Position numbers and translations under genes: made by a program
Shown: positions 1 through 64,000 of the stretch, piece by piece
Numbering within the stretch: the stretch's first letter is position 1
Layout of the letters: every line of letters starts with the position of its first letter
Assembly: GCF_003143995.1 (NCBI RefSeq)
Contig: NZ_QFWG01000001.1
Location: forward strand, 310,001-374,000
DNA from: Pseudoglutamicibacter cumminsii
Lineage (GTDB): Bacteria; Actinomycetota; Actinomycetes; Actinomycetales; Micrococcaceae
Length of the DNA: 64,000 nt
Direction: 5' to 3'
Notes under the pieces: model-generated
The model's database searches: none
What the model saw: the letters and a program-made list of their open reading frames with translations, nothing else
Told to the model about the DNA's origin: nothing

Positions 1-149
1 ACGGGGCATCCTCAATTCAGGTTGTAGAAAACGTTGCATGACCTTGCACACAATTAAGCGCAAGGGAAACACCGATCTAGCCTAACCCACGTAACCAGCG
101 ACTCGCCGCACATCCGCCCTAGGTTTCAAACGAGGAATCGAACCAGGTT

Positions 150-1220
150 TCAGATCAGACGGCCTGTACCACCGGTTTCTGGATCGCTTCCAGCGACGGA
201 GCCCGGCGCACCTTCTGGAGGTGTCAGTCCGAGGTGCGCCCACGCGGCTGGAGTCGCCACACGCCCACGTGCAGTGCGGCCGAGAAGGCCTTCGCGAACC
301 AGATAAGGCTCAGCAACCTCCTCAACGGTTTCCGTCTCTTCACCTACCGAGATAGCGAGCGTCGACAGGCCAACAGGGCCACCACCGAACTTGGTGCACA
401 AGGCCAGCAAAACCGAACGGTCCAGGCGGTCCAGGCCGCGCTCGTCGACGTCGTACATATCCAACGCAGCAGCTGCCTGCACCGCATCGATCCGGTCGAT
501 CCGGTGCACGAGCGACCAGTCACGCACACGACGAAGAAGCCTGTTCGCGATACGCGGGGTTCCCCGCGATCGCGACGCGATTTGCTGGTAGCCGTCGTCA
601 GTGAGCCGCACATCAAGCATCACTGCCGAACGCCGCAGAACCATCTCTAGCTCTTCGACCGAATAGAAGTCCAGATGTCCCGTAAAGCCGAACCGGTCCC
701 TCAGCGGCCCTGGCAAGAGGCCCGCACGCGTCGTGGCACCGACCAATGTGAAAGGCGGAAGATCCAAAGGAATCGCCGTAGCGCCGGCACCCTTACCGAC
801 GACGATGTCAACGCGGAAGTCCTCCATCGCGAGGTACAGCATCTCTTCAGCCGGGCGGGCAAGACGGTGAATCTCGTCGAGGAACAAAACCTCGCCTTCG
901 GAAAGCGAGGACAAGATCGCCGCGAGGTCGCCCGCGTTCTGGATGGCGGGTCCGGAACTAATGCGTAGTGGGGCCTGCATCTCAGCTGCAACGATCATCG
1001 CGAGCGTAGTCTTACCAAGCCCTGGAGGACCTGAGAGCAATACGTGATCGGCAACCCGGCCACGCAACTTCGAAGATTCGAGGACCAGAGACAGCTGCTC
1101 ACGAACCCGCGACTGGCCCACGAACTCATCGAAGTTCTTTGGGCGCATCGCGGCTTCAAGCGCGCGTTCCTCGGGTTCGCCCGTTGCGTCCACGAGTCCA
1201 CGCGACATGTCATCTGCCAT
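150..1220 (-). CDS. ruvB: Holliday junction branch migration helicase RuvB
   Basis: A 356-residue AAA+ ATPase that, with RuvA, drives branch migration of Holliday junctions. The Walker A motif GPPGLGKT lies at about residues 64-71, Walker B LFLDEIHR at about 112-119, and the sensor segment GATTRAG follows near residue 160. The C-terminal winged-helix region ends in a low-complexity tail. Length and domain order are normal for RuvB. It is the last gene of the yebC-ruvC-ruvA-ruvB series and starts 39 bases after the ruvA stop. The 149 bases between its stop and the window edge show no gene. Confidence 0.98.
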
Positions 1221-1259
1221 CTCGATGCGTTCCTCTCCCCTTGCTGATTACCCGTGACA

Positions 1260-1898
1260 TTAGGACCGTATGCCGGTCCCGGCACCCACTCCACGCAACG
1301 TGGCACGCAACAGTTCAGGAACCGAGGCTCCCGCGAGTTCAGGCTGTGCCTTGAGGGTTGCGGCCAGAACCTTCTTAGCTTCCTTCTCGGTCCACCCCAG
1401 GCCCGTCAAGCCCTCGACAACCTGAGCCTCTGCCGCGCGGGCCAATGCGTCTGCTTCAGTTTCCGGCGCTGGCGACTGCTCGGCTGGCACATCTGCAGAC
1501 AGCGTCAGCTTGCCCTTGAGCTCAAGAATGATGCGGCTAGCGGACTTAGGTCCAACGCCGGATACGCGCGTCAACGCCTTCGTGTCTTCGCTTTGCACGG
1601 CCGCCGCTAGCTCGTCCGCGGAATGCACCGCCAGAATTGCTAGACCCAGCTTCGGGCCAATGCCGGAGACGGTAGTGATGATCTCGAAAACATCGCGGTC
1701 GCGCACAGTGCTGAAACCGAACAGCGTCATCGAGTCTTCGCGCACGACCAGGCTAGTCGGAAGCGTCGCTTCCTCACCCACAGTGAGTTCCCCTAGCGTC
1801 CGCGGAACAGCGTTGACCAGATACCCCACGCCATTGACGTCGAGCACAACCGAGTTCAGATTCAACGCCACAACTGTGCCTCGAAGCTGAGAAATCAT
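1260..1898 (-). CDS. ruvA: Holliday junction DNA-binding protein RuvA
   Basis: RuvA is the tetrameric junction-binding subunit that loads RuvB. The product is 212 residues from the ATG that gives MISQLRGTV, the standard RuvA N-terminus; an in-frame extension 11 codons upstream has no family support. Visible parts are the OB-fold (first ~65 residues), the helix-hairpin-helix segments TVSGIGPKLGL and RVSGVGPKSASR, and the C-terminal RuvB-contacting domain (LTGLGWTEKEAKKVL). The 124-base gap behind ruvC contains a -10-like TATAGT and a LexA-like dyad, so ruvAB may have its own promoter. Confidence 0.97.
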   Translation of the reverse strand: MISQLRGTVVALNLNSVVLDVNGVGYLVNAVPRTLGELTVGEEATLPTSLVVREDSMTLFGFSTVRDRDVFEIITTVSGIGPKLGLAILAVHSADELAAAVQSEDTKALTRVSGVGPKSASRIILELKGKLTLSADVPAEQSPAPETEADALARAAEAQVVEGLTGLGWTEKEAKKVLAATLKAQPELAGASVPELLRATLRGVGAGTGIRS

Positions 1899-1970
1899 GG
1901 GTACGGACAACCTTTCACGGAGAAAACGCACGCGTCGTACGGCAAAGAATCACCGCAATCCCTACTATAT

Positions 1971-1986
1971 CCGAATATATCTTCGA
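1971..1986. promoter_or_regulatory. Possible degenerate LexA (SOS) box upstream of ruvA
   Basis: CCGAATATATCTTCGA matches 13 of 16 positions of the actinobacterial SOS palindrome TCGAACATATGTTCGA, the version present intact at 14569. The two mismatches at inner half-site positions (6 and 11) weaken it. It sits just upstream of a -10-like TATAGT (minus strand, 1964-1969) and about 75 bases before the ruvA start. ruvAB is SOS-regulated in several bacteria, so the position makes sense, but binding is inferred. Confidence 0.35.
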
Positions 1987-2022
1987 ATCTACGGATCGCC
2001 TCGCGATGCTTAAGGAACAGCC

Positions 2023-2649
2023 TTATAGTCCTCTTGGCTTTCGGGCCCTCGCACGCAGCGCGGCCTCCGCGCGGGCCGAATTATTTGCGGCTTGAGCCTG
2101 GGCTTTAAGCCAAGCGCGCTGCGCAGGCGCGACCCCGCTCTGACTCGAAGCTGACGCTGCAGCCTTAGACGCCGGGTCAGCGCCACGCCAACCATGCGCC
2201 AACGCGATAGCGATAGCATCCGCCGCATCGGCCGGTTTAGGAGCAGCCGCCAGCCGCAGGATCTTCGTGACCATCCGTCCAACCTGCTGCTTATCCGCCT
2301 GGCCGCTACCAGTGACCGCGGCTTTGACTTCAGTTGGAGTGTGGAGAGCGACCGGAATCCCCCGCCGGGCAGCCGCAGCGATAATCACGCCCATCGCCTG
2401 CGCGGTGCCCATCACCGTCGAAACGTTCGTATACGTAAACACGCGTTCAATCGCCAAAGCATCGGGCCGGAACTCATCCAGCCACGCATCGATACGCTCA
2501 GAAATCGTGAGCAAACGCTGGTCCAAAGGCACCTCGGACGACGAACCGATCACACGCACATCCTCAAGCGTCGCCGTGCGGTCAGCACCAACAGAAACCA
2601 GGGCCAACCCGCAACGGGTCAGCCCTGGATCAACACCTGCTACACGCAC
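2023..2649 (-). CDS. ruvC: Holliday junction resolvase RuvC
   Basis: RuvC is the endonuclease that cuts the junction held by RuvAB. The product has 208 residues. The first catalytic Asp is in [10 protein letters not shown] near the N-terminus, the Glu in AIERVF, and the C-terminal Asp in the [11 protein letters not shown] segment. Beyond the RNase H-like core there is an Ala/Arg-rich basic tail of about 45 residues, common in actinobacterial RuvC. It lies 71 bases after yebC and 124 bases before ruvA on the same strand. Confidence 0.97.
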
Positions 2650-2720
2650 TCGCCAACCACCGTGTCAGCCACCGTGCGAGCCCCTAGGCGCGATGTAAGC
2701 AACTGTTTCTGCCTCTCGCT

Positions 2721-3482
2721 TTACTCTTCGCCGAGCGCCTCAATGACCTCAGGGGTCATGTCAACGTTCGAGTACACAGCCTGGACGTCGTCGAGCTCTT
2801 CAAGCGCTTCTTCGAGCTTGATGAACGTGCGAGCGGCGTCAACGTCCAACTCGACCTTCATCGTCGGAACGTATTCGACCTCGTCAGAGCTGTACTCAAC
2901 ACCAGCCTCATCAAGGGCCTTAGCCACAGACTGCAGTTCAGATGGCTCCGAAAGGATCGTGAAAGAATCGCCGACCTTGGTGATTTCCTCGGCATCAACA
3001 TCGGCCATGAGGACAACCTCCATGAGGGAATCCTCAGTGTGATCTGCCTCCGGCACCACAACAACACCCTTGCGGTTGAAGAGGTAGTTGACCGAACCTG
3101 GGTCAGCGATCGTGCCACCGTTACGGGTGATCGCAACGCGGGTCTCAGACGCCGCGCGGTTGCGGTTGTCGGTGAGGCAGTGCACCAGAAGCGCGGAACC
3201 CTGCGGGCCGCGAGCTTCGTACATGATCTCGGTGTAGTCGACAACCTCACCGGTCAAGCCGGCGCCACGCTTGATCGCGCGGTCGATGTTGTCGTTCGGA
3301 ACAGAGTTCTTCTTCGCCTTGTTGACAGCGACTTCAAGTGCCGGGTTGCCTTCAAGGTCCGGACCACCAGCACGCGCAGCAACCTCGATTTTCTTAATGA
3401 ACTGTGCGAAAGCTTTCGCGCGCTTCGCGTCCAGCGCCGCTTTCTTGTGCTTGGTTGTTGCCCATTTGGAGTGGCCTGCCAT
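2721..3482 (-). CDS. yebC: YebC/PmpR family protein
   Basis: A 253-residue YebC/TACO1-family protein, identified by the N-terminal [19 protein letters not shown] signature, the middle segment [14 protein letters not shown] and the acidic C-terminal domain. The family has been described as a DNA-binding regulator and, more recently, as a translation factor that relieves ribosome stalling. Its place directly before ruvC is the usual actinobacterial order. In many relatives the gene just upstream is pdxT; here a convergently placed plus-strand peptidase gene lies there instead. Confidence 0.95.
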
Positions 3483-3655
3483 GGTTCTCCGTCCCTATGT
3501 CAGCTGTTCTTTCGACACTCCATTCTATAGCTTGAACGCTGAGATGCGCCGTTCCACGACTCAAGGCCCGCTTTCAGCTGCGGTTCATCTATGTTTTCTG
3601 AGCCCCGCCGCCGTCGAGAGTGACATCGTCCTGATTTCTGTGAAAGAGTCTCTTC

Positions 3656-5668
3656 ATGACTTATCTCACACAGCCAAGCGGGCTGCCATACGATTTCCCT
3701 GACTTCTCCAAGGTCACGCCGGACCTTTTGCGCGACTCGGTTCGTGCCGGGATCAAGGATCAAGAAGAAGCCGTCGCCGCCATCGTGAACAACACTGACG
3801 AGCCGACGTTCGCTAACACGTTCGAGGCCTTCGAGCTCTCGAGCGAGGGCCTGCACCGTGCCGCCGCTGTTGCGTTCCACCTGTTCTCTGCCGATGCGAC
3901 CGAGCCGATCCAAGCTGTTGAAGCTGAGATCACTGCCATGGTTGCGGCACATCAGGACGCAATGACGCTCTACCCGGGCCTCTACGCCCGGATGCAGCAG
4001 GTCGATGCGGGCTCGCTTGAAGGCGAACAGGCGCGCCTCGTTGAGGTCACGATGCGGTCCTTCCGTGCAAGTGGCGCGGAACTTGATGCTGAAGGCCAGG
4101 AAAAGCTCAAGGCCTTGAACGCTCAGCTGACTGATCTGCAGACCGAGTTCGGTCGCCTCGCGATGCAGAACCTCGTGGATGCGGCGCCTACCCTTACGGA
4201 GACGGAAGCCACGGGCCTCTCCCCTGCACGGCTTGAAGCGACCCGCCACGCCGCTCAGGCCGCCGGAGCTGAAGGGCACCGCATCTCGCTCGTGTTGCCA
4301 ACCGTTCAGCCAGATGAGGCGATCCTGACCACCGCTGAAGGTCGTAAGAAGTTGCATGAGGCTTCCTCTCAGCGCGCATCGGACGGCAAGAGCTCTGCCA
4401 TCGCCGCGCAGATCGCCGGCTTGCGCGTCGAGCGCGCCCGGTTACTCGGTTTTGAGACGCATGCCGAAGAGATTCTGTCTCTGCGGTCGGAAACCTCGGT
4501 CCCTGCGATCAACGATCTGTTGGCTCAGTTGGCTAAGTCTGCGCTCGCGAACGCGGCGGCTGAAGACGCGCGCATCGCTGAAGCGCTGGGTCTCGAGCCT
4601 CTGTCTTCCGAGGTTCCTGTGGCTCCGTGGGACCGCGCACGGGGGCTGAGCCTTGTTGGCTCGCAGTCCGATGGGGTTGATGCGGAACTACTGCAACAGC
4701 ACCTTGAACTCGAGACGGTTCTGACCGAAGGTGTTTTCCGTGCCGCTGGCTTGGTCTATGGGCTGAGCTTCACGGAGCGCAACGATCTGCCGCTTCCACA
4801 CCCGGACGCCCGCATCTGGGAAGTTTTCGAAGAGAACGGGGATGCGATCGGCCTGTTCGTCGGGGACTTCTTCGCGCGTGACACCAAGCGTGGTGGTGCC
4901 TGGATGAACGAGCTGGCCCAAGGAGCAAGTGCTGCGAATTCACGGCCAATCATCTGCAACACGCTCAACATTCCGAAGCCAACCGGCGGGAACCCTGCAT
5001 TGTGCACGTGGGATGAGGTCATCACGTTGTTCCACGAGTTCGGGCACGCGCTCCATGGCCTCTTGAGCGCCGCTGAGTACCCGTCGCTGGCCGGTACCAA
5101 CGTGGGCCGCGACATCGTCGAGTTCCCATCGCAGGTCAACGAGATGTGGGCCGTGCACCCTGAGGTTCTGCCTCACTACACCAAGCACGCCCACACGGGT
5201 GAACCGCTTCCGGCCGATCAGATCGAGAAACTCACCGCGACCAGCACATGGGGTGAAGGATTCTCGACCAGCGAATACCTCGCCGCATCGATTCTGGACC
5301 TCGCGTGGCACCAGCGCACCGGTACCGACGTCGAGGCTGACCCGGCCGCGTTCGAAGACTCAGCATTGCGTGAAGCTGGCTTCAACCCGGACTCGATCGA
5401 GTCTCGCTACAAGACCGGCTACTTCCAGCACATCTTCGCTGGCGGCTATTCAGCCGGTTACTACTGCTACATCTGGTCGGAGATCCTTGACGCCGATGCG
5501 GTCGAATGGTTCAAGGAGCAAGAGGACATCCGCGCCGCTGGTCAGCTGTTCCGCGAGGAGTTCCTGAGCCGCGGCAACACGCGCGATGCGCTGGAAAGCT
5601 ACCGCGCATTCCGTGGACGCGACGCCCGCATCGACCCGCTGCTTGAGCGCCGCGGTCTGAAGGCGTAG
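3656..5668 (+). CDS. dcp: M3 family zinc oligopeptidase (peptidyl-dipeptidase Dcp type)
   Basis: A 670-residue cytoplasmic metallopeptidase of the thimet-oligopeptidase (M3) family that trims short peptides. The zinc motif HEFGHALHG is at about residues 460-468, with the downstream GEGFSTSEY and YKTGYFQHIFAGGYSAGYY segments typical of Dcp. No signal peptide is seen. The ATG at 3656 opens MTYLTQPSGLPYDFPDFS. It is transcribed alone, divergently from yebC and convergently with pdxS. Dcp versus oligopeptidase A specificity cannot be decided from sequence alone. Confidence 0.93.
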   Translation: MTYLTQPSGLPYDFPDFSKVTPDLLRDSVRAGIKDQEEAVAAIVNNTDEPTFANTFEAFELSSEGLHRAAAVAFHLFSADATEPIQAVEAEITAMVAAHQDAMTLYPGLYARMQQVDAGSLEGEQARLVEVTMRSFRASGAELDAEGQEKLKALNAQLTDLQTEFGRLAMQNLVDAAPTLTETEATGLSPARLEATRHAAQAAGAEGHRISLVLPTVQPDEAILTTAEGRKKLHEASSQRASDGKSSAIAAQIAGLRVERARLLGFETHAEEILSLRSETSVPAINDLLAQLAKSALANAAAEDARIAEALGLEPLSSEVPVAPWDRARGLSLVGSQSDGVDAELLQQHLELETVLTEGVFRAAGLVYGLSFTERNDLPLPHPDARIWEVFEENGDAIGLFVGDFFARDTKRGGAWMNELAQGASAANSRPIICNTLNIPKPTGGNPALCTWDEVITLFHEFGHALHGLLSAAEYPSLAGTNVGRDIVEFPSQVNEMWAVHPEVLPHYTKHAHTGEPLPADQIEKLTATSTWGEGFSTSEYLAASILDLAWHQRTGTDVEADPAAFEDSALREAGFNPDSIESRYKTGYFQHIFAGGYSAGYYCYIWSEILDADAVEWFKEQEDIRAAGQLFREEFLSRGNTRDALESYRAFRGRDARIDPLLERRGLKA

Positions 5669-5701
5669 GACGGCGAGAAGCCAGGACTCTGGATACGAAA
5701 A

Positions 5702-5739
5702 TGGTGTGGGTGATGCAGATTTCTGCATCACCCACACCA
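5702..5739. terminator. Bidirectional terminator between dcp and pdxS
   Basis: A perfect 18-bp inverted repeat (arms 5702-5719 and 5722-5739) with only two central bases, in the short gap between converging genes. It is flanked by GAAAAT on one side and GTTAAG on the other. It is placed to stop transcription from both directions. Confidence 0.8.
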
Positions 5740-5796
5740 CGTTAAGAGTGAAGAGGGATCAAGCCCTCTAGCTCGGGTCTGATTACTCGGGTTCGA

Positions 5797-6690
5797 TTAC
5801 CAGCCGCGCTCTTCGAGGCGGTGGTGCACTGGGATCTCATCGACGTTGAGGCCAACCATGGCTTCGCCGAGACCACGGGATACGTCAGCGATCACCTTCG
5901 GGTCGTTGTAGTTGGCGGTCGCCTTGACCACTGCAGCTGCGCGGGCTTCTGGGTTGCCGGACTTGAAGATACCGGAGCCCACGAACACGCCGTCTGCGCC
6001 GAGCTGCATCATCATAGCTGCATCTGCTGGGGTTGCGATGCCGCCAGCCGTCAACAGCGGGACCGGGAGCTTGCCTTCGCGCGCGACCTCGACGACGAGG
6101 TCGTATGGCGCCTGCAGTTCCTTCGCAGCAACGTACAGTTCGTCTTCAGCCATCGAGGTGAGGCGGTTGATTTCGGCGCGGATCTTGCGCATGTGGCCGG
6201 TAGCGTTCGAAACGTCGCCGGTTCCGGCTTCGCCCTTGGAGCGAATCATCGCTGCACCTTCGTTGATGCGACGCAGCGCCTCGCCAAGGTTTGTCGCGCC
6301 GCAAACGAATGGGGCCTTGAAAGCAAATTTGTCCACGTGGTTCTCGTAGTCAGCTGGGGAAAGAACTTCGGATTCATCGATGAAGTCGATGTCTAGGGCT
6401 TCCAGCACCTGGGCCTCAACGAAGTGTCCGATGCGGACCTTCGCCATGACCGGGATCGATACTGCTTCCTGGATACCAACGATCATGTCGGGATCCGATG
6501 CGCGAGACACACCGCCCTGGGCACGAATATCGGCAGGCACGCGTTCGAGAGCCATAACGGCCTTAGCGCCTGCGGCTTCAGCGATGCGAGCCTGTTCAGG
6601 GGTTACGACGTCCATGATGACGCCGCCAGTCAGATGGTCAGCAAGCCCACGACGGACACGAGCTGCCTGCTGGTTCGGTTGTGCGTTCAC
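5797..6690 (-). CDS. pdxS: Pyridoxal 5'-phosphate synthase lyase subunit PdxS
   Basis: PdxS builds PLP from ribose 5-phosphate, glyceraldehyde 3-phosphate and ammonia. The 297-residue product carries the (beta/alpha)8 fold signatures GGVIMDVV, the Schiff-base lysine in MAKVRIGHF (about K84), [30 protein letters not shown] and the phosphate loop [13 protein letters not shown]. It is close to full length for the family. The glutaminase partner pdxT, which normally follows pdxS, is not adjacent and not in the window. The 172-base gap behind pgsA contains a palindrome that may be an operator. Confidence 0.98.
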
Positions 6691-6800
6691 GCGAACAATA
6701 CCTTTCGGTCATCGAAATAGAAGATCAGGGAAAACTTGGGCTCATAGAGGCCAAACCCTTGTTCATGTTATCGGTCATTGCGGCCTACGGTGTGCACGGC

Positions 6801-6834
6801 TGTCATATCGAGCGAAGAACAGCGTCATATGACG
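6801..6834. promoter_or_regulatory. Palindrome and half-repeat upstream of pdxS
   Basis: The perfect 12-bp palindrome CGTCATATGACG (6823-6834) is preceded by a second copy of its half, GTCATAT, at 6802-6808. The pair lies between the pgsA stop and pdxS, about 110-145 bases before the pdxS start. PdxR/MocR-type regulators of pdxS bind repeated sites of this size, but no regulator gene is nearby and the assignment is a guess. Confidence 0.25.
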
Positions 6835-6862
6835 TCCGAGATTATGGATTGTCAGCCATGAA

Positions 6863-7534
6863 TCACCGGCGCGTCTGTGCCGGTTCATGGCCGGCGCGGG
6901 CCTGGGAAACCACTTTGGTGATGCGTTGCCCGATCGTCACCACAGAGCCGACGCACACGGCGACGACTCCGCCGAACCACCACCACGAGTTCAGGCCCAA
7001 ACCAGTGAAACCGGTCAGTATCAGCACGACGACCAATCGTTCCGAGCGTTCGACAAAACCCACCGAGGCATCGAAACCCAGCGCCTCGGCTTTAGCCCGC
7101 ACATACGAAACCAGCCCACCGGCAGCCATGAGGGCCAGCGCGGCTGTACCGAACATCGGGCGCCCGCCGCCGGTGAACCACCAGAACGCGAGCGTACCGA
7201 AAATCGCGAAATCAACCAGCCGATCCAGGGACGAATCGAGGAAGTTACCCAGGGCACGGTCTGCCGACGAGCGGGCTCGACCGTGCCCTGCTTCAGCTTG
7301 TTGGTCGAGGTAGCGAGCAAGCTGGCCATCGATCATGTCGGAAAAGATGAACAGCGTGATCGCGACCGTGCCCCAAAACAGCTGACCCCAGCTGTACAGA
7401 GCGACCGCGGAAACAGCGGCGCCGACCGAACCTAGTACCGTGACCAGGTTCGGTGTTGCGCCCGCGCGTGCCAGAGTACGCACGAGCGGGCGAAACAACG
7501 CCGTGAAAAATCCGCGGGCATACCGATCAAGCAT
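6863..7534 (-). CDS. pgsA: CDP-alcohol phosphatidyltransferase (phosphatidylinositol-phosphate synthase type)
   Basis: A 223-residue integral membrane enzyme that moves a phosphatidyl group from CDP-diacylglycerol to an alcohol. Its position after thrS and a HIT gene matches actinobacterial PgsA1, which makes phosphatidylinositol phosphate. The signature Asp residues are present: D66xxD69G70xxAR74 and G96xxxD100xxxD104. The spacing between AR and the second Gly is 21 residues instead of the usual 8-9, because of a polar stretch (QQAEAGHGRARSSADR). Several hydrophobic helices flank it. The stop codon of the HIT gene lies two bases before its start. Confidence 0.9.
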   Translation of the reverse strand: MLDRYARGFFTALFRPLVRTLARAGATPNLVTVLGSVGAAVSAVALYSWGQLFWGTVAITLFIFSDMIDGQLARYLDQQAEAGHGRARSSADRALGNFLDSSLDRLVDFAIFGTLAFWWFTGGGRPMFGTAALALMAAGGLVSYVRAKAEALGFDASVGFVERSERLVVVLILTGFTGLGLNSWWWFGGVVAVCVGSVVTIGQRITKVVSQARAGHEPAQTRR

Positions 7535-7536
7535 CG

Positions 7537-8115
7537 CTAGTTGACCTCGTCCCAGCCCTGCTTCATGAGACGGAGCGTGTCTCCGAGAACCACCGGGATC
7601 GCTTTGGACTCAGCGATGATCGGGAAAAAGTTGGTGTCGCCGTTCCACCGCGGGATCACATGCTGATGCAAGTGAGCCGCGATGCCAGCGCCACCAGCCT
7701 GACCCTGATTCATCCCGAGGTTGAAGCCATCGGGTTTCGAGACGTGGGCGGCAACCCGCATCGCTTTCTGTGCGAGCGCACCCATCTCAGCTGTCTCTTC
7801 CGGCGTGATGTCGGTGTACATCGGCACGTGACGGTACGGGATGACCATCATGTGCCCCGGGTTGTACGGGTACAGGTTGAGGTTCACGAAGCAATGCTCG
7901 CCGCGGTAGACGATGAGCGCTTCCTCGTCGCTACGCTGCGGTCCAGAGCAGAACGGGCACGTGTGCTCGTCCTTGACTTGGTCCTGCCCCTTCTCGACGT
8001 AGGCCATCCGGTATGGGGTCCATAGACGGCCTAGTCGATCAGGTGCTGAAGCGAGCTCGAAGTCGTCGGTGACCTCGGCGTCGTGATCCTGTTGAGGCTG
8101 TTCAGGCTCAGGCAT
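7537..8115 (-). CDS. HIT-domain nucleotide hydrolase or phosphorylase
   Basis: A 192-residue histidine-triad protein. The catalytic HLHQHV triad is at about residues 148-153, and a CPFC pair at about 53-56 suggests a bound zinc. Actinobacterial homologues in this position (thrS-HIT-pgsA) include Ap4A phosphorylases, so a dinucleoside polyphosphate substrate is plausible, but the substrate cannot be read from sequence. The gene overlaps the thrS end by 8 bases and ends 2 bases before pgsA, indicating a translationally coupled operon. Confidence 0.93.
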
Positions 8116-10129
8116 GGTCAGTGTTGATCCGTTCGCGGACGTGCTTCACGATGCGCTCAATGGCTTCATCGACCGGTACCTGGTTGTCCTGGGAACCGTC
8201 GCGGTAACGGAACGAGACCGCGTTGGCTTCCTGATCCTCGCCGCCAGCGATGAGCGTGAACGGGATCTTTTCCTTGGATGCGTTGCGGATCTTCTTCGGG
8301 AAGCGGTCGTGGCTGTCATCCAGTTCCGCGCGGATGCCTTCGGCTTTGAGACGGTCAACGACCTCTGCGAGGTAGTCGTTGAATACGTCGGCTACAGGGA
8401 TCGCACGGACCTGAACTGGTGCGAGCCACGCCGGGAAAGCTCCCGCGTAGTGCTCGGTGAGCACGCCCATGAAGCGTTCGATCGAACCGAATTTAGCGGC
8501 GTGGATCATGACCGGTTCCTGGCGGGTTCCGTCAGCTGCCTGGTATTCGAGTTCGAAGCGGGCCGGCTGGTTGAAGTCGTACTGGACTGTACCCATCTGC
8601 CAGGTCCGGCCGATCGCGTCACGGGCCTGGACGGAGATCTTCGGGCCGTAGAAGGCAGCACCGCCTGGATCTGGGACGAGGTCCACACCGGTCGAGATGG
8701 CTACCTCTTCAAGGATGCGGGTCGCTTCTTCCCACTGTTCGTCAGAGCCGATGAACTTATCGGAGTCTTCGTCACGGGTTGAGAGCTCGAGGTAGTAGTC
8801 GTCCATGCCGAAGTCACGCAGCAGGGACAGCATGAATTCGATGAGGTGACGGACTTCCTCTGGAGCCTGTTCCTTGGTCACGTAGGAGTGCGAGTCGTCT
8901 TGCGCGAAGCCGCGCACGCGGGTCAGGCCGTGGATCACGCCGGACTTTTCGTAACGGTAGACGTGCCCGAACTCAAATAGACGTAGTGGGAGGTCGCGGT
9001 AGGAGCGGCCACGCGACTTGTAGATGAGGTTGTGCATCGGGCAGTTCATCGCTTTGAGGCGGTATTCCTGGCCCGGCTTGGTCACATTGCCGTCTTCGTC
9101 GTGTTCTGCGTCCACGGTCAGTGGTGGGAACATCGTGTCCGCGTAGTACGGGAGGTGTCCCGAGGTGTGGAAGAGGCCTGCGCGGGAGATGTGTGGGGTT
9201 CCGACGTAGTCGAAGCCTGCGGCTACGTGGCGGTCGCGAACGTAGTCTTCCATTTCGCGTTTGATGATGCCGCCCTTGACGTGGAAGACCGGCAGGCCGG
9301 AGCCGAGTTCGTCTGGGAAGGAGAACAGGTCGAGCTCGGTTCCGAGACGGCGGTGGTCACGGCGTTCGGCTTCTGCGAGGCGCTCTTGGTATTCCTTGAG
9401 TTCCTGCTTAGTTGGCCATGCGGTGCCGTAGATGCGCTGCAGCTGCTTGTTGTTTTCGTTGCCGAGCCAGTAGGCGGCGGCGCTGCGGGTCAGTGCGAAC
9501 GCGTTGGAGATGATCTTGGTGTTCGGCAGGTGTGGGCCGCGGCAGAGGTCGCGCCAGATGACGTCGCCGGTCTTGCGGTCGATGTTGTCGTAGAGGGTGA
9601 TCTCACCTTCGCCGATTTCAACGCTCATGCCTTCGCCGGAGGTTGCGGCTTCGTCGGCTTTGGAGAGCAGGATGAGCTTGTATGGCTCGTCTTTGAGTGC
9701 TTGGCGTGCTTGTTCGGAGGTGACGGTTTCGCGGCGGAAAGACTGGGTTTGGTTCACGATGCGCAGCATGCGCTTTTCGATGGCCTTGAGGTCTTCCGGG
9801 GTGAATGGTTCGTCGACGTCGAAGTCGAAGTAGAAACCGTCGGTGATGTAGGGGCCGATGCCGAGCTTAGCTTCCGGGTAGAGTTCCTGGACCGCTTGGG
9901 CCATGACGTGGGCGGTCGAGTGACGCAGAACGTTGAGGCCGTCTGGGCTGCTGATGTCCACGGATTCGACGACGGCGTCGGCTGGGACTTCGCGGTGGAG
10001 GTCCCACAGTTCGCCGTTGACGCGCATCACCACGGTGGTTTTTTGGTCTTTGAACAGGTCGAGTCCAGTTGTTCCCTGTTCCACCTCCCGCGCTTGTCCG
10101 TCGATCGTGAGGTTCAGGGAATCAGCCAT
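8108..10129 (-). CDS. thrS: Threonyl-tRNA synthetase
   Basis: A class II aminoacyl-tRNA synthetase of 673 residues. The order is TGS domain (first ~65 residues), the editing domain with [11 protein letters not shown], the catalytic core with motif 2 ([16 protein letters not shown]) and the zinc Cys in CPMHN, then the C-terminal anticodon-binding domain. Length is normal. It heads the thrS-HIT-pgsA operon. No T-box was found in the 74 bases between it and the dnaE2 stop; an AAGG sequence precedes the ATG. Confidence 0.98.
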
Positions 10130-10203
10130 GGTGGCCCGCCTTTCTTGTTCTATGGCTTTATGGTGAGTGGCATACCGAGACCACGACCAGCCAATGTCTC
10201 ATT

Positions 10204-13200
10204 CTAGGACACGGAAGTGCGTGAAGCATCGTAGGACCGTTGTGTGTAGTTGGCCCCGGTGAGGTGGTTGCTGTTGGTTGAATGTTTGGGGTCACTGCGA
10301 TGGCTGGTGTTGTAGAGGTATCCGGGTTGTGGCGGGATCCGTTCGGACGGGGTTTCAGCTGTGATGGGTTCTTGTAGATCCCATGCGCGGATCGCTTGGA
10401 CGCTCACGGCTCTCGGGCCGGTGCGGCGCGTGGTGCCTTCCACGAGCATGAGCCGTGATGAGAACACGAGCGGGCCTGCTTCTTCTTGGGCTTGAGCGAA
10501 GAAGGCGATGTCGACGCATCCGTGGCCGTCGTCGAGACTGATGAAGACGACTCTCTCCCCCGAGCGCATCGGCGGGGTTTGGGTTGCGACTCGCACACCG
10601 GCCACGAGCACGCGGCTACCTGAGCGAAGTTCGAGGAGCCGGTTCGAGGGGGTCGCGCCGACCGCATCGAGGTACGGATAGTGCGTGTTCATGACGTGGC
10701 CGCTGATATCGGCTGCAGTGAGGTCGAGTTCGGTTCGGATGTTTTGTTCCGGCGTCGGGTCTGGGAACACGGGTGTCAGTGACGCGGTTTCAAGGTCTAC
10801 ACCGAGGTCCAGCGCGCCTTGACCGGGGATCGGGTGGTCGCGGCGCGTGCGTTGTGGCGTGTTGCGTTGAGCGTCTAGGTGGTGGATGAGGTCGGCGCGG
10901 CCGCCCCTTCCGGGGATCAGGAAACGATCGAGCGCTCCGAGTTGGGCGAGCCGGACCATGCTGGATTTACTGATGCGGGCGCGGGAACGCACGTCTGCAA
11001 TTGAGGTGTAGGGGGCGTTGGCGCTCAGCCGTTGCGCTTCGGCACTCGTGAGGCCGCCGACGAGCGACCACGATATGCGGATGCCGAGGTCTCCGCGTGC
11101 TTGGATCCCGGGAACTGGTTCGCGTTGAGTTTGTGCATGTTGAACCTGATTTTGTTCGGGTATGCGTTCGACCTTAAAGGATGTGCTCGAGGTGTTGACG
11201 TCTAGCGGGAGCAAAGGGATGCCTAGCCGGCGCGCTTCCGCGATGAGTAGCCGCTGCGGGTACATCCCCGGGTCGTGTTCGAACAGTGCGGCCATGAACG
11301 CTTCCGGGTGGTGGGTTTTCAGCCAGGCGGATTGGTACGTGGGTATCGCGAACGCGGCTCCGTGGGCTTTGCAGAAGCCGAAGGAGCCGAAAGCGGCGAG
11401 GATCTCCCAGACTTTATCGATCACATCGACCTTGTACCCTTTCGAGAGCGCTTCTCGCCTGAATGCTTTTTCAAAGATCGGTTCCTTCTCTGGGTTTCCG
11501 ATCCAGCGCCGGTACACGTCAGCACGGGCAAGCCCGCACCCTGTCATGGTGTCGATGATGCGTAGGACTTGTTCGTGGAACACCACGACTCCGTGGGTTT
11601 CTTTCAGGATCGGCGCGAGGTCTGGGTGTGGGACTTCCGTGTGCCGGAATCCGTGGCGTTGTTCCAGGAATGGGGTGACCATGTCTGATTGCATGGGGCC
11701 CGGCCGGAACAGGGAAATATCGATGATGAGGTCGTTGAGTTCGATCGGGGCGAGTTTTCCGATGAGTTCCCGCTGCCCTGGGGATTCGATTTGGAAGATG
11801 CCCAGCGTGTTGGTCGTGCGGATCATCTCGAACGTCGTTTCATCGTCGAACGGGATCCGGTCTAGGTTGATGAGCCCATCGGGTGAGATCCACGGGATGT
11901 CGTCACCGGCTTCGCTCATGAATGCGGCCGGGGAATCGGGCACGGTGTCAGGGATGCTGATCCCCAACGCATCTGGAGCACCGCCGCCTTCGGGGGTCTC
12001 ACGCACCTGCTGGTCACGACTACCTGGTTGCTGATACCAGCCTTTCAGGGAGGCCCGATCGTGTTGGCCCGCGGCATAGACCGAACGCGCGTCGCCGTGG
12101 ATCCGCTTGATCTCTTCGAGGGTGTAGGCGATCGCGGACTGCATCCGCACCCCGAGCACATCGAACTTGATGAGCCCCATGTGGTCCATATCGTGTTTAT
12201 CGAACTGGCTCATGGCCAAACCCATGCCGGAAGGCTGGACCGGGGTGCGGTCCAGCAAGGAGCTGTCCGAAAGGATCACCCCGCACGGGTGCATCGAGAT
12301 GTGGCGGGGCAACCGGTCCAGGCGTTCTGTGAGGTCGACGAGTAAGTCCCACCTGTTGTTACCGGAGCGGCGTTCGGCTTCTAGCCGTTGCGCGAGAGGG
12401 ACAAGTTCCGGCATCTTCGCAACCGCATCCCGCACGTTCGCGGCGTTGAGGCGCCACAAGCTTTTAGCTGCCCGGTCGATGTCTTCACTTTCCATGCCCA
12501 ACGCATAGCCGGCGTCGCGGACCGCTCCCCTTGCGCGGTACGCGTTCTGCATCGACATCAGCGTGGTGCGGTCCTCCCCGAACCGCTTAAACAGTTCTCT
12601 GTACACCGCATGGCGTTGAGCGGATTCAACATCCACATCGATGTCTGGAAGGCTTGCGCGTTCACGTGAGAGGAAACGCTCAAAGATCAGGTCATGCTCC
12701 AAGGGGTTCACATGAGATACCCCTAGGAGGTACACCACAAGGCTCGATGCTCCAGAGCCTCGCGCAGCGGCCCTCACTCCCATTCCGTGGATGATGTCGG
12801 TCGCTGCGGCGACCGTGAGGAAATAGCTTGCAAAGCCCAGGTCTTCGATGATGCCCAGCTCGTGGTCCAGGACGTCCAGGGCACGCTGACGCATCCGTTC
12901 AGCGCGCTCCGCTGAATGGTGCAGAACCGCTTCACCGCCCGGAGCGAACAACCGTTCGAGGCTGTCAAGGCACCGTTGCCGTAGTTCACGCATCGGGCTG
13001 TTCTTAATCCCGATCACGTGAGCCTCAGGAACTACCGGTGTCCCCCATCCCATGTGCTCGACCGGATCGAGCACGCTCAGGGACGCGCACAGTTGGGTTG
13101 AACGCAGTAGCTGCTCGGCACCTTGGGCTCCGAGTCCCGCAACTGAGGCCAACTCAGAAGCCACTTGATGCATGTGGGCACCCGGTTTCAGCCATCCTTG

Positions 13201-14139
13201 CCCATTGACTTGCGGACTCTCACCCCGCGAAGCGCTCGCCGCTGTGCCCGCTGCCGCACCGGATTTTCTTGCCGCAGCGCTGGAATTTCTTGCCGCAGCG
13301 CTGGAATTTCTTGCCGCAGCACTGGAACCCCCTGCCGATGCAGTGGAACCCAGCGGGGTCATGAGACGCACCGCGTCCACAACATCGGCGGTCGCTGCAC
13401 CGTCTGGGCTCGCGTACCGCACGGCGTTCGTCAAGACCGCGGCAACGCCACTCTCGCGGGCTGCCTTCCACATGCGCAGAGCATGCGCATGGCTACAGCG
13501 CTGCCCCGGCCTAGACATATGACTCACCAGCTCAACGAATAACGCATCCGTACCGACCACCGCTTGCCACGATTTAAGCCGGCGCCGCATGACCGCATAC
13601 CGCCGACGGTACGCGGCATGCCCCACATCGGAATCCGGGCCTAAGAGCACGCTGAGCCGCACCGCACCTTCAGGGTCAACGGCCGCTCGGCCTACATCGG
13701 CCCGGCTTACCCCCACGATCCCGTGAGGCTCCGTCCCCCGCCGATGCGCCAACGACACAAGCCGCACCAGCGCCGAATACCCTTCCGCAGAACCGCGGGC
13801 AAGCACAACAACCCGACCCGCAACAGTCACATCGGAGGCAACCGCACCGGAGGCAGCCGCGGCTTTGGAGCCAGCAGGCACGCCGGAGGCCCCCGCCCTC
13901 TCAAGCAGCGCGAGATCCACCCCCAGAATCGGGGCAATCCCATGCTCAATGCACGCAGCAACATGCTTGACCGCGCCATAGAGCCCGTCACGGTCCGTGC
14001 AGGCTAAAGCCCAAGCGCCATCAGCCGCGGCTTGCGCAACCAGTTGCTCCGGACGATCAACGCCGTAGTGCGCGCTATACGCGGTAGAAACATGCAAATG
14101 CGGGAAACCTATCTTCCCTTCATGCAGTGACCCGCCCAT
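10204..14139 (-). CDS. dnaE2: Error-prone DNA polymerase III alpha subunit, DnaE2 type
   Basis: A C-family polymerase of about 1311 residues from the ATG at 14139 (MGGSLHEGKIGFPHLH). An ATG 19 codons upstream would overlap the DUF6504 gene. It has an N-terminal PHP domain (HLHVSTAYSAHYG), catalytic PDIDVD at about 498-503, the third Asp in IKFDVLG near 660, a helix-hairpin-helix region and a C-terminal OB-fold. DnaE2 proteins are usually near 1050-1100 residues; this one is longer because of an Ala/Ser-rich repeat at about 270-300 and a second insertion near 690-760. It follows the DUF6504 gene behind a LexA box. In SOS mutasomes DnaE2 works with ImuB, which is absent here. Confidence 0.92.
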   Translation of the reverse strand: MGGSLHEGKIGFPHLHVSTAYSAHYGVDRPEQLVAQAAADGAWALACTDRDGLYGAVKHVAACIEHGIAPILGVDLALLERAGASGVPAGSKAAAASGAVASDVTVAGRVVVLARGSAEGYSALVRLVSLAHRRGTEPHGIVGVSRADVGRAAVDPEGAVRLSVLLGPDSDVGHAAYRRRYAVMRRRLKSWQAVVGTDALFVELVSHMSRPGQRCSHAHALRMWKAARESGVAAVLTNAVRYASPDGAATADVVDAVRLMTPLGSTASAGGSSAAARNSSAAARNSSAAARKSGAAAGTAASASRGESPQVNGQGWLKPGAHMHQVASELASVAGLGAQGAEQLLRSTQLCASLSVLDPVEHMGWGTPVVPEAHVIGIKNSPMRELRQRCLDSLERLFAPGGEAVLHHSAERAERMRQRALDVLDHELGIIEDLGFASYFLTVAAATDIIHGMGVRAAARGSGASSLVVYLLGVSHVNPLEHDLIFERFLSRERASLPDIDVDVESAQRHAVYRELFKRFGEDRTTLMSMQNAYRARGAVRDAGYALGMESEDIDRAAKSLWRLNAANVRDAVAKMPELVPLAQRLEAERRSGNNRWDLLVDLTERLDRLPRHISMHPCGVILSDSSLLDRTPVQPSGMGLAMSQFDKHDMDHMGLIKFDVLGVRMQSAIAYTLEEIKRIHGDARSVYAAGQHDRASLKGWYQQPGSRDQQVRETPEGGGAPDALGISIPDTVPDSPAAFMSEAGDDIPWISPDGLINLDRIPFDDETTFEMIRTTNTLGIFQIESPGQRELIGKLAPIELNDLIIDISLFRPGPMQSDMVTPFLEQRHGFRHTEVPHPDLAPILKETHGVVVFHEQVLRIIDTMTGCGLARADVYRRWIGNPEKEPIFEKAFRREALSKGYKVDVIDKVWEILAAFGSFGFCKAHGAAFAIPTYQSAWLKTHHPEAFMAALFEHDPGMYPQRLLIAEARRLGIPLLPLDVNTSSTSFKVERIPEQNQVQHAQTQREPVPGIQARGDLGIRISWSLVGGLTSAEAQRLSANAPYTSIADVRSRARISKSSMVRLAQLGALDRFLIPGRGGRADLIHHLDAQRNTPQRTRRDHPIPGQGALDLGVDLETASLTPVFPDPTPEQNIRTELDLTAADISGHVMNTHYPYLDAVGATPSNRLLELRSGSRVLVAGVRVATQTPPMRSGERVVFISLDDGHGCVDIAFFAQAQEEAGPLVFSSRLMLVEGTTRRTGPRAVSVQAIRAWDLQEPITAETPSERIPPQPGYLYNTSHRSDPKHSTNSNHLTGANYTQRSYDASRTSVS
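13265..13327. repeat. Three 21-bp tandem repeats inside dnaE2
   Basis: Three consecutive 21-bp units beginning TTTCTTGCCGCAGC, the first two identical and the third differing at one base. On the coding strand they encode the sevenfold peptide repeat SSAAARN. They lie between the PHP and polymerase domains and add a flexible linker. Confidence 0.9.
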
Positions 14140-14158
14140 CGCTACCCAGCTACCTTCT

Positions 14159-14479
14159 TCACGCGCTACGCCGCAAAGGCTGAGACGGCAACTCAACGTT
14201 AATCAGCCGCCACCGGCCTGTTTCACAGTGCTGGGAAACGTACATCGTCTGCGGCTCAGACCGCGGGTTCAGCTGAACCTGCAACTGCCATATCAGATGA
14301 TCAACAACCCCCGGCCCAGAACCTTTAACGGCTCGGGGGTCCTCATTCCACCACGCTCGACGCTCAAACCATCGGACGGGCTCCGCACACACCTTCCAGG
14401 TGCGCCCTTGCCACAGAACAGCGCTCGGAGCACCCTGCTCGTCGCACCGCAATTCCACAGATTGAGTGAACATACTCAT
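14159..14479 (-). CDS. DUF6504 family protein of the SOS mutasome neighbourhood
   Basis: A 106-residue protein. The segment PSAVLWQGRTWKV followed by WFERRAWW is the pattern of DUF6504 proteins, which in actinobacteria usually sit between imuB (a Y-family polymerase relative) and dnaE2. Its function is unknown. It is the first gene after a perfect LexA box (90 bases upstream) and its stop lies about 20 bases before the preferred dnaE2 start, so the two are probably one SOS-induced transcript. No imuA or imuB flanks it, which is unusual for the family. Confidence 0.8.
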   Translation of the reverse strand: MSMFTQSVELRCDEQGAPSAVLWQGRTWKVCAEPVRWFERRAWWNEDPRAVKGSGPGVVDHLIWQLQVQLNPRSEPQTMYVSQHCETGRWRLINVELPSQPLRRSA

Positions 14480-14568
14480 TTCCTACTTCTCACCGGCCGC
14501 CTGTGAGCTGGCTCGGCCATAACACTGGATGTGCGAGGCCTGGGAAGCGGAACCTCACACAATGAGAC

Positions 14569-14584
14569 TCGAACATATGTTCGA
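14569..14584. promoter_or_regulatory. LexA-binding SOS box
   Basis: TCGAACATATGTTCGA is a perfect 16-bp palindrome and an exact match to the actinobacterial SOS box TCGAAC-N4-GTTCGA. It lies 90 bases upstream of the DUF6504-dnaE2 pair and 109 bases upstream of the divergent AFG1-like gene, so LexA could control one or both. Confidence 0.9.
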
Positions 14585-14692
14585 TAGGAAGACCTTAAGA
14601 ATACCCCCTGACAGTTTGAACCGCACACCCCTGTGTCCCACCTCGCACACAGCGTCCCACCTCGCCCACACCCATCGGAGACAATAGGGAGC

Positions 14693-15814
14693 ATGTCCTC
14701 CCAGCCCCTCGATAACGACGCAGCCACACCCGGTTCCGGCCCCACCACAGCGGAACCCAACCCCGCCCCATCGAAATGCCTCTATGAACGTCTCGGCTGG
14801 GACTCCCTCACCGACGCGCTCGAGGCAATCAACCGAGCATCCGAAACCCGCGGCGTCACACTCGATCCGCACCAACAGCGCGCCGCCCACACGATCCTCG
14901 CGTCCCACGCATCAGGGGCCTACCTCACCGGCGAGGTCGGCCGAGGCAAAACCTGGCTCATCGACAGCATCCTCACCAACGCCTCCGCGCCAACCCGGCG
15001 CATGCACCTGACCGCGTTCTTCCGCGCGATAACCCACAGCATGCACACCAACGGGCACGCATTCGCGGAAGCCGTCACCGACGTCACCGCAGGCAACGCT
15101 GTCATCTTCATCGATGAATTCCACGTCCACGACGTCGCCGACGCCGTGATGCTCCGCCGCGCACTCAATGTCCTCGCCGAACACGACATCGCACTCTTCA
15201 CAACCTCCAACACGACACCTGATAACGGCCACGACGACCCCATGATCGCCGACGCCCTCGCCCCTGCGGCACGCCACATCCACGAACACCTCGAAGTCGT
15301 GCCCCTCGCGCACCCGCAGGACTACCGCGCGCTCGCACACCAGCCAACCCAGCAGCAACCCCAACACCAGCCAACAGGCTTCCCGGCGGGGACCTGGACC
15401 ATCGCGAACAAACCTAGCCCCCGCCCAACAGCAACCATCCCGTTGCCAGGAACCGCACGCACCCTGTCCGTCAACGCCACCACCCCAGACAACACAACCG
15501 TGGAACCCCACAGGCTCGACACGACGTGGGAGCACCTATGCGAAGGCAGCATCTCCCCTGCGGATCTGCTCGCGCTCGCCGAGGATTATTCGACCTGGGT
15601 CCTGCGCGACGTCCCGCAACCGGAGAACATCACTCGCAACTCGATACAGCGCTTTGCGCACTTGGTCGATGTGCTGGTCGACGCCGACATCCCGCTCCAT
15701 GTCTACGCTCCGATCCCGCCGGAGGATCTAGCCCGCGCACCGCATAGCCCGGTCTACCCGCAACGCATGTTTTCGCGGTTGCAGCTACTGACACGCACCC
15801 CCGCGGCGCGATAG
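14693..15814 (+). CDS. zapE: AFG1/ZapE-like AAA+ ATPase
   Basis: A 373-residue ATPase of the AFG1/ZapE family. Walker A is in GEVGRGKTWLID and Walker B in VIFIDEFHVHDVADAVML, followed by the TTSNT sensor segment. ZapE affects the Z-ring in E. coli; the role in actinobacteria is unsettled. The ATG at 14693 (MSSQPLDND), with AGGGAG just upstream, is preferred over one 20 codons earlier. It diverges from the dnaE2 unit across the LexA box, and the S9 peptidase gene starts 10 bases after its stop, so the two form an operon. Confidence 0.88.
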   Translation: MSSQPLDNDAATPGSGPTTAEPNPAPSKCLYERLGWDSLTDALEAINRASETRGVTLDPHQQRAAHTILASHASGAYLTGEVGRGKTWLIDSILTNASAPTRRMHLTAFFRAITHSMHTNGHAFAEAVTDVTAGNAVIFIDEFHVHDVADAVMLRRALNVLAEHDIALFTTSNTTPDNGHDDPMIADALAPAARHIHEHLEVVPLAHPQDYRALAHQPTQQQPQHQPTGFPAGTWTIANKPSPRPTATIPLPGTARTLSVNATTPDNTTVEPHRLDTTWEHLCEGSISPADLLALAEDYSTWVLRDVPQPENITRNSIQRFAHLVDVLVDADIPLHVYAPIPPEDLARAPHSPVYPQRMFSRLQLLTRTPAAR

Positions 15815-15824
15815 CCTCAAAGGC

Positions 15825-18023
15825 ATGATTCAAACCCTTCACACTCTTCTCAACGCAACCCGCGTCACTGGCCTTGAAGCTAGCGCCAACGGACGCATCG
15901 TCGCCACAATCCAGCAGCTGGATGCCGATGGCACCGGCTGGCAGAGCCAGATCGTTGAACTCCCGAAAGGGTCAACACAGCCTCGCGCCCTGACCTGCCA
16001 CGACAAGGGTGCATCGAGCCCGGCCTTGGAAGCTCAGGGCCGCTTGTTCTACATGGCTTCCAAGACCGACGACGCGAAGGCCGGTAGCTGCGTATGGCAC
16101 CTTCCGCAGGGCTCGGCTTCGCCGTTGTTGCTTGCCGAGCGCCCGGGCGGGTTCCGTAGCTTGCAGGTCAAGAAGGACACGCTGTTCGCGCAGGCTGGTA
16201 TGCATTCGCAAGCGAGCACCGAGGAGGAGCACGCCGAGTATTCGCGTAGCCGCTCCACGATGCATGTTTCCGGGATTCTGCATTCCTCGTTCCCGTCGCG
16301 GTATTGGGCGAGCGATCTTGGCCCTGCAACTGACGTGATCCTGGTGGCTGAGCTCCCTCGCGACATCGAGGCCGCCGCGGCTGAGCATGAGAAGAACGCG
16401 CGCCTCAAGAAGGCCGCCGATGCGGCAAGCAAGGACGCTGTCAGCAAGGATTCCGCTGAGGGTAAGGACTCCGGCGACAGTAAGGACTCCGGCGACAGTA
16501 AGGATTCGGCCGACAGCAAGGATGCGGATTCGCTGTTGTCGTGGCGAGTTCTTCGCTTGCCTAAGGGCCGTTTGCTTTCCTGGATGGCGGCGCCGAATGC
16601 CTCATTCATCCTCGCCTCGATTGAGATCAACGTCGCTGACCTCATCACGGGCACGCAGTTGTGGCGCATCGATGTCGCCACGGGTGAGCAGACGATGCTG
16701 ACCGACGTTGACACGGTTCCTGGTCATCACCTCGGCCTGCTCGACATCTCGCCTGATTCGGCGAAGGTTGTCGTGAACTGCACCCGCGATTGGACGCCGC
16801 AGCAGTCGCTGAGCTCGAGTTCCCACATCATGGATATCGCTACCGGTGAGCGCACTGAGCTGTGGCCGGATCTGGACCACTGGGTGGCTCCGATGTGGGT
16901 CACGAACTCTGAGCTCGCCGCAACGAGCGATGATTCCGGTAGCGGCTCGGTGTGGTTCGGTTCCGTGACCGATGCCGCGCCACAGCGCATCGCTGGCGGC
17001 CCTGGCACCGGCGAGGTTTTCACCGGACTGGCCCGTGTGGGCGCACCAGATCGCTCAGCCAGCGGCGATGAAGCCCCTGCGCTGATTTCTTTGCGTAACG
17101 GCATCGCGGTTGCGCCGCATCCAGTGCGCATCGAACTCCCAAGCGAGACTGCACAAGCCGGATCAGCGCACGCCGTAGCTGTTGAGGAGCTCGCGAACCC
17201 TGCCGATGCAACGGATCAGCCGGGCCGCACCGAAAACATCACTGCCACCGCGGAGGACGGAACGGAGATCCGCGCCTGGCTGCGCTTGCCGGAAGGCGAC
17301 GGACCACACCCACTCGTCGTGTTCGCGCACGGCGGCCCGTGGGGCTCGTGGAACGCGTTCACCTACCGCTGGAACCCGGCACCATTCGTCGCAGCCGGTT
17401 TCGCGGTCCTTCTGCCAGACCCAGCTATCTCGACTGGCTATGGCCAGGCGATGATCGACCGCGGCCAGCAACAGCTCGGCGGCACCCCGTACACCGACAT
17501 CATGGCGCTCACCGACGCCGCCATCGAGCGGTCCGACATCGACGAAACCAAGCAGGCGTTCGCCGGCGGTTCCTACGGGGGCTTCATGGCTAACTGGGTT
17601 GCAGGGCACACAGGCGACCGGTTCAAGGCCATCGTGACCCACGCATCGTTGTGGAACACGACCTCGATGGGCCGCAGCACCGACAACGCGTCATGGGACC
17701 GTGCGATGCGTGAGCAGGGTGCGGAGTATTCACCGCACCTCTTCGCGGAGAAGATCACAGCACCGATGCTCGTGATCCACGGCGATAAGGACTACCGCGT
17801 GCCGATCGGCCAGGGGCTTGAACTGTGGCACGCACTCCACGTGCATGCAGCCACGCCGCGTGCTGCCGACGGCTCGCTACCGCACCGCTACCTCTACTTC
17901 CCGGATGAGGGGCACTGGATCGAGTCCCGCGGAAACGCAGAGGTCTGGTACCGCACGTTCATCGGTTTCCTGCAAGAGCATGTGCTCGGCGAGGAAGCCG
18001 AGAAGCCGCTCTCACTCGGGTAG
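15825..18023 (+). CDS. S9 family peptidase (prolyl oligopeptidase / acylaminoacyl peptidase type)
   Basis: A 732-residue serine peptidase with an N-terminal beta-propeller and a C-terminal alpha/beta-hydrolase domain. The nucleophile Ser is in GGSYGGFMANW, the acid in HGDKDYRVP and the His in DEGHWIES; the oxyanion segment is HGGPWGSW. No signal peptide is present, so it acts in the cytoplasm. An unusual Lys/Asp/Ser-rich tandem repeat interrupts the propeller region at about residues 205-240. It follows the AFG1-like gene by 10 bases and ends at a strong dyad. Confidence 0.92.
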   Translation: MIQTLHTLLNATRVTGLEASANGRIVATIQQLDADGTGWQSQIVELPKGSTQPRALTCHDKGASSPALEAQGRLFYMASKTDDAKAGSCVWHLPQGSASPLLLAERPGGFRSLQVKKDTLFAQAGMHSQASTEEEHAEYSRSRSTMHVSGILHSSFPSRYWASDLGPATDVILVAELPRDIEAAAAEHEKNARLKKAADAASKDAVSKDSAEGKDSGDSKDSGDSKDSADSKDADSLLSWRVLRLPKGRLLSWMAAPNASFILASIEINVADLITGTQLWRIDVATGEQTMLTDVDTVPGHHLGLLDISPDSAKVVVNCTRDWTPQQSLSSSSHIMDIATGERTELWPDLDHWVAPMWVTNSELAATSDDSGSGSVWFGSVTDAAPQRIAGGPGTGEVFTGLARVGAPDRSASGDEAPALISLRNGIAVAPHPVRIELPSETAQAGSAHAVAVEELANPADATDQPGRTENITATAEDGTEIRAWLRLPEGDGPHPLVVFAHGGPWGSWNAFTYRWNPAPFVAAGFAVLLPDPAISTGYGQAMIDRGQQQLGGTPYTDIMALTDAAIERSDIDETKQAFAGGSYGGFMANWVAGHTGDRFKAIVTHASLWNTTSMGRSTDNASWDRAMREQGAEYSPHLFAEKITAPMLVIHGDKDYRVPIGQGLELWHALHVHAATPRAADGSLPHRYLYFPDEGHWIESRGNAEVWYRTFIGFLQEHVLGEEAEKPLSLG
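16462..16533. repeat. 18-bp tandem repeats inside the S9 peptidase gene
   Basis: Three units of 18 bp starting GTAAGGACTCCGGCGACA (16462-16479, identical at 16480-16497, diverged at 16498-16515), then a partial fourth. They encode repeats of the type SKDSGD. Such short in-frame repeats can vary in number by slippage. Confidence 0.9.
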
Positions 18024-18031
18024 TCGTTGTT

Positions 18032-18085
18032 GAGCAACGTTGTGGCCGGCTAGCCGTTGATGGTTAGCCGGCCACAACGTTGCTC
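18032..18085. terminator. Bidirectional terminator, 21-bp perfect stem
   Basis: Arms 18032-18052 and 18065-18085 are fully complementary and can be extended by three more pairs including a G-T pair. It lies between the converging S9 peptidase and SRAP genes. No long T-tract follows on either strand. Confidence 0.8.
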
Positions 18086-18090
18086 CAAAC

Positions 18091-18945
18091 CTAGAACAGC
18101 GACGGCTCGATGTCGTTGACGGGCGTGATCAGTTCCGGGCCGTTGTTCCGCACGTTGCCCACCGCGGGATCCACTTCGTGCATCTCCCATTCCCCGAGCG
18201 AATCGTAGGCGTGAGCTACGGCTTCAGCGACGAGCGTTGCGGCGTCCTCGTTCTGCGGATCGAGCCATGCACTCAGCGCCGCTTCGTCCCCGAGCGGAAC
18301 GGGTAAACGGTCATGGAGCCGCCCGAGCTCACCCGCCATCCCGGCTGAGTCCGGTGACGGCGATGCGCACGTAAGCATCGTGCACGAAAGCACCCACGGA
18401 TTCTCCTCAGCGGCGCCCGTCCTTGCACCAGCTGGATCTTGCTGCGCGTTTGGGTCTTTCCACCATTCATACAAGCCCGCGAAGACGATCGGCGCGCCGT
18501 CTTTCCGATGCACGAAGAACGGCCGCTTACGGCCGCCCGGTTTCTCTGGCGCAAGCCACTCATAATAGCCATCCACCGGAATCGCGCAACGGCGAGCCTT
18601 TACGGCGGACCTGAATGTTGGCTTCGAGGTCACAGTCTCTGAGCGTGCGTTGAAGGCCCGGGAGGAAAACGAGAGGTCTTTAGCCCAGATCGGGACCAGG
18701 CCCCAGCGCGCTACGTGCAGTTCACGCCTATATTCCGCTGGCGGCTGTCCCGCTGGGAGATCTCCCGCGGGCTCGACAAGCCGTTCCAGCACAATCGGAA
18801 CATCCTTGGTGGGCGCAACGTTGTAGTCGGGCCGCAGTTCAAGCTGCTCACCCTCGGCTTCCGCGCCATCCGCATCGGGCGCTTCGATACCGAGCGCATC
18901 CATCAAGTCTCCGGCGGCCCGGGCGATCACATAACGTCCACACAT
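18091..18945 (-). CDS. SRAP (SOS response-associated peptidase, YedK/HMCES) protein
   Basis: A 284-residue SRAP-domain protein that protects abasic sites in single-stranded DNA by forming a covalent link through Cys2. The start is set by the obligatory MCGRY N-terminus (ATG at 18945), since Cys2 must be exposed after Met removal; the 12-codon upstream extension would abolish this. Family segments WGLVPIWAKD, FNARSETV, CAIPVDGYYEW and the catalytic His near the end of the hydrolase-like fold are visible. No LexA box is seen upstream. It follows lplA by 65 bases on the same strand. Confidence 0.93.
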   Translation of the reverse strand: MCGRYVIARAAGDLMDALGIEAPDADGAEAEGEQLELRPDYNVAPTKDVPIVLERLVEPAGDLPAGQPPAEYRRELHVARWGLVPIWAKDLSFSSRAFNARSETVTSKPTFRSAVKARRCAIPVDGYYEWLAPEKPGGRKRPFFVHRKDGAPIVFAGLYEWWKDPNAQQDPAGARTGAAEENPWVLSCTMLTCASPSPDSAGMAGELGRLHDRLPVPLGDEAALSAWLDPQNEDAATLVAEAVAHAYDSLGEWEMHEVDPAVGNVRNNGPELITPVNDIEPSLF

Positions 18946-19010
18946 GCATCCATCGTGGCACATGCAAGCTGAACCAGGCATCCGATGTGGGGCTCATCTA
19001 TGCGTGCGGG

Positions 19011-19757
19011 CTAGCTGAACACGTAGCCGTGCTCGCCCCACACCTCAAGCAACACATCAATAAAACGCTCATGCGTGACGTGCGTGGCGACGAGATCTTG
19101 CGCGGAGCCGATGGTGCGTGGGTCCAGTTCCAGATCCATCGCCTTGTAAACGGACTCGGTTACGGCGGCGATCGGCTCAGTTTCTTCCAGGACGACAGCC
19201 GATGAGAACAGCCACGCGCCCTGCACGACACGTTGCGCTGTACCGACGAGCTTTACTTTGCGGCCCTTTTCGAATCGACTTTCTCCGGTCGCGATCCCAT
19301 GGACGGAGTATTCGCCCGGGCAGTATTCTCCGGGCAGCTCCCCTACTGCCGCGGGGACGCCGAGGCGTGTGAATACTTCGACGAAGAGGTTCGCGAAGTG
19401 TTCGAAGCGGTGCTGGTGCGTGAGCATCGCGTCTTTCTCGGGCTGGATGTGGTCGATGACCCAGCTTCCTGGGTGGTAGGCCATCGCCCGTCCGCCGGCT
19501 TTGCGGATGAGTGGCGCGAATCCGGCGTCGCGGCTCGCTTGGGCCGCGGCCTCGTAGCCGGGCGCGCGTGTGTCACGTTGGCCGAAGGCCACGGTCGGTG
19601 CGGGGCGGTAGATGCGCAGGAGCGGGCCGCGTTTGCCTTGCGCTACTTCGCGCAGCAGTTCGATGCCGCGGTCCAGGTCCGCCGCTGGGTCACCGGATGG
19701 GATTTCGCGCAGAAGGGTTCCGGTGTGTTGCGGCTGTTCGGGGATCGCTGTGTTCAC
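19011..19757 (-). CDS. lplA: Lipoate-protein ligase A family protein
   Basis: A 248-residue biotin/lipoate A/B ligase-fold protein that attaches lipoyl (or octanoyl) groups to target proteins. Seen are RIYRPAPTVAFGQRD, the RKAGGRAMAYHPG loop, and GRKVKLVGTAQRV, which holds the likely catalytic lysine. It lacks the separate C-terminal domain of E. coli LplA, like LplJ/LipM-type enzymes, so it could be a ligase or an octanoyltransferase. It is upstream of SRAP and has no lipoate pathway genes around it. Confidence 0.85.
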   Translation of the reverse strand: MNTAIPEQPQHTGTLLREIPSGDPAADLDRGIELLREVAQGKRGPLLRIYRPAPTVAFGQRDTRAPGYEAAAQASRDAGFAPLIRKAGGRAMAYHPGSWVIDHIQPEKDAMLTHQHRFEHFANLFVEVFTRLGVPAAVGELPGEYCPGEYSVHGIATGESRFEKGRKVKLVGTAQRVVQGAWLFSSAVVLEETEPIAAVTESVYKAMDLELDPRTIGSAQDLVATHVTHERFIDVLLEVWGEHGYVFS

Positions 19758-19855
19758 GGGGCCTTAGTTTAGCCCGCCTGGTGCTCGTGTGGACCTTGTG
19801 CGGCTCTTTCGCACGTCAGTGTGTCCGGCGGTTAGAGGGCTCAGCGGTTAGAAAG

Positions 19856-19902
19856 CTCGGCCCTGTCCTGCCCGCATTCGCTGCGGGATGAACAGGGCCG
19901 AG
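19856..19902 (-). terminator. Terminator after nrdF
   Basis: An 11-bp outer stem (19856-19866 with 19892-19902) enclosing a smaller GC-rich hairpin (CCCGC...GCGGG), located 22 bases beyond the nrdF stop on the minus strand. Confidence 0.65.
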
Positions 19903-19924
19903 GCTCAACGTGATGGTAGCTTGG

Positions 19925-20935
<1,011 letters not shown>

Positions 20936-20952
20936 TCATGAGTGGCGTGAAT

Positions 20953-20994
20953 GTGGTGGGGCATCCAACGATGTTCGGTTGGATACCCCACCAC
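20953..20994 (-). terminator. Hairpin between nrdE and nrdF
   Basis: Arms 20953-20969 and 20978-20994 pair over 17 positions with one mismatch. It begins about 40 bases past the nrdE stop inside the nrd operon, so it may partly terminate the nrdHIE message or stabilise its 3' end. Confidence 0.6.
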
Positions 20995-21031
20995 TGTCAG
21001 TACTGCTGTGTGTCCAGCAGCACTGCCATGT

Positions 21032-23206
21032 TTAGAGCATGCAGGATACGCAACCCTCTACTTCGGTTCCTTCCAACGCCATCTGACGCAGGCGGATGTA
21101 GTAGATGGTCTTGATCCCCTTGGTCCATGCGTAAATCTGTGCACGGTTGACGTCGCGGGTTGTCGCGGTGTCACGGAAGAAGAGAGTCAGCGAAAGACCC
21201 TGGTCGACGTGCTGGGTAGCAGCGGCGTAGGTGTCGATGACCTTCTGGTAGCCGATCTCGTACGCATCTTCGTAGTACTCACGGTTGTCGTTCGTGAGGT
21301 ACGGAGCTGGGTAGTAGACGCGGCCGATCTTGCCTTCCTTACGGATCTCGATCTGCGATGCGACCGGGTGGATCGAGCTGGTCGAGTTGTTGATGTAGGA
21401 GATCGAACCGGTTGGTGGCACGGCCTGCAGGTTCTGGTTGAAGATACCGTGCTCCATGACGGAAGCCTTGAGTTCTTCCCAGTCCTGCTGGGTTGGAATG
21501 TGCACCTGGGCGTCTTCGAAGAGCTTGGCGACCTTAGGGGTCTCCGGAACCCACGCCTTCTCGGTGTACTTATCGAAGAATTCGCCGCTTGCGTACTTCG
21601 AATCCTCGAAGCCGTCGAAAGCTTCCTGCTTCTCGATCGCGAGCTGATTCGACACGCGAAGCGCGTGGTACAGCACGGTGTAGAAGTAGATGTTGGTGAA
21701 GTCCAACCCTTCTTCCGAACCGTAGAAGATGCGTTCGCGGGCGAGGTAACCGTGCAAGTTCATCTGGCCGAGGCCGATCGCGTGGGTCTTGGCGTTGCCC
21801 TTAGCGATCGACGGGACCGACTGGATATCGCTCATCTCAGACACAGCGGACAGTGCACGGACCGCAACCTCAACGGACTTGCCGAAGTCCGGGGAGTCCA
21901 TCGTCTTAGCGATGTTCATGGAACCGAGGTTGCACGAGATGTCCTTGCCGACGTGCGCGTAGCTCAGGTCAGCGTTGTAGGTCGAGGCTTCGGAGACCTG
22001 GAGGATCTCCGAGCACAGGTTGGACATCGTGATCTTGCCCTTGATCGGGTTCGCCTTGTTGACCGTGTCTTCAAACACGATGTATGGGTAACCCGACTCG
22101 AACTGCAGCTCCGCCAGGGTCTGGAAGAACTCGCGAGCGTTGATCTTGTACTTGCGGATCCGCTTGTCATCAACCATCTCGTAGTACTTCTCAGAGACGC
22201 TGATTTCGGAGAAAGGCTCACCGTAGACGCGCTCAACATCGTAAGGCGAGAACAAGTACATGTCTTCGTTGCGCTTAGCGAGGTGGAACGTGATGTCCGG
22301 GATCACGACGCCGAGCGACAGCGTCTTAATGCGGATCTTCTCGTCAGCGTTTTCACGCTTCGTGTCAAGGAAGCGGTAAATGTCTGGGTGGTGTGCATGC
22401 AGGTAGACCGCACCTGCGCCCTGACGTGCACCAAGCTGGTTCGCGTAGGAGAAGGAGTCTTCCAGAAGCTTCATGACCGGGATGACACCGGAGGACTGGT
22501 TCTCGATCTTCTTGATCGGTGCTCCGTGCTCACGCAGGTTGGTGAGGTTGAGTGCCACACCGCCGCCACGCTTGGAGAGCTGCAGCGAGGAGTTCACGCC
22601 GCGAGCGATGGACTCCATGTTGTCCTCAACACGGAGCAGGAAGCAGGATACGAGCTCACCGCGCTGAGCCTTACCAGAGTTCAGGAAGGTTGGGGTTGCC
22701 GGCTGGAAGCGACCCTCAATGATTTCCTCAACCAGGGACTTCGCGAGCTTCTCGTCGCCACGTGCCAGGTGAAGCGCAACCATGCACACGCGGTCTTCGA
22801 AGCGCTCAAGGTAGCGAGCACCGTCGAACGTTTTCAGCGCGTATGAGGTGTAGAACTTGTATGCACCAAGGAACGTTTCGAAGCGGAACTTCTTGGAGTA
22901 CGCGAAGTCATAGAGCTCTTTGATGAACTCGCGAGAGTACTGCTCGAGAGTCTCTGGCTCGTAGTAGTTCTTCTCGACGAGGTAGTTGAGCTTTTCGTCG
23001 AGGTCGTGGAAGAAGACCGTGTTGTTGTTGACGTGATCCAGGAAGTACTGACGTGCAGCGTAGCGGTCAGCGTCGAACTGGATCTTTCCGTCAGGTCCAT
23101 ACAGGTTCAACATGGCGTTGAGCTCGTGGTAGCTCAACCCCTGGTACTGCTCAGGAATTTCCTTGAAGCTGGTTTTCACTGAGGATTCAGCGAGAGGTGT
23201 GTCCAA
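21032..23206 (-). CDS. nrdE: Class Ib ribonucleotide reductase alpha subunit NrdE
   Basis: The catalytic subunit (724 residues) that reduces ribonucleoside diphosphates. Diagnostic segments are [35 protein letters not shown], the [17 protein letters not shown] loop, and the C-terminal GCVSCML redox tail that is re-reduced by NrdH. There is no N-terminal ATP-cone, as expected for class Ib. Its start overlaps the 3' end of nrdI by 31 bases. Confidence 0.98.
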
Positions 23207-23655
23207 AACTCGTCCAGTCCTTCGTTAACGCGGGCTACGTCTTCTTCCGTGCCCATGATTTCGAATGTGTATAGCAGAGGTACGTCTAGTTTCGCGGCGA
23301 TCTTGCGAGCTGCGATGTTGTATTGCGCACCGAAGTTGGAGTTCCCAGCCCCCATAACTCCACGCAGATACTTCCGATTCTGAGGTTCCCTCAGAAAGTT
23401 CAGAATCTGCGGCAGAATTGACCGCTCACCCTTAGTGCCACCGTATGTCGGCACGAGCAACACATAGTCGGTCTCAGCTACGAGATCCGGTTCTGTGCGG
23501 CGCATGGGGATGCGCGCCGCGCGGCGATTGAGCTTGGTGATGAAGCGATGTGTATTCCCTGAAGCGGATGAATAGTAAATCAGCCGCTCACGGGTTGTTT
23601 CTATTTCCTTTTCCGGCACAGGCATTGCCTGCTGCGGGACCACTGTTGACGTCAT
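23176..23655 (-). CDS. nrdI: Flavodoxin-like NrdI, activator of class Ib RNR
   Basis: A 159-residue flavoprotein that provides the oxidant for assembling the NrdF manganese-tyrosyl radical. The FMN phosphate loop is [12 protein letters not shown], and the family pattern PTYGGTKG plus [17 protein letters not shown] follows. The ATG at 23655 (MTSTVVPQQ), with GAGAGGGAG just upstream, is preferred over a start 33 codons earlier that would add unrelated sequence. It is the second gene of nrdHIEF. Confidence 0.96.
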
Positions 23656-23787
23656 GCTCCCTCTCCCGACAAAGGCGTCGTGTTCAAAGGCTGAAGAGAT
23701 ACACCAGTCGCTAACGGATCCATCCCGGCCCGTGTGGTCAGCCACTAGCCACACGTTGAGGAAATGTGAGACCCGCTGAAGGCGTAA

Positions 23788-24033
23788 TTAGGCCACGGAA
23801 GACTTGAGTGCGTTTTCGAGCTCGCTGATCTTGTCTGGGCGGAAACCAGCCCAGGAGTCAGACTCGGTCACGACAACTGGTGCCTGCATGAAGCCCATGG
23901 AACGTACACGCTCAAGCGCGTCAGCATCCTGCGACATATCGACAACGTTGTACTCGATGCCCTTCTTGTCGAGGGCACGGTAAGTCGCGTTGCACTGAAC
24001 GCATGCAGGCTTCGAGTAGACGGTTACGGCCAT
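23788..24033 (-). CDS. nrdH: Glutaredoxin-like NrdH redoxin
   Basis: An 81-residue thioredoxin-fold electron donor to NrdE. The redox pair is C11-V-Q-C14, and SWAGFRPDKI is the thioredoxin reductase contact typical of NrdH. The ATG at 24033 (MAVTVYSKPAC), preceded by GGAAGGAAAAGAAGG, is chosen over an upstream start adding 15 basic residues. First gene of the class Ib operon, 145 bases downstream of an NrdR box. Confidence 0.97.
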   Translation of the reverse strand: MAVTVYSKPACVQCNATYRALDKKGIEYNVVDMSQDADALERVRSMGFMQAPVVVTESDSWAGFRPDKISELENALKSSVA

Positions 24034-24177
24034 GATCCTTCTTTTCCTTCCTGAGTCGTTTCTGCAGAGAAACGTCACAGCATCGGGTACGACGTGTATT
24101 GCTGGGCTACGTGATGTTTCAGTTGCTTAGCCGCAACTGTGCGGTTCCAGCGGTTATGGGTTCCATACTACCCCCCA

Positions 24178-24225
24178 CCACTACATATTGTGTGCAGTGA
24201 GAGACGTAACCACCATATCCTGTCT
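24178..24225 (-). promoter_or_regulatory. Pair of NrdR boxes
   Basis: On the minus strand box 1 is ACACAATATGTAGTGG (24178-24193), matching 14 of 16 positions of the NrdR consensus acaCwAtATaTwGtgt. Box 2 (24210-24225) matches 11 of 16. Their starts are 32 bases apart, about three helical turns, the spacing known for NrdR operators. Box 1 sits 8 bases upstream of a -10-like TAGTAT. The repressor gene itself is not in the window. Confidence 0.75.
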
Positions 24226-24250
24226 TACATCGATGTCATTACAGCACCGT

Positions 24251-24323
24251 TCATCCACAGCACATGTGGAGATATTCACTACTGAAACGCCGAGATTTCG
24301 CGGTTCAAAACTCGTTGTCCACA
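24251..24323. promoter_or_regulatory. DnaA-box-like motifs upstream of nrdH
   Basis: TTGTCCACA at 24315-24323 equals the DnaA box preferred in high-GC actinobacteria, and TCATCCACA at 24251-24259 differs at one or two positions from the general consensus. The second is followed by an inverted TGTGGA (24265-24270). They lie 220-290 bases upstream of nrdH next to the NrdR boxes; a role for DnaA here is inferred. Confidence 0.4.
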
Positions 24324-24454
24324 GCGTGTGAGTTAACAGTCCCCAAGGATGTGCACAGTGAAAATCGCTGAAAATTTATTTTTAAACATCTCCCCTCCGG
24401 CGTGTTGCGCTTCGATTCTTCAGGCCTCCACCATGCATTGACCCCCTGACAGAT

Positions 24455-24493
24455 TGAAAAAGGACGGGACGTCGACAACTCGACGTCCCGTCC
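24455..24493 (-). terminator. Rho-independent terminator after rsfS
   Basis: A perfect 13-bp stem (24462-24474 with 24481-24493), loop ACAACT, followed on the minus strand by CCTTTTTCAATC, a clear T-tract. It lies about 65 bases beyond the rsfS stop. Confidence 0.85.
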
Positions 24494-24557
24494 CCCATAT
24501 CCAGCTACACGCGCCGCTTCAAGCGCTACGCGTATGAGTCAGATAACCAGAAAATCA

Positions 24558-24938
24558 TCACACGGCTTCTTGCGCCTGTAGCTCGGCTAATTCAATTGCC
24601 GGAGCGTCAGCCCAGATCCGATCCAATCCATAGAAGTCACGGTCTTCAACGTGCTGAACATGGATCACGATGTCTCCGTAGTCCAGCAAGACCCAGCGGC
24701 CGCTACCGCGCCCTTCCCTGCGCAGAGGCTGATCCTCGTGATTAACACGCAGCTCGTCTTCAACGGCTTCAGCGATCGCTTCTACTTGCCGCTCAGAGCC
24801 TCCCGAAATAAGCAAGAACGCATCGGCCAAACCGAGCCGCTCCCCCACGTAGATCGCGGAGATCTCTTCCCCGCCTTTGAGATTGGCCGCATGTGCGGCA
24901 GCGTTGAGACGATCTGTGACAATGCCCGGAATGTTCAC
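24558..24938 (-). CDS. rsfS: Ribosome silencing factor RsfS
   Basis: A 126-residue RsfS/Iojap-family protein that binds ribosomal protein uL14 and blocks 30S-50S joining under starvation. Seen are GERLGLADAFLLISG, AIAEAVEDELR and the diagnostic WVLLDYGDIVIHV. The start is the GTG at 24938 (VNIPGIVTDRL) with GGAGGA a few bases upstream; an ORF extension of 43 codons upstream is unlike the family. It follows nadD and the acidic membrane protein gene, the usual order in relatives. Confidence 0.95.
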   Translation of the reverse strand: MNIPGIVTDRLNAAAHAANLKGGEEISAIYVGERLGLADAFLLISGGSERQVEAIAEAVEDELRVNHEDQPLRREGRGSGRWVLLDYGDIVIHVQHVEDRDFYGLDRIWADAPAIELAELQAQEAV

Positions 24939-24972
24939 GGTCCTCCAAATGATGAGTTGTGAGATCTGCCGA

Positions 24973-25854
24973 CTATCTAGACAACAAGGCGAATAGAGCT
25001 GCGGCCACAGCAATGACCGCGGAACCACCGACAACACCCATAGCGATGAGTCGTTGACGTGCCCCACCCTCCTGATAGGTCATAGGTTCGAGGCCGTGAG
25101 CCGTGCTAGCGGACACAGGCCCGCCGTCCTGTTCAGGGTCGCTCGGTTCATAACCTTCTGTAGCCGGAGTCGCAGCCACCGGAGGTTCCTGCGTCTCTTC
25201 TACATCTGAAGGGGAGGTTTCAGGCACAACAATTTCGATGTTGCGCGTCACGGGACCTATAACGCCCGTGGTCTCTAGTTTGCGTTGCGCGTCCCGGTGA
25301 TCGTCGGTAGAGATGCCGAGGACATCGTTGAAACTAGGCATAGCGTCGATGTCGGCGTCGCCTAATGCGTCGCGTAGCTTTTCAACGCGTTGAAGTTCGT
25401 ATTCTTCGAGGGCTGCCTCGTCATCGAAGGTTCCCTCTAGTTCCGAATCAACCGGAGTAGCGATCGCTTGCCGCGTCAGGTCCTCTATGGATTCCTCTGG
25501 TTGAGTGCCGAAAGGATCGTCAGCCTGATCGCGGTCTTGTGCATCCTGTTCGTGCTGTGCACGGCGCAGATCACGACGGCTCGCGTACTGTGGCTGCTCG
25601 TGTTCAGTTTCAGCTTCGCTGGCTTGCGGCTCAGCTTGAGCTGTCTCTAGGTCGGCTTCAGCCGTCGCTGCATCGGCTTCATCGTTCTCTACATCAGCCT
25701 CAGCATTCTCTACGTCAGCCAGTGTCAGGAACAGGGTTTCGATAGGCTCATCCGCTGAAGCGGATGATTCGCGTTCAGCTGATGCCCGTTCCATTTCGCG
25801 GAGTTCACGCCGCGTCAGCGGACGTCCTGATGTTGGCAACTGATCTTCAGCCAC
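24973..25854 (-). CDS. Acidic tail-anchored protein of unknown function
   Basis: A 293-residue protein I do not recognise. A short basic N-terminus ([15 protein letters not shown]) leads into a long Glu/Asp/Ala-rich region with repeated NAEAD/NDEAD-type units at about 48-80. A second RRDLRRAQ motif follows, and one hydrophobic segment closes the protein (about residues 270-290, [19 protein letters not shown]). This suggests a C-terminal membrane anchor with a disordered acidic cytoplasmic part. It overlaps nadD by 8 bases and precedes rsfS by 34 bases. Proteins of this build are found between nadD and rsfS in related actinobacteria, but no function is known to me. Confidence 0.8.
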
Positions 25855-26488
25855 GCGCGTTCACCTCCGCCGGTACTGTCTGTTGGTCGACATATAGCCC
25901 ATGTTTGTTGATGTATTGGACAACACCATCGGGCACCAGGTACCAGACCGGCTCGCCTCGCGCTACGCGTCCGCGGCAATCAGTCGACGAAATAGCCATG
26001 GCCGGCACCTCGAGGAGTTCGAGCCGTTCTAGGCCGTTGTCTTCGAGCACGTGGCCTGGGCGGGTCACGCCAATGAATGAGGCGAGCGACTGCAGTTCGT
26101 CGATGTCTTTCCACGTCATGATCTTGGCAAGCGCGTCCGCTCCGGTGATGAAGAAAAGATCCGCATCAGGGTGTTGAGCGTGCAAGTCGCGCAACGTATC
26201 GATCGTGTACGTGTTTCCGGGGCGGTCGATATCGACGCGGGACACCGTGAACCGTGGGTTCGAGGCAGTCGCAACAACTGTCATCAGGTACCGGTGTTCA
26301 GAATCAGTGACGTGATCCTTGGGGTCCTGAAGTTTCTGCCACGGGCGTCCCGTGGGAACGAAAATGACCTCGTCGAGCTCGAATTTCGCCGCAACTTCAC
26401 TCGCCGCAACGAGGTGGCCATGATGGATCGGGTCGAATGTCCCGCCCATCACGCCAATCCGTTGACGTTGTGAATGCAGCTTCGGCAC
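25847..26488 (-). CDS. nadD: Nicotinate-nucleotide adenylyltransferase
   Basis: Adenylates nicotinate mononucleotide in NAD synthesis. The 213-residue product has the nucleotidyltransferase motif [15 protein letters not shown] near the N-terminus, [23 protein letters not shown], and the C-terminal [15 protein letters not shown], which corresponds to the family's ISSTxIR motif. Its end overlaps the next gene by 8 bases, and the small membrane protein gene lies 3 bases upstream, so they are translated from one message. Confidence 0.96.
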
Positions 26489-26491
26489 GAC

Positions 26492-26716
26492 TTAGCGGCC
26501 TGCTCCGAGGGAACCTACCTGACGGTTCGGGTCGATCAGCTCGATGTCTTCCTTGCCGATGGTGTGGTTGTTGGAGAACGATGCCGTGACCAGCAGGAGG
26601 ATCAGGAAGGTCAGCATGATGCTTCCGCCGATGATCAGCGGGATCAACAGGCTGTGCTCCGAGTGCTCGGCAGCGTTCTCAGCCAGCAACATGAGGTTAT
26701 TTGCCAGGGTCAGCAC
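26492..26716 (-). CDS. Small single-span membrane protein
   Basis: A 74-residue protein with one clear transmembrane helix (LLIPLIIGGSIMLTFLILLLVTASF, written here only to show its place at about residues 23-47; key feature is the uninterrupted aliphatic run). It has a His/Glu-rich N-terminal part and a short polar tail ending LIDPNRQVG. It starts behind a GGAGAGTC sequence and stops 3 bases before nadD. Comparable small membrane proteins lie between proA and nadD in related Micrococcales. Function unknown. Confidence 0.75.
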   Translation of the reverse strand: MLTLANNLMLLAENAAEHSEHSLLIPLIIGGSIMLTFLILLLVTASFSNNHTIGKEDIELIDPNRQVGSLGAGR

Positions 26717-26890
26717 GGGTGACTCTCCTTGGACTCGTTAGGGTGGTTAGCGGTTCCGTGGGCGGTTCCGCACGCGTGATGAATTTGTTAACACGGGAGT
26801 GTTCACGGCCATTCTATCCGGTACTGCGCAGAGTTCAGACATTCATCCACCGCGGTGTCTCGGAAACATGGCCGTGACGTGCCCGCGTTT

Positions 26891-28162
26891 CTAGCTACGT
26901 ATGTTGTAGTCGCCTTCGAGGATCCACTTCCAAGAAGTCAACGCTACGGCTCCCATCGGACCGCGAGCGTGCATCTTCTGGGTTGAGATGCCAACTTCAG
27001 CCCCGAGGCCGAACTCGCCGCCATCGGTGAAGCGCGTGGACGCATTCACAACGACAACGGCCGAGTTGACGTTCTTGAGGAACGCCTGCTGGCTCGTGAC
27101 CGACTCGGTGATGATCGCGTCAGTGTGGCCGGTGCTGTAACGCTCGATGTGTGCGAGAGCTTCATCCAGCGAATCCACGATCTTCACAGCGATATCCAGG
27201 TCGAGGTATTCGTCGGTGAAGTCCTCTTCCTGTACCGGAACGACCTCTGCGTCCACTGCCTCAGCTACGCGTTCGTCGCCATGCAGCGTAACCCCAGCCG
27301 CAACCAGGAAAGACAAAACAGTCTTGCCGGTGCCTTCGAGCGCGTCGGTGTGAATCAGCAAAGTCTCCACGGCGTTGCACACCGAAGGGCGCTGCGTCTT
27401 GGCGTTGAGCACAATCTCAGTCGACTGCCAGGCAGGTGCGCTCGCGTCAAGGAAAATGTGGACGTTGCCCTCGCCGGTCTGGATCACAGGGACTTTCGCG
27501 TTGTTGACCACAGACTGAATCAGATTGCGTCCACCACGTGGGATTAGGATGTCAATCTTGCCCACAGCTTCCATCATTGCGTTCGCGGCGGGACGCCCAC
27601 CGTCGTCGACCGACTGAACCGCAGCGACTGGCAGGCCCCTCTTCTCGAGGACCTCCTGGATCACTCGCACGAGCACCTTGTTCGTGTGCGCCGCCGCACT
27701 ACCGCCGCGCAACAGAACAGCGTTACCGGAGCGGATAGCGATGCCTGCGATGTCCACGGTGACATTCGGGCGCGCTTCATAGATCACGCCGACCACACCG
27801 AGCGGAACGCGCACCTGACGCAGACGCATGCCATTAGGTAGCTGGCGTCCGTCGGTGACCTCACCTACTGGATCTGCTTGGTTTGCGAGTTCTTCCAGAG
27901 CCGCCATGAGACCGTCGATGCGGGCATCATCAAGCTTGGTTCGGTCAAGCATTGCCTTTGACGTGCCGTTTTCTTCGCCAGCTTTCATATCAGCCTGATT
28001 GGCTTCAAGGATCTCGGCGCGGGCAGCGTCAATGGCCGATGCGATGTCACGCAGAGCCGCGTCCTTCGCTTCCCGCGGCAGGTTCGCCATGACGTGCGAT
28101 GCTTCACGCGCCTTGTCAGCGCGTTCAGCTACCAAAGTGGTTGCGTCAATATCGGTTGCCAT
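26891..28162 (-). CDS. proA: Gamma-glutamyl phosphate reductase
   Basis: Second step of proline synthesis, reducing glutamyl 5-phosphate with NADPH. From the ATG at 28162 (MATDIDATT), with GGAGGATC upstream, the product has 423 residues; another ATG lies 6 codons earlier. It has the aldehyde dehydrogenase fold: YEARPNVTVDIAG, LLRGGSAAAHTN, LIPRGGRNLI, and the catalytic Cys in KTQRPSVCNAVETLL. It follows proB by 55 bases, forming obg-proB-proA. Confidence 0.97.
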   Translation of the reverse strand: MATDIDATTLVAERADKAREASHVMANLPREAKDAALRDIASAIDAARAEILEANQADMKAGEENGTSKAMLDRTKLDDARIDGLMAALEELANQADPVGEVTDGRQLPNGMRLRQVRVPLGVVGVIYEARPNVTVDIAGIAIRSGNAVLLRGGSAAAHTNKVLVRVIQEVLEKRGLPVAAVQSVDDGGRPAANAMMEAVGKIDILIPRGGRNLIQSVVNNAKVPVIQTGEGNVHIFLDASAPAWQSTEIVLNAKTQRPSVCNAVETLLIHTDALEGTGKTVLSFLVAAGVTLHGDERVAEAVDAEVVPVQEEDFTDEYLDLDIAVKIVDSLDEALAHIERYSTGHTDAIITESVTSQQAFLKNVNSAVVVVNASTRFTDGGEFGLGAEVGISTQKMHARGPMGAVALTSWKWILEGDYNIRS

Positions 28163-28217
28163 ACGTGTGTGATCCTCCATCTGATCCCGTTGTCTGAGCC
28201 GAGGTTTGGTCTGATGA

Positions 28218-29402
28218 TCAGCTATTGATTGCGTCTGGGTTGGCTTTCGCGAATGCAGAACCGAAAACCGCGAGTTCGTCTGCGTGGACGACAGGTCGTT
28301 CGAAACGCTCGCCCAGGTCTTCGCGTAGCTGGTCGCTGGTTAGGCCGAGCATATCCGGGATTTCATCCGATGCGAACGACGAGAAGCCACGCGCGATGAC
28401 GACACCGTTGCTGTTGGTGATGTCGACAGGTTCGCCTTCGATGAACTCGCCCCGGACATCGATGATTCCGGCTGCCAAAAGTGAGTTAGTTCCGCTTGCG
28501 ATCGCTTTGACCGCGCCGTCGTCCAGCACGAGGCGACCGCGGCCCTCTGCAAGGTGCTCGAGCCACAGGCGTTTAAGGGAACGACGTCCACGCTGGGCAG
28601 CAAAGAACGTGCCGACGTCCTCCCCAGCAAGAGCTTTAGAGGCGTTCGCGGCCGAAGTCACCAGAGTTGGGATGCCGGACTGTGCGGCGATCGTGGCTGC
28701 CGCAACCTTCGTCTGCATACCGCCGGTACCCACACCTGCGCTTCCAGCGGAACCCAGCTCAACATCGGCAAGGTCACTTGGGTGCGTCACCGTATCGATC
28801 GGTTCACCGCCGCGTTCAGGGTGTGCCGTGTAAACCGCGTCAACGTCGGAAAGCAGAACAAGTGCATCCGCTTTGACCAAGTTGGCAACCAGTGCGGCTA
28901 GCCGGTCGTTGTCGCCGAAGCGGATTTCACTCGTAGCGACCGCATCGTTTTCGTTAACAATCGGCACGATTCCCAGTGACAACAGCCGCGACAAAGAGCG
29001 GAACGCATTCGCGTAGTGCCCACGTCGAATCAGGTCATCGGCAGTGAGCAGGACCTGCGCTGCGGTTTCGCCGTATCGGCCGAATTCCTTGGAGTACTGG
29101 GCCGCCAACACCACTTGGCCGACAGCTGCTGCGGCCTGCTGCGTCGCTAGGTCCTTGGGCCGAGCCGTCAGTCCCATCGGCGCGAGCCCCGCGGCAATAG
29201 CACCCGATGAAACCAGAACCACCTGGTTTCCGCGTCGGATCACTTCACCCAGAGCATCAACCAAATCAACTACGGCCTGCGTGTTGAGCCCACCCTTGAT
29301 ATCGGACAAGGAAGAAGACCCAATCTTCACCACAATCCGGTTAGCGTGTGGGATGTCTGCGCGCTGTTGAACCTTGGATAGTTCGGTGTGCTCTGAAGCC
29401 AC
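28218..29402 (-). CDS. proB: Glutamate 5-kinase with C-terminal PUA domain
   Basis: First and feedback-regulated step of proline synthesis. The 394-residue protein has an amino-acid-kinase domain (RIVVKIGSSSLSD, VSSGAIAAGLAPMGL, IPIVNENDAVA-like segment, GTGGMQTKVAAA) and a C-terminal PUA domain of about 100 residues, as in E. coli ProB. The start is a GTG directly after the obg stop (TAAGTG on the coding strand), so translation is coupled to obg. Confidence 0.97.
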   Translation of the reverse strand: MASEHTELSKVQQRADIPHANRIVVKIGSSSLSDIKGGLNTQAVVDLVDALGEVIRRGNQVVLVSSGAIAAGLAPMGLTARPKDLATQQAAAAVGQVVLAAQYSKEFGRYGETAAQVLLTADDLIRRGHYANAFRSLSRLLSLGIVPIVNENDAVATSEIRFGDNDRLAALVANLVKADALVLLSDVDAVYTAHPERGGEPIDTVTHPSDLADVELGSAGSAGVGTGGMQTKVAAATIAAQSGIPTLVTSAANASKALAGEDVGTFFAAQRGRRSLKRLWLEHLAEGRGRLVLDDGAVKAIASGTNSLLAAGIIDVRGEFIEGEPVDITNSNGVVIARGFSSFASDEIPDMLGLTSDQLREDLGERFERPVVHADELAVFGSAFAKANPDAINS

Positions 29403-30959
29403 TTAGTGATCCCTTTCTACACTCGCGGAAAAATCTTCGTTGTCTGTCCAGAGGCCGGATTTACGCTCGGCGTCCATGATTTCGCGGGTGGCTGCGCGAC
29501 GATCCTTGCGTGCCTGATACGCGGCGCGACGCTGGGCGGTCGTCCTGCGTTCGTTCGTGTCAAGTCGCGGATCCTCACCTCGGTTTCCGAGCAACTCCGC
29601 GCCTGTAGTCATGGTTGGTTCCCAGTCGAAGAGCACTCCGCCTTCACCGCCGATGACGACAGCGTCACCGGGCTCGGCGCTCTCTTCGAACAACGCCTTC
29701 TCGATTCCGAGTTTCTCGAGGCGATCCGCGAGGTAACCAATCGCCTCATCGTTGCGGAAGTCTGTTTGTTCAACCCAACGTTCAGGTTTCTCGCCGCGAA
29801 TTCGATACAGCGGCTCACCGGAGCGTTCCTCACGTTTGATTGTGAACTCTTCGACGTTCACTGCACGAGGGCGCACAACCTTGGGAACCTCAACCACGTC
29901 AGCATCATGCACGACCTGCGCACGAGCCTGCTCAACAAGGTCAGCCATCGCAAACGAAAGCTCACGCAGGCCTTTACGGCTCACGGCCGATACGTCAAAG
30001 ACTTTATAACCGCGGGCTTCGAGCTCTGGGCGCATCATGTCAGCCATGTCCTGGCCATCAGGAACATCGACCTTGTTCAATGCGATGATCGCAGGGCGGT
30101 CGATCAACGGGACCGGTGCAGACTCGGTTCCCTCAAAGTCTGCGTCTGCCTTGTAGCGTTCAAGCTCGGCCAGAATAATGTCGAGATCGGAAATCGGGTC
30201 TCGATCAGTCTCAAGGGACGCGCAGTCGAGAACGTGAACAAGTGCCGCGCATCGCTCGACATGCCGCAGGAACTCAAGGCCGAGTCCACGCCCTTCAGCC
30301 GCGCCTTCGATGAGGCCTGGGACGTCAGCGATCGTATAGCGCACGTCGCCGGCCTCAACCACACCAAGGTTCGGAACCAAGGTGGTGAACGGATAATCAG
30401 CGATCTTTGGCTTTGCGGCAGAAAGTGCGCCAATCAGGGATGACTTACCCGCGGACGGAAAACCCACCAAAGCGATGTCAGCAACCGTCTTAAGTTCCAG
30501 AACGTGGCGCGTTTCCTCAGCCTGCGTACCAAGTAGCGCAAACCCTGGAGCCTTACGCTTGGTTGACGCCAGAGCAGCGTTACCGAGGCCTCCCTGGCCG
30601 CCTTTAGACAGGATGAACTCTTGCCCAGGGCGCATCAAATCAGCAAGGATCTCCCCTGCCTCGTTCTTGACAACAGTACCTTCGGGAACCGGCAACACAA
30701 GGTGTTCGCCATGCTTGCCGTGACGCAGGCTACCCTTGCCAGGCTCGCCGTTCTCGGCTTTCTGATGCGGAGCATGGTGGAAAGACAATAGAGTGTTGAT
30801 CTGAGGATCCACGCGGACGACCACGTCGCCGCCATGTCCACCGTTACCACCGTCTGGGCCACCCAGAGGTTTGAACTTTTCGCGGTGCACGGAGACACAG
30901 CCGTGGCCCCCGTTTCCACCGCGCGCGAGAACAGTCACGCGATCAACAAACGTTGCCAT
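29403..30959 (-). CDS. obg: Obg/CgtA GTPase
   Basis: A 518-residue ribosome-assembly and stress GTPase. The Gly-rich Obg fold opens the protein ([28 protein letters not shown]). The G domain has G1 [10 protein letters not shown]3 DVPGLIEGA and G4 NKVD, and an OCT domain ([15 protein letters not shown] region) follows. A charged C-terminal tail of about 70 residues rich in Arg ends it. It follows rplU-rpmA and precedes proB directly. Confidence 0.98.
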
Positions 30960-31173
30960 TTCGACCTCCCCTTGCCCACCACGATGGGCCCTTATGTATG
31001 TTCACCGGTTCAAACGGTGCAGCCGCACGGATACGTTGGAGAACCGCGCGGTCGTTGTCTCTATGCTTCCACATCCAGCATCCTCAAGGCTTCCGAATGT
31101 GAACAACCTTCACGGTCAGCTAAATCCTTGTGGATAGAGCCGCCGCGGCTTGTCGACTAATACATCGACTTAA

Positions 31174-31209
31174 TAGAAAGCGGGGAAGACCATTAGGTCT
31201 CCCCCGCTT
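31174..31209 (-). terminator. Terminator after rpmA
   Basis: Arms 31174-31189 and 31194-31209 pair with one mismatch around the loop ATTA, followed on the minus strand by CTATTAAG. It lies 28 bases past the rpmA stop and separates rplU-rpmA from obg. Confidence 0.75.
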
Positions 31210-31237
31210 CCGGTGAAAGATATTGATGCTGCGAGGA

Positions 31238-31489
31238 TTACTCGCCAACAATGCTGACGGTCTTACGACCGCGACGCGTACCGAACTCAACCGAACCTGC
31301 AGCAAGTGCAAACAGCGTGTCGTCCTTACCGCGGCCAACGTTGGCGCCTGCGTGGTAGCGGGTGCCACGCTGACGAACCAGGATCTCGCCTGCCTTGACG
31401 GTCTGGCCGCCAAAGCGCTTGATGCCCAGGTACTGCGGGTTGGAGTCGCGACCGTTACGAGTCGAGCCAACGCCCTTCTTTGATGCCAT
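31238..31489 (-). CDS. rpmA: 50S ribosomal protein L27 (bL27)
   Basis: An 83-residue large-subunit protein near the peptidyl transferase centre. The sequence starts [17 protein letters not shown] without the cleavable N-terminal extension known from Firmicutes, and contains the family segment [18 protein letters not shown]. It is 41 bases downstream of rplU, the conserved pair. Confidence 0.99.
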
Positions 31490-31530
31490 TTCTGCCTACC
31501 TTAGAGCTTGAGGGTTACTGTTTCCGGGTA

Positions 31531-31839
31531 TCAGGCAATCGAGGTAATCTCGACGCGCGACAATGCAGCGCGGAAACCCTGACGCTTCTTGTAGCCGGTC
31601 TTGTTCTTGTACTTCTGGATGACAATCTTCTTGCCGCGGAGGTTCTCCAGGACCTTAGCCTGAACCTTAACCTTGGCAAGCTTGTCGGCATCCGACGTCA
31701 CGTTGTCGCCGTCGACCAGCAGCACCGCGGGGAGCTCGATCGTGTCACCGATCTCATCGCGGACGCGGTCGAGGGTCACGATGTCGCCAACAGCGACCTT
31801 CTCCTGGCGCCCACCAGCGCGAACAATCGCGTAGACCAC
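31531..31839 (-). CDS. rplU: 50S ribosomal protein L21 (bL21)
   Basis: A 102-residue ribosomal protein. The start is the GTG at 31839 giving (M)[14 protein letters not shown], the normal L21 N-terminus; the open frame continues far upstream but that part is not L21. The C-terminal signature [15 protein letters not shown] is present, and [12 protein letters not shown] is the rRNA-binding segment. A 284-base gap to rne holds its promoter and leader; I see no defined structure there. Confidence 0.97.
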
Positions 31840-32123
31840 TTGGTACTCACTTCTCTCGACTTTGGACAATGCAAAGTGGATCCCTGCTGCGTTGCAGCTC
31901 ATCCACATGAACGTTCGAAACGTGCAATACCCGACCAGAACAATCCTTGAATCTCTAATGGAGTTCATCCTGAGGTCAATACAAAGAACTGACCCGGGCA
32001 CACGCACCGACATTCCATCTTACGTTCAGACGGCGTTACAAGCAAATAGGAGGTGACCCGCGTGGCGCGTCGCGCACTGTTCACTTGATAGCCGCCTTGA
32101 ACTTAGGGCTCGAAAGCCGCTAT

Positions 32124-34748
32124 TTAGCCACGCTTAATCTGATCTGCTGAGACTCCAACACCGAGCATCGTGACTTCCGTCTCTTTTTGCTTCGGCGTGT
32201 CGCTAGCGGTTTGAGTCGAGCTCACACGGCTACCCGAGCTCACTCGAGTCTCTACAGTAGCGGCGGTCTTGGACCCCTGCGCAGATCCTGCTGCACGGCG
32301 TCGACGACGGCCTGTTGCTTCAGGCTTATCGGCAGATTTCTCGACGGACGCCGACTGCGGCGTGGACTCATCCTGCTTCGAAGGTTTGCTTGCTTCCGAC
32401 TTCGCAGGTTGCGACTTCTTAGGTTTGCTAGCTTCCGACTTCGCAAGCTCCGACGATTCAGATGACGGCGACTTCTCATTGCTGCCCTCATTCTGTTGGC
32501 GTCCGCGTCCTCCACGGCCGCGACGCCCGCGCCGGCGGCGACGGCTGCGGCCTTCAGCGCCGCCATCTTCGGAGGCATTTTCGGAGCCCTTGACATCAGC
32601 GTCGCCAGCATCCGCATCGTGCTGTTCAGGCACTTCCTGACTTTCATCATCACCGTGCTGCGACGCGGCGGCGATCTTCGTCAGGGCCTCACGAGTTGCT
32701 GCTGCCCGCTTTTCACGTTCGCGATCCTGTTCCGTCGGCTCCGCATTGGATCCGCTATCTGACGTTTCCTTCGCTTCATCACGCTGGTCACGTTGAGCTT
32801 CGCGTTCAGCCTGACGCGCCTTACGGCGTTCGGAGCGAGTTGGACGGTCGTTTGGACGGTGCACATGCTGCTGGCGGCCACCGCCACCGACGAGCGGCTC
32901 GTCGTGAACCACGATGCCGCGCCCGGAGCACGCCTCGCATGCGGTTGAGAAAACCTCAACGAGGCCGGTTCCCACACGTTTACGGGTCATCTGAACCAGG
33001 CCGAGGCTCGTAACCTCGGACACCTGATGCTTGGTCCGGTCGCGCGCGAGGCACTCAACGAGGCGGCGCAACACGAGGTCGCGGTTGGCTTCAAGCACCA
33101 TGTCGATGAAGTCGATCACGATGATGCCGCCGATGTCGCGCAGACGCAGTTGACGCACGACCTCTTCAGCCGCTTCCAGGTTGTTCTTCGTGACGGTTTC
33201 TTCGAGGTTGCCGCCAGTGCCGGTGAACTTACCGGTGTTGACGTCGATGACCGTCATGGCTTCGGTGCGGTCGATCACCAAAGAGCCGCCGGATGGCAGG
33301 TTGACTTTGCGATCCAGTGCCTTAGCGAGGGTCTCATTGATGCGCTTGGCGTCGAATACGTCTTCCTCGCCTTCCCACTTGGAGAGGCGATCCAGCAGAT
33401 CCGGGGCCACGTAGGTCACGTACGCTTCGATCGTGTCCCACACGTGTTCGCCCTGAACAACGAGTTCGGAGAAGTCTTCGTTGAAGACGTCGCGGACCGT
33501 CTTGATCGTGAGGTCCGGTTCCGCATACAGAAGTTCAGGGGCGCGCGTCTTGGTGGACTTGGATGCCTTTTCGATCGCTTCCCACTGAACACGCAGGCGG
33601 TTGATGTCGTTCATGAGCTCTTGCTCAGAAGCGCCTTCTGCCGCGGTGCGGACGATCACGCCGGCCTCATCGGGAGTGTGTTCGCGCAGGATGCGCTTGA
33701 GGCGGGTGCGTTCCACCTCCGGTAGCTTGCGCGAGATGCCGGTCATCGATCCGCCTGGGACGTAGACGAGGTAACGACCCGGCAAGGAAATCTGGCTCGT
33801 CAGACGTGCGCCCTTGTGACCCACCGGATCCTTCGTAACCTGCACGAGGACCGAGTCGCCGGACTTGAGAGCGTTTTCGATCCGCTTAGCCTGGCCATCG
33901 AGCTGCGCGGCGTCCCAGTTGACTTCGCCCGCATACAGGACAGCGTTGCGTCCGCGGCCGATGTCAACGAACGCTGCCTCCATGGAAGGCAACACGTTCT
34001 GGACACGGCCAAGATATACGTTGCCGATCAGCGAGTCTTGCGTTGTGTGCGATACGAAGTGCTCAACGAGGATGTCGTCTTCGAGCACGCCGATCTGGAT
34101 ACGCTCGCTGTCCTCACGCACGACCATCTTGCGGTCCATCGATTCACGGCGTGCGAGGAACTCTGCTTCAGAAATACCGTGCCGGCGGCGCCCCATGTCT
34201 CGGGATTCGCGTCGGCGCTGGCGCTTCGCCTCGAGCCGGGTCGAACCGCGGACAGCGGTCACCTTATCCGGTGCTTTGTCTACCGTTGACCGTGGCGCAC
34301 GCACACGCGTGACCGTTCCTGGTGGATCGTCGTGGCTACCGCCTTCGATCTCCATGTCTTCAGTGCCGCGGCGACGCCGACGACGACGGCGTGATGTCGT
34401 GGTCTGTTCGTCGCCTTGGTCGTGTGCAGCGTTGTCGTTGTCGCTGTCGTCTTGGTTCGTGCTCTCCGCGTCATCCGAGCGGCGGGTCTCACGTGAGCGG
34501 CGGGACTCGCCTCCCCTGCGGCGGCGTGAACGCCCACCCTGCTCCGATTCCTCGGAGTCCGATTCTTGTTTCACGAGGTCATCGGTCCGCAGCAGGTCAC
34601 CCAGCGGCAGATCCGGAATCGCAAACGGGTCGAACACGACATGGTTTGCTTGTTCAGGATGGTTTGCTTGTTCAGGCGTGGTTGCCTTTTCAGCTGACGC
34701 TGTATGTTCGGCAGACTCGTGCTGGTCTGCGTCCTTTTTCTTCGCCAT
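32124..34748 (-). CDS. rne: Ribonuclease E/G family endoribonuclease
   Basis: An 874-residue Rne/Rng endonuclease for rRNA processing and mRNA turnover. About 200 residues of charged, Arg/Glu-rich N-terminal extension precede the S1 domain (GNVYLGRVQNVLPSMEAAFVD). The catalytic Asp residues lie in MTVIDVNTGKFTG and IIVIDFIDM, and the zinc-link CEACSGRG follows. The last ~230 residues are low complexity (RRRRRGRRGRGGRGR and repeats of the type KPKKSQPAKSEAS). Both unstructured arms are typical of actinobacterial RNase E and probably recruit partners. Confidence 0.96.
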   Translation of the reverse strand: MAKKKDADQHESAEHTASAEKATTPEQANHPEQANHVVFDPFAIPDLPLGDLLRTDDLVKQESDSEESEQGGRSRRRRGGESRRSRETRRSDDAESTNQDDSDNDNAAHDQGDEQTTTSRRRRRRRRGTEDMEIEGGSHDDPPGTVTRVRAPRSTVDKAPDKVTAVRGSTRLEAKRQRRRESRDMGRRRHGISEAEFLARRESMDRKMVVREDSERIQIGVLEDDILVEHFVSHTTQDSLIGNVYLGRVQNVLPSMEAAFVDIGRGRNAVLYAGEVNWDAAQLDGQAKRIENALKSGDSVLVQVTKDPVGHKGARLTSQISLPGRYLVYVPGGSMTGISRKLPEVERTRLKRILREHTPDEAGVIVRTAAEGASEQELMNDINRLRVQWEAIEKASKSTKTRAPELLYAEPDLTIKTVRDVFNEDFSELVVQGEHVWDTIEAYVTYVAPDLLDRLSKWEGEEDVFDAKRINETLAKALDRKVNLPSGGSLVIDRTEAMTVIDVNTGKFTGTGGNLEETVTKNNLEAAEEVVRQLRLRDIGGIIVIDFIDMVLEANRDLVLRRLVECLARDRTKHQVSEVTSLGLVQMTRKRVGTGLVEVFSTACEACSGRGIVVHDEPLVGGGGRQQHVHRPNDRPTRSERRKARQAEREAQRDQRDEAKETSDSGSNAEPTEQDREREKRAAATREALTKIAAASQHGDDESQEVPEQHDADAGDADVKGSENASEDGGAEGRSRRRRRGRRGRGGRGRQQNEGSNEKSPSSESSELAKSEASKPKKSQPAKSEASKPSKQDESTPQSASVEKSADKPEATGRRRRRAAGSAQGSKTAATVETRVSSGSRVSSTQTASDTPKQKETEVTMLGVGVSADQIKRG

Positions 34749-35296
34749 ACGTGGCTACTCCCAGCGGGTATCTGCCACAGTCAGATGCCCGTACTCGTCA
34801 TCAGATCTCAGCCCGCACTGCGTGCGTCACGGCTTGATCCGGAAGTCGTTGACCGGTTCGGCCTCTCACACCGAAGCACTCACCGTTGAGCCGCCTTCCA
34901 CGTCCGCTGGACGTCAACAACGCATGTTCTCGTCCTCTTCAACCATCATTCGCGATGGCGCCAGCCGCGCAATCCTGCGGCCGTTCGAGTGTCCTAGCAC
35001 CCCGTTTACACATGAGATGCTCATGCGATATTCATGTGGATTTCCTGGCGGCGGGTCTATGGCGCGCGTGCAGCAGCAAGCACATAGTCGCGTGCGAAAC
35101 ATCCGTTGACGACCAATAGTCGTTGCGCGGTGTCTCCACCTTGGAAACCCACCAAAACACGTATTATCGGAAGGAAACACATTGTCGATGAGTAGAGCGC
35201 CCCGGTCTGTGGTGTCCGGAGACTCTCTGCACTGATTGTCTCACATCACGGTAGATTGTTCTCTCTACTACTACTGCTTATAAGGATTACCGTCCC
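34749..35296. other. 548-base intergenic region between rne and the VKOR gene
   Basis: Divergent upstream region of rne (minus) and the VKOR gene (plus). Open frames here are short, overlap in several frames and lack ribosome-binding sites. A -10-like GATAAT lies on the minus strand near 35165. A long 5' leader for rne, as in other bacteria, is possible, but I see no stable hairpin or known RNA motif. Confidence 0.4.
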
Positions 35297-35956
35297 ATGA
35301 ACTCGCTAGCTACAACAGGACAACAAGGATCGGATGAGGCTTTCACTGCAGATGATCCCGGGCGTGTCCAGGACCTTCCATGGTGGGCTCGCACGCGCGG
35401 ATTCGGATGGGTTCTTCTTGTTTGCGGTGTGGGATCGTTCTACGGTGCCGTCGAGCTAACGCTTGAACGGATCCAGCTCTACATCAACCCTGATCACATC
35501 GCTGCGTGCGATGTCGGTGGCGCGTTTTCGTGTAGCACTGTCATGAAGTCGGCGCAGGCTTCTGTCTTCGGGCCTCCGAATCCTTTCATTGGCCTGGTTG
35601 GTTTCACGATTCTGATCGTGGTCGGTGTCGTGTTGACCACCGGAACGCGCCTTCCACGCTGGTTCATGAACATGAACTTGCTCGGCACTGCCGCCGCGAC
35701 CGGTTTCCTGGTGTGGCTCTACACGCAAGCGGTGTACGAGATCGGTTCGCTGTGCCTCTACTGCATGGTGTGCTGGTTCTTCATGGGGTTGCTGCTCCCA
35801 GTTCACCTGGCCCGGAACATCCTCACGAACGACCTTCCGGCTCCGCGCTGGCTTCGCGGATGGGCCCAGCACGGTGCGTGGCTGACGTCCTTCATCCTTC
35901 TGGTCGCGTGCGCAGCTTCGATCTTGGTGGTTTTCTCTAACCAGTTCTTCGGCTAG
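35297..35956 (+). CDS. VKOR family thiol oxidoreductase
   Basis: A 219-residue membrane protein with about five hydrophobic helices. It carries the vitamin K epoxide reductase signature: the loop pair around CDVGGAFSCSTV and the active-site CLYCMVCWF in a later helix. In actinobacteria VKOR recycles DsbA-like oxidases for disulfide formation outside the membrane, using quinone. No DsbA is fused or adjacent. It is transcribed alone and faces ndk across a terminator. Confidence 0.9.
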   Translation: MNSLATTGQQGSDEAFTADDPGRVQDLPWWARTRGFGWVLLVCGVGSFYGAVELTLERIQLYINPDHIAACDVGGAFSCSTVMKSAQASVFGPPNPFIGLVGFTILIVVGVVLTTGTRLPRWFMNMNLLGTAAATGFLVWLYTQAVYEIGSLCLYCMVCWFFMGLLLPVHLARNILTNDLPAPRWLRGWAQHGAWLTSFILLVACAASILVVFSNQFFG

Positions 35957-35997
35957 CCCACGCGCAGGCCGCAATACATAGCGGCCTCAACACATGA

Positions 35998-36035
35998 CGA
36001 TGGCGTGGTCACCTTGGTAGGTGACCACGCCATCG
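35998..36035. terminator. Bidirectional terminator between the VKOR gene and ndk
   Basis: A perfect 15-bp stem (35998-36012 with 36021-36035), loop CTTGGTAG, between converging genes. A smaller 7-bp hairpin (35966-35987) precedes it on the VKOR side. Confidence 0.75.
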
Positions 36036-36071
36036 CTGTTTATTAGGCGCTGTGTATTGTGTTCCCGTGCT

Positions 36072-36482
36072 TTAGCCGAACCACAGGCCGAGCTCACGCT
36101 CAGCGGAAAGAGTCGAGTCGGAGCCGTGCACGAGATTCTTCTGGACGTTCCCACCCCAGTCGCGGCCAAGATCGCCGCGGATCGTGCCAGGGGCGGCGAC
36201 CGTTGGGTCGGTTGCTCCGGCCAGCGAACGGAAGCCTTCGATGACTCGGTTGCCTTCAACCTTCAACGCGAGCACCGGACCCGAAGACATGAACTCGAGC
36301 AGAGGCTCATAGAACGGCTTGCCCTCGTGCTCCTCGTAATGGGTTTCGAGCAGTTCACGGGAAGGGGTTTCAAGCTTGACCTTGGTGATGACGTAGCCCT
36401 TGGCTTCGATGCGAGCCATGATCTGGCCCATCAAGCCGCGTTCAACACCATCTGGCTTAACCAATACAAGAGTGGATTCCAT
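36072..36482 (-). CDS. ndk: Nucleoside diphosphate kinase
   Basis: A 136-residue enzyme that equilibrates nucleoside di- and triphosphates. It starts MESTLVLVKPDGVERG; the phosphorylated His is in NLVHGSDST, and SAERELGLWF is the usual C-terminus. It is the last gene of the ileS-folC-DUF4233-ndk group, 73 bases after the DUF4233 gene. Confidence 0.98.
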   Translation of the reverse strand: MESTLVLVKPDGVERGLMGQIMARIEAKGYVITKVKLETPSRELLETHYEEHEGKPFYEPLLEFMSSGPVLALKVEGNRVIEGFRSLAGATDPTVAAPGTIRGDLGRDWGGNVQKNLVHGSDSTLSAERELGLWFG

Positions 36483-36555
36483 AAATATGAGTCCTTAGAA
36501 CGTTGAGAAACTTCTGATATTCAGCGTATACGAGGCCAGGGTAAGCACCTAAGCG

Positions 36556-36993
36556 TCAGCCGTTCTGGGCTTCCCATTCGGCTTGTTCCTGAGCGCGGAG
36601 AACGTTCTCACGATCCATCTGCTTGCCCTTGATGATTCCGTAAGCCCAGATGCACGCGAAGATCGAGCCGACGACGAACATCATCGGCTCGAGGATTCCC
36701 AGCGCAATCATGACAACCTGTAGACCCCAGCCCAATGCGACGCCCCATGGCTGCCGCAGGAAAGCACAGGTCAAAACCATCACAACGCCGATGACGACGC
36801 ACGTCAGCAAGTACGGCAAACCGCCGCCATCGAGCAACCCGTGCTTGCCGAACAGCGCGAGGCCAGCGAAGACCACGACGAGTGCTTCAAGCGTGAGAGT
36901 CGAGGAACCAAACATCATCGCGATCGAACGCTGTTGTTTCTTCTGACCTGGGCGCCACGCGAGCTGCTTTTTCGTGTAGCGTTTCTGAGCCAC
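36556..36993 (-). CDS. DUF4233 membrane protein
   Basis: A 145-residue protein with about four transmembrane helices, a basic N-terminus (KRYTKKQLAWRPGQKKQQRS) and a charged C-terminus. The segment SIAMMFGSSTLTLEALVVVFAGLA and the fixed place between folC and ndk identify the actinobacterial DUF4233 family, of unknown function. It begins with a GTG directly behind the folC stop (TGAGTG on the coding strand), so the two are translationally coupled. Confidence 0.85.
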   Translation of the reverse strand: MAQKRYTKKQLAWRPGQKKQQRSIAMMFGSSTLTLEALVVVFAGLALFGKHGLLDGGGLPYLLTCVVIGVVMVLTCAFLRQPWGVALGWGLQVVMIALGILEPMMFVVGSIFACIWAYGIIKGKQMDRENVLRAQEQAEWEAQNG

Positions 36994-38382
36994 TCAGACC
37001 TCCTTCTTCGGGTTCAACAAGGCGCGAGCCTGGCCAATCAGAGTGATCGACCCTGTGACCAAGACACCGCCGCCCATGTCCTCGGCCTCATCGGCCTTCG
37101 CGGCAGCCCAGTCCAAGGCGTCAGGAACCGACTCTGTGATGAAGAGATCCTCCTCATCAAACCCGGCGTCCACGGCCATAGCAGCCAGGTCTCCGGCAGG
37201 GATCGAGCGCGGCGAATCAGACTGCGTGATAGCGACGTCGTGGACCAAGTCCCCGAGCTCTTCACGCCACCGAATCAGCATGCCCAGGGCATCCTTCTCC
37301 TGAAGAACGCCCAAAACCAGCACCAGGCGCGAAAAACCGAACGCTTCCTTGAGCGCTTTAGCCGTGACACTCACACCCGCAGGGTTGTGAGCGGCATCCA
37401 GGATGAATGTCGGCGAGGTGCGGACCGTCTCAAGGCGACCAGGACTCTCGGCAGCTTCGAAGCCAGCGCGCACAACATCGATGTTGAGCGGCTTGTCTCC
37501 CCCGCCCAGGAACGCTTCGACCGCGGCCAGAGCAACGGATGCGTTCTGCGCCTGATGTTCGCCGTGCAGTGATACAGCGACATCAGGGTAACGGTCAGCC
37601 AGACCCTGAATCGTGAGCATCTGACCGCCGACAGCAAGCTGACGCTCGGTAGTGCCGAATTCAACGCCTTCAAAGCGCCACTGGGCGCCCTTCTCCTTTG
37701 CCGCATCGAGCAGAACCTGCGCGGCTTCTGGCTGCTGGACCGAAGACACCACGATCGCGTCCTGCTTGATGATCCCGGCCTTCTCAGAGGCGATGTCCTC
37801 GAGGGTATCGCCAAGAAGATCGGTGTGGTCCAGATCGATCGGAGTGATGACAGCAACCTGTCCGTCAGCCACGTTCGTCGCATCCCAGGCCCCGCCCAGT
37901 CCGACTTCAAGAACCACGACCTCAACGGGTTCATCAGCGAAGACCGCGAACGCGAGGATCGTGACGGCCTCGAAGAACGTGATCGGGTTCTCGCCCTGCT
38001 CACGCAGCTCGGTGTCCACGATCTCAAGGTAAGGCTGGATTTCATCCCAGATCCGCACCAGCGTCGTGTCAGCAACGGGCTTGCCGTCGATCACGATCCG
38101 CTCGGTCACGCTCACCAAGTGGGGGCTCGTGAAGCGGCCCGTGCGGATGTCGTGAGCCAACAGAAGCGACTCGATCATACGAGCAGTCGAGGTCTTACCG
38201 TTGGTTCCAGTGATGTGGATGACCGGGGCCGCCTTCTGCGGATCACCCAAGACATCCATAGCCCGCTGCATTGCGTTCATGCGCGGCTCAACCTTGTTCT
38301 CAGGCGCACGCGCAAGCAATTGCGCGTACACCCGCGCCACGCCCTCCGGATCTTTCAGAGGTGCTGCGTTGTTCTTAGACAC
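36994..38382 (-). CDS. folC: Folylpolyglutamate synthase / dihydrofolate synthase
   Basis: A Mur-ligase-fold enzyme that adds glutamate to dihydropteroate and folates. From the GTG at 38382 (VSKNNAAPLKDPEGV) it has 462 residues, starting 8 bases after the ileS stop with AGGAAGG upstream. An ATG 10 codons earlier would overlap ileS. The P-loop is ITGTNGKTSTARM, followed by TSPHLVSVTERI, TPIDLDHTDLLGDT and ILDAAHNPAG. Bifunctionality is assumed from family knowledge. Confidence 0.93.
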   Translation of the reverse strand: MSKNNAAPLKDPEGVARVYAQLLARAPENKVEPRMNAMQRAMDVLGDPQKAAPVIHITGTNGKTSTARMIESLLLAHDIRTGRFTSPHLVSVTERIVIDGKPVADTTLVRIWDEIQPYLEIVDTELREQGENPITFFEAVTILAFAVFADEPVEVVVLEVGLGGAWDATNVADGQVAVITPIDLDHTDLLGDTLEDIASEKAGIIKQDAIVVSSVQQPEAAQVLLDAAKEKGAQWRFEGVEFGTTERQLAVGGQMLTIQGLADRYPDVAVSLHGEHQAQNASVALAAVEAFLGGGDKPLNIDVVRAGFEAAESPGRLETVRTSPTFILDAAHNPAGVSVTAKALKEAFGFSRLVLVLGVLQEKDALGMLIRWREELGDLVHDVAITQSDSPRSIPAGDLAAMAVDAGFDEEDLFITESVPDALDWAAAKADEAEDMGGGVLVTGSITLIGQARALLNPKKEV

Positions 38383-38389
38383 TGAACGA

Positions 38390-41300
38390 TCAGCCTTCCT
38401 GCCCCGAAGCATCAGCCGCACCTGCCGCTTCGACCGTGGCACTCGGCGCATCGACATTCGCGGCCTCAGTGGTGAGCTCAACGGCAAGGGTTTCCCCCGC
38501 GACAAGCTCGCGGTGCGCCTCAACCGCATCGACGACCGACTGCTCAGCGCGGACCACGACTTTGGCACGCTGGCCCACGCTCAAACCAGAATCACGGCGC
38601 GCGGCCTGGATCACGCGGATCACGTCACGAGCCACGCCCTCTGCTTCAAGCTCAGGGGTCACCTCGGTATCCAGGACCACGAAGCCGCCCGTCGGCAGAA
38701 CCGCTGCCGCGCGAGCGCCAGCCGAACCCTCATCCACGACGGTGGTCAGCGTGTACTCGCCCTCTTCCAGAGCAAGACCACCAGCGGTCACGGTGCCGTC
38801 CTCAGCAAGAGACCAGTCTCCGGTCTTCGACGCCTTGATCGCCTGCTGAACCTGCTCACCCAAACGCGGGCCAGCAACGCGAGCGTTCACGACCAACGTG
38901 CGCGTGATTCCGTACGAAGCCTCATCGACCTCGGCAGCATCAGCCAAGCGAACCTCCTTGAGGTTCAGCTCATCCGCGATGATGTCAGCAAACGTACCCT
39001 TCAACGCATCCGCGCCATCGACCACAACATCCATCGCTGCCAGAGGCAAGCGGACGCGCAACTGATGCGCCTTACGCAAGCTCGAGCCCTGGGACGTGAT
39101 CGAACGAGTCAAGTTCATGAGCTCAACCAGTTGCGGATCCTGCGGGAACTTGTCCGCATCCGGGTAATCCGTGAGGTGCACCGAGCGGCCACCCGTCAGG
39201 CCACGCCACATCTCCTCGGTCGCCAACGGCAACAGCGGAGCAGCAACACGGCACACCGTCTCCAAGACTGTGTACAGAACGTCCATCGCCTCGGTGTCTT
39301 CATCGAAGAAACGATGGCGAGAACGGCGCACGTACCAGTTGGTCAGCAAGTCAGTGAAACGACGCAGAGCCTCGGTTGCCCCAGCGACCTCGTAGTGGTC
39401 CATCGATTCACGCACATCGCGCACCAAGTCGCCAGTAGCGGCCAGCAAGAAACGATCCAACGGATCCTTCGCATCGTAGCGTTCCTGAGCGTCATAGCCT
39501 TTGCCGCCGAACGAGGAGTTTGCGTACAGAGTGAAGAAGTACCACGTGCTCCACAACGGCAGAAGAACCTGGCGAACGCCCTCGCGGATGCCCTCCTCCG
39601 TGACGATCAAGTTACCGCCACGCAAGATAGGCGAAGACATCAGGAACCAGCGCATCGCGTCGGAACCGTCGCGGTCCAGGACCTCGTTGACGTCCGGATA
39701 GTTCCGCAGCGACTTCGACATCTTCTGGCCATCCGAACCCAGCACGATGCCGTGCGAGATCACGTTGGTGAACGCCGGGCGGCCGAACAGCGCGGTCGCG
39801 AGGATGTGCATCGTGTAGAACCAGCCGCGGGTCTGGCCGATGTATTCGACGATGAAGTCAGCAGGGTTGTGGGTGTCGAACCACTCTTCGTTGCTGAACG
39901 GGTAGTGCACCTGCGCGTACGGCATCGAGCCCGAATCGAACCACACGTCCAAAACGTCCTCGACGCGGCGCATCACGCCGTTGCAACCGTCGCCGCAGCA
40001 TTCGGAGCCGCACTCGACCGTGAGCTCGTCGATGAACGGACGGTGCATGTCGACCTCGCCCTCGTGGTTGCGAGGCAAGCGACCGAAGCGTTCCTCGATC
40101 TCAGCGAGCGAACCGAAAACCTCGATGTGGTCGCATTCGCCGCAGTCACACTTCCACACCGGGATCGGCGAACCCCAGAAACGGTTACGGGAGATCGACC
40201 AGTCACGAGCGTTCTCAAGCCACTTACCGAACTGTCCATCCTTGACGTTGGACGGGATCCAGTTGATCTGCTGGTTGAGATCCAGCATGTCCTGCTTGAA
40301 ATCAGTGACCTTGACGTACCACGACGTGATCGCTCGGTAGATCAGCGGGGTGCGGCAACGCCAGCAGTGTGGATACGAGTGGTTATAGGTTGCCTGACGC
40401 ATGAGCCGGCCACGCGACTTGAGGTTCGCGATGATCGCCGGGTTCGCATCGAAAACCTGAACGCCAGCGATCGCATCCAGATCAGTGCCCTTGAAGAACG
40501 GCAAGAAACGGCCGCCCTCATCCACCGACAAGATCACAGGGATCCCGTTGGCTTCACACACCCGCTGGTCATCCTCACCATAGGCAGGAGCCTGGTGAAC
40601 CACACCGGTACCGTCGGTGGTCGTGACATAGTCATCGACCAAGATCCGGTAGGCGTTCGAGGTATCGAACTTCTCGTTATCAGCCAAAACCGACCACAGC
40701 GGCTCATAGTGCAAGCCATCCAACTGCTCACCCGCGTAGGTGGCGACCACCGCATCGTGCGCTGCAGCCGCATCCGCATAGCCGAGGTCCTTGGCGTGAG
40801 CCGGGATCAGATCCTTGGCCAGCAAGTAGCGAGCGCCAGCCTCGACCGTGTTGGTCTTCGGCTGCTCAGGGCCAGCAGGGAGCACCGCGTACTCGATCTC
40901 CGGGCCCACGACGAGCGAAAGGTTCGTTGGCAGAGTCCACGGGGTCGTCGTCCACGCGAGCACAGCGACGCCCGTGAGCTCATCCGCGAGCGGGTTGTCG
41001 CCGGCCGCGGTGATCGGGAACGTGACCGTGACCGTTGGGTCCTGGCGGTCCTTGTAAACGTCCTCATCCATACGAAGCTCATGGTTTGACAACGGCGTCT
41101 CATCGCGCCAGCAGTACGGGAGGACGCGGAAGCCCTCGTATGTGAGGCCCTTATCGTGCAGCGTCTTGAACGCCCACAAAACCGACTCCATGAACGACGG
41201 ATTGAGGGTCTTGTAGTCGTTCTCGAAGTCGACCCAACGCGCCTGGCGGGTCACATACGTCTGCCACTCTTCGGTGTACTTGAGCACCGACTCACGGCAG

Positions 41301-41704
41301 GCTGCGTTGAACTTGTCGATCCCCATCTCCAGGATCTCGTTCTTATCGGTCATGCCGAGCTGCTTCATCGCCTCAAGCTCAGCCGGCAGACCGTGCGTAT
41401 CCCACCCGAAGCGGCGCTCGACGCGGCGGCCACGTTGCGTCTGATAGCGGGCCACGAGGTCCTTGACGTAGCCAGTCAGAAGGTGGCCGTAATGCGGCAG
41501 GCCGTTAGCGAACGGAGGGCCGTCATAGAAAACAAACTCGTTCTCGCCGCCCTCGCGCTGATCAATCGAGGCCTGGAACGTGCCGTCCTTTTCCCAGAAC
41601 TCGAGGATGCGCTCCTCGATCGAAGGGAAATGCGGCGACGACGGGGTCTCACCCGACGGGTCAGTCGTTACGCGAGGATAGTGGGTTTCACCGGGATTGC
41701 TCAT
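38390..41704 (-). CDS. ileS: Isoleucyl-tRNA synthetase
   Basis: A class I synthetase of 1104 residues from the ATG at 41704 ([10 protein letters not shown]), with GGAAGG eight bases before it. The HIGH motif appears as PHYGHL and the KMSKS motif as [12 protein letters not shown]. The editing domain and the long C-terminal domain place it in the eukaryote-like IleS2 class, whose members tend to resist mupirocin. The open frame runs upstream through the T-box leader, which is not coding. It heads the ileS-folC-DUF4233-ndk group. Confidence 0.98.
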
Positions 41705-41940
41705 TGGCGCCCTTCCAGTTCTTAGACCCGGGTTCGCCAGGTCATGATCGTAGGAAAGGGGACGAACCGGCCGATGCGACGCATCAGTGGCCCGCGGTAC
41801 CACCCCGATTGCTGGCGCTAAGAAACGTCAGCCACTCGTGTTCAGCTGTAACGGGCTGTCCCGTCCGGTTCTACTCACCCGCCGATGCTGTGGCTGGTTT
41901 TCTTCCGGAAGGCTCGCCGGTGATTGCCGGGTCAGTGCCT
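41705..41940 (-). promoter_or_regulatory. Isoleucine T-box riboswitch in the ileS leader
   Basis: The minus strand carries the T-box core GGTGGTACCGCGG (41792-41804), the sequence that pairs with the uncharged tRNA 3' end. A short hairpin near the RNA start presents ATC, an Ile codon, at 41922-41924 as the likely specifier within CCGG-CAATCA-CCGG. A -10-like GATAAT (41943-41948) puts the 5' end near 41936. No T-tract terminator separates it from ileS, and CCCCTTTCC can pair with the ribosome-binding GGAAGG. It therefore looks like the translational, short stem I type of actinobacteria. Confidence 0.88.
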
Positions 41941-41997
41941 TAATTATCTGTCAATGATTTTAGCTGAAATGGCCGCGAAAGCCATCACAGCCGCGAG

Positions 41998-42804
41998 CTA
42001 CTTCTGGCCGAGTGTGCCGCGAATCACTTTATGTTGCGCGGCCTGCGCTACAGGCCGAATCACTACCTCATCGATATTCACGTGATGCGGAGCGTTCACC
42101 GCAAAAGCAACGACCGAGGCGACATCCTCGGCAGTCAACGGTTTCTCGACGCCCTCGTACACCGCATCGGCCCGCTCCTGGTCACCGCCGAAGCGGCGCA
42201 GTGAGAACTCTTCGGTGGCAACCATGCCCGGCAATACCTCAATCACACGCACGTTGTTCTCCGCCTCTTCAAGGCGCAGAACCTGGGTCAATGCTCGCTC
42301 CGCGGACTTCGCCGCGTTATAGCCAGCCCCGCCCTCATACGAGACCATGCCCGCGGTCGAGGTGAGGTTCAGAACCGTACCGCCACCATCCACAGCACGT
42401 AGATGCGGAAGCAACGCCTTCGTGACCTTGAGCGTACCGATCACGTTGTTGTTGTACATCCACTGCCAATTCTCAAGATCAGCCTCTGCCACCGACTCCT
42501 GACCGCGCGCACCGCCGGCGATGTTGATCAGGGTGTCCGCGCCCGCATCGACCGCTGCGGCCACGATGCGTTCAACATCGGCATCCACTGAGATATCAGC
42601 GGCGACCACAGAGCAACCGGTCTCAGCAGCCAGCTCTTCCAACCTCTCGGCCCGACGCGCAACAGCAACAACATTCCAGCCGGCCTCACGCAACGCAACC
42701 ACCGTCGCGCGACCAATTCCAGCGGAAGCGCCAGTAACAACGGCGGACCGAGCGGCCGCCGCGTTAGAACCAGCAACGTTAGAAGCAGTAATCTCAGAAG
42801 CCAT
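41998..42804 (-). CDS. SDR family oxidoreductase
   Basis: A 268-residue short-chain dehydrogenase/reductase. The NAD(P) motif is TGASAGIG near residue 24, the NNNVIG segment (in place of the usual NNAG) is followed by catalytic Ser in LNLTSTAG and YNAAK, and the lineage is the classical YdfG-like group. The acceptor substrate cannot be told from sequence. RR after the second strand (VARRAERL) favours NADP. It stands alone between ileS and the divergent valS. Confidence 0.85.
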   Translation of the reverse strand: MASEITASNVAGSNAAAARSAVVTGASAGIGRATVVALREAGWNVVAVARRAERLEELAAETGCSVVAADISVDADVERIVAAAVDAGADTLINIAGGARGQESVAEADLENWQWMYNNNVIGTLKVTKALLPHLRAVDGGGTVLNLTSTAGMVSYEGGAGYNAAKSAERALTQVLRLEEAENNVRVIEVLPGMVATEEFSLRRFGGDQERADAVYEGVEKPLTAEDVASVVAFAVNAPHHVNIDEVVIRPVAQAAQHKVIRGTLGQK

Positions 42805-42881
42805 AGCCCCAACTTTACGTCGTGACGTAAACCCCAGCCCACCTCACGGCGTAACAACGCAATACATGGGACAATGGCGGC

Positions 42882-45500
42882 ATGTCTGAGAATCGTCAGG
42901 GCACAGACACGCCCGCTGAAATCAATGTTCCCGACCGCCCGGCCCTCGAAGGCCTCGAAGAGAAACTCAACCAGCGTTGGGCCGAAGAAGGCACCTACCG
43001 CTACAACGAAGACACGACCCGCGCCGAGGTCTACTCGATCGACACGCCGCCTCCAACCGCTTCCGGTTCACTCCACGTAGGCCACGTTTTCTCCTACACA
43101 CAGACCGACGTGCTGGCCCGCTACCAGCGAATGAACGGCAAGAACGTCTTCTACCCGATGGGTTGGGACGACAACGGCCTGCCAACCGAGCGCCGCGTAC
43201 AGAACTACTACGGCGTCCGCTGCGATCCCGCAGTCCCCTACGATCCTGACTACCAGCCACCAGCCCAGCCGGCTAAGAACCAGCGCGACTGGGATGCGAT
43301 CTCCCGCCACAACTTCATCGACCTGTGCCTCAAACTTTCCGAGGAAGACGAGAAAGTCTTTGAAGCACTCTTCACCCGCTTGGGCTTGTCCGTCGATTGG
43401 AACATCACGTACCGCACCATCGACGACCACTCGCGCGCGACCAGCCAGCGTGCGTTCCTTCGCGATCTGGCCGCCGGTAACGCCTACATGGCCGAAGCGC
43501 CAACGATGTGGGACGTCACCTTCCGCACCGCTGTAGCCCAGGCAGAGCTTGAAGACCGCGAAGTCGACGGCGCACAGCACCGCTTCAACTTCACCGCAGC
43601 GGATGGCCGCGGCATCGAAATCATGACGACGCGCCCTGAGCTTCTGCCGGCGTGTGTCGCTTTGGTCGCGCATCCGGACGACGAGCGCTACCAGGACCTG
43701 TTCGGGACCACCGTGACCTCGCCGCTGTTCGGCGTTGAGGTTGAGGTGCACCCTCACCCACTGGCCAAGCCGGACAAGGGTACGGGTATCGCGATGATCT
43801 GTACGTTCGGTGACGCAACCGACGTGACCTGGTGGCGCGAGCTCAACCTCCCGACCCGTTCGATTGTGGGCCGCGACGGCCGTCTGATGCGCGAAACCCC
43901 TGAGTGGATCACGTCCGAGACTGGCCGCGCCGCCTACGAAGACATGGCTGGCAAGACTATCTTCTCGGCTAAAGAATCCGTGGTTAACCAGTTGCGCGAA
44001 GCCGAGCTGTTGCTCGAAGAGCCAACCAAAATCAAGCACGCCGTCAACTTCTTCGAGAAGGGCGAACGCCCTCTCGAGATCGTGACCTCGCGCCAGTGGT
44101 ACATCCGTAACGGTGGTCGCGACGCCGAACGTCGCGACGAGCTCATCGAGCGTGGCCGCGAACTCGAATGGCACCCAGGCCACATGCGCTCCCGCTACGA
44201 GAACTGGGTTGAGGGCCTCAACGGCGACTGGCTCGTTTCCCGTCAGCGTTTCTTCGGCGTGCCGTTCCCTGTCTGGTACCCAATCACTCAGGACGGCGAA
44301 CCGGACTACGACAACCCGATCATCCCCGACGAGGCGCAGCTTCCAGTTGATCCGCTCGAGGATGTCCCAGCCGGCTACAGCGCGGATCAGCGCGATCAGC
44401 CGGGCGGCTTCATGGGTGACCCTGACGTGCTCGACACGTGGGCCACGTCCTCGCTGACCCCACAGATCGTTGGCAACTGGGGCGTTGATGATAAGCGTTT
44501 CCGCAACGTCTTCCCGTTCGATCTGCGTCCGCAGGGCCACGACATCATCCGTACCTGGCTGTTCTCGACCGTGGTGCGTTCGAACGCTCTTGAGGGCGTT
44601 GCACCGTGGAAGAACGCCGCCCTGTCGGGTTGGATCCTGGACCCAGATCGCAAGAAGATGTCCAAGTCCAAGGGCAACGTGGTCGTTCCAACCGAGATTC
44701 TGGACCAGTTCGGTTCCGATGCGGTGCGTTACTGGGCGGCATCTGCTCGCCTCGGAGCGGACACCGCGTATGAGGTTGGCCAGATGAAGATCGGCCGTCG
44801 CCTTGCTATCAAGCTGCTGAACGCATCGAAGTTCGCTTTGAACCTTGGCGCGGATGAGTCGCAGATTCTGCGCGGCTCCGCTGAGGTTGTCACGAACCCG
44901 TTGGACCGTTCGCTGTTGGCCCGCCTCGCGGATGTGATCGAGAAGGCGACCGCCGCGTTCGAGTCCTACGAGTACGCTCGTGCACTCGACCTCACGGAGT
45001 CGTTCTTCTGGGACTTCACCGACGACTATGTTGAGCTCATCAAGGACCGTGCATATGGCGGCCGTTCGGATGCCGAGACCGCGTCCGTCCGCGCTACGTT
45101 GGCCACAACGCTTGACGCTCTGCTCCGCTTGCTCGCGCCGTTCCAGCCGTTCGCTACCGAAGAGGTTTGGTCGTGGTGGCGTGCAGGTTCCGTTCACCGT
45201 GCGGCGTGGCCGAAGGCTGAGGATATCCGCGCAGGTCTCGCGGATGCTGATGTTGAAATCCTGCCGGCTGTCGGTGAGGCGCTCATCGGTTTGCGTAAGG
45301 CGAAGTCCGATGCGAAGGTCAAGCAGCGCACGCGTATCCTCTCTGGCACTATCACGGCTCCGGAGGTCACGATCGAGCGTGTGCGTGCGGCTCTTGAGGA
45401 CTTGTCTGCCGCAACTGCCGCAGATTCCCTTGAGCTGGTCGTTGGCGGCACAGAGCTGGTTGTCTCGGATGTCGAACTCGAGAAGGCTGAGGAAGCGTGA
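42882..45500 (+). CDS. valS: Valyl-tRNA synthetase
   Basis: A class I synthetase of 872 residues. The HIGH motif is GSLHVGHVFSYTQTD, the WDDNGLPTERRVQNYYGV segment is typical of ValS, and KMSKSKGNVVVP is the KMSKS loop. The C-terminal coiled-coil arm usual in E. coli ValS is very short or lacking, as in several actinobacterial enzymes. It is transcribed alone, divergent from the SDR gene, with no T-box in its 77-base upstream gap. Confidence 0.97.
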   Translation: MSENRQGTDTPAEINVPDRPALEGLEEKLNQRWAEEGTYRYNEDTTRAEVYSIDTPPPTASGSLHVGHVFSYTQTDVLARYQRMNGKNVFYPMGWDDNGLPTERRVQNYYGVRCDPAVPYDPDYQPPAQPAKNQRDWDAISRHNFIDLCLKLSEEDEKVFEALFTRLGLSVDWNITYRTIDDHSRATSQRAFLRDLAAGNAYMAEAPTMWDVTFRTAVAQAELEDREVDGAQHRFNFTAADGRGIEIMTTRPELLPACVALVAHPDDERYQDLFGTTVTSPLFGVEVEVHPHPLAKPDKGTGIAMICTFGDATDVTWWRELNLPTRSIVGRDGRLMRETPEWITSETGRAAYEDMAGKTIFSAKESVVNQLREAELLLEEPTKIKHAVNFFEKGERPLEIVTSRQWYIRNGGRDAERRDELIERGRELEWHPGHMRSRYENWVEGLNGDWLVSRQRFFGVPFPVWYPITQDGEPDYDNPIIPDEAQLPVDPLEDVPAGYSADQRDQPGGFMGDPDVLDTWATSSLTPQIVGNWGVDDKRFRNVFPFDLRPQGHDIIRTWLFSTVVRSNALEGVAPWKNAALSGWILDPDRKKMSKSKGNVVVPTEILDQFGSDAVRYWAASARLGADTAYEVGQMKIGRRLAIKLLNASKFALNLGADESQILRGSAEVVTNPLDRSLLARLADVIEKATAAFESYEYARALDLTESFFWDFTDDYVELIKDRAYGGRSDAETASVRATLATTLDALLRLLAPFQPFATEEVWSWWRAGSVHRAAWPKAEDIRAGLADADVEILPAVGEALIGLRKAKSDAKVKQRTRILSGTITAPEVTIERVRAALEDLSAATAADSLELVVGGTELVVSDVELEKAEEA

Positions 45501-45516
45501 TCTAGCAGTCACCTAC

Positions 45517-45564
45517 AGCTGAAGGGCCTCGCCACACTGAGATGTGTGGCGAGGCCCTTCAGCT
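45517..45564. terminator. Bidirectional terminator between valS and the DsbA-like gene
   Basis: Perfect 20-bp arms (45517-45536 and 45545-45564) with an 8-base loop, extendable by one pair. Located 17 bases after the valS stop, between converging genes. Confidence 0.85.
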
Positions 45565-45633
45565 TATGGGAGCTTCTTTATTGGAAACGGATCTCGTTAT
45601 TTTGCAGTGCTCGCTTTAGTCTGCAGTGTTGCG

Positions 45634-46257
45634 TTACTCTGCAGTGCTAGGCGATTCGGTGCGGCTTCGCTTGAGCTCGAAGAAGTGCGGGTAGTTGCCC
45701 AGGGTTACTGCCGCATCGAAAATCTTCCCGGCCTCTTCACCCTTAGGAACTCGAGTGATGACAGGGCCGAAGAAGCCAACGCCGTTGAGGGCCACGATCG
45801 GAGTGCCGACGTCGTCGCCTACGAGGTCCTGTGCTTCCTTCGTGGATTCACGGAGGCGAGCGTCGAAGGCCTCATCGTCCCATGCGTCCATGAGATCAGC
45901 GTCAAGGCCAAGTTCCTTGACAGCTTCCTTGACTGCTTCATAACGGTTCTCGAGCGTGTCTACGCGACCTTGGTCGTGGTAGCGTTCACCGATTTCGGTG
46001 TACAGGTCATCGAGCACTTCCGCGCCTGCACGCTGTTCGGCTGCTGCCATGACGCGCATGGCGCCCCACGACATATCGATAATCTTGCGGTAATCCGCTG
46101 GCAGGTCGCGTCCCTCGTTGACGACACCGAGGCTGATGAACTTCCAGCGGACGTCGATGTCGCGAACCTTGGTTACTTCCTTGATCCAGCGGGACGTGAC
46201 CCATGCGAACGGGCAGGACGGGTCGAGGTAGAAATCAACGGTCGTTTTCTCAGCCAT
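45634..46257 (-). CDS. DsbA-like protein, mycothiol-dependent nitroreductase type
   Basis: A 207-residue thioredoxin-fold protein closely patterned on M. tuberculosis Rv2466c: FYLDPSCPFAWVTSRWI, ISLGVVNEGRDLP, VGDDVGTPIVALNGVGFFGPV and YPHFFELKRSRTE. Rv2466c has CPWC at the active site; here it is CPFA, leaving one thiol. The ATG at 46257 has GGGAGA nine bases upstream. A mycothiol-linked monothiol reduction is plausible from family knowledge. In mycobacteria the homologue lies beside rpiB and pepN; here it sits next to clpX. Confidence 0.85.
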   Translation of the reverse strand: MAEKTTVDFYLDPSCPFAWVTSRWIKEVTKVRDIDVRWKFISLGVVNEGRDLPADYRKIIDMSWGAMRVMAAAEQRAGAEVLDDLYTEIGERYHDQGRVDTLENRYEAVKEAVKELGLDADLMDAWDDEAFDARLRESTKEAQDLVGDDVGTPIVALNGVGFFGPVITRVPKGEEAGKIFDAAVTLGNYPHFFELKRSRTESPSTAE

Positions 46258-46311
46258 ACGAGACACTCTCCCACTGGGCTCTGTTTTACAAATCAGTCGG
46301 TTTTGAGAAGC

Positions 46312-47577
46312 CTAGGCGGACTTACGTTCTTCGATGCCTTCGCGCAAAATCAGCTGAGGTTCTTTACCATCCGTGATGACGTCCTCGGTCACGATGACCT
46401 CTTCGACATCGTGGCGGCCAGGCACCTCGAACATGATCGAACCAAGCGACTCTTCGAGAATCGAACGCAAGCCGCGCGCACCAGTTCCGCGTTCGAGAGC
46501 TAGGTCAGCGATCGCGCCCAAGGCGCCTTCCTCGAACGTGAGCCGCACGCCATCGAACATAAACATCTTCTGATACTGCTTGATCAGGGCGTTCTTCGGT
46601 TCGGTCAGAATAGAGATCAGCGCATCCCGGTCAAGGTTCTCAACCGCGGTGATAACCGGCAGACGACCAATGAACTCCGGGATCAGACCAAACTTGAGAA
46701 GATCCTCTGGTTGAACGTCGGCATAGGACACTTCGTCTTCCTTGAGCGTGGTCAGCGGGGCGCCGAAGCCAATCCCCTTCCGGCCCGCACGCGACGCGAT
46801 GATGTCTTCAAGGCCTGCGAACGCACCAGCAACAATGAAGAGCACGTTCGTGGTGTCGATCTGCAGGAAGTCCTGATGCGGATGCTTACGGCCACCCTGA
46901 GGCGGAACAGATGCGACGGTGCCTTCCAAGATTTTCAGCAACGCTTGCTGAACGCCTTCACCCGAGACATCACGGGTAATCGACGGGTTCTCGGACTTAC
47001 GGGAGATCTTGTCAATCTCGTCGATGTAGATGATGCCGTGCTGGGCACGCTCTACATCGAAGTCTGCAGCCTGCAAGAGCTTCAGCAGAATGTTCTCGAC
47101 GTCCTCGCCGACGTAGCCCGCCTCAGTCAGGCTCGTCGCGTCAGCAACCGCGAACGGGACATTCAGGCGACGTGCAAGGGTTTGCGCCAGATAGGTTTTA
47201 CCAGAGCCAGTCGGCCCGACCAGCATGATGTTGGACTTCGCGACCTCAACCTCGTCAAAGTCCTTGAGAGATTCGTGGGTAGCTGAACCGGTTCCGTTGA
47301 TGCGCTTGTAGTGGTTGTAGACCGCAACGGACAGTGCGCGCTTGGCTGCTTCCTGCCCGACAACGAACTTCTCGAGGTGCTCGTAGATCTCCTGCGGGCG
47401 AGGCAACTCCATTTCCTGGGTTTCCTCAACCTCTACGCTTTCCTCTTCAATGATCTCGTTGCATACCTCGATGCAGTCATTGCAGATGTAAACGCCAGGC
47501 CCCGCGATGAGACGGCGAACCTGCTTCTGGCTCTTCCCACAGAAAGAGCATTTCAACAGATCCGTAGCTTCGCTCAC
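46312..47577 (-). CDS. clpX: ATP-dependent Clp protease ATP-binding subunit ClpX
   Basis: A 421-residue AAA+ unfoldase that feeds ClpP. The N-terminal zinc domain has C10xxC13 and [10 protein letters not shown]. Walker A is GPTGSGKT, Walker [10 protein letters not shown], the pore loop region GYVGEDVEN follows, and sensor 2 is in GARGLRS. It is the third gene after clpP1-clpP2, separated by 183 bases that contain a hairpin, so it may also have its own promoter. Confidence 0.98.
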
Positions 47578-47670
47578 GAGAACTCCTTAGAACATTCCTA
47601 CGCTGGCTTCCAGCGCGCGGTTTGACTACATCCCACTCTAGGCCAGGGGTCTGACACTTATGAGCGCATG

Positions 47671-47729
47671 AGGCGCGTGTCCACCCTCGGATCCCCTATT
47701 CTATGGGGTACCTGGGCGAACACGCGCCT
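47671..47729 (-). terminator. Hairpin between clpP2 and clpX
   Basis: An outer 10-bp stem (47671-47680 with 47720-47729) encloses an inner CCCCTA/TATGGGG hairpin. It begins about 30 bases past the clpP2 stop and could partly separate clpP1P2 from clpX expression. Confidence 0.5.
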
Positions 47730-47760
47730 TATGCTTGGGCGGTTCTTATGCGTTTCTTAG

Positions 47761-48417
47761 TTATGAACGCGTCATCTTACGCGAGGTCACAACCTCGTCA
47801 ATCAGACCGTATTCCTTAGCACCGGCGGCAGTCATGAACAGGTCGCGTTCAATATCCTTGTCGACCTGCTCAGAAGACTGATTCGACAGGTCTGCAAGCG
47901 TGTCAGCGAGCCACTGACGCATACGCAAGACCTCATCGGCCTGAATCTGCAGATCAGTTGCCGTGCCGCGTTCGCCGCCGCCCATCGCAGGCTGGTGAAT
48001 CAGAACGCGAGCGTTCGGCAACGCAAGGCGCTTGCCTGGGGTACCAGCAGCAAGCAACACAGCTGCCGCGGAAGCTGCCTGGCCGAGGCACACCGTCTGA
48101 ATCTCCGGGCGGATGAACTGCATCGTGTCGTAGATAGCGGTCATCGCGGTGAACGAGCCACCCGGCGAGTTGATGTACATCGTGATATCGCGCTCAGGGT
48201 CCATAGATTCGAGGACCAAAAGCTGAGCCATCACGTCATCGGCGGAACCGTCATCGACCTGTGCACCCAAGAAAACGATGCGGTCTTCGAACAGCTTCGC
48301 GTATGGGTCCTGGCGCTTGAAGCCGTACGGCGTACGTTCCTCGAACTGTGGGAGGATGTAGCGGTTTTCTGGAAGGTTGCCCGCTGCCCCAGAGAAGTTC
48401 TGTGGATCAAAGTTCAT
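47761..48417 (-). CDS. clpP2: ATP-dependent Clp protease proteolytic subunit ClpP2
   Basis: A 218-residue serine peptidase, second of the tandem clpP genes. Actinobacterial ClpP works as a mixed ClpP1-ClpP2 double ring. The Ser is in GQAASAAAVLLAAG, the His in RVLIHQP, and the [14 protein letters not shown] strand is the oxyanion region. The N-terminus (MNFDPQNFSGAAGNLPENRY) is longer than in ClpP1. It starts 25 bases after clpP1. Confidence 0.95.
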   Translation of the reverse strand: MNFDPQNFSGAAGNLPENRYILPQFEERTPYGFKRQDPYAKLFEDRIVFLGAQVDDGSADDVMAQLLVLESMDPERDITMYINSPGGSFTAMTAIYDTMQFIRPEIQTVCLGQAASAAAVLLAAGTPGKRLALPNARVLIHQPAMGGGERGTATDLQIQADEVLRMRQWLADTLADLSNQSSEQVDKDIERDLFMTAAGAKEYGLIDEVVTSRKMTRS

Positions 48418-48442
48418 GAGTTCTCCTTAGAAGACGTTGGGC

Positions 48443-49060
48443 TTAGTTCTGGACGCCGCCGGTGCCGGTCACGGACGATGCGTTCACAGCGATGTGGTCG
48501 AAGAAACCGTATTCCTTGCCTTCTTCCGCAGTGAACCAGGAGTCGCGCTCGTTGTCCTTGAGGATGCGCTCGAGTGGCTGGCCGGTCTGCTCCGCGGTGA
48601 GTTCGCTCATGACCTTCTTCATGTGCAGAATCAGCTGAGCCTGAATGCGGATGTCCGATGCGGTGCCGCCGATGCCGCCGGATGGCTGGTGCATCAGGAT
48701 GCGGGCGTTAGGGGTTGCGTAGCGCTTACCCTTGGTTCCGGAGGACAGCAAGAACTGGCCCATGGAAGCTGCGAGGCCGGTAGCGACAGTCACGACGTCG
48801 TTCGGGATGAACTGCATCGTGTCGTAGATTGCCATGCCTGCGGTGATCGAGCCGCCAGGTGAGTTGATGTACAGGTAGATGTCTGCTTCAGGGTCTTCTG
48901 CCGAAAGAAGCAGCAGCTGGGAGCAGATCGTGTTCGCGATCTTGTCTTCAACCTGGCTGCCGAGCCAGATGATGCGTTCCTTCAGCAGGCGCTTGTAGAT
49001 GTAATCTTCCTGCAGTGCCGGGTCCACGGAGGACATGCTCGGCGTTTCAGAGCTCGTCAT
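48443..49060 (-). CDS. clpP1: ATP-dependent Clp protease proteolytic subunit ClpP1
   Basis: A 205-residue ClpP from the ATG at 49060 ([11 protein letters not shown]), with AGAGGGAGA upstream. The catalytic Ser is in [14 protein letters not shown] and the His in [10 protein letters not shown]. First of the tandem pair. Two ClgR-type boxes lie 115-150 bases upstream. The open frame could extend 24 codons further, but that part is unlike ClpP. Confidence 0.96.
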
Positions 49061-49175
49061 AATTCTCCCTCTCTGTGAGGTCCTCAAAATCAGACCCGAA
49101 ACGGGTCTACATGAATTGCTTGCTAACGACATTACATAGGGGGTCGTTTCTAGTTAGCGGGAAAACGGCGTGTTT

Positions 49176-49207
49176 CGCTCACGGCGTGAGTTCGCTCGCT
49201 GTGAGCG
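49176..49207. promoter_or_regulatory. Two ClgR-type boxes upstream of clpP1P2
   Basis: CGCTCACGGCG (49176-49186) fits the core of the Corynebacterium ClgR consensus WNNWCGCYNANRGCGWWS on the plus strand. CGCTGTGAGCG (49197-49207) fits it on the minus strand as CGCTCACAGCG. Their starts are 21 bases apart, two helical turns. ClgR activates clpP operons in actinobacteria; the clgR gene is not in this window. Confidence 0.65.
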
Positions 49208-49242
49208 GACATCGAAGAGATATCGCCGAAGCCTTAATGCGG

Positions 49243-49277
49243 ATGTGGCCCCGCTAGATGATCTAGCGGGGCCACAT
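49243..49277 (-). terminator. Terminator after tig
   Basis: A perfect 17-bp dyad (49243-49259 with 49261-49277) around one central base, just past the tig stop on the minus strand. No T-tract follows. Confidence 0.75.
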
Positions 49278-49295
49278 GTAAGCCTTCAAGAAGAA

Positions 49296-50624
49296 TTAGT
49301 TCTCTTCGGTTGCTTCCTCAGAATCCTGTTCGCCTTCTGGGGTCACGAACGCTGCAAGGTCAACTTCCTTGCCGTCGGTGTCCTTGACCTTAGCGACTTC
49401 GAGGACCTTTGCGAGAGCCTTACGGCGGCGTACTTCACCGACGACCGACTCGATCTGGCCACCCTGGCCAAGCATCTGCATAAACTGCTGTGGGTCCATG
49501 CCGTACTGCTGCGAAGTCTGGAAGATGTACTCGAGCAGTTCGTTCTGCTCGACACTAATTTCCTCGGCTTCTGCGATCTTGTCGAGGACGATCTCGGCGC
49601 GGAAAGCCTTCTCGGTGTTCTCGCGAACTTCCTTGCGGTGCTCCTCGGTGTCGTGATCCTCGTCCTGGTTCGCACCGTTGAAGTGAGCCTCTACCTGCTC
49701 CTCGATGATGCCTTCTGGAAGAGCGACCTCGACCTTCTCCAGGAGAGCGTCGAGTGCCTTGTCGCGAGCTTCAACGCCCTGCTGGATAACGGCATCCTTC
49801 TCAGCGCCTTCACGCAGGGAAGCACGAAGCTCTTCGATCGTGTCAAACTCAGAAGCCAACTGCGCGAACTCGTCGTCAGCCTCTGGGAGCTCGCGCTCCT
49901 TGACCGCGGTCAGGGTGACCTTGACGGTTGCGTCCTCACCCGAGTGCTCGCCACCGGCAAGCTTGGTTTCGAACGCAGCGTCTTCATCAGCGGACAGGCC
50001 GATCAGTGCCTCGTCGATGCCTTCGAGCATCGTGCCGGAACCGATCTCGTAAGACAGGCCGGTTGCCTCGTCAACGGTCTCACCGTCGATGGAAGCGGTG
50101 ATGTCGATCGTCGTGAAGTCGCCATCCTTAGCCGGGCGGTCAACGGACTTGAGCGTGCCGAAGCGGCCGCGTAGCTCGTCGAGAGCCTTCTCAACGTCTT
50201 CGTCCGAGGCTTCGCGTGGCTCGACCGTGAGTTCGAGGCCCTCGTAGTCTGGCAGCTCGATCTCTGGGCGTGCCTCAACGGTGATGGTCAGGGAGACGTC
50301 AGCTTCTTTGTCAGCCTCGTTGAGGGACGGAGCCTGGTGAACTTCAACCTCAGGGCGTGCCAGAGGTACAACGCCAGTCTCACCGAGGGCCTGCTGGTAG
50401 TAGGAGTCCAGCTGGCTGTTGAGCGCGTTCTCTACAACGTATTCACGGCCTACACGCTGGTCGATCATCACTGCAGGAACCTTGCCGCGGCGGAAACCAG
50501 GAACCTGGATCTGCTTAGCAACTTCCTTGTAAGAGGCGTCCAGGGCCGGCTTGAAGTCGGCAAATGGGACCTCGATGTTCAGCTTGACCCGGGTGGGCGT
50601 CACACGCTCGAGCGAGGTTTTCAC
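49296..50624 (-). CDS. tig: Trigger factor
   Basis: A 442-residue ribosome-bound chaperone and prolyl isomerase. The ribosome-docking loop is [10 protein letters not shown], followed by the FKBP domain (about 155-235, with [18 protein letters not shown]) and the long helical C-terminal domain. The acidic tail [11 protein letters not shown] is usual. The start is the GTG at 50624 (M)[14 protein letters not shown]. It lies just upstream of clpP1-clpP2-clpX, the widespread tig-clpP-clpX order. Confidence 0.97.
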
Positions 50625-50670
50625 TATGCTGATGCTCCTGACGTCTAGTCAATTATGAAAGTGATTCAAG

Positions 50671-50708
50671 TAAGGCCCGCCGTCCGAAGAATCGGCTGGC
50701 GGGCCTTA
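50671..50708 (-). terminator. Terminator after tRNA-Pro
   Basis: An 11-bp outer stem (50671-50681 with 50698-50708) with a small inner hairpin, 17 bases past the tRNA 3' end on the minus strand. Confidence 0.75.
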
Positions 50709-50722
50709 CAAGATAGTGAAAG

Positions 50723-50798
<76 letters not shown>

Positions 50799-51022
50799 GA
50801 ACAGGCACCGATCTATCTAAGCACATCTCTGCGCCAAAACGAAATCGTACCCTATTCTCGATTGATCCTCGAAGTTGATGCTGTGGAGCGCTGCTCCCCT
50901 GTCCGCTTCAGGACCAGTGATCACTGTATACGACGATTTTGATTTTGCGAAATCCGCCGTTTCCTACCGTGTGTCTTGCTCTGACTGCACCCGAAATACA
51001 GCAGCGGAAGTGTGCAAAATTT

Positions 51023-51050
51023 TGGTGAACTCGCAGTCGCTGTTAGAGTG
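51023..51050 (+). promoter_or_regulatory. Possible promoter of tRNA-Gly
   Basis: TTGGTG (51023-51028) and TAGAGT (51045-51050) are 16 bases apart and 29 bases before the tRNA. Both elements are imperfect. The rest of the 281-base gap between the two tRNAs shows no gene. Confidence 0.35.
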
Positions 51051-51079
51051 GTTCAGGTCGCTTCACCGAGGCGAACGAT

Positions 51080-51150
51080 GCGGGTGTAGCTTAATGGTAA
51101 AGCCCTTGCCTTCCAAGCAAGTTACGCGAGTTCGATTCTCGTCACCCGCT
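51080..51150 (+). tRNA. tRNA-Gly (anticodon UCC)
   Basis: A 71-nt cloverleaf: acceptor GCGGGTG paired with CACCCGC, short D arm, anticodon stem CTTGC/GCAAG with loop CTTCCAA and anticodon TCC at 51112-51114, T loop TTCGATT. CCA is not encoded. Confidence 0.97.
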
Positions 51151-51158
51151 CTGGAATA

Positions 51159-51206
51159 AAAAGTATTCGCCCGGAACGCAAACAAGCGTTCCGGGCGAAT
51201 ACTTTT
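51159..51206. terminator. Strong bidirectional terminator after tRNA-Gly and rpiB
   Basis: A perfect 21-bp stem (51159-51179 with 51186-51206), loop AAACAA, with AAAA at one end and TTTT at the other so that it ends in a T-run on both strands. Confidence 0.9.
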
Positions 51207-51284
51207 AACTGCGGATACTTTTAGCTGCGGATCGTTTTACCCGCAGTCAGAAGCGTCTGACATCAGATCTGCAGTGCTCCATCG

Positions 51285-51758
51285 CTACATCTGAATTTCG
51301 CCGGTGGTTTCGTAGGTGCCGATCTTGCCGATACGGCGGACGTGACGCTCGTCGCCTGGGAAAGGCTCCGCGATGAACGTACGGATGAGTTCAGTAGCTT
51401 CCTCAACGGAATGCTGACGGCCACCAACAGCGACAACGTTCGCGTTGTTGTGTTCACGCGCAAGCTTCGCAGTCTCTTCGTTCCAGACGAGCGCCGCACG
51501 AATGCCTTTAACCTTGTTCGCCGCGATCTGCTCGCCGTTACCCGAGCCGCCCAATACGATCCCTAGCGACTCCACACCTTTCTCCCAGTCATCAGCCACA
51601 GCAACTGCAGCGTTGATGCAGAATCCTGGGTAGTCATCGAGCGGATCGTACTCCTGCGGACCGTGGTCAATGACTTCGTGACCGTCCTCCCCCAGAACCT
51701 TGATCAGGTGGTGGCTCAGTTCGAGTCCAGCGTGATCTGTAGCGATGTGGATGCGCAC
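51285..51758 (-). CDS. rpiB: Ribose-5-phosphate isomerase B
   Basis: Interconverts ribose 5-phosphate and ribulose 5-phosphate. The 157-residue product starts at the GTG at 51758 (M)RIHIATDHAGLELS, with GGAGGA four bases before it; the 22-codon upstream extension is unlike the family. It has the RpiB/LacAB pattern: ATDHAG, DYPGFC, the GGSGNGEQIAANKVKGIRAAL anion hole (at about 65-85) and EHNNANVVAVGGR. As in most actinobacteria, Ser replaces the catalytic Cys of E. coli RpiB in this loop. Confidence 0.95.
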   Translation of the reverse strand: MRIHIATDHAGLELSHHLIKVLGEDGHEVIDHGPQEYDPLDDYPGFCINAAVAVADDWEKGVESLGIVLGGSGNGEQIAANKVKGIRAALVWNEETAKLAREHNNANVVAVGGRQHSVEEATELIRTFIAEPFPGDERHVRRIGKIGTYETTGEIQM

Positions 51759-51946
51759 AATTCCTCCATGGCAACGTGTTCGATAGTCTCCACGGTTTAT
51801 TCTAGGCAAGAAACACGTCTTCACACCTGGTCAGAATGCACCTCGAGTGGGAAACTGTTCAAAGATGCCTTGAGATCAGATGCATTGAGATCATGAGTCT
51901 GCGTGGTCAAAGCGCTGAAAGAATCAAACATTAGAGGAGAAAAGCT

Positions 51947-54544
51947 GTGCCCGGAATTAATCTCACCCGCGACGAAGCGATGGAACGCTCACGTCAGCTA
52001 GTGGCCCAGACCTCGCACATTCACCTTGATCTCACAACCGGTAGCGAAACCTTCCGCACTAAAGCCACCATCACATTCCGGGCGAAGCCGGGTGCTACCT
52101 CGTTTATCGATGCGATCACCGAGCGCATCCACTCCATCAACCTCAACGGTCAGCAGCTCGACCCGGCCACGCACGCAGACGAATTCCGCATTCAGCTTCC
52201 TGGCCTGAAGTCTGAGAACGTGTTGGAGATCGACGCGGATTTCCGTTACTCCTCTACCGGTGAAGGCCTCCACCGTTTCGTCGACCCAGTCGATGGCGAG
52301 GTCTACCTTTACACCCAGTTCGAAGTGCTAGACGCCCGCCGCGTCTTCCCTACCTTCGAACAGCCTGACCTCAAACAAGCCTTCAGCTTCACAGTCGACG
52401 CTCCAGCGCACTGGACTGTCATTTCCAACCAACCAGCCCCGAAGCCTCAGCCGCTACCGGCTGAACACGCCGCAGAAACCGACACCGACGTCGCGCGCTG
52501 GGTCTTCCCACCCACGCCACGCATCTCTTCCTACATCACGGCGATCGTCGCCGGGCCTTATGAAGGCACCACCGACGTCTATAGGGCCGAAGACGGGCGT
52601 ACCGTTCCGCTTGGCGTGTACTCCCGCGCATCGCTCGCGAAATACGTGGATGCCGATAACCTCTTCGCAACCACGAAGGACGGTTTCAAGTTCTTCGAAG
52701 AACAGTTCGGCACCCCGTACCCGTTCACCAAATACGATCAGATTTTCGTGCCAGACTTCAATGCTGGTGCCATGGAGAACGCCGGTTGCGTCACGATCCT
52801 CGAAGACTATGTGTTCCGTTCCAAGGTCACCGGTGCGCTGAGGGAACGCCGGGACATCACCGTCCTCCACGAGCTAGCTCACATGTGGTTCGGGGACCTC
52901 GTGACGATGCGCTGGTGGGATGACCTGTGGCTCAACGAATCCTTCGCAGAGTTCATGTCGCATCTGTGCGCTGTTGAAACCGGAGTGTCCCCGCATGCGT
53001 GGACGACCTTCGCCGCCTCGGAGAAGACGTGGGCATACGCTCAAGATCAGTTGCCGACTACCCACCCGATCACCGCTGACATGGTGGATCTCGATGCGGT
53101 CAACGCGAATTTCGACGGCATCACTTACGCAAAGGGCGCCGCAGTTCTACGGCAGCTCGTGGCCTGGGTTGGTCAGGAATCCTTCATGGAGGGTGTACGC
53201 GGTTACCTCGCGGAAAACGCGTGGGGCAACGCTGAGCTCAAGGACCTTCTTGGTCACCTCGAGAAAGCTTCTGGCCGTGACCTGAGTGGCTGGTCCCAGC
53301 AATGGTTGGAGACGTGCGGGGTCAACACCCTCAGCGTGGATTATGACATCGATGAAGACGGCTACCTTACTGACTTCACCGTGACACAAACCGCCTGCGA
53401 CGAGCATCCGCACCTGCGCAAGCAACACATCAAGGTCGCTTTCTACACATTCGACGGGTCGAATAAGCTCGATCGCGACCTGGTCCTCGACGTCGATATC
53501 GACGGCGAGACAACGGTCGTCGACCAAGCCCAGCGAGTGCCAACGCCGGACCTTGTTCTGTTGAACCATGGCGACCTGGGCTTCGCGAAAATCAGGTTGG
53601 ACTCGACTTCGCTCGAAACCGTTATCCAGCACTTGTCTGGTTTGGAAGATCCGCTCGACCGAGTTGTTGTGTGGTCAGCCCTATGGGACGCAACCCGCGA
53701 TGGCGTGCTCCCGGCTACCACGTTCGTCGACACCGTCTTGACGCACCTCCCGGCAGAAACCGACGCTACCCTTGCCAACCTCTTGCTTCGCCAGCTTGAG
53801 TATGCACTCAAGCACTACGTGCGCCCAGCGAAAGCAGAAACAATGCTTCAACGTGCTGGCAACGTCTTGTGGGGCGCCGCCCAAGAAGCCGCGAGCGGAA
53901 GCGACATGCAATTCCAGCTCGTCAACGTATTCGCTCGCCTAGCTAACAGCGATGTTCAGCTCGGCATTATTGAAGACCTCCGGAGCGGCGAAACCTCGCT
54001 ATCGGGTCTCGAGATCGATCAAGACCTTTCGTGGAATCTACTGATCTCGCTCGCAGCTGGTGGGCGCATCGGCGAAGCAGAAATCGACGCCGAGCACGCG
54101 AAAGACACCTCCGCTAACGGCGCGATCAGCGCACACACCGCCAAGGCCGCGCTACCAACGCGAGAGGCCAAGCAGGAAGCGTGGGATGCGATGGTCAACG
54201 AGCAATCGCTCACGAACACCCTGCAACGCGCTGTGATTCAGGGCTTCAACCGTTGCCAGGACGAGCAGCTCTTGGCTCCATACGCAGAGCTTTACTTCGA
54301 GAATCTTGCATCGATGTGGGACGAAGCCAGCTACGAGATGTCCCAGCGTCTCGTAACAGGCCTTTACCCGTACTTCGTGGCGACTACCGAAACCGTCGAG
54401 GCTACAACCCACGCGATCGAAACCCTCGCAGCTGACAAGCCAGGGCTCAAGCGACCTCTTCTCGAAGCCCGGGACGGACTCGAGCGCATCATTGCCGCGC
54501 GCAAAGCTGACGAGGCCGCAAACCCAGCAAAGGCAACGTCCTGA
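51947..54544 (+). CDS. pepN: Aminopeptidase N (M1 family)
   Basis: An 865-residue zinc aminopeptidase. The substrate-binding GAMENAG lies near residue 275, the zinc motif HELAHMWFGD starts at about residue 308, and the third ligand Glu is in WLNESFAEF. The large ERAP1-like C-terminal domain is complete. The start is a GTG at 51947 behind GAGGAG. No signal peptide, so it is cytoplasmic. It is followed by osmC-like and glbO genes, an order close to the mycobacterial Rv2467-Rv2470 region. Confidence 0.97.
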   Translation: MPGINLTRDEAMERSRQLVAQTSHIHLDLTTGSETFRTKATITFRAKPGATSFIDAITERIHSINLNGQQLDPATHADEFRIQLPGLKSENVLEIDADFRYSSTGEGLHRFVDPVDGEVYLYTQFEVLDARRVFPTFEQPDLKQAFSFTVDAPAHWTVISNQPAPKPQPLPAEHAAETDTDVARWVFPPTPRISSYITAIVAGPYEGTTDVYRAEDGRTVPLGVYSRASLAKYVDADNLFATTKDGFKFFEEQFGTPYPFTKYDQIFVPDFNAGAMENAGCVTILEDYVFRSKVTGALRERRDITVLHELAHMWFGDLVTMRWWDDLWLNESFAEFMSHLCAVETGVSPHAWTTFAASEKTWAYAQDQLPTTHPITADMVDLDAVNANFDGITYAKGAAVLRQLVAWVGQESFMEGVRGYLAENAWGNAELKDLLGHLEKASGRDLSGWSQQWLETCGVNTLSVDYDIDEDGYLTDFTVTQTACDEHPHLRKQHIKVAFYTFDGSNKLDRDLVLDVDIDGETTVVDQAQRVPTPDLVLLNHGDLGFAKIRLDSTSLETVIQHLSGLEDPLDRVVVWSALWDATRDGVLPATTFVDTVLTHLPAETDATLANLLLRQLEYALKHYVRPAKAETMLQRAGNVLWGAAQEAASGSDMQFQLVNVFARLANSDVQLGIIEDLRSGETSLSGLEIDQDLSWNLLISLAAGGRIGEAEIDAEHAKDTSANGAISAHTAKAALPTREAKQEAWDAMVNEQSLTNTLQRAVIQGFNRCQDEQLLAPYAELYFENLASMWDEASYEMSQRLVTGLYPYFVATTETVEATTHAIETLAADKPGLKRPLLEARDGLERIIAARKADEAANPAKATS

Positions 54545-55083
54545 GGCCGCATATTTTCCGTGTAAGCGTTTCGTGGGAGGTCGGCGACGGTGAGCCGACC
54601 ACCTCCCTGCGCGCTTTCCCGCGTGATTCGGTAGCGACCACCCCGGGGATCGGGGCGCAAACCAGTTCCCCACCGAATACTCGCGTGGGACTCGAGGTAT
54701 CAGCCGCCAAAGCCTTCTTCGGGGACCCCAGCAAGTGGAATCCCGAGACGCTCTTGCTTGCCGCGCTCGGTCAATGCCACCTGCTGTCATTCCTGCGTGC
54801 CGCAGGCGTCCGAGGGTACGAAGTTGCGCAAGCCACTATCGATGTCAGCGGCGAGCTAACGCTCTCCTCCGACGGGTCAGGCCACTTTACGTTCATCGAG
54901 ATACAGCCTTCAAGTAGCATTTCAGGGCTGGATCCAGAAGCCCACGCGGAAACCTACTCCGAGCTTCACGAGCAAGCGCATACCTGGTGCTTCATTGCCA
55001 ACAGCATCTCGTGCGAGATCGCTGTCCATCCCGATACCGGCGTCGAGTGCGCGAACTCTGAAGACGCTGACGCCACCACTTGA
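54541..55083 (+). CDS. OsmC family peroxiredoxin-like protein with a probable CTG start
   Basis: A 180-residue OsmC/Ohr-fold protein. The two redox Cys are in GQCHLLSFL and HTWCFIANS, and FFGDPSKWNPETLL is the family core. The first standard start in frame is the GTG at 54685. The 48 codons before it are open and clearly OsmC-like: they give HIFRVSVSWEV, then DGEPTTSLRAFPRDS. No ATG, GTG or TTG exists between that region and the stop at 54508-54510. The CTG at 54541 overlaps the pepN stop as CTGA and has AAAGG seven bases upstream, so it is the most likely start. Confidence 0.8.
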   Translation: MRPHIFRVSVSWEVGDGEPTTSLRAFPRDSVATTPGIGAQTSSPPNTRVGLEVSAAKAFFGDPSKWNPETLLLAALGQCHLLSFLRAAGVRGYEVAQATIDVSGELTLSSDGSGHFTFIEIQPSSSISGLDPEAHAETYSELHEQAHTWCFIANSISCEIAVHPDTGVECANSEDADATT

Positions 55084-55095
55084 GAGAATGCAGTT

Positions 55096-55575
55096 ATGCA
55101 GATGAACGAAAAACCTACCCCTGGCGTTGAACAGCGAGAATTCAAAGGCGCAATTCCATTGGGAAACGTGCGCCCAGCGAGCCTCAACAGCACCGAAGCC
55201 ATGGTCGGTAGCGTGTATCACCAGCTCGGGGAACAAAAATTCGTGGACCTCGTGGCGGCCTTCTATCGTGGGGTCGCACAAGACGACGTCCTCAGGGCCG
55301 AATACCCTGAAGAAGACTTAGGACCAGCAGAAATCCGTTTGCGGATGTTCCTGATCCAGTACTTCGGCGGCCCGAGCACCTACTCGGAACACCGCGGCCA
55401 CCCGCGACTTCGTGCCCGCCACTTCGCGTTCAAGGTCAACCGAGACACCCGCGATCGCTGGCTCAAGCACATGCGAGCCGCGATGGATGAAGTTTCTTTA
55501 CCGCCCGCTATCGATGCGTTGATGTGGGACTATTTTGAGCGCGCTGCCACCGCGATGCTCAACACCGCCGATTAG
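55096..55575 (+). CDS. glbO: Group II truncated hemoglobin (GlbO/trHbO)
   Basis: A 159-residue globin with the 2-on-2 fold of trHbO. The proximal His is in PRLRARHFAFKV, the FFGGP-like turn appears as YFGGPSTYSEHRGHP, and the distal-side Tyr is in AAFYRGVAQDD. Trp in HMRAAMDE...LMWDYF matches the family. Actinobacterial GlbO binds oxygen tightly and is linked to peroxide and respiration. It follows the osmC-like gene by 12 bases and overlaps the opposing gene's stop by 4 bases. Confidence 0.95.
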   Translation: MQMNEKPTPGVEQREFKGAIPLGNVRPASLNSTEAMVGSVYHQLGEQKFVDLVAAFYRGVAQDDVLRAEYPEEDLGPAEIRLRMFLIQYFGGPSTYSEHRGHPRLRARHFAFKVNRDTRDRWLKHMRAAMDEVSLPPAIDALMWDYFERAATAMLNTAD

Positions 55576-56252
55576 CTCAACCCAGCACGGTAGAGAAGAG
55601 TTCCGCCGTGGCACGACAACCGACGCCACATCCCCGAGGTGAAGACGCGCGAACGCTGGCCCTGCGCCACAAACCCTAACGCCTGGGCGGTAAACGCCGC
55701 CCCCGCAAGCATGGGAGCCAGATGATCATCCTGCGGAACCACACCTAACTCGCCCAACGTCTGACCCCACACAGCATTCCGTGCCTGCACGACAACCGGC
55801 TGGCCAGGATGATCAGGCAACGAATCATTCACGATCCGGGCAACCTCAGCCCCCGCGTCGTACACCGCATCATCAACGACCGTGCCGCCAGGTTCCCACT
55901 GCGCCTGCAACGGAACCAGCGACGTCCAAGGAGCGTTCACACGCTGTGGCGGAACCCGCAATTGACCCCGCCCCGCATTCACGGCCCTAGGCATACGGTC
56001 ACGCAACTCAGCCAACGGGACCACAACATCGAGCAACTCAGTCTGCTGCGTCAACCGCACACCACGCTGCGCGATGATGACCGGCGCCGGGTCCGTCAAC
56101 ATCAGCGGGAACGAGAACGCCGTATGCAGCGCAGCCACCCGCCCACGAGCAACAATCCGGCACACGCCGTCGCGGATACCTGCCGACCTCTTGAGAAAGG
56201 TATCAACATCGTGAAGGTCGGTCGCATCAGACAAAATCAAACTATTGGCCAC
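55572..56252 (-). CDS. Conserved protein of unknown function
   Basis: I do not recognise this family. From the GTG at 56252 (M)ANSLILSDATDLHDV it has 226 residues, with AGGAGG very close upstream; the exact start is uncertain. No membrane segment or nucleotide motif is visible. Features are a two-part structure (a LILSD opening domain, then an Ala/Val-rich helical half), WTSLVPLQAQWEP in the middle, and VFTSGMWRRLSCHGGTLLYR at the C-terminus. It overlaps the glbO stop by 4 bases tail to tail and diverges from tesB. It seems to be a conserved actinobacterial protein, not a spurious frame. Confidence 0.75.
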   Translation of the reverse strand: MANSLILSDATDLHDVDTFLKRSAGIRDGVCRIVARGRVAALHTAFSFPLMLTDPAPVIIAQRGVRLTQQTELLDVVVPLAELRDRMPRAVNAGRGQLRVPPQRVNAPWTSLVPLQAQWEPGGTVVDDAVYDAGAEVARIVNDSLPDHPGQPVVVQARNAVWGQTLGELGVVPQDDHLAPMLAGAAFTAQALGFVAQGQRSRVFTSGMWRRLSCHGGTLLYRAGLS

Positions 56253-56372
56253 CCTCCTAGTGTGCCAGGGGCGTCGGACACACACTGTGCCAGGGGCCGT
56301 GAACACTCAGCTTCCAGCTATGATCTGAACAACAGCTTTCATCAAGACCACCACTATGGAGGGTCATACTTC

Positions 56373-57266
56373 ATGACATCGCCAACTGATGTGCTCAAGA
56401 ACCTTCTGGACCTCACCGAACCTGGCGCCCAGACGCACGAAATTATCTCAGTGGGACACACACCTAAAGTGGGGCCGGCCCGTGTTTACGGCGGTCAGGT
56501 TTTAGGTCAGGCTGTTGTCGCGGCGCAGCGTACCGTTGCCGATGACCGGCCAATCCATTCGCTGCATGGCTACTTCCTGCGCCCAGGCGATCCCCAGAAG
56601 CCCATCACTTACGGCGTTGCCGAGCTGCGTGACGGCCGTTCATTCAGCGCGCGTCGAGTCAACGCGTATCAGGATGGTAAGCCGATCCTTTCGATGTCGG
56701 CCTCTTTCCAGACTCCGGGGTCCGGGCCTTTGTTCCAGGACACGATGCCCGAGGGCGTTCCAGCTCCTGAGGACGTCCCTACGTTGGATGAGGAGCTCGC
56801 ACATATCGACCATCCGTTGAAGGACATGGTTACTAAGTACCGGCCTTTCGACCTCCGGTATCCGGGCGGTTCTTTGTATGTTCAACCAGCTGAGCCTCCG
56901 GAGCGCCATCTGGTCTGGATGAAGACTCGCGCGGATCTTCCTGATGATCCGCTCCTGCATCGGGCGGCGTTGGCGTTCGCTTCCGACTTCACGCAGGTTG
57001 AGACGGCGCTGCGCCGCATGGGTGTTTCATGGGTTGGTCTCGACCGACTTGGAGCTTCGTACGCGAGCCTGGACCATTCGATGTGGTGGCATCGTGACGC
57101 ACGTGTGGATGAGTGGTTGCTGTTCGACCATCACGCTACGACTGCGCAGGATGGCCGTAGTCTGATCCGTTCTTCTATTTTCAACCGCGAGGGCCAGTTG
57201 GTCGCGTCGGTTGTTCAGGAGGCCATGATTCGTTTGCCTGAAGATCAGGAATATCCTCTGGCTTAG
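56373..57266 (+). CDS. tesB: Acyl-CoA thioesterase II
   Basis: A 297-residue double-hotdog thioesterase that hydrolyses medium and long acyl-CoAs. Family segments are RVYGGQVLGQAVVAAQRTV, SLHGYFLRPGDPQKPI, the GRSFSARRV strand and the C-terminal SLDHSMWWHRD with catalytic Asp. The ATG at 56373 with GGAGGG upstream gives MTSPTDVLKNLLDL; the open frame extends much further upstream but as antisense of the unknown gene. It ends at a terminator facing ettA. Confidence 0.95.
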   Translation: MTSPTDVLKNLLDLTEPGAQTHEIISVGHTPKVGPARVYGGQVLGQAVVAAQRTVADDRPIHSLHGYFLRPGDPQKPITYGVAELRDGRSFSARRVNAYQDGKPILSMSASFQTPGSGPLFQDTMPEGVPAPEDVPTLDEELAHIDHPLKDMVTKYRPFDLRYPGGSLYVQPAEPPERHLVWMKTRADLPDDPLLHRAALAFASDFTQVETALRRMGVSWVGLDRLGASYASLDHSMWWHRDARVDEWLLFDHHATTAQDGRSLIRSSIFNREGQLVASVVQEAMIRLPEDQEYPLA

Positions 57267-57332
57267 CGAATATCCGCTGACCTAGCCACAACGAATATGT
57301 TGCAGGCTTCTTCGCAAGACAATTATTAACGT

Positions 57333-57366
57333 TGGCGGGCCCACACCGTGAAGTGTGGGCCCGCCA
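57333..57366. terminator. Bidirectional terminator between tesB and ettA
   Basis: A perfect 14-bp stem (57333-57346 with 57353-57366), loop CGTGAA, between converging genes. Confidence 0.8.
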
Positions 57367-57403
57367 GTGTTTATGGTTTCGCGGACGTTAGCCGCGGAGC
57401 GTG

Positions 57404-59086
57404 TTAGTCGCGGGTGAGGCGACGGTGCGTCACGCGGGTTGGACGTGCGGCCTCTGGGCCGAGACGCTCAACCTTGTTCTTCTCGTAGTCCTCGAAGTTA
57501 CCCTCGAACCAGTACCAGTTTGCTGGGTCTTCGTCGGTGCCTTCGTAGGCGAGAATGTGGGTTGCAACGCGGTCGAGGAACCAGCGGTCGTGGGAAATAA
57601 CCACTGCACAGCCAGGGAAGTTCTCGAGAGCGTTTTCCAGCGAACCGAGGGTTTCGACGTCGAGGTCGTTGGTCGGCTCGTCAAGGAGCAACAGGTTACC
57701 GCCCTGTTTGAGGGTCAGCGCGAGGTTGAGGCGGTTACGCTCACCACCGGAGAGCACACCAGACTTCTTCTGCTGATCCGGGCCCTTGAAACCAAACGCG
57801 GATACGTAGGCCCGCGATGGCATCTCGACTTCACCAACGTTGATGTAGTCGCGGCCGTCGGAGACGACTTCCCACACGGACTTCTCTGGGTCGATGCCAG
57901 CGCGGTTCTGGTCAACGTACGCGAGCTTGACGGTTTCGCCGACCTTGAGCGAACCTTCGTCGATCTCTTCGAGTCCAACAATGCACTTGAACAGTGTCGA
58001 CTTACCGACACCATTCGGGCCGATCACACCGACGATGCCGTTACGTGGCAACGTGAAAGACAAGTCGTGGAACAGCGTGCGCTCGTCGAAGCCCTTCTTG
58101 ATGTCGTTGGCTTCGAGTACCAGGGTGCCCAGACGTGGGCCGGGTGGGATCTGGATCTCTTCGAAGTCGAGCTTACGCATCTTCTCGGCTTCGGCAGCCA
58201 TCTCTTCATAGCGGGCCAGACGTGCCTTCTGCTTCGACTGACGGCCCTTCGTGTTGGTGCGAACCCATTCGAGTTCGTCCTGGAGGCGCTTAGCGAGTTT
58301 AGCGTCCTTCTTACCCTGGACCTCGAGGCGGTCACGCTTCTTCTCGAGGTAGGTCGAGTAGTTGCCTTCGTATGGGATCAGGCGGCCGCGGTCGACTTCT
58401 GCGATCCACTCTGCGACGTGGTCGAGGAAGTAACGGTCGTGGGTCACCGCAAGAACAGCGCCAGGATACGACTTGAGGTGCTGCTCGAGCCACAGCACAG
58501 ACTCCGCGTCCAGGTGGTTAGTCGGCTCGTCCAGCAACAGCAGGTCAGGCTTCTGAAGCAGGAGCTTACACAGAGCAACGCGGCGACGCTCACCACCAGA
58601 AAGGTGGGTTACGTCTGCATCCGCTGGTGGCAGCTGAAGCGCGTCCATAGCCTGTTCGAGCTGCGAGTCAATGTCCCACGCATCAGCCGCATCGATATCT
58701 GCTTGGAGTGAACCCATCTCTTCAAGGAGGGCATCGAAATCAGCGTCAGGCTGGGTCATCTCTTCAGAGATCTGGTTGTAGCGCTGAAGCTTCTCGTAGA
58801 TCTCGCCAACGCCTTCCTGGACGTTACCCAGGACGCTCTTCTCTTCGTTGAGAGGCGGTTCCTGCAACAGGATGCCCACGGTATAGCCGGGGCTCAGGCG
58901 GGCTTCGCCGTTGGATGGCTGATCAAGGCCCGCCATGATCTTCAGGATCGTGGACTTACCGGCACCGTTCGGGCCGACAACGCCAATCTTTGCGCCCGGG
59001 TAGAACGACATGCTGACATCGTCAAGAATGACTTTGTCGCCCACCGCTTTACGGGCTTTGACCATGGTGTAGATGAACTCCGCCAT
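57404..59086 (-). CDS. ettA: Energy-dependent translational throttle protein EttA (ABC-F)
   Basis: A 560-residue ABC-F ATPase that binds the ribosomal E site and gates the first peptide bond by ATP/ADP ratio. Two ABC domains carry Walker A GPNGAGKS and GPNGVGKS, signatures LSGGERRRVAL and LSGGERNRLNL, and Walker B LLLDEPTNHLD and LLLDEPTNDLD. The arm domain and linker lie between. The ATG at 59086 (MAEFIYTMVKARK) has AAAGGA upstream; an earlier in-frame start adds 64 unrelated codons. ssb2 lies upstream on the same strand, as in mycobacteria (Rv2478c-Rv2477c). Confidence 0.97.
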   Translation of the reverse strand: MAEFIYTMVKARKAVGDKVILDDVSMSFYPGAKIGVVGPNGAGKSTILKIMAGLDQPSNGEARLSPGYTVGILLQEPPLNEEKSVLGNVQEGVGEIYEKLQRYNQISEEMTQPDADFDALLEEMGSLQADIDAADAWDIDSQLEQAMDALQLPPADADVTHLSGGERRRVALCKLLLQKPDLLLLDEPTNHLDAESVLWLEQHLKSYPGAVLAVTHDRYFLDHVAEWIAEVDRGRLIPYEGNYSTYLEKKRDRLEVQGKKDAKLAKRLQDELEWVRTNTKGRQSKQKARLARYEEMAAEAEKMRKLDFEEIQIPPGPRLGTLVLEANDIKKGFDERTLFHDLSFTLPRNGIVGVIGPNGVGKSTLFKCIVGLEEIDEGSLKVGETVKLAYVDQNRAGIDPEKSVWEVVSDGRDYINVGEVEMPSRAYVSAFGFKGPDQQKKSGVLSGGERNRLNLALTLKQGGNLLLLDEPTNDLDVETLGSLENALENFPGCAVVISHDRWFLDRVATHILAYEGTDEDPANWYWFEGNFEDYEKNKVERLGPEAARPTRVTHRRLTRD

Positions 59087-59274
59087 GTTTCCTTTCGGTT
59101 GCTGCTCCGCCACAAGAAAACACATCCTGGGCGCGCGGACAGGGCCGCGTTTGGCCAAGGTCCATTCTAGTCCCCCAGCTACGGCCCTGTCGCACTGTAC
59201 CTTGGCACGCGTGCCTTGAGCAGCGTCCGCGTCGCTCTGTACGCTGCGCATCGACAGAATCGCGCCACAAAGCG

Positions 59275-59796
59275 TCAAGCAGTCAGGCGTGCCGTAGCGT
59301 CATCATCCGCGTCGTCTTCCACGAGAGTCGTGGCTCCGAAATCATCGAGACCTTCGACTACAGCGGAGAAGGAGTCCGCACCCGCACTTGATGAGTGGCC
59401 GTGGTCTTCCCCGTTGTTGGCGTCGGCGTTGCGCTTTGCCTGAGAGGTGCGCACATACGTCGCCGTACCAAACAAAAGATCTGGACCAACCGCATCCGCT
59501 AAGACTTCGACAGCGGTTCCCGTGCTGTTGTCTTCCCGCGTGTATTGACGCACCTTGAGCCGTCCAGAAACCATGACGCGGTCGCCTTTAGATAGCGAGC
59601 ACATCACGTTAGACCCCAAGTCACGGAATGCGGATACCGAATACCAGTTGATGCCGGTTTCTTCCCATTCCTGGGTCTCGCGGTTGAAACGAGACTCAGG
59701 GCACCCCATACGGAAAGAGGCGACCTTGAAGTTGTCGTGGTGCTTGAGTTGAATCTCGGTTGCTACGAATCCTCGTAGTGTCACGTAATCGCTCAT
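59275..59796 (-). CDS. ssb2: Single-stranded DNA-binding protein paralogue (SsbB type)
   Basis: A 173-residue SSB with an N-terminal OB fold (TLRGFVATEIQLKHHDNFKVASFRMG, written as a place marker at about residues 5-30; key residues are the aromatic and basic contacts). GINWYSVSAFRDLGSNV and KGDRVMVSGRLKVRQY follow. The ATG at 59796 opens MSDYVTLRG. The C-terminus ends DDATARLTA and lacks the acidic DDDIPF-type tip used by the main SSB to recruit partners. Together with its place before ettA, this marks it as the second SSB of actinobacteria. Confidence 0.92.
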   Translation of the reverse strand: MSDYVTLRGFVATEIQLKHHDNFKVASFRMGCPESRFNRETQEWEETGINWYSVSAFRDLGSNVMCSLSKGDRVMVSGRLKVRQYTREDNSTGTAVEVLADAVGPDLLFGTATYVRTSQAKRNADANNGEDHGHSSSAGADSFSAVVEGLDDFGATTLVEDDADDDATARLTA

Positions 59797-59981
59797 CGTG
59801 CGCTCCTTACTCTCGTCAGCTGGTTTATGAGCTCTTGCAGTTCCAGCCTCACGAAAACACGGTTCAGAAAGACGCACACGTCCGAATATGTGGATGAAGC
59901 CCAGTGAGTTGGGCGATGTGAACAATGGATCTACCCGTTATGCTGAGATGGTTGCCTCTATATCAGCCTCTGAGGCATCCG

Positions 59982-60055
59982 GCCTCCGTAGCTCAGTTGG
60001 ATAGAGCAGCAGACTTCTAATCTGCCGGTCGCGCGTTCGAGTCGCGCCGGGGGCG
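59982..60055 (+). tRNA. tRNA-Arg (anticodon UCU)
   Basis: A 74-nt cloverleaf: acceptor GCCTCCG paired with CGGGGGC (one T-G pair), D arm GCTC...GAGC, anticodon stem GCAGA/TCTGC with loop CTTCTAA and anticodon TCT at 60016-60018, T arm GCGCG/CGCGC. CCA is not encoded. It precedes the beta-helix-like gene on the same strand. Confidence 0.97.
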
Positions 60056-60123
60056 CTAGCACAATGCTTGAACTGGCACCTGCTAACCGCAGTTTTGGTT
60101 CTGTATGAGACAGGGAAGGGACC

Positions 60124-60780
60124 ATGAAGCAGCACAACAGCGATAACGTATCGTTCAACGGTGGCGCATCCGAGAACGCATCGGACAGCCACCATGACTT
60201 CCACACCTCTCCCCTGGACAGTCGCGGCAATTTCGTTGCCCACGACAACACACTCCCTGACGATGCTGTGCTCACGTTTGAGGGCCGCAACAACCGCGTC
60301 GTCATCGACGGCTCGGTCCCACTGACTGGTTTGAAGGCTCACTTCCTGGGCGATAACGGCCAGCTTGTGATCGGTTCGAGCGATCACGGCCTCAACATCG
60401 AGGTTGTTGTCGCCGAGAACGCGAACGTGGTCATCGGTGAGAACGTCGCAACCGATGGCGCCCTCACGATCAATACTGTGCCGGAAGCGCGTGTAGCTAT
60501 CGGTTCAGGATGCTATTTCCGTGCGGAGGCTTCGATTGATGCCGATGCGGCTGCCTCGCTCGATGCCTCGAGCGAGAGTGTCGTCACGATCGAAGACCGT
60601 GTTCTGGTCACGGGATCGGCTATTCAGTTGCGCGCAGGCGCGCACGTCGGCGCAGGGAGCGTCCTCGAGATGACCCCGATCGTTGACGAGGCCATCCCTG
60701 AGTCGTCGCTGGTTCGCGGTCTCCCCGCGACCGTGGTTCGCAAGGCCAGCTGGTCCCGCGAGCACTTGCCGCGCGGCTAA
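60124..60780 (+). CDS. Beta-helix / hexapeptide-acyltransferase-like protein, function unknown
   Basis: A 218-residue protein I cannot assign to a known enzyme. After a polar N-terminus the sequence has repeated short beta units (NRVVIDGSV, GQLVIGSSD, ANVVIGENV, ARVAIGSGC), as in left-handed beta-helix proteins. The end, PESSLVRGLPATVVRKASWS, is the closing pattern of hexapeptide acetyltransferases. The catalytic His of such enzymes is not obvious. GGGAAGGGACC precedes the ATG. It lies between tRNA-Arg and a converging RelA/SpoT gene, with no sugar or capsule genes beside it. Confidence 0.75.
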   Translation: MKQHNSDNVSFNGGASENASDSHHDFHTSPLDSRGNFVAHDNTLPDDAVLTFEGRNNRVVIDGSVPLTGLKAHFLGDNGQLVIGSSDHGLNIEVVVAENANVVIGENVATDGALTINTVPEARVAIGSGCYFRAEASIDADAAASLDASSESVVTIEDRVLVTGSAIQLRAGAHVGAGSVLEMTPIVDEAIPESSLVRGLPATVVRKASWSREHLPRG

Positions 60781-60799
60781 CAGCCTCTGCCCGCAGCCG

Positions 60800-61915
60800 C
60801 TACTCGGCTTGCATCCCTTGCCTGCGGTAGGTGCGGATCTGCTGCAGGCGCCGCGAAAGCGATGCACGACGTCGCGGGTCGTCTTGCGCGGTGAGGTCAA
60901 GGTGGGTGTACCCAAACTTCCACAGCAGCAGGTCGTCGAGTAGACGGTCTGGCCCTGGCGAGAACCTGTGGTCGAGCGCTTGACGCACGTGTGTGATGGT
61001 TGTGGCGTCCAGCAGAGAAGCGAGCCCCTTAGGGGTCGTGATGTTGTGCGAGGCGAGTAGTTCCCGCGCCCACTCCCAGTCGGAGTTTTCTTTGTACTCG
61101 AGGTGAGGCCACATCGTCGACCACACTTCACCGATCAGTTCGGAGGTCAGCTCCTCGCCGCCAACTCCGTTCGCGTCCCAGAACGCGAGGATTCGTTGGT
61201 GCCGCTGGTCGATGTCGGTGAAAAGATGCTCAACGGAATCGAGCATCGCGGCCGCACCCGTGAATTCACGGTCGAGGTAGGGTGTCCAGGCTTCGGAGTT
61301 GCGTCGTTTGAAACGGATTTCGTGTTCGAATTCGCTCCACGCGTGGGTAAGAATCGTGCGGATCTGGATCTCGAAGACGAACGGTAGCACTCGTTGCGGG
61401 TGCCGCGCCTCGTAGTCGGCGACGGTCTGGTTGTCTTTGGGCCTCACGATGAGGTGCCTGGAGGAATAGCCGTATGTTCCGGTTTCGACGGAGCCGGTTT
61501 CCTTCTCGCGGTCAGATTCGATGTAGAACTCGTTGCGGCACCGTTTGATGATCTGTGCCGCGGCCCTGACCTGGCGAGGCAACTGAACGATGACACGGAT
61601 CCCGACGATGTCGTGCATCATCGAGATAGGGTCAGGAAACTCTAGTTCCCGTTCTTGCCCTTCTTCGCCCGAATACACGGTACGGGAGGCCTTCTGCCTA
61701 AAGGATTCAACAGACTTGGTGCGGGCCGCGACGAAAAGCGGACGCACGTCGGTGTCGTTGAAGATCTGCTTGATCTGCACTCGGAGTTGTTCGGTGATGA
61801 CTTCGAGTTCGGGCCGCATTTCGCGGTATTCGTCGATATAAGCGACGACCTTTTCCCGGAGGCGGTCATCGAGTTCTTTCCATGCTCTCGTCACCAGTGC
61901 TGCCAGCTCCTTCAA
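60800..61915 (-). CDS. RelA/SpoT-domain nucleotidyltransferase (small alarmone synthetase-like)
   Basis: A 371-residue protein with a synthetase domain in the first ~210 residues and no HD hydrolase, TGS or ACT domain. Seen are R65-T-K67 in ARTKSVESF, metal-site D102 in HDIVGIRVIV, stacking Y150 and H154 in GYSSRHLIV, and E182 in FEIQIRTILTHAWSEFEHE. These support pyrophosphate transfer, to GDP/GTP in standard enzymes or to other targets in toxic relatives. The C-terminal ~160 residues are mostly helical and unassigned. It is a single gene, with no obvious antitoxin partner overlapping it. Confidence 0.88.
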   Translation of the reverse strand: MKELAALVTRAWKELDDRLREKVVAYIDEYREMRPELEVITEQLRVQIKQIFNDTDVRPLFVAARTKSVESFRQKASRTVYSGEEGQERELEFPDPISMMHDIVGIRVIVQLPRQVRAAAQIIKRCRNEFYIESDREKETGSVETGTYGYSSRHLIVRPKDNQTVADYEARHPQRVLPFVFEIQIRTILTHAWSEFEHEIRFKRRNSEAWTPYLDREFTGAAAMLDSVEHLFTDIDQRHQRILAFWDANGVGGEELTSELIGEVWSTMWPHLEYKENSDWEWARELLASHNITTPKGLASLLDATTITHVRQALDHRFSPGPDRLLDDLLLWKFGYTHLDLTAQDDPRRRASLSRRLQQIRTYRRQGMQAE

Positions 61916-62073
61916 GCGGTATCCCTAGCTCAAGCGCTTTCGCTGAACGTATGTGCCTTGAACAGTCCGGCTCGCAGGCTCAAGCTGTTGGTGGCACCCG
62001 ATCAACAGTACCTGCGAAACCTGAAGGTTTCATGAAGGGTGTTCCCTACTTGCGGGTAGTGAGGCGCTGCGGA

Positions 62074-63744
62074 TTACCAAACTCGTTCGTCTATGACGCG
62101 CGGGCTCCGGTATCGGAGGGCCGTGAACTGAGAGACAGACCATGGCGCCAGTGTTGGCATGACGATGCTCGTGTCGGCTGGCCGGCGCATGTCGCTCCAC
62201 GTCGGCAGTTTGATGAGCTTTCGCTGCGTGCGAGGGAAGGCCAAGGCGGTGACGCTGATGGCTGTTGCGACCAACGTGAATACGGCCTGGAACCCGCCCA
62301 GCTCTTGCCATGGCGGTAGCGAGATTTGGGTCGATGTTGTCCAGATGACGTGAAGGGTTCCGCCCCATACGATGAGCTGCTCCACGAACCCGAAGTACGC
62401 CCTGCGGCACAGCAGGAACGGAAGGATCCAGTAGAAGTACCAAGGCTGGATGACGGGATTCAGAAAGCTCGCCGCCATGAGTACGAGTCCAGCTGAGGTG
62501 AGCGGTGAAACTTTTGGACGGGCAAGCGCGAGCCATCCCGCGAGTCCGATCGCGATGAGTTTGCCGGCCGCATAAAAGAGGCTTTGCGCGATGAGCCCCG
62601 CCTGCGTTCCGCCGACCAACGAGACGAGGTGGCCAAAGCCGAGACCGAGTAGGCCGAATGGCGCAAACGGGAAGATGGCCATACCTTGGCCGGCCATCGC
62701 TGTGATCCACCCGAACCACGTGCCGGTGAGCCCACCAAGTGCCGTCAGAACAACGGTGACCGTGATGCCCGTGACGATCCAGCACATCCAGCGACGACCC
62801 CATCGTGCGTTTTTGCCTGCCCATGTGAGGCCGAGGAACGGTAGGCACAGCACGACGATTGGTTTGATCGCGATCGCACCGGAAGCGAGAAGCAGTCCGG
62901 CAAAAGTTTTGCCTCGGCGCATAGCTACGAAGGCCCACAACATGAGCCCCACCATGAGTGCGTCATTGTGGCCGGAAGCGATCATCGAGTACAAGAACAG
63001 CGGAGAAGCTGCGGTGAGCCACTGAACCCATGCTGGGTTTACGCCGTGATCTCGGCTGAGCTTAGGGATGATCTTCATGAAGATGATGACCCCGACGAGC
63101 GCCACGAGCCGGAAGAGGAACAGCGCGATGTCCGGGTTGCCCCATGACACGAGAGCAACGCCGGCCGCGATGATCAAGAACAGTGGGCCGTAAGGCGAAG
63201 CCGACTCAGCCCAGACAGATGCCGCTCCTTGCCCAAACCATCCGGGGACCTGCGATACCCAGTCCGTGTAGGGGTTCTTGCCCAGCATCAGCAGGCGCCC
63301 CTGAGCGAGATAGGAGTACATGTCGTTGCTGAAGATCGATGGCGCAAAGAACCACGGCGCGCTCCACAGGACAACGATGCGGGTCTGAAAGTGGTGGCCG
63401 TCGGCAAGCGGTAAGCGGCGGGCTAGCTGAATCCAGGCGTGGCTAGCCAGGCCCACTGCTACTGCTAGGCCGAGGACTGCCGCCCAGAGCACGGCGTCGT
63501 GTGCGCGAAGAGCATTCACGAATGTCGAACCGGTCAGGGTGGCTTCAGGGACATTGGCAGTGAAGCCGATCGCCCAGGCTGACAGTGCACCGAGAACAGA
63601 CGCGATGAAGCCGACCCACACGCTCGTGCTGAGCCTGAGCGCGTCCGGGAGAACCCGAGCGCGCATGCGAGACAAGAGTGAACGCGTGGACCTCACCTGA
63701 GAGGAAGGCTGCGCGTCTTGAAGCGCATCGGTTTCTTCGCGCAT
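62074..63744 (-). CDS. mptB: Polyprenol-phosphate-mannose alpha-1,6-mannosyltransferase, MptB-like
   Basis: A 556-residue polytopic membrane protein (about 12-13 hydrophobic helices) of the GT-C class. The acidic loop motif is in SNDMYSYLAQGRLLMLGKNPY, with ESASPYGPLFLI and LYSMIASGHNDALMVGLMLW following, the pattern of MptA/MptB enzymes that extend the mannan backbone of lipomannan outside the membrane. The ATG at 63744 has GGGGGAG upstream; a TTG 4 codons earlier is less likely. It diverges from orn. MptA versus MptB cannot be separated with certainty. Confidence 0.8.
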   Translation of the reverse strand: MREETDALQDAQPSSQVRSTRSLLSRMRARVLPDALRLSTSVWVGFIASVLGALSAWAIGFTANVPEATLTGSTFVNALRAHDAVLWAAVLGLAVAVGLASHAWIQLARRLPLADGHHFQTRIVVLWSAPWFFAPSIFSNDMYSYLAQGRLLMLGKNPYTDWVSQVPGWFGQGAASVWAESASPYGPLFLIIAAGVALVSWGNPDIALFLFRLVALVGVIIFMKIIPKLSRDHGVNPAWVQWLTAASPLFLYSMIASGHNDALMVGLMLWAFVAMRRGKTFAGLLLASGAIAIKPIVVLCLPFLGLTWAGKNARWGRRWMCWIVTGITVTVVLTALGGLTGTWFGWITAMAGQGMAIFPFAPFGLLGLGFGHLVSLVGGTQAGLIAQSLFYAAGKLIAIGLAGWLALARPKVSPLTSAGLVLMAASFLNPVIQPWYFYWILPFLLCRRAYFGFVEQLIVWGGTLHVIWTTSTQISLPPWQELGGFQAVFTLVATAISVTALAFPRTQRKLIKLPTWSDMRRPADTSIVMPTLAPWSVSQFTALRYRSPRVIDERVW

Positions 63745-63829
63745 GGACTCCCCCAATCAGCTCGAGGTCAAGATGGACTGCAGACAACGTGTTCAACAAC
63801 TGTGCTCACCTAAGGCTACGCTGAGTTGT

Positions 63830-64000
63830 ATGGATTCTCGTTCTCATTCTGCAGTGGTGTCTGATCAGGTTGCTCAGTCCGAAACCGTGGCCTCGCAGTC
63901 CTCTTCATCCTCGGGCCAGCGGACGCTGGGTTCCGGCGATATGCCGTTGGTGTGGATCGATTGTGAAATGACGGGACTCGATGCGGTCAACGATGCCCTG
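63830..64000 (+). CDS. orn: Oligoribonuclease, 5' part only
   Basis: The first 57 codons of a DEDD exonuclease that degrades 2- to 5-nt RNAs; the window ends inside the gene. The catalytic start of the family, LVWIDCEMTGLD with Asp and Glu, is at about residues 40-51. It is preceded by a Ser/Gln-rich stretch from the ATG at 63830. The internal ATG at 63941 (MPLVWIDCE) would give the normal N-terminus, and neither start has a strong ribosome-binding site. Confidence 0.92.
   Translation, partial: MDSRSHSAVVSDQVAQSETVASQSSSSSGQRTLGSGDMPLVWIDCEMTGLDAVNDAL

Follow-up and report, generated by a model that had tools for sequence, protein, structure and literature searches.

A lengthened signature spacer in the phosphatidylinositol-phosphate synthase of Pseudoglutamicibacter cumminsii and related Micrococcaceae

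The closest described relatives of the enzyme considered here are the phosphatidylinositol-phosphate synthase (PIPS) of Renibacterium salmoninarum, an organism that we take to belong to the same bacterial family as our own, and PgsA1 of Mycobacterium tuberculosis. CDP sits between TM2 and TM3 in such enzymes, and inositol phosphate between TM4, 5 and 6, where two arginines hold it (available portions of PMC4634129). To crystallize RsPIPS, six interface residues were mutated, two of them (L75 and F77) in the TM2-TM3 loop; the construct was less active, but its authors state in the same portions that this was not primarily due to the fusion or to the interface mutations, which suggests that the loop tolerates some change. 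For PgsA1, the accessible text of PMC6506517 describes a backbone contact of T82, in a flexible loop, to the nucleotide, a critical R94, and an R137K variant with activity comparable to wild type. The signature as given in that text leaves the spacing from AR to G open, and in the accessible parts of the open-access literature on the CDP-alcohol phosphotransferase signature or TM2-TM3 loop and on Micrococcaceae PIPS, nothing was found on spacer length.

The protein compared with these enzymes is encoded in the window, by which we mean the whole 64,000-nucleotide stretch of Pseudoglutamicibacter cumminsii DNA that was analysed. It is 45–48% identical to the R. salmoninarum PIPS (5d91, 5d92) and has the same signature and inositol-phosphate arginines, but the R. 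salmoninarum spacer is 8 residues long and the aligner leaves 13 window residues unpaired there. PgsA1 (6h53, 6h59, 6h5a) has the same fold and substrate residues, but is only 31–33% identical and also has a spacer of 8. A long spacer, of 18 residues, is shared by the PIPS of the sister genus g11 (L005, L031–L033), the closest clade (support 100/100); these differ from the window protein in being three residues shorter in the spacer, in retaining the Trp before the second signature glycine (G2), and in lacking a 12-bp inverted repeat. The lengthening is real but modest, lineage-specific variation in an otherwise ordinary enzyme, and not a new kind of enzyme. We consider it likely that the gene product is an active PIPS, specific for inositol phosphate, and that its cytosolic hairpin, here lengthened, tolerates differences in length.

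Gene identity, signature and predicted structure

The open reading frame begins with ATG, has no internal stops and is intact (Table 1). Its product scores 191 bits against the NCBIfam equivalog for PIPS (NF045883, curated cut-off 170), matches PF01066, and stays below the cut-off of the archaetidylinositol phosphate synthase model (121 against 180). Because NF045883 is passed and the archaetidylinositol model is not, the protein is a PIPS of the PgsA1 type. PgsA proper, the PGP synthase, is encoded by a different gene in all four genomes of the genus (TIGR00560), and PIPS (PgsA1 type) is a better name than PgsA for the present gene.

The cluster lies entirely on the minus strand, in the order thrS, HIT-domain protein, PIPS, pdxS; we take the first gene to be thrS from recognition of its sequence, with no profile. 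Within the available stretch, pdxS is present in 30 of 49 family loci, and in the window it comes after PIPS (5797–7534). Acyltransferase and mannosyltransferase genes come after PIPS in mycobacteria; the window has no gene of either kind between PIPS and pdxS. A plasmid search with the window protein returned three uninformative records, 30–40% identical.

Table 1. Features of the PIPS locus, in window coordinates
Feature	Position	Strand	Basis
PIPS (phosphatidylinositol-phosphate synthase, PgsA1 type), 223 aa	6863..7534	-	NF045883, PF01066, model alignment to 5d91
HIT-domain protein (ATP adenylyltransferase-like), upstream neighbour, same orientation	7537..8115	-	PF01230; NF052622 below its cut-off
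pdxS, pyridoxal 5'-phosphate synthase lyase subunit, downstream neighbour	5797..6690	-	NF003215, TIGR00343
CDP-alcohol phosphotransferase signature, D66 to D104, four Asp kept	7223..7339	-	Sequence, alignment
21-residue spacer, residues 75-95, between R74 and G96 (usual 8 + 13)	7250..7312	-	Sequence, family comparison
TM2 helix, residues 52-81, 7 residues beyond R74	7292..7381	-	AlphaFold2 model
TM3 helix, residues 90-121, begins 6 residues ahead of G96	7172..7267	-	AlphaFold2 model
Perfect 12-bp inverted repeat in 3' part of spacer, arms 7250-7261 and 7279-7290, 17 nt apart	7250..7290	.	Repeat scan

The window protein contains the PIPS signature D1xxD2G1xxAR...G2xxxD3xxxD4 (D66, D69, G70, A73, R74, G96, D100, D104). 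It reads D66-MI-D69-G70-QLAR74, then 21 residues, YLDQQAEAGHGRARSSADRAL (75–95), then G96-NFL-D100-SSL-D104, so that the excess over the usual spacer of 8 is 13 residues (39 nt). The original prediction had placed about 13 extra residues before G96 and had all four catalytic aspartates kept, and both points are borne out by the translated reading frame and the alignment. A strict pattern with 8–9 residues from AR to G, as stated in the original prediction and in the PROSITE form of the signature, fails on this protein with its 21. The Trp before G2, near-invariant elsewhere, is Leu (residue 95, 7250–7252) in all four members of the genus. Met72, two residues before the signature Arg, is Leu in the genus and likewise in the four g11 genes.

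The structure was predicted with a single run of AlphaFold2, on an alignment of 43 sequences (the window protein and named loci) in which no other row had a long spacer. Mean pLDDT is 94.5, with values of 95, 90 and 92 for residues 71–80, 81–90 and 91–100, and the predicted model has the fold of solved PIP synthases (Z 26.7 and rmsd 1.7 over 200 residues against 5d91). The turn between TM2 and TM3 is 8 residues long in this model. In a control with a spacer of 8, from Arthrobacter (L052), TM2 ends at residue 75, TM3 begins at G83, the equivalent glycine, and the turn is 7 residues; pLDDT there is 80 and 79 for residues 71–80 and 81–90. The prediction thus suggests that each helix gains about six residues, or about two helical turns, so that the TM2-TM3 hairpin is raised while its turn keeps a normal size. 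The insert had originally been assigned to the loop joining two helices at the cytosolic active site. Its location at the cytosolic TM2-TM3 junction beside the active site agrees with the model and with the available portions of PMC6506517 and PMC4634129, but the extra residues are predicted to extend both helices and not the turn.

The residues that contact substrates argue for an unchanged acceptor. By alignment, D68, D71, D89 and D93 of PgsA1 correspond to D66, D69, D100 and D104, and R94, R152, R155 and R195 to R105, R163, R166 and R204, all kept, so that the pocket arginines (R94, R155, R195) are retained. Conservative replacements are seen at K135 (R146) and R137 (K148). D31 corresponds to N29, which the P(D/N)xx(T/S) motif permits (PMC4634129, PMC6506517), and T32 is kept. 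T82 falls in an alignment gap relative to the window protein, which makes its placement arbitrary; given the backbone contact of T82 in PgsA1 (PMC6506517, in the part available), an effect of the insert on the nucleotide site is possible by analogy.

Inositol-phosphate synthase (PF01658) was found in all four genus genomes, in 50 of the 59 genomes of the set of relatives that contains them, and in the Corynebacterium glutamicum control. A second model for this enzyme, PF07994, matched none of the four genus genomes, and the C. glutamicum control was silent as well; we read this silence as a search miss, and loss of the synthase is ruled out by the PF01658 matches. Elsewhere in the family, 8 of 32 genera lack a match to the window PIPS, yet six genomes without such a match (G008, G018, G019, G023, G024, G025) keep PF01658. 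G030 has a PIPS match and no PF01658 match.

That the insert switches the acceptor, for example to glycerol phosphate, is very improbable in our judgement. The insert does adjoin the active site and the Trp before G2 has become Leu, but the inositol-phosphate residues are kept or conservatively replaced, inositol-phosphate synthase is present, PGP synthase has its own gene, and the acceptor is bound between TM4, 5 and 6, away from the TM2-TM3 loop (PMC4634129, available portions). The same residues, together with PF01658 and a separate PGP synthase in four of four genomes, speak against the altered substrate choice that the original prediction had envisaged. Most likely, judging from sequence, the substrate remains inositol phosphate.

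Distribution and history of the long spacer

The family sample comprised 395 genomes, of which 281, in 24 of 32 genera, had a PIPS match. Spacers were read in the PIPS genes of 55 of these 281 genomes, with all 24 PIPS-bearing genera represented. Sixteen of the 55 genes, in 6 of the 24 genera, have long spacers (11, 12, 17, 18 or 21 residues), and the remaining genes have 8. A spacer of 21 occurs in the window genus (g1; 4/4 genes read), 18 in g11 (4/4), 17 in g20 (4/4), 12 in g27 (2/2) and g30 (1/1), and 11 in g7 (1/5, L017). Among the genes read, a spacer of exactly 21 is confined to the window genus. An insert common in the family would, by the original account, have counted against it; lengthened spacers are indeed not unique to the genus, which weakens that account, but among the genes read the exact length is.

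Beyond the family sample, the usual spacing of 8–9 residues assumed at the outset holds. Among the matches listed (at least 80 named loci, 37 from Micrococcaceae and 35 from Streptomycetaceae), the spacer is 8 in 80 of 80, and it is also 8 in the best-scoring 29 further loci of the class. In other families of the order and class, 60 of 60 genomes, picked by hand for spread over families, have a spacer of 8 or 9 and none exceeds 9. One of the other-family genes (L191) has a spacer of 8 read by eye and carries AS in place of AR. In L015 of the family sample (g5, spacer 8), a perfect 10-bp inverted repeat lies across the AR-spacer junction.

Within the genus, the window gene (L001) was compared with those of the other three genomes (L002–L004), whose proteins are 95, 83 and 83% identical to it. 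The 21-residue spacer has the same frame and length in all four. A frameshift pair that restores normal spacing, raised with the original prediction as something that could undo it, is therefore ruled out: the difference is 39 nt, and frame and length agree across four genomes, two of which encode proteins with only 83% identity to that of the window. In the L001–L003 comparison, 13 of 21 third codon positions of the insert have changed against 10 of 42 others (Fisher p = 0.005), a bias expected of a translated and constrained sequence. The constraint looks weak, since residue changes affect 9 of 21 positions in the insert against 195 positions with 25 changes in the rest (Fisher p = 0.0016), and dN/dS is about 0.29 and 0.07, respectively (NG86). 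In the close pair L001–L002 the corresponding values, 2/21 and 7/195, do not differ significantly (p = 0.21). That all four genomes retain the length of 21 although its residues evolve faster than those elsewhere in the protein goes beyond chance, and the shared length could reflect more than weak constraint.

A tree of 47 rows was built from four genes of the neighbourhood after deletion of the spacer. It places g1 and g11 together (100/100) with short-spacer relatives immediately outside (97/99), groups g20, g27 and g30 (100/98) away from g1 and g11, and leaves L017 of g7 alone. Parsimony on this tree, in which some terminal branches are long and some deep forks lack resolution, gives at least three changes between long and short spacers and five for exact length. 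More than one origin of lengthening is thereby suggested, the exact number of origins being less certain. At the 3' end, the spacers of g1 can be aligned with those of g11, and the common ancestor of the two genera therefore probably already had a long spacer.

Recurrent lengthening could also mean that the hairpin is a docking or regulatory element, selected several times, that binds a cytosolic partner (e.g. a PIP phosphatase or the inositol-phosphate synthase) or closes over CDP-diacylglycerol. The three or more long/short changes within one family, the absence of spacers above 9 in the 60 other-family genomes, the constant length in g1, g11 and g20 (each 4/4 genes read) and the confidence of the predicted helices are consistent with this, but sequence, length and net charge (−2 to +2) vary among lineages and the insert evolves faster than the rest of the protein, and we regard such a role as fairly unlikely. 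To a broader proposal we give little credence, namely that the Micrococcaceae TM2-TM3 hairpin is an evolvable cytosolic handle, lengthened independently several times, that either offers a docking site to a partner, PIP phosphatase or inositol-phosphate synthase, or controls access to the CDP-diacylglycerol site. If this were true, the CDP-alcohol phosphotransferase signature would be usable as a regulatory insertion point.

The inverted repeat inside the insert

The perfect inverted repeat in the spacer (Table 1) occurs in the window species and in its nearest relative, L002, where the arms are identical and the 17 nt between them show three changes. It is absent from L003, L004 and the four g11 genes. 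Counting this one, the window as a whole holds 11 perfect inverted repeats (arms of at least 11, loops of 3–25); five block shuffles yielded 0 or 1 apiece. As RNA, the 41-nt repeat folds at −30 kcal/mol (z −5.8); a wider segment of 91 nt gives a z of only −1.8, with 7 of 200 shuffles as good. The organism's own genome has one full copy and, beyond its own reverse, five matches of 14–19 nt. Near matches to the arm number 14 in the window against 9.7 expected, an unclear enrichment, since as many occur in 8 of 100 shuffles. At 7364–7373, about 100 nt from the repeat, ten bases of this arm are found again, in codons of the conserved WGTV, possibly by chance.

The span of the repeat, 41 nt, is close to the 39-nt excess, and its arms are perfect in both the window species and L002, as might be expected if the insert had come from a palindromic mobile or repeat element that entered in frame. 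Elements of the Rickettsia palindromic type, which insert in frame, are expected in several genomic copies, but a second full copy is absent from the genome, and the window is not clearly enriched in near matches to the arm. L003 and L004 have the same 21 residues without the repeat, as the g11 genes have 18 without it, and from the 3' alignment of the spacers of the two genera, noted above, the length probably predates the palindrome. With a single full genome copy and the repeat absent from L003 and L004, we reject the idea that the insert began as a palindromic element and give it almost no weight.

Homogenization of the arms by template switching is a simpler account. In yeast, template switching homogenizes repeat arms and changes coding sequence (available part of PMC8604942), and by analogy the inverted repeat is probably mutational and may have arisen in this way. 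Such homogenization explains the letters of the insert and not its length. The segment 7250–7290 is a candidate for such template-switch homogenization of arms within a bacterial gene.

The hairpin in the mRNA also bears on whether the ribosome might skip 13 codons by translational bypass, leaving a mature enzyme of normal spacing. Ribosomal bypass elements combine matching take-off and landing codons with a hairpin, and the Gly codons 83 and 96 do lie 13 codons apart. But these codons are unequal in the window species (GGG/GGT) and in L002 (GGG/GGC), the genomes in which they are equal (L003, L004) have no hairpin, and the third-position bias of changes in the insert is typical of translated sequence. 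We consequently reject bypass, whose probability we regard as practically negligible.

Proposed explanation and significance

The explanation that we prefer, an active PIPS with a lengthened and length-tolerant hairpin, can be set out as follows. In an ancestor of the window genus and the sister genus g11, the TM2-TM3 connection would have been lengthened, to the present 18–21 residues. About two more helical turns per helix would raise a normal-sized turn further from the membrane, so that it stands in the cytosol over the nucleotide cleft, while leaving the metal-binding aspartates and the inositol-phosphate pocket in place. If the hairpin tolerates changes of length and sequence, then the parallel lengthening in the family would be mostly drift under weak constraint, and any effect on CDP-diacylglycerol binding would be small at most. 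We infer that the enzyme works like its counterparts in other Actinomycetes, with CDP-diacylglycerol and inositol phosphate as the substrates that it joins, and that the insert would have no strong functional effect.

Strict signature patterns would miss long-spacer PIPS, which is relevant for annotation; the enzyme class has been discussed as a source of drug targets (PMC6506517, accessible text). The long-spacer enzymes show where the normally constant spacing of the signature can stretch with the catalytic residues retained, and they are natural variants for probing the role of the loop over the nucleotide in CDP-alcohol phosphotransferases.
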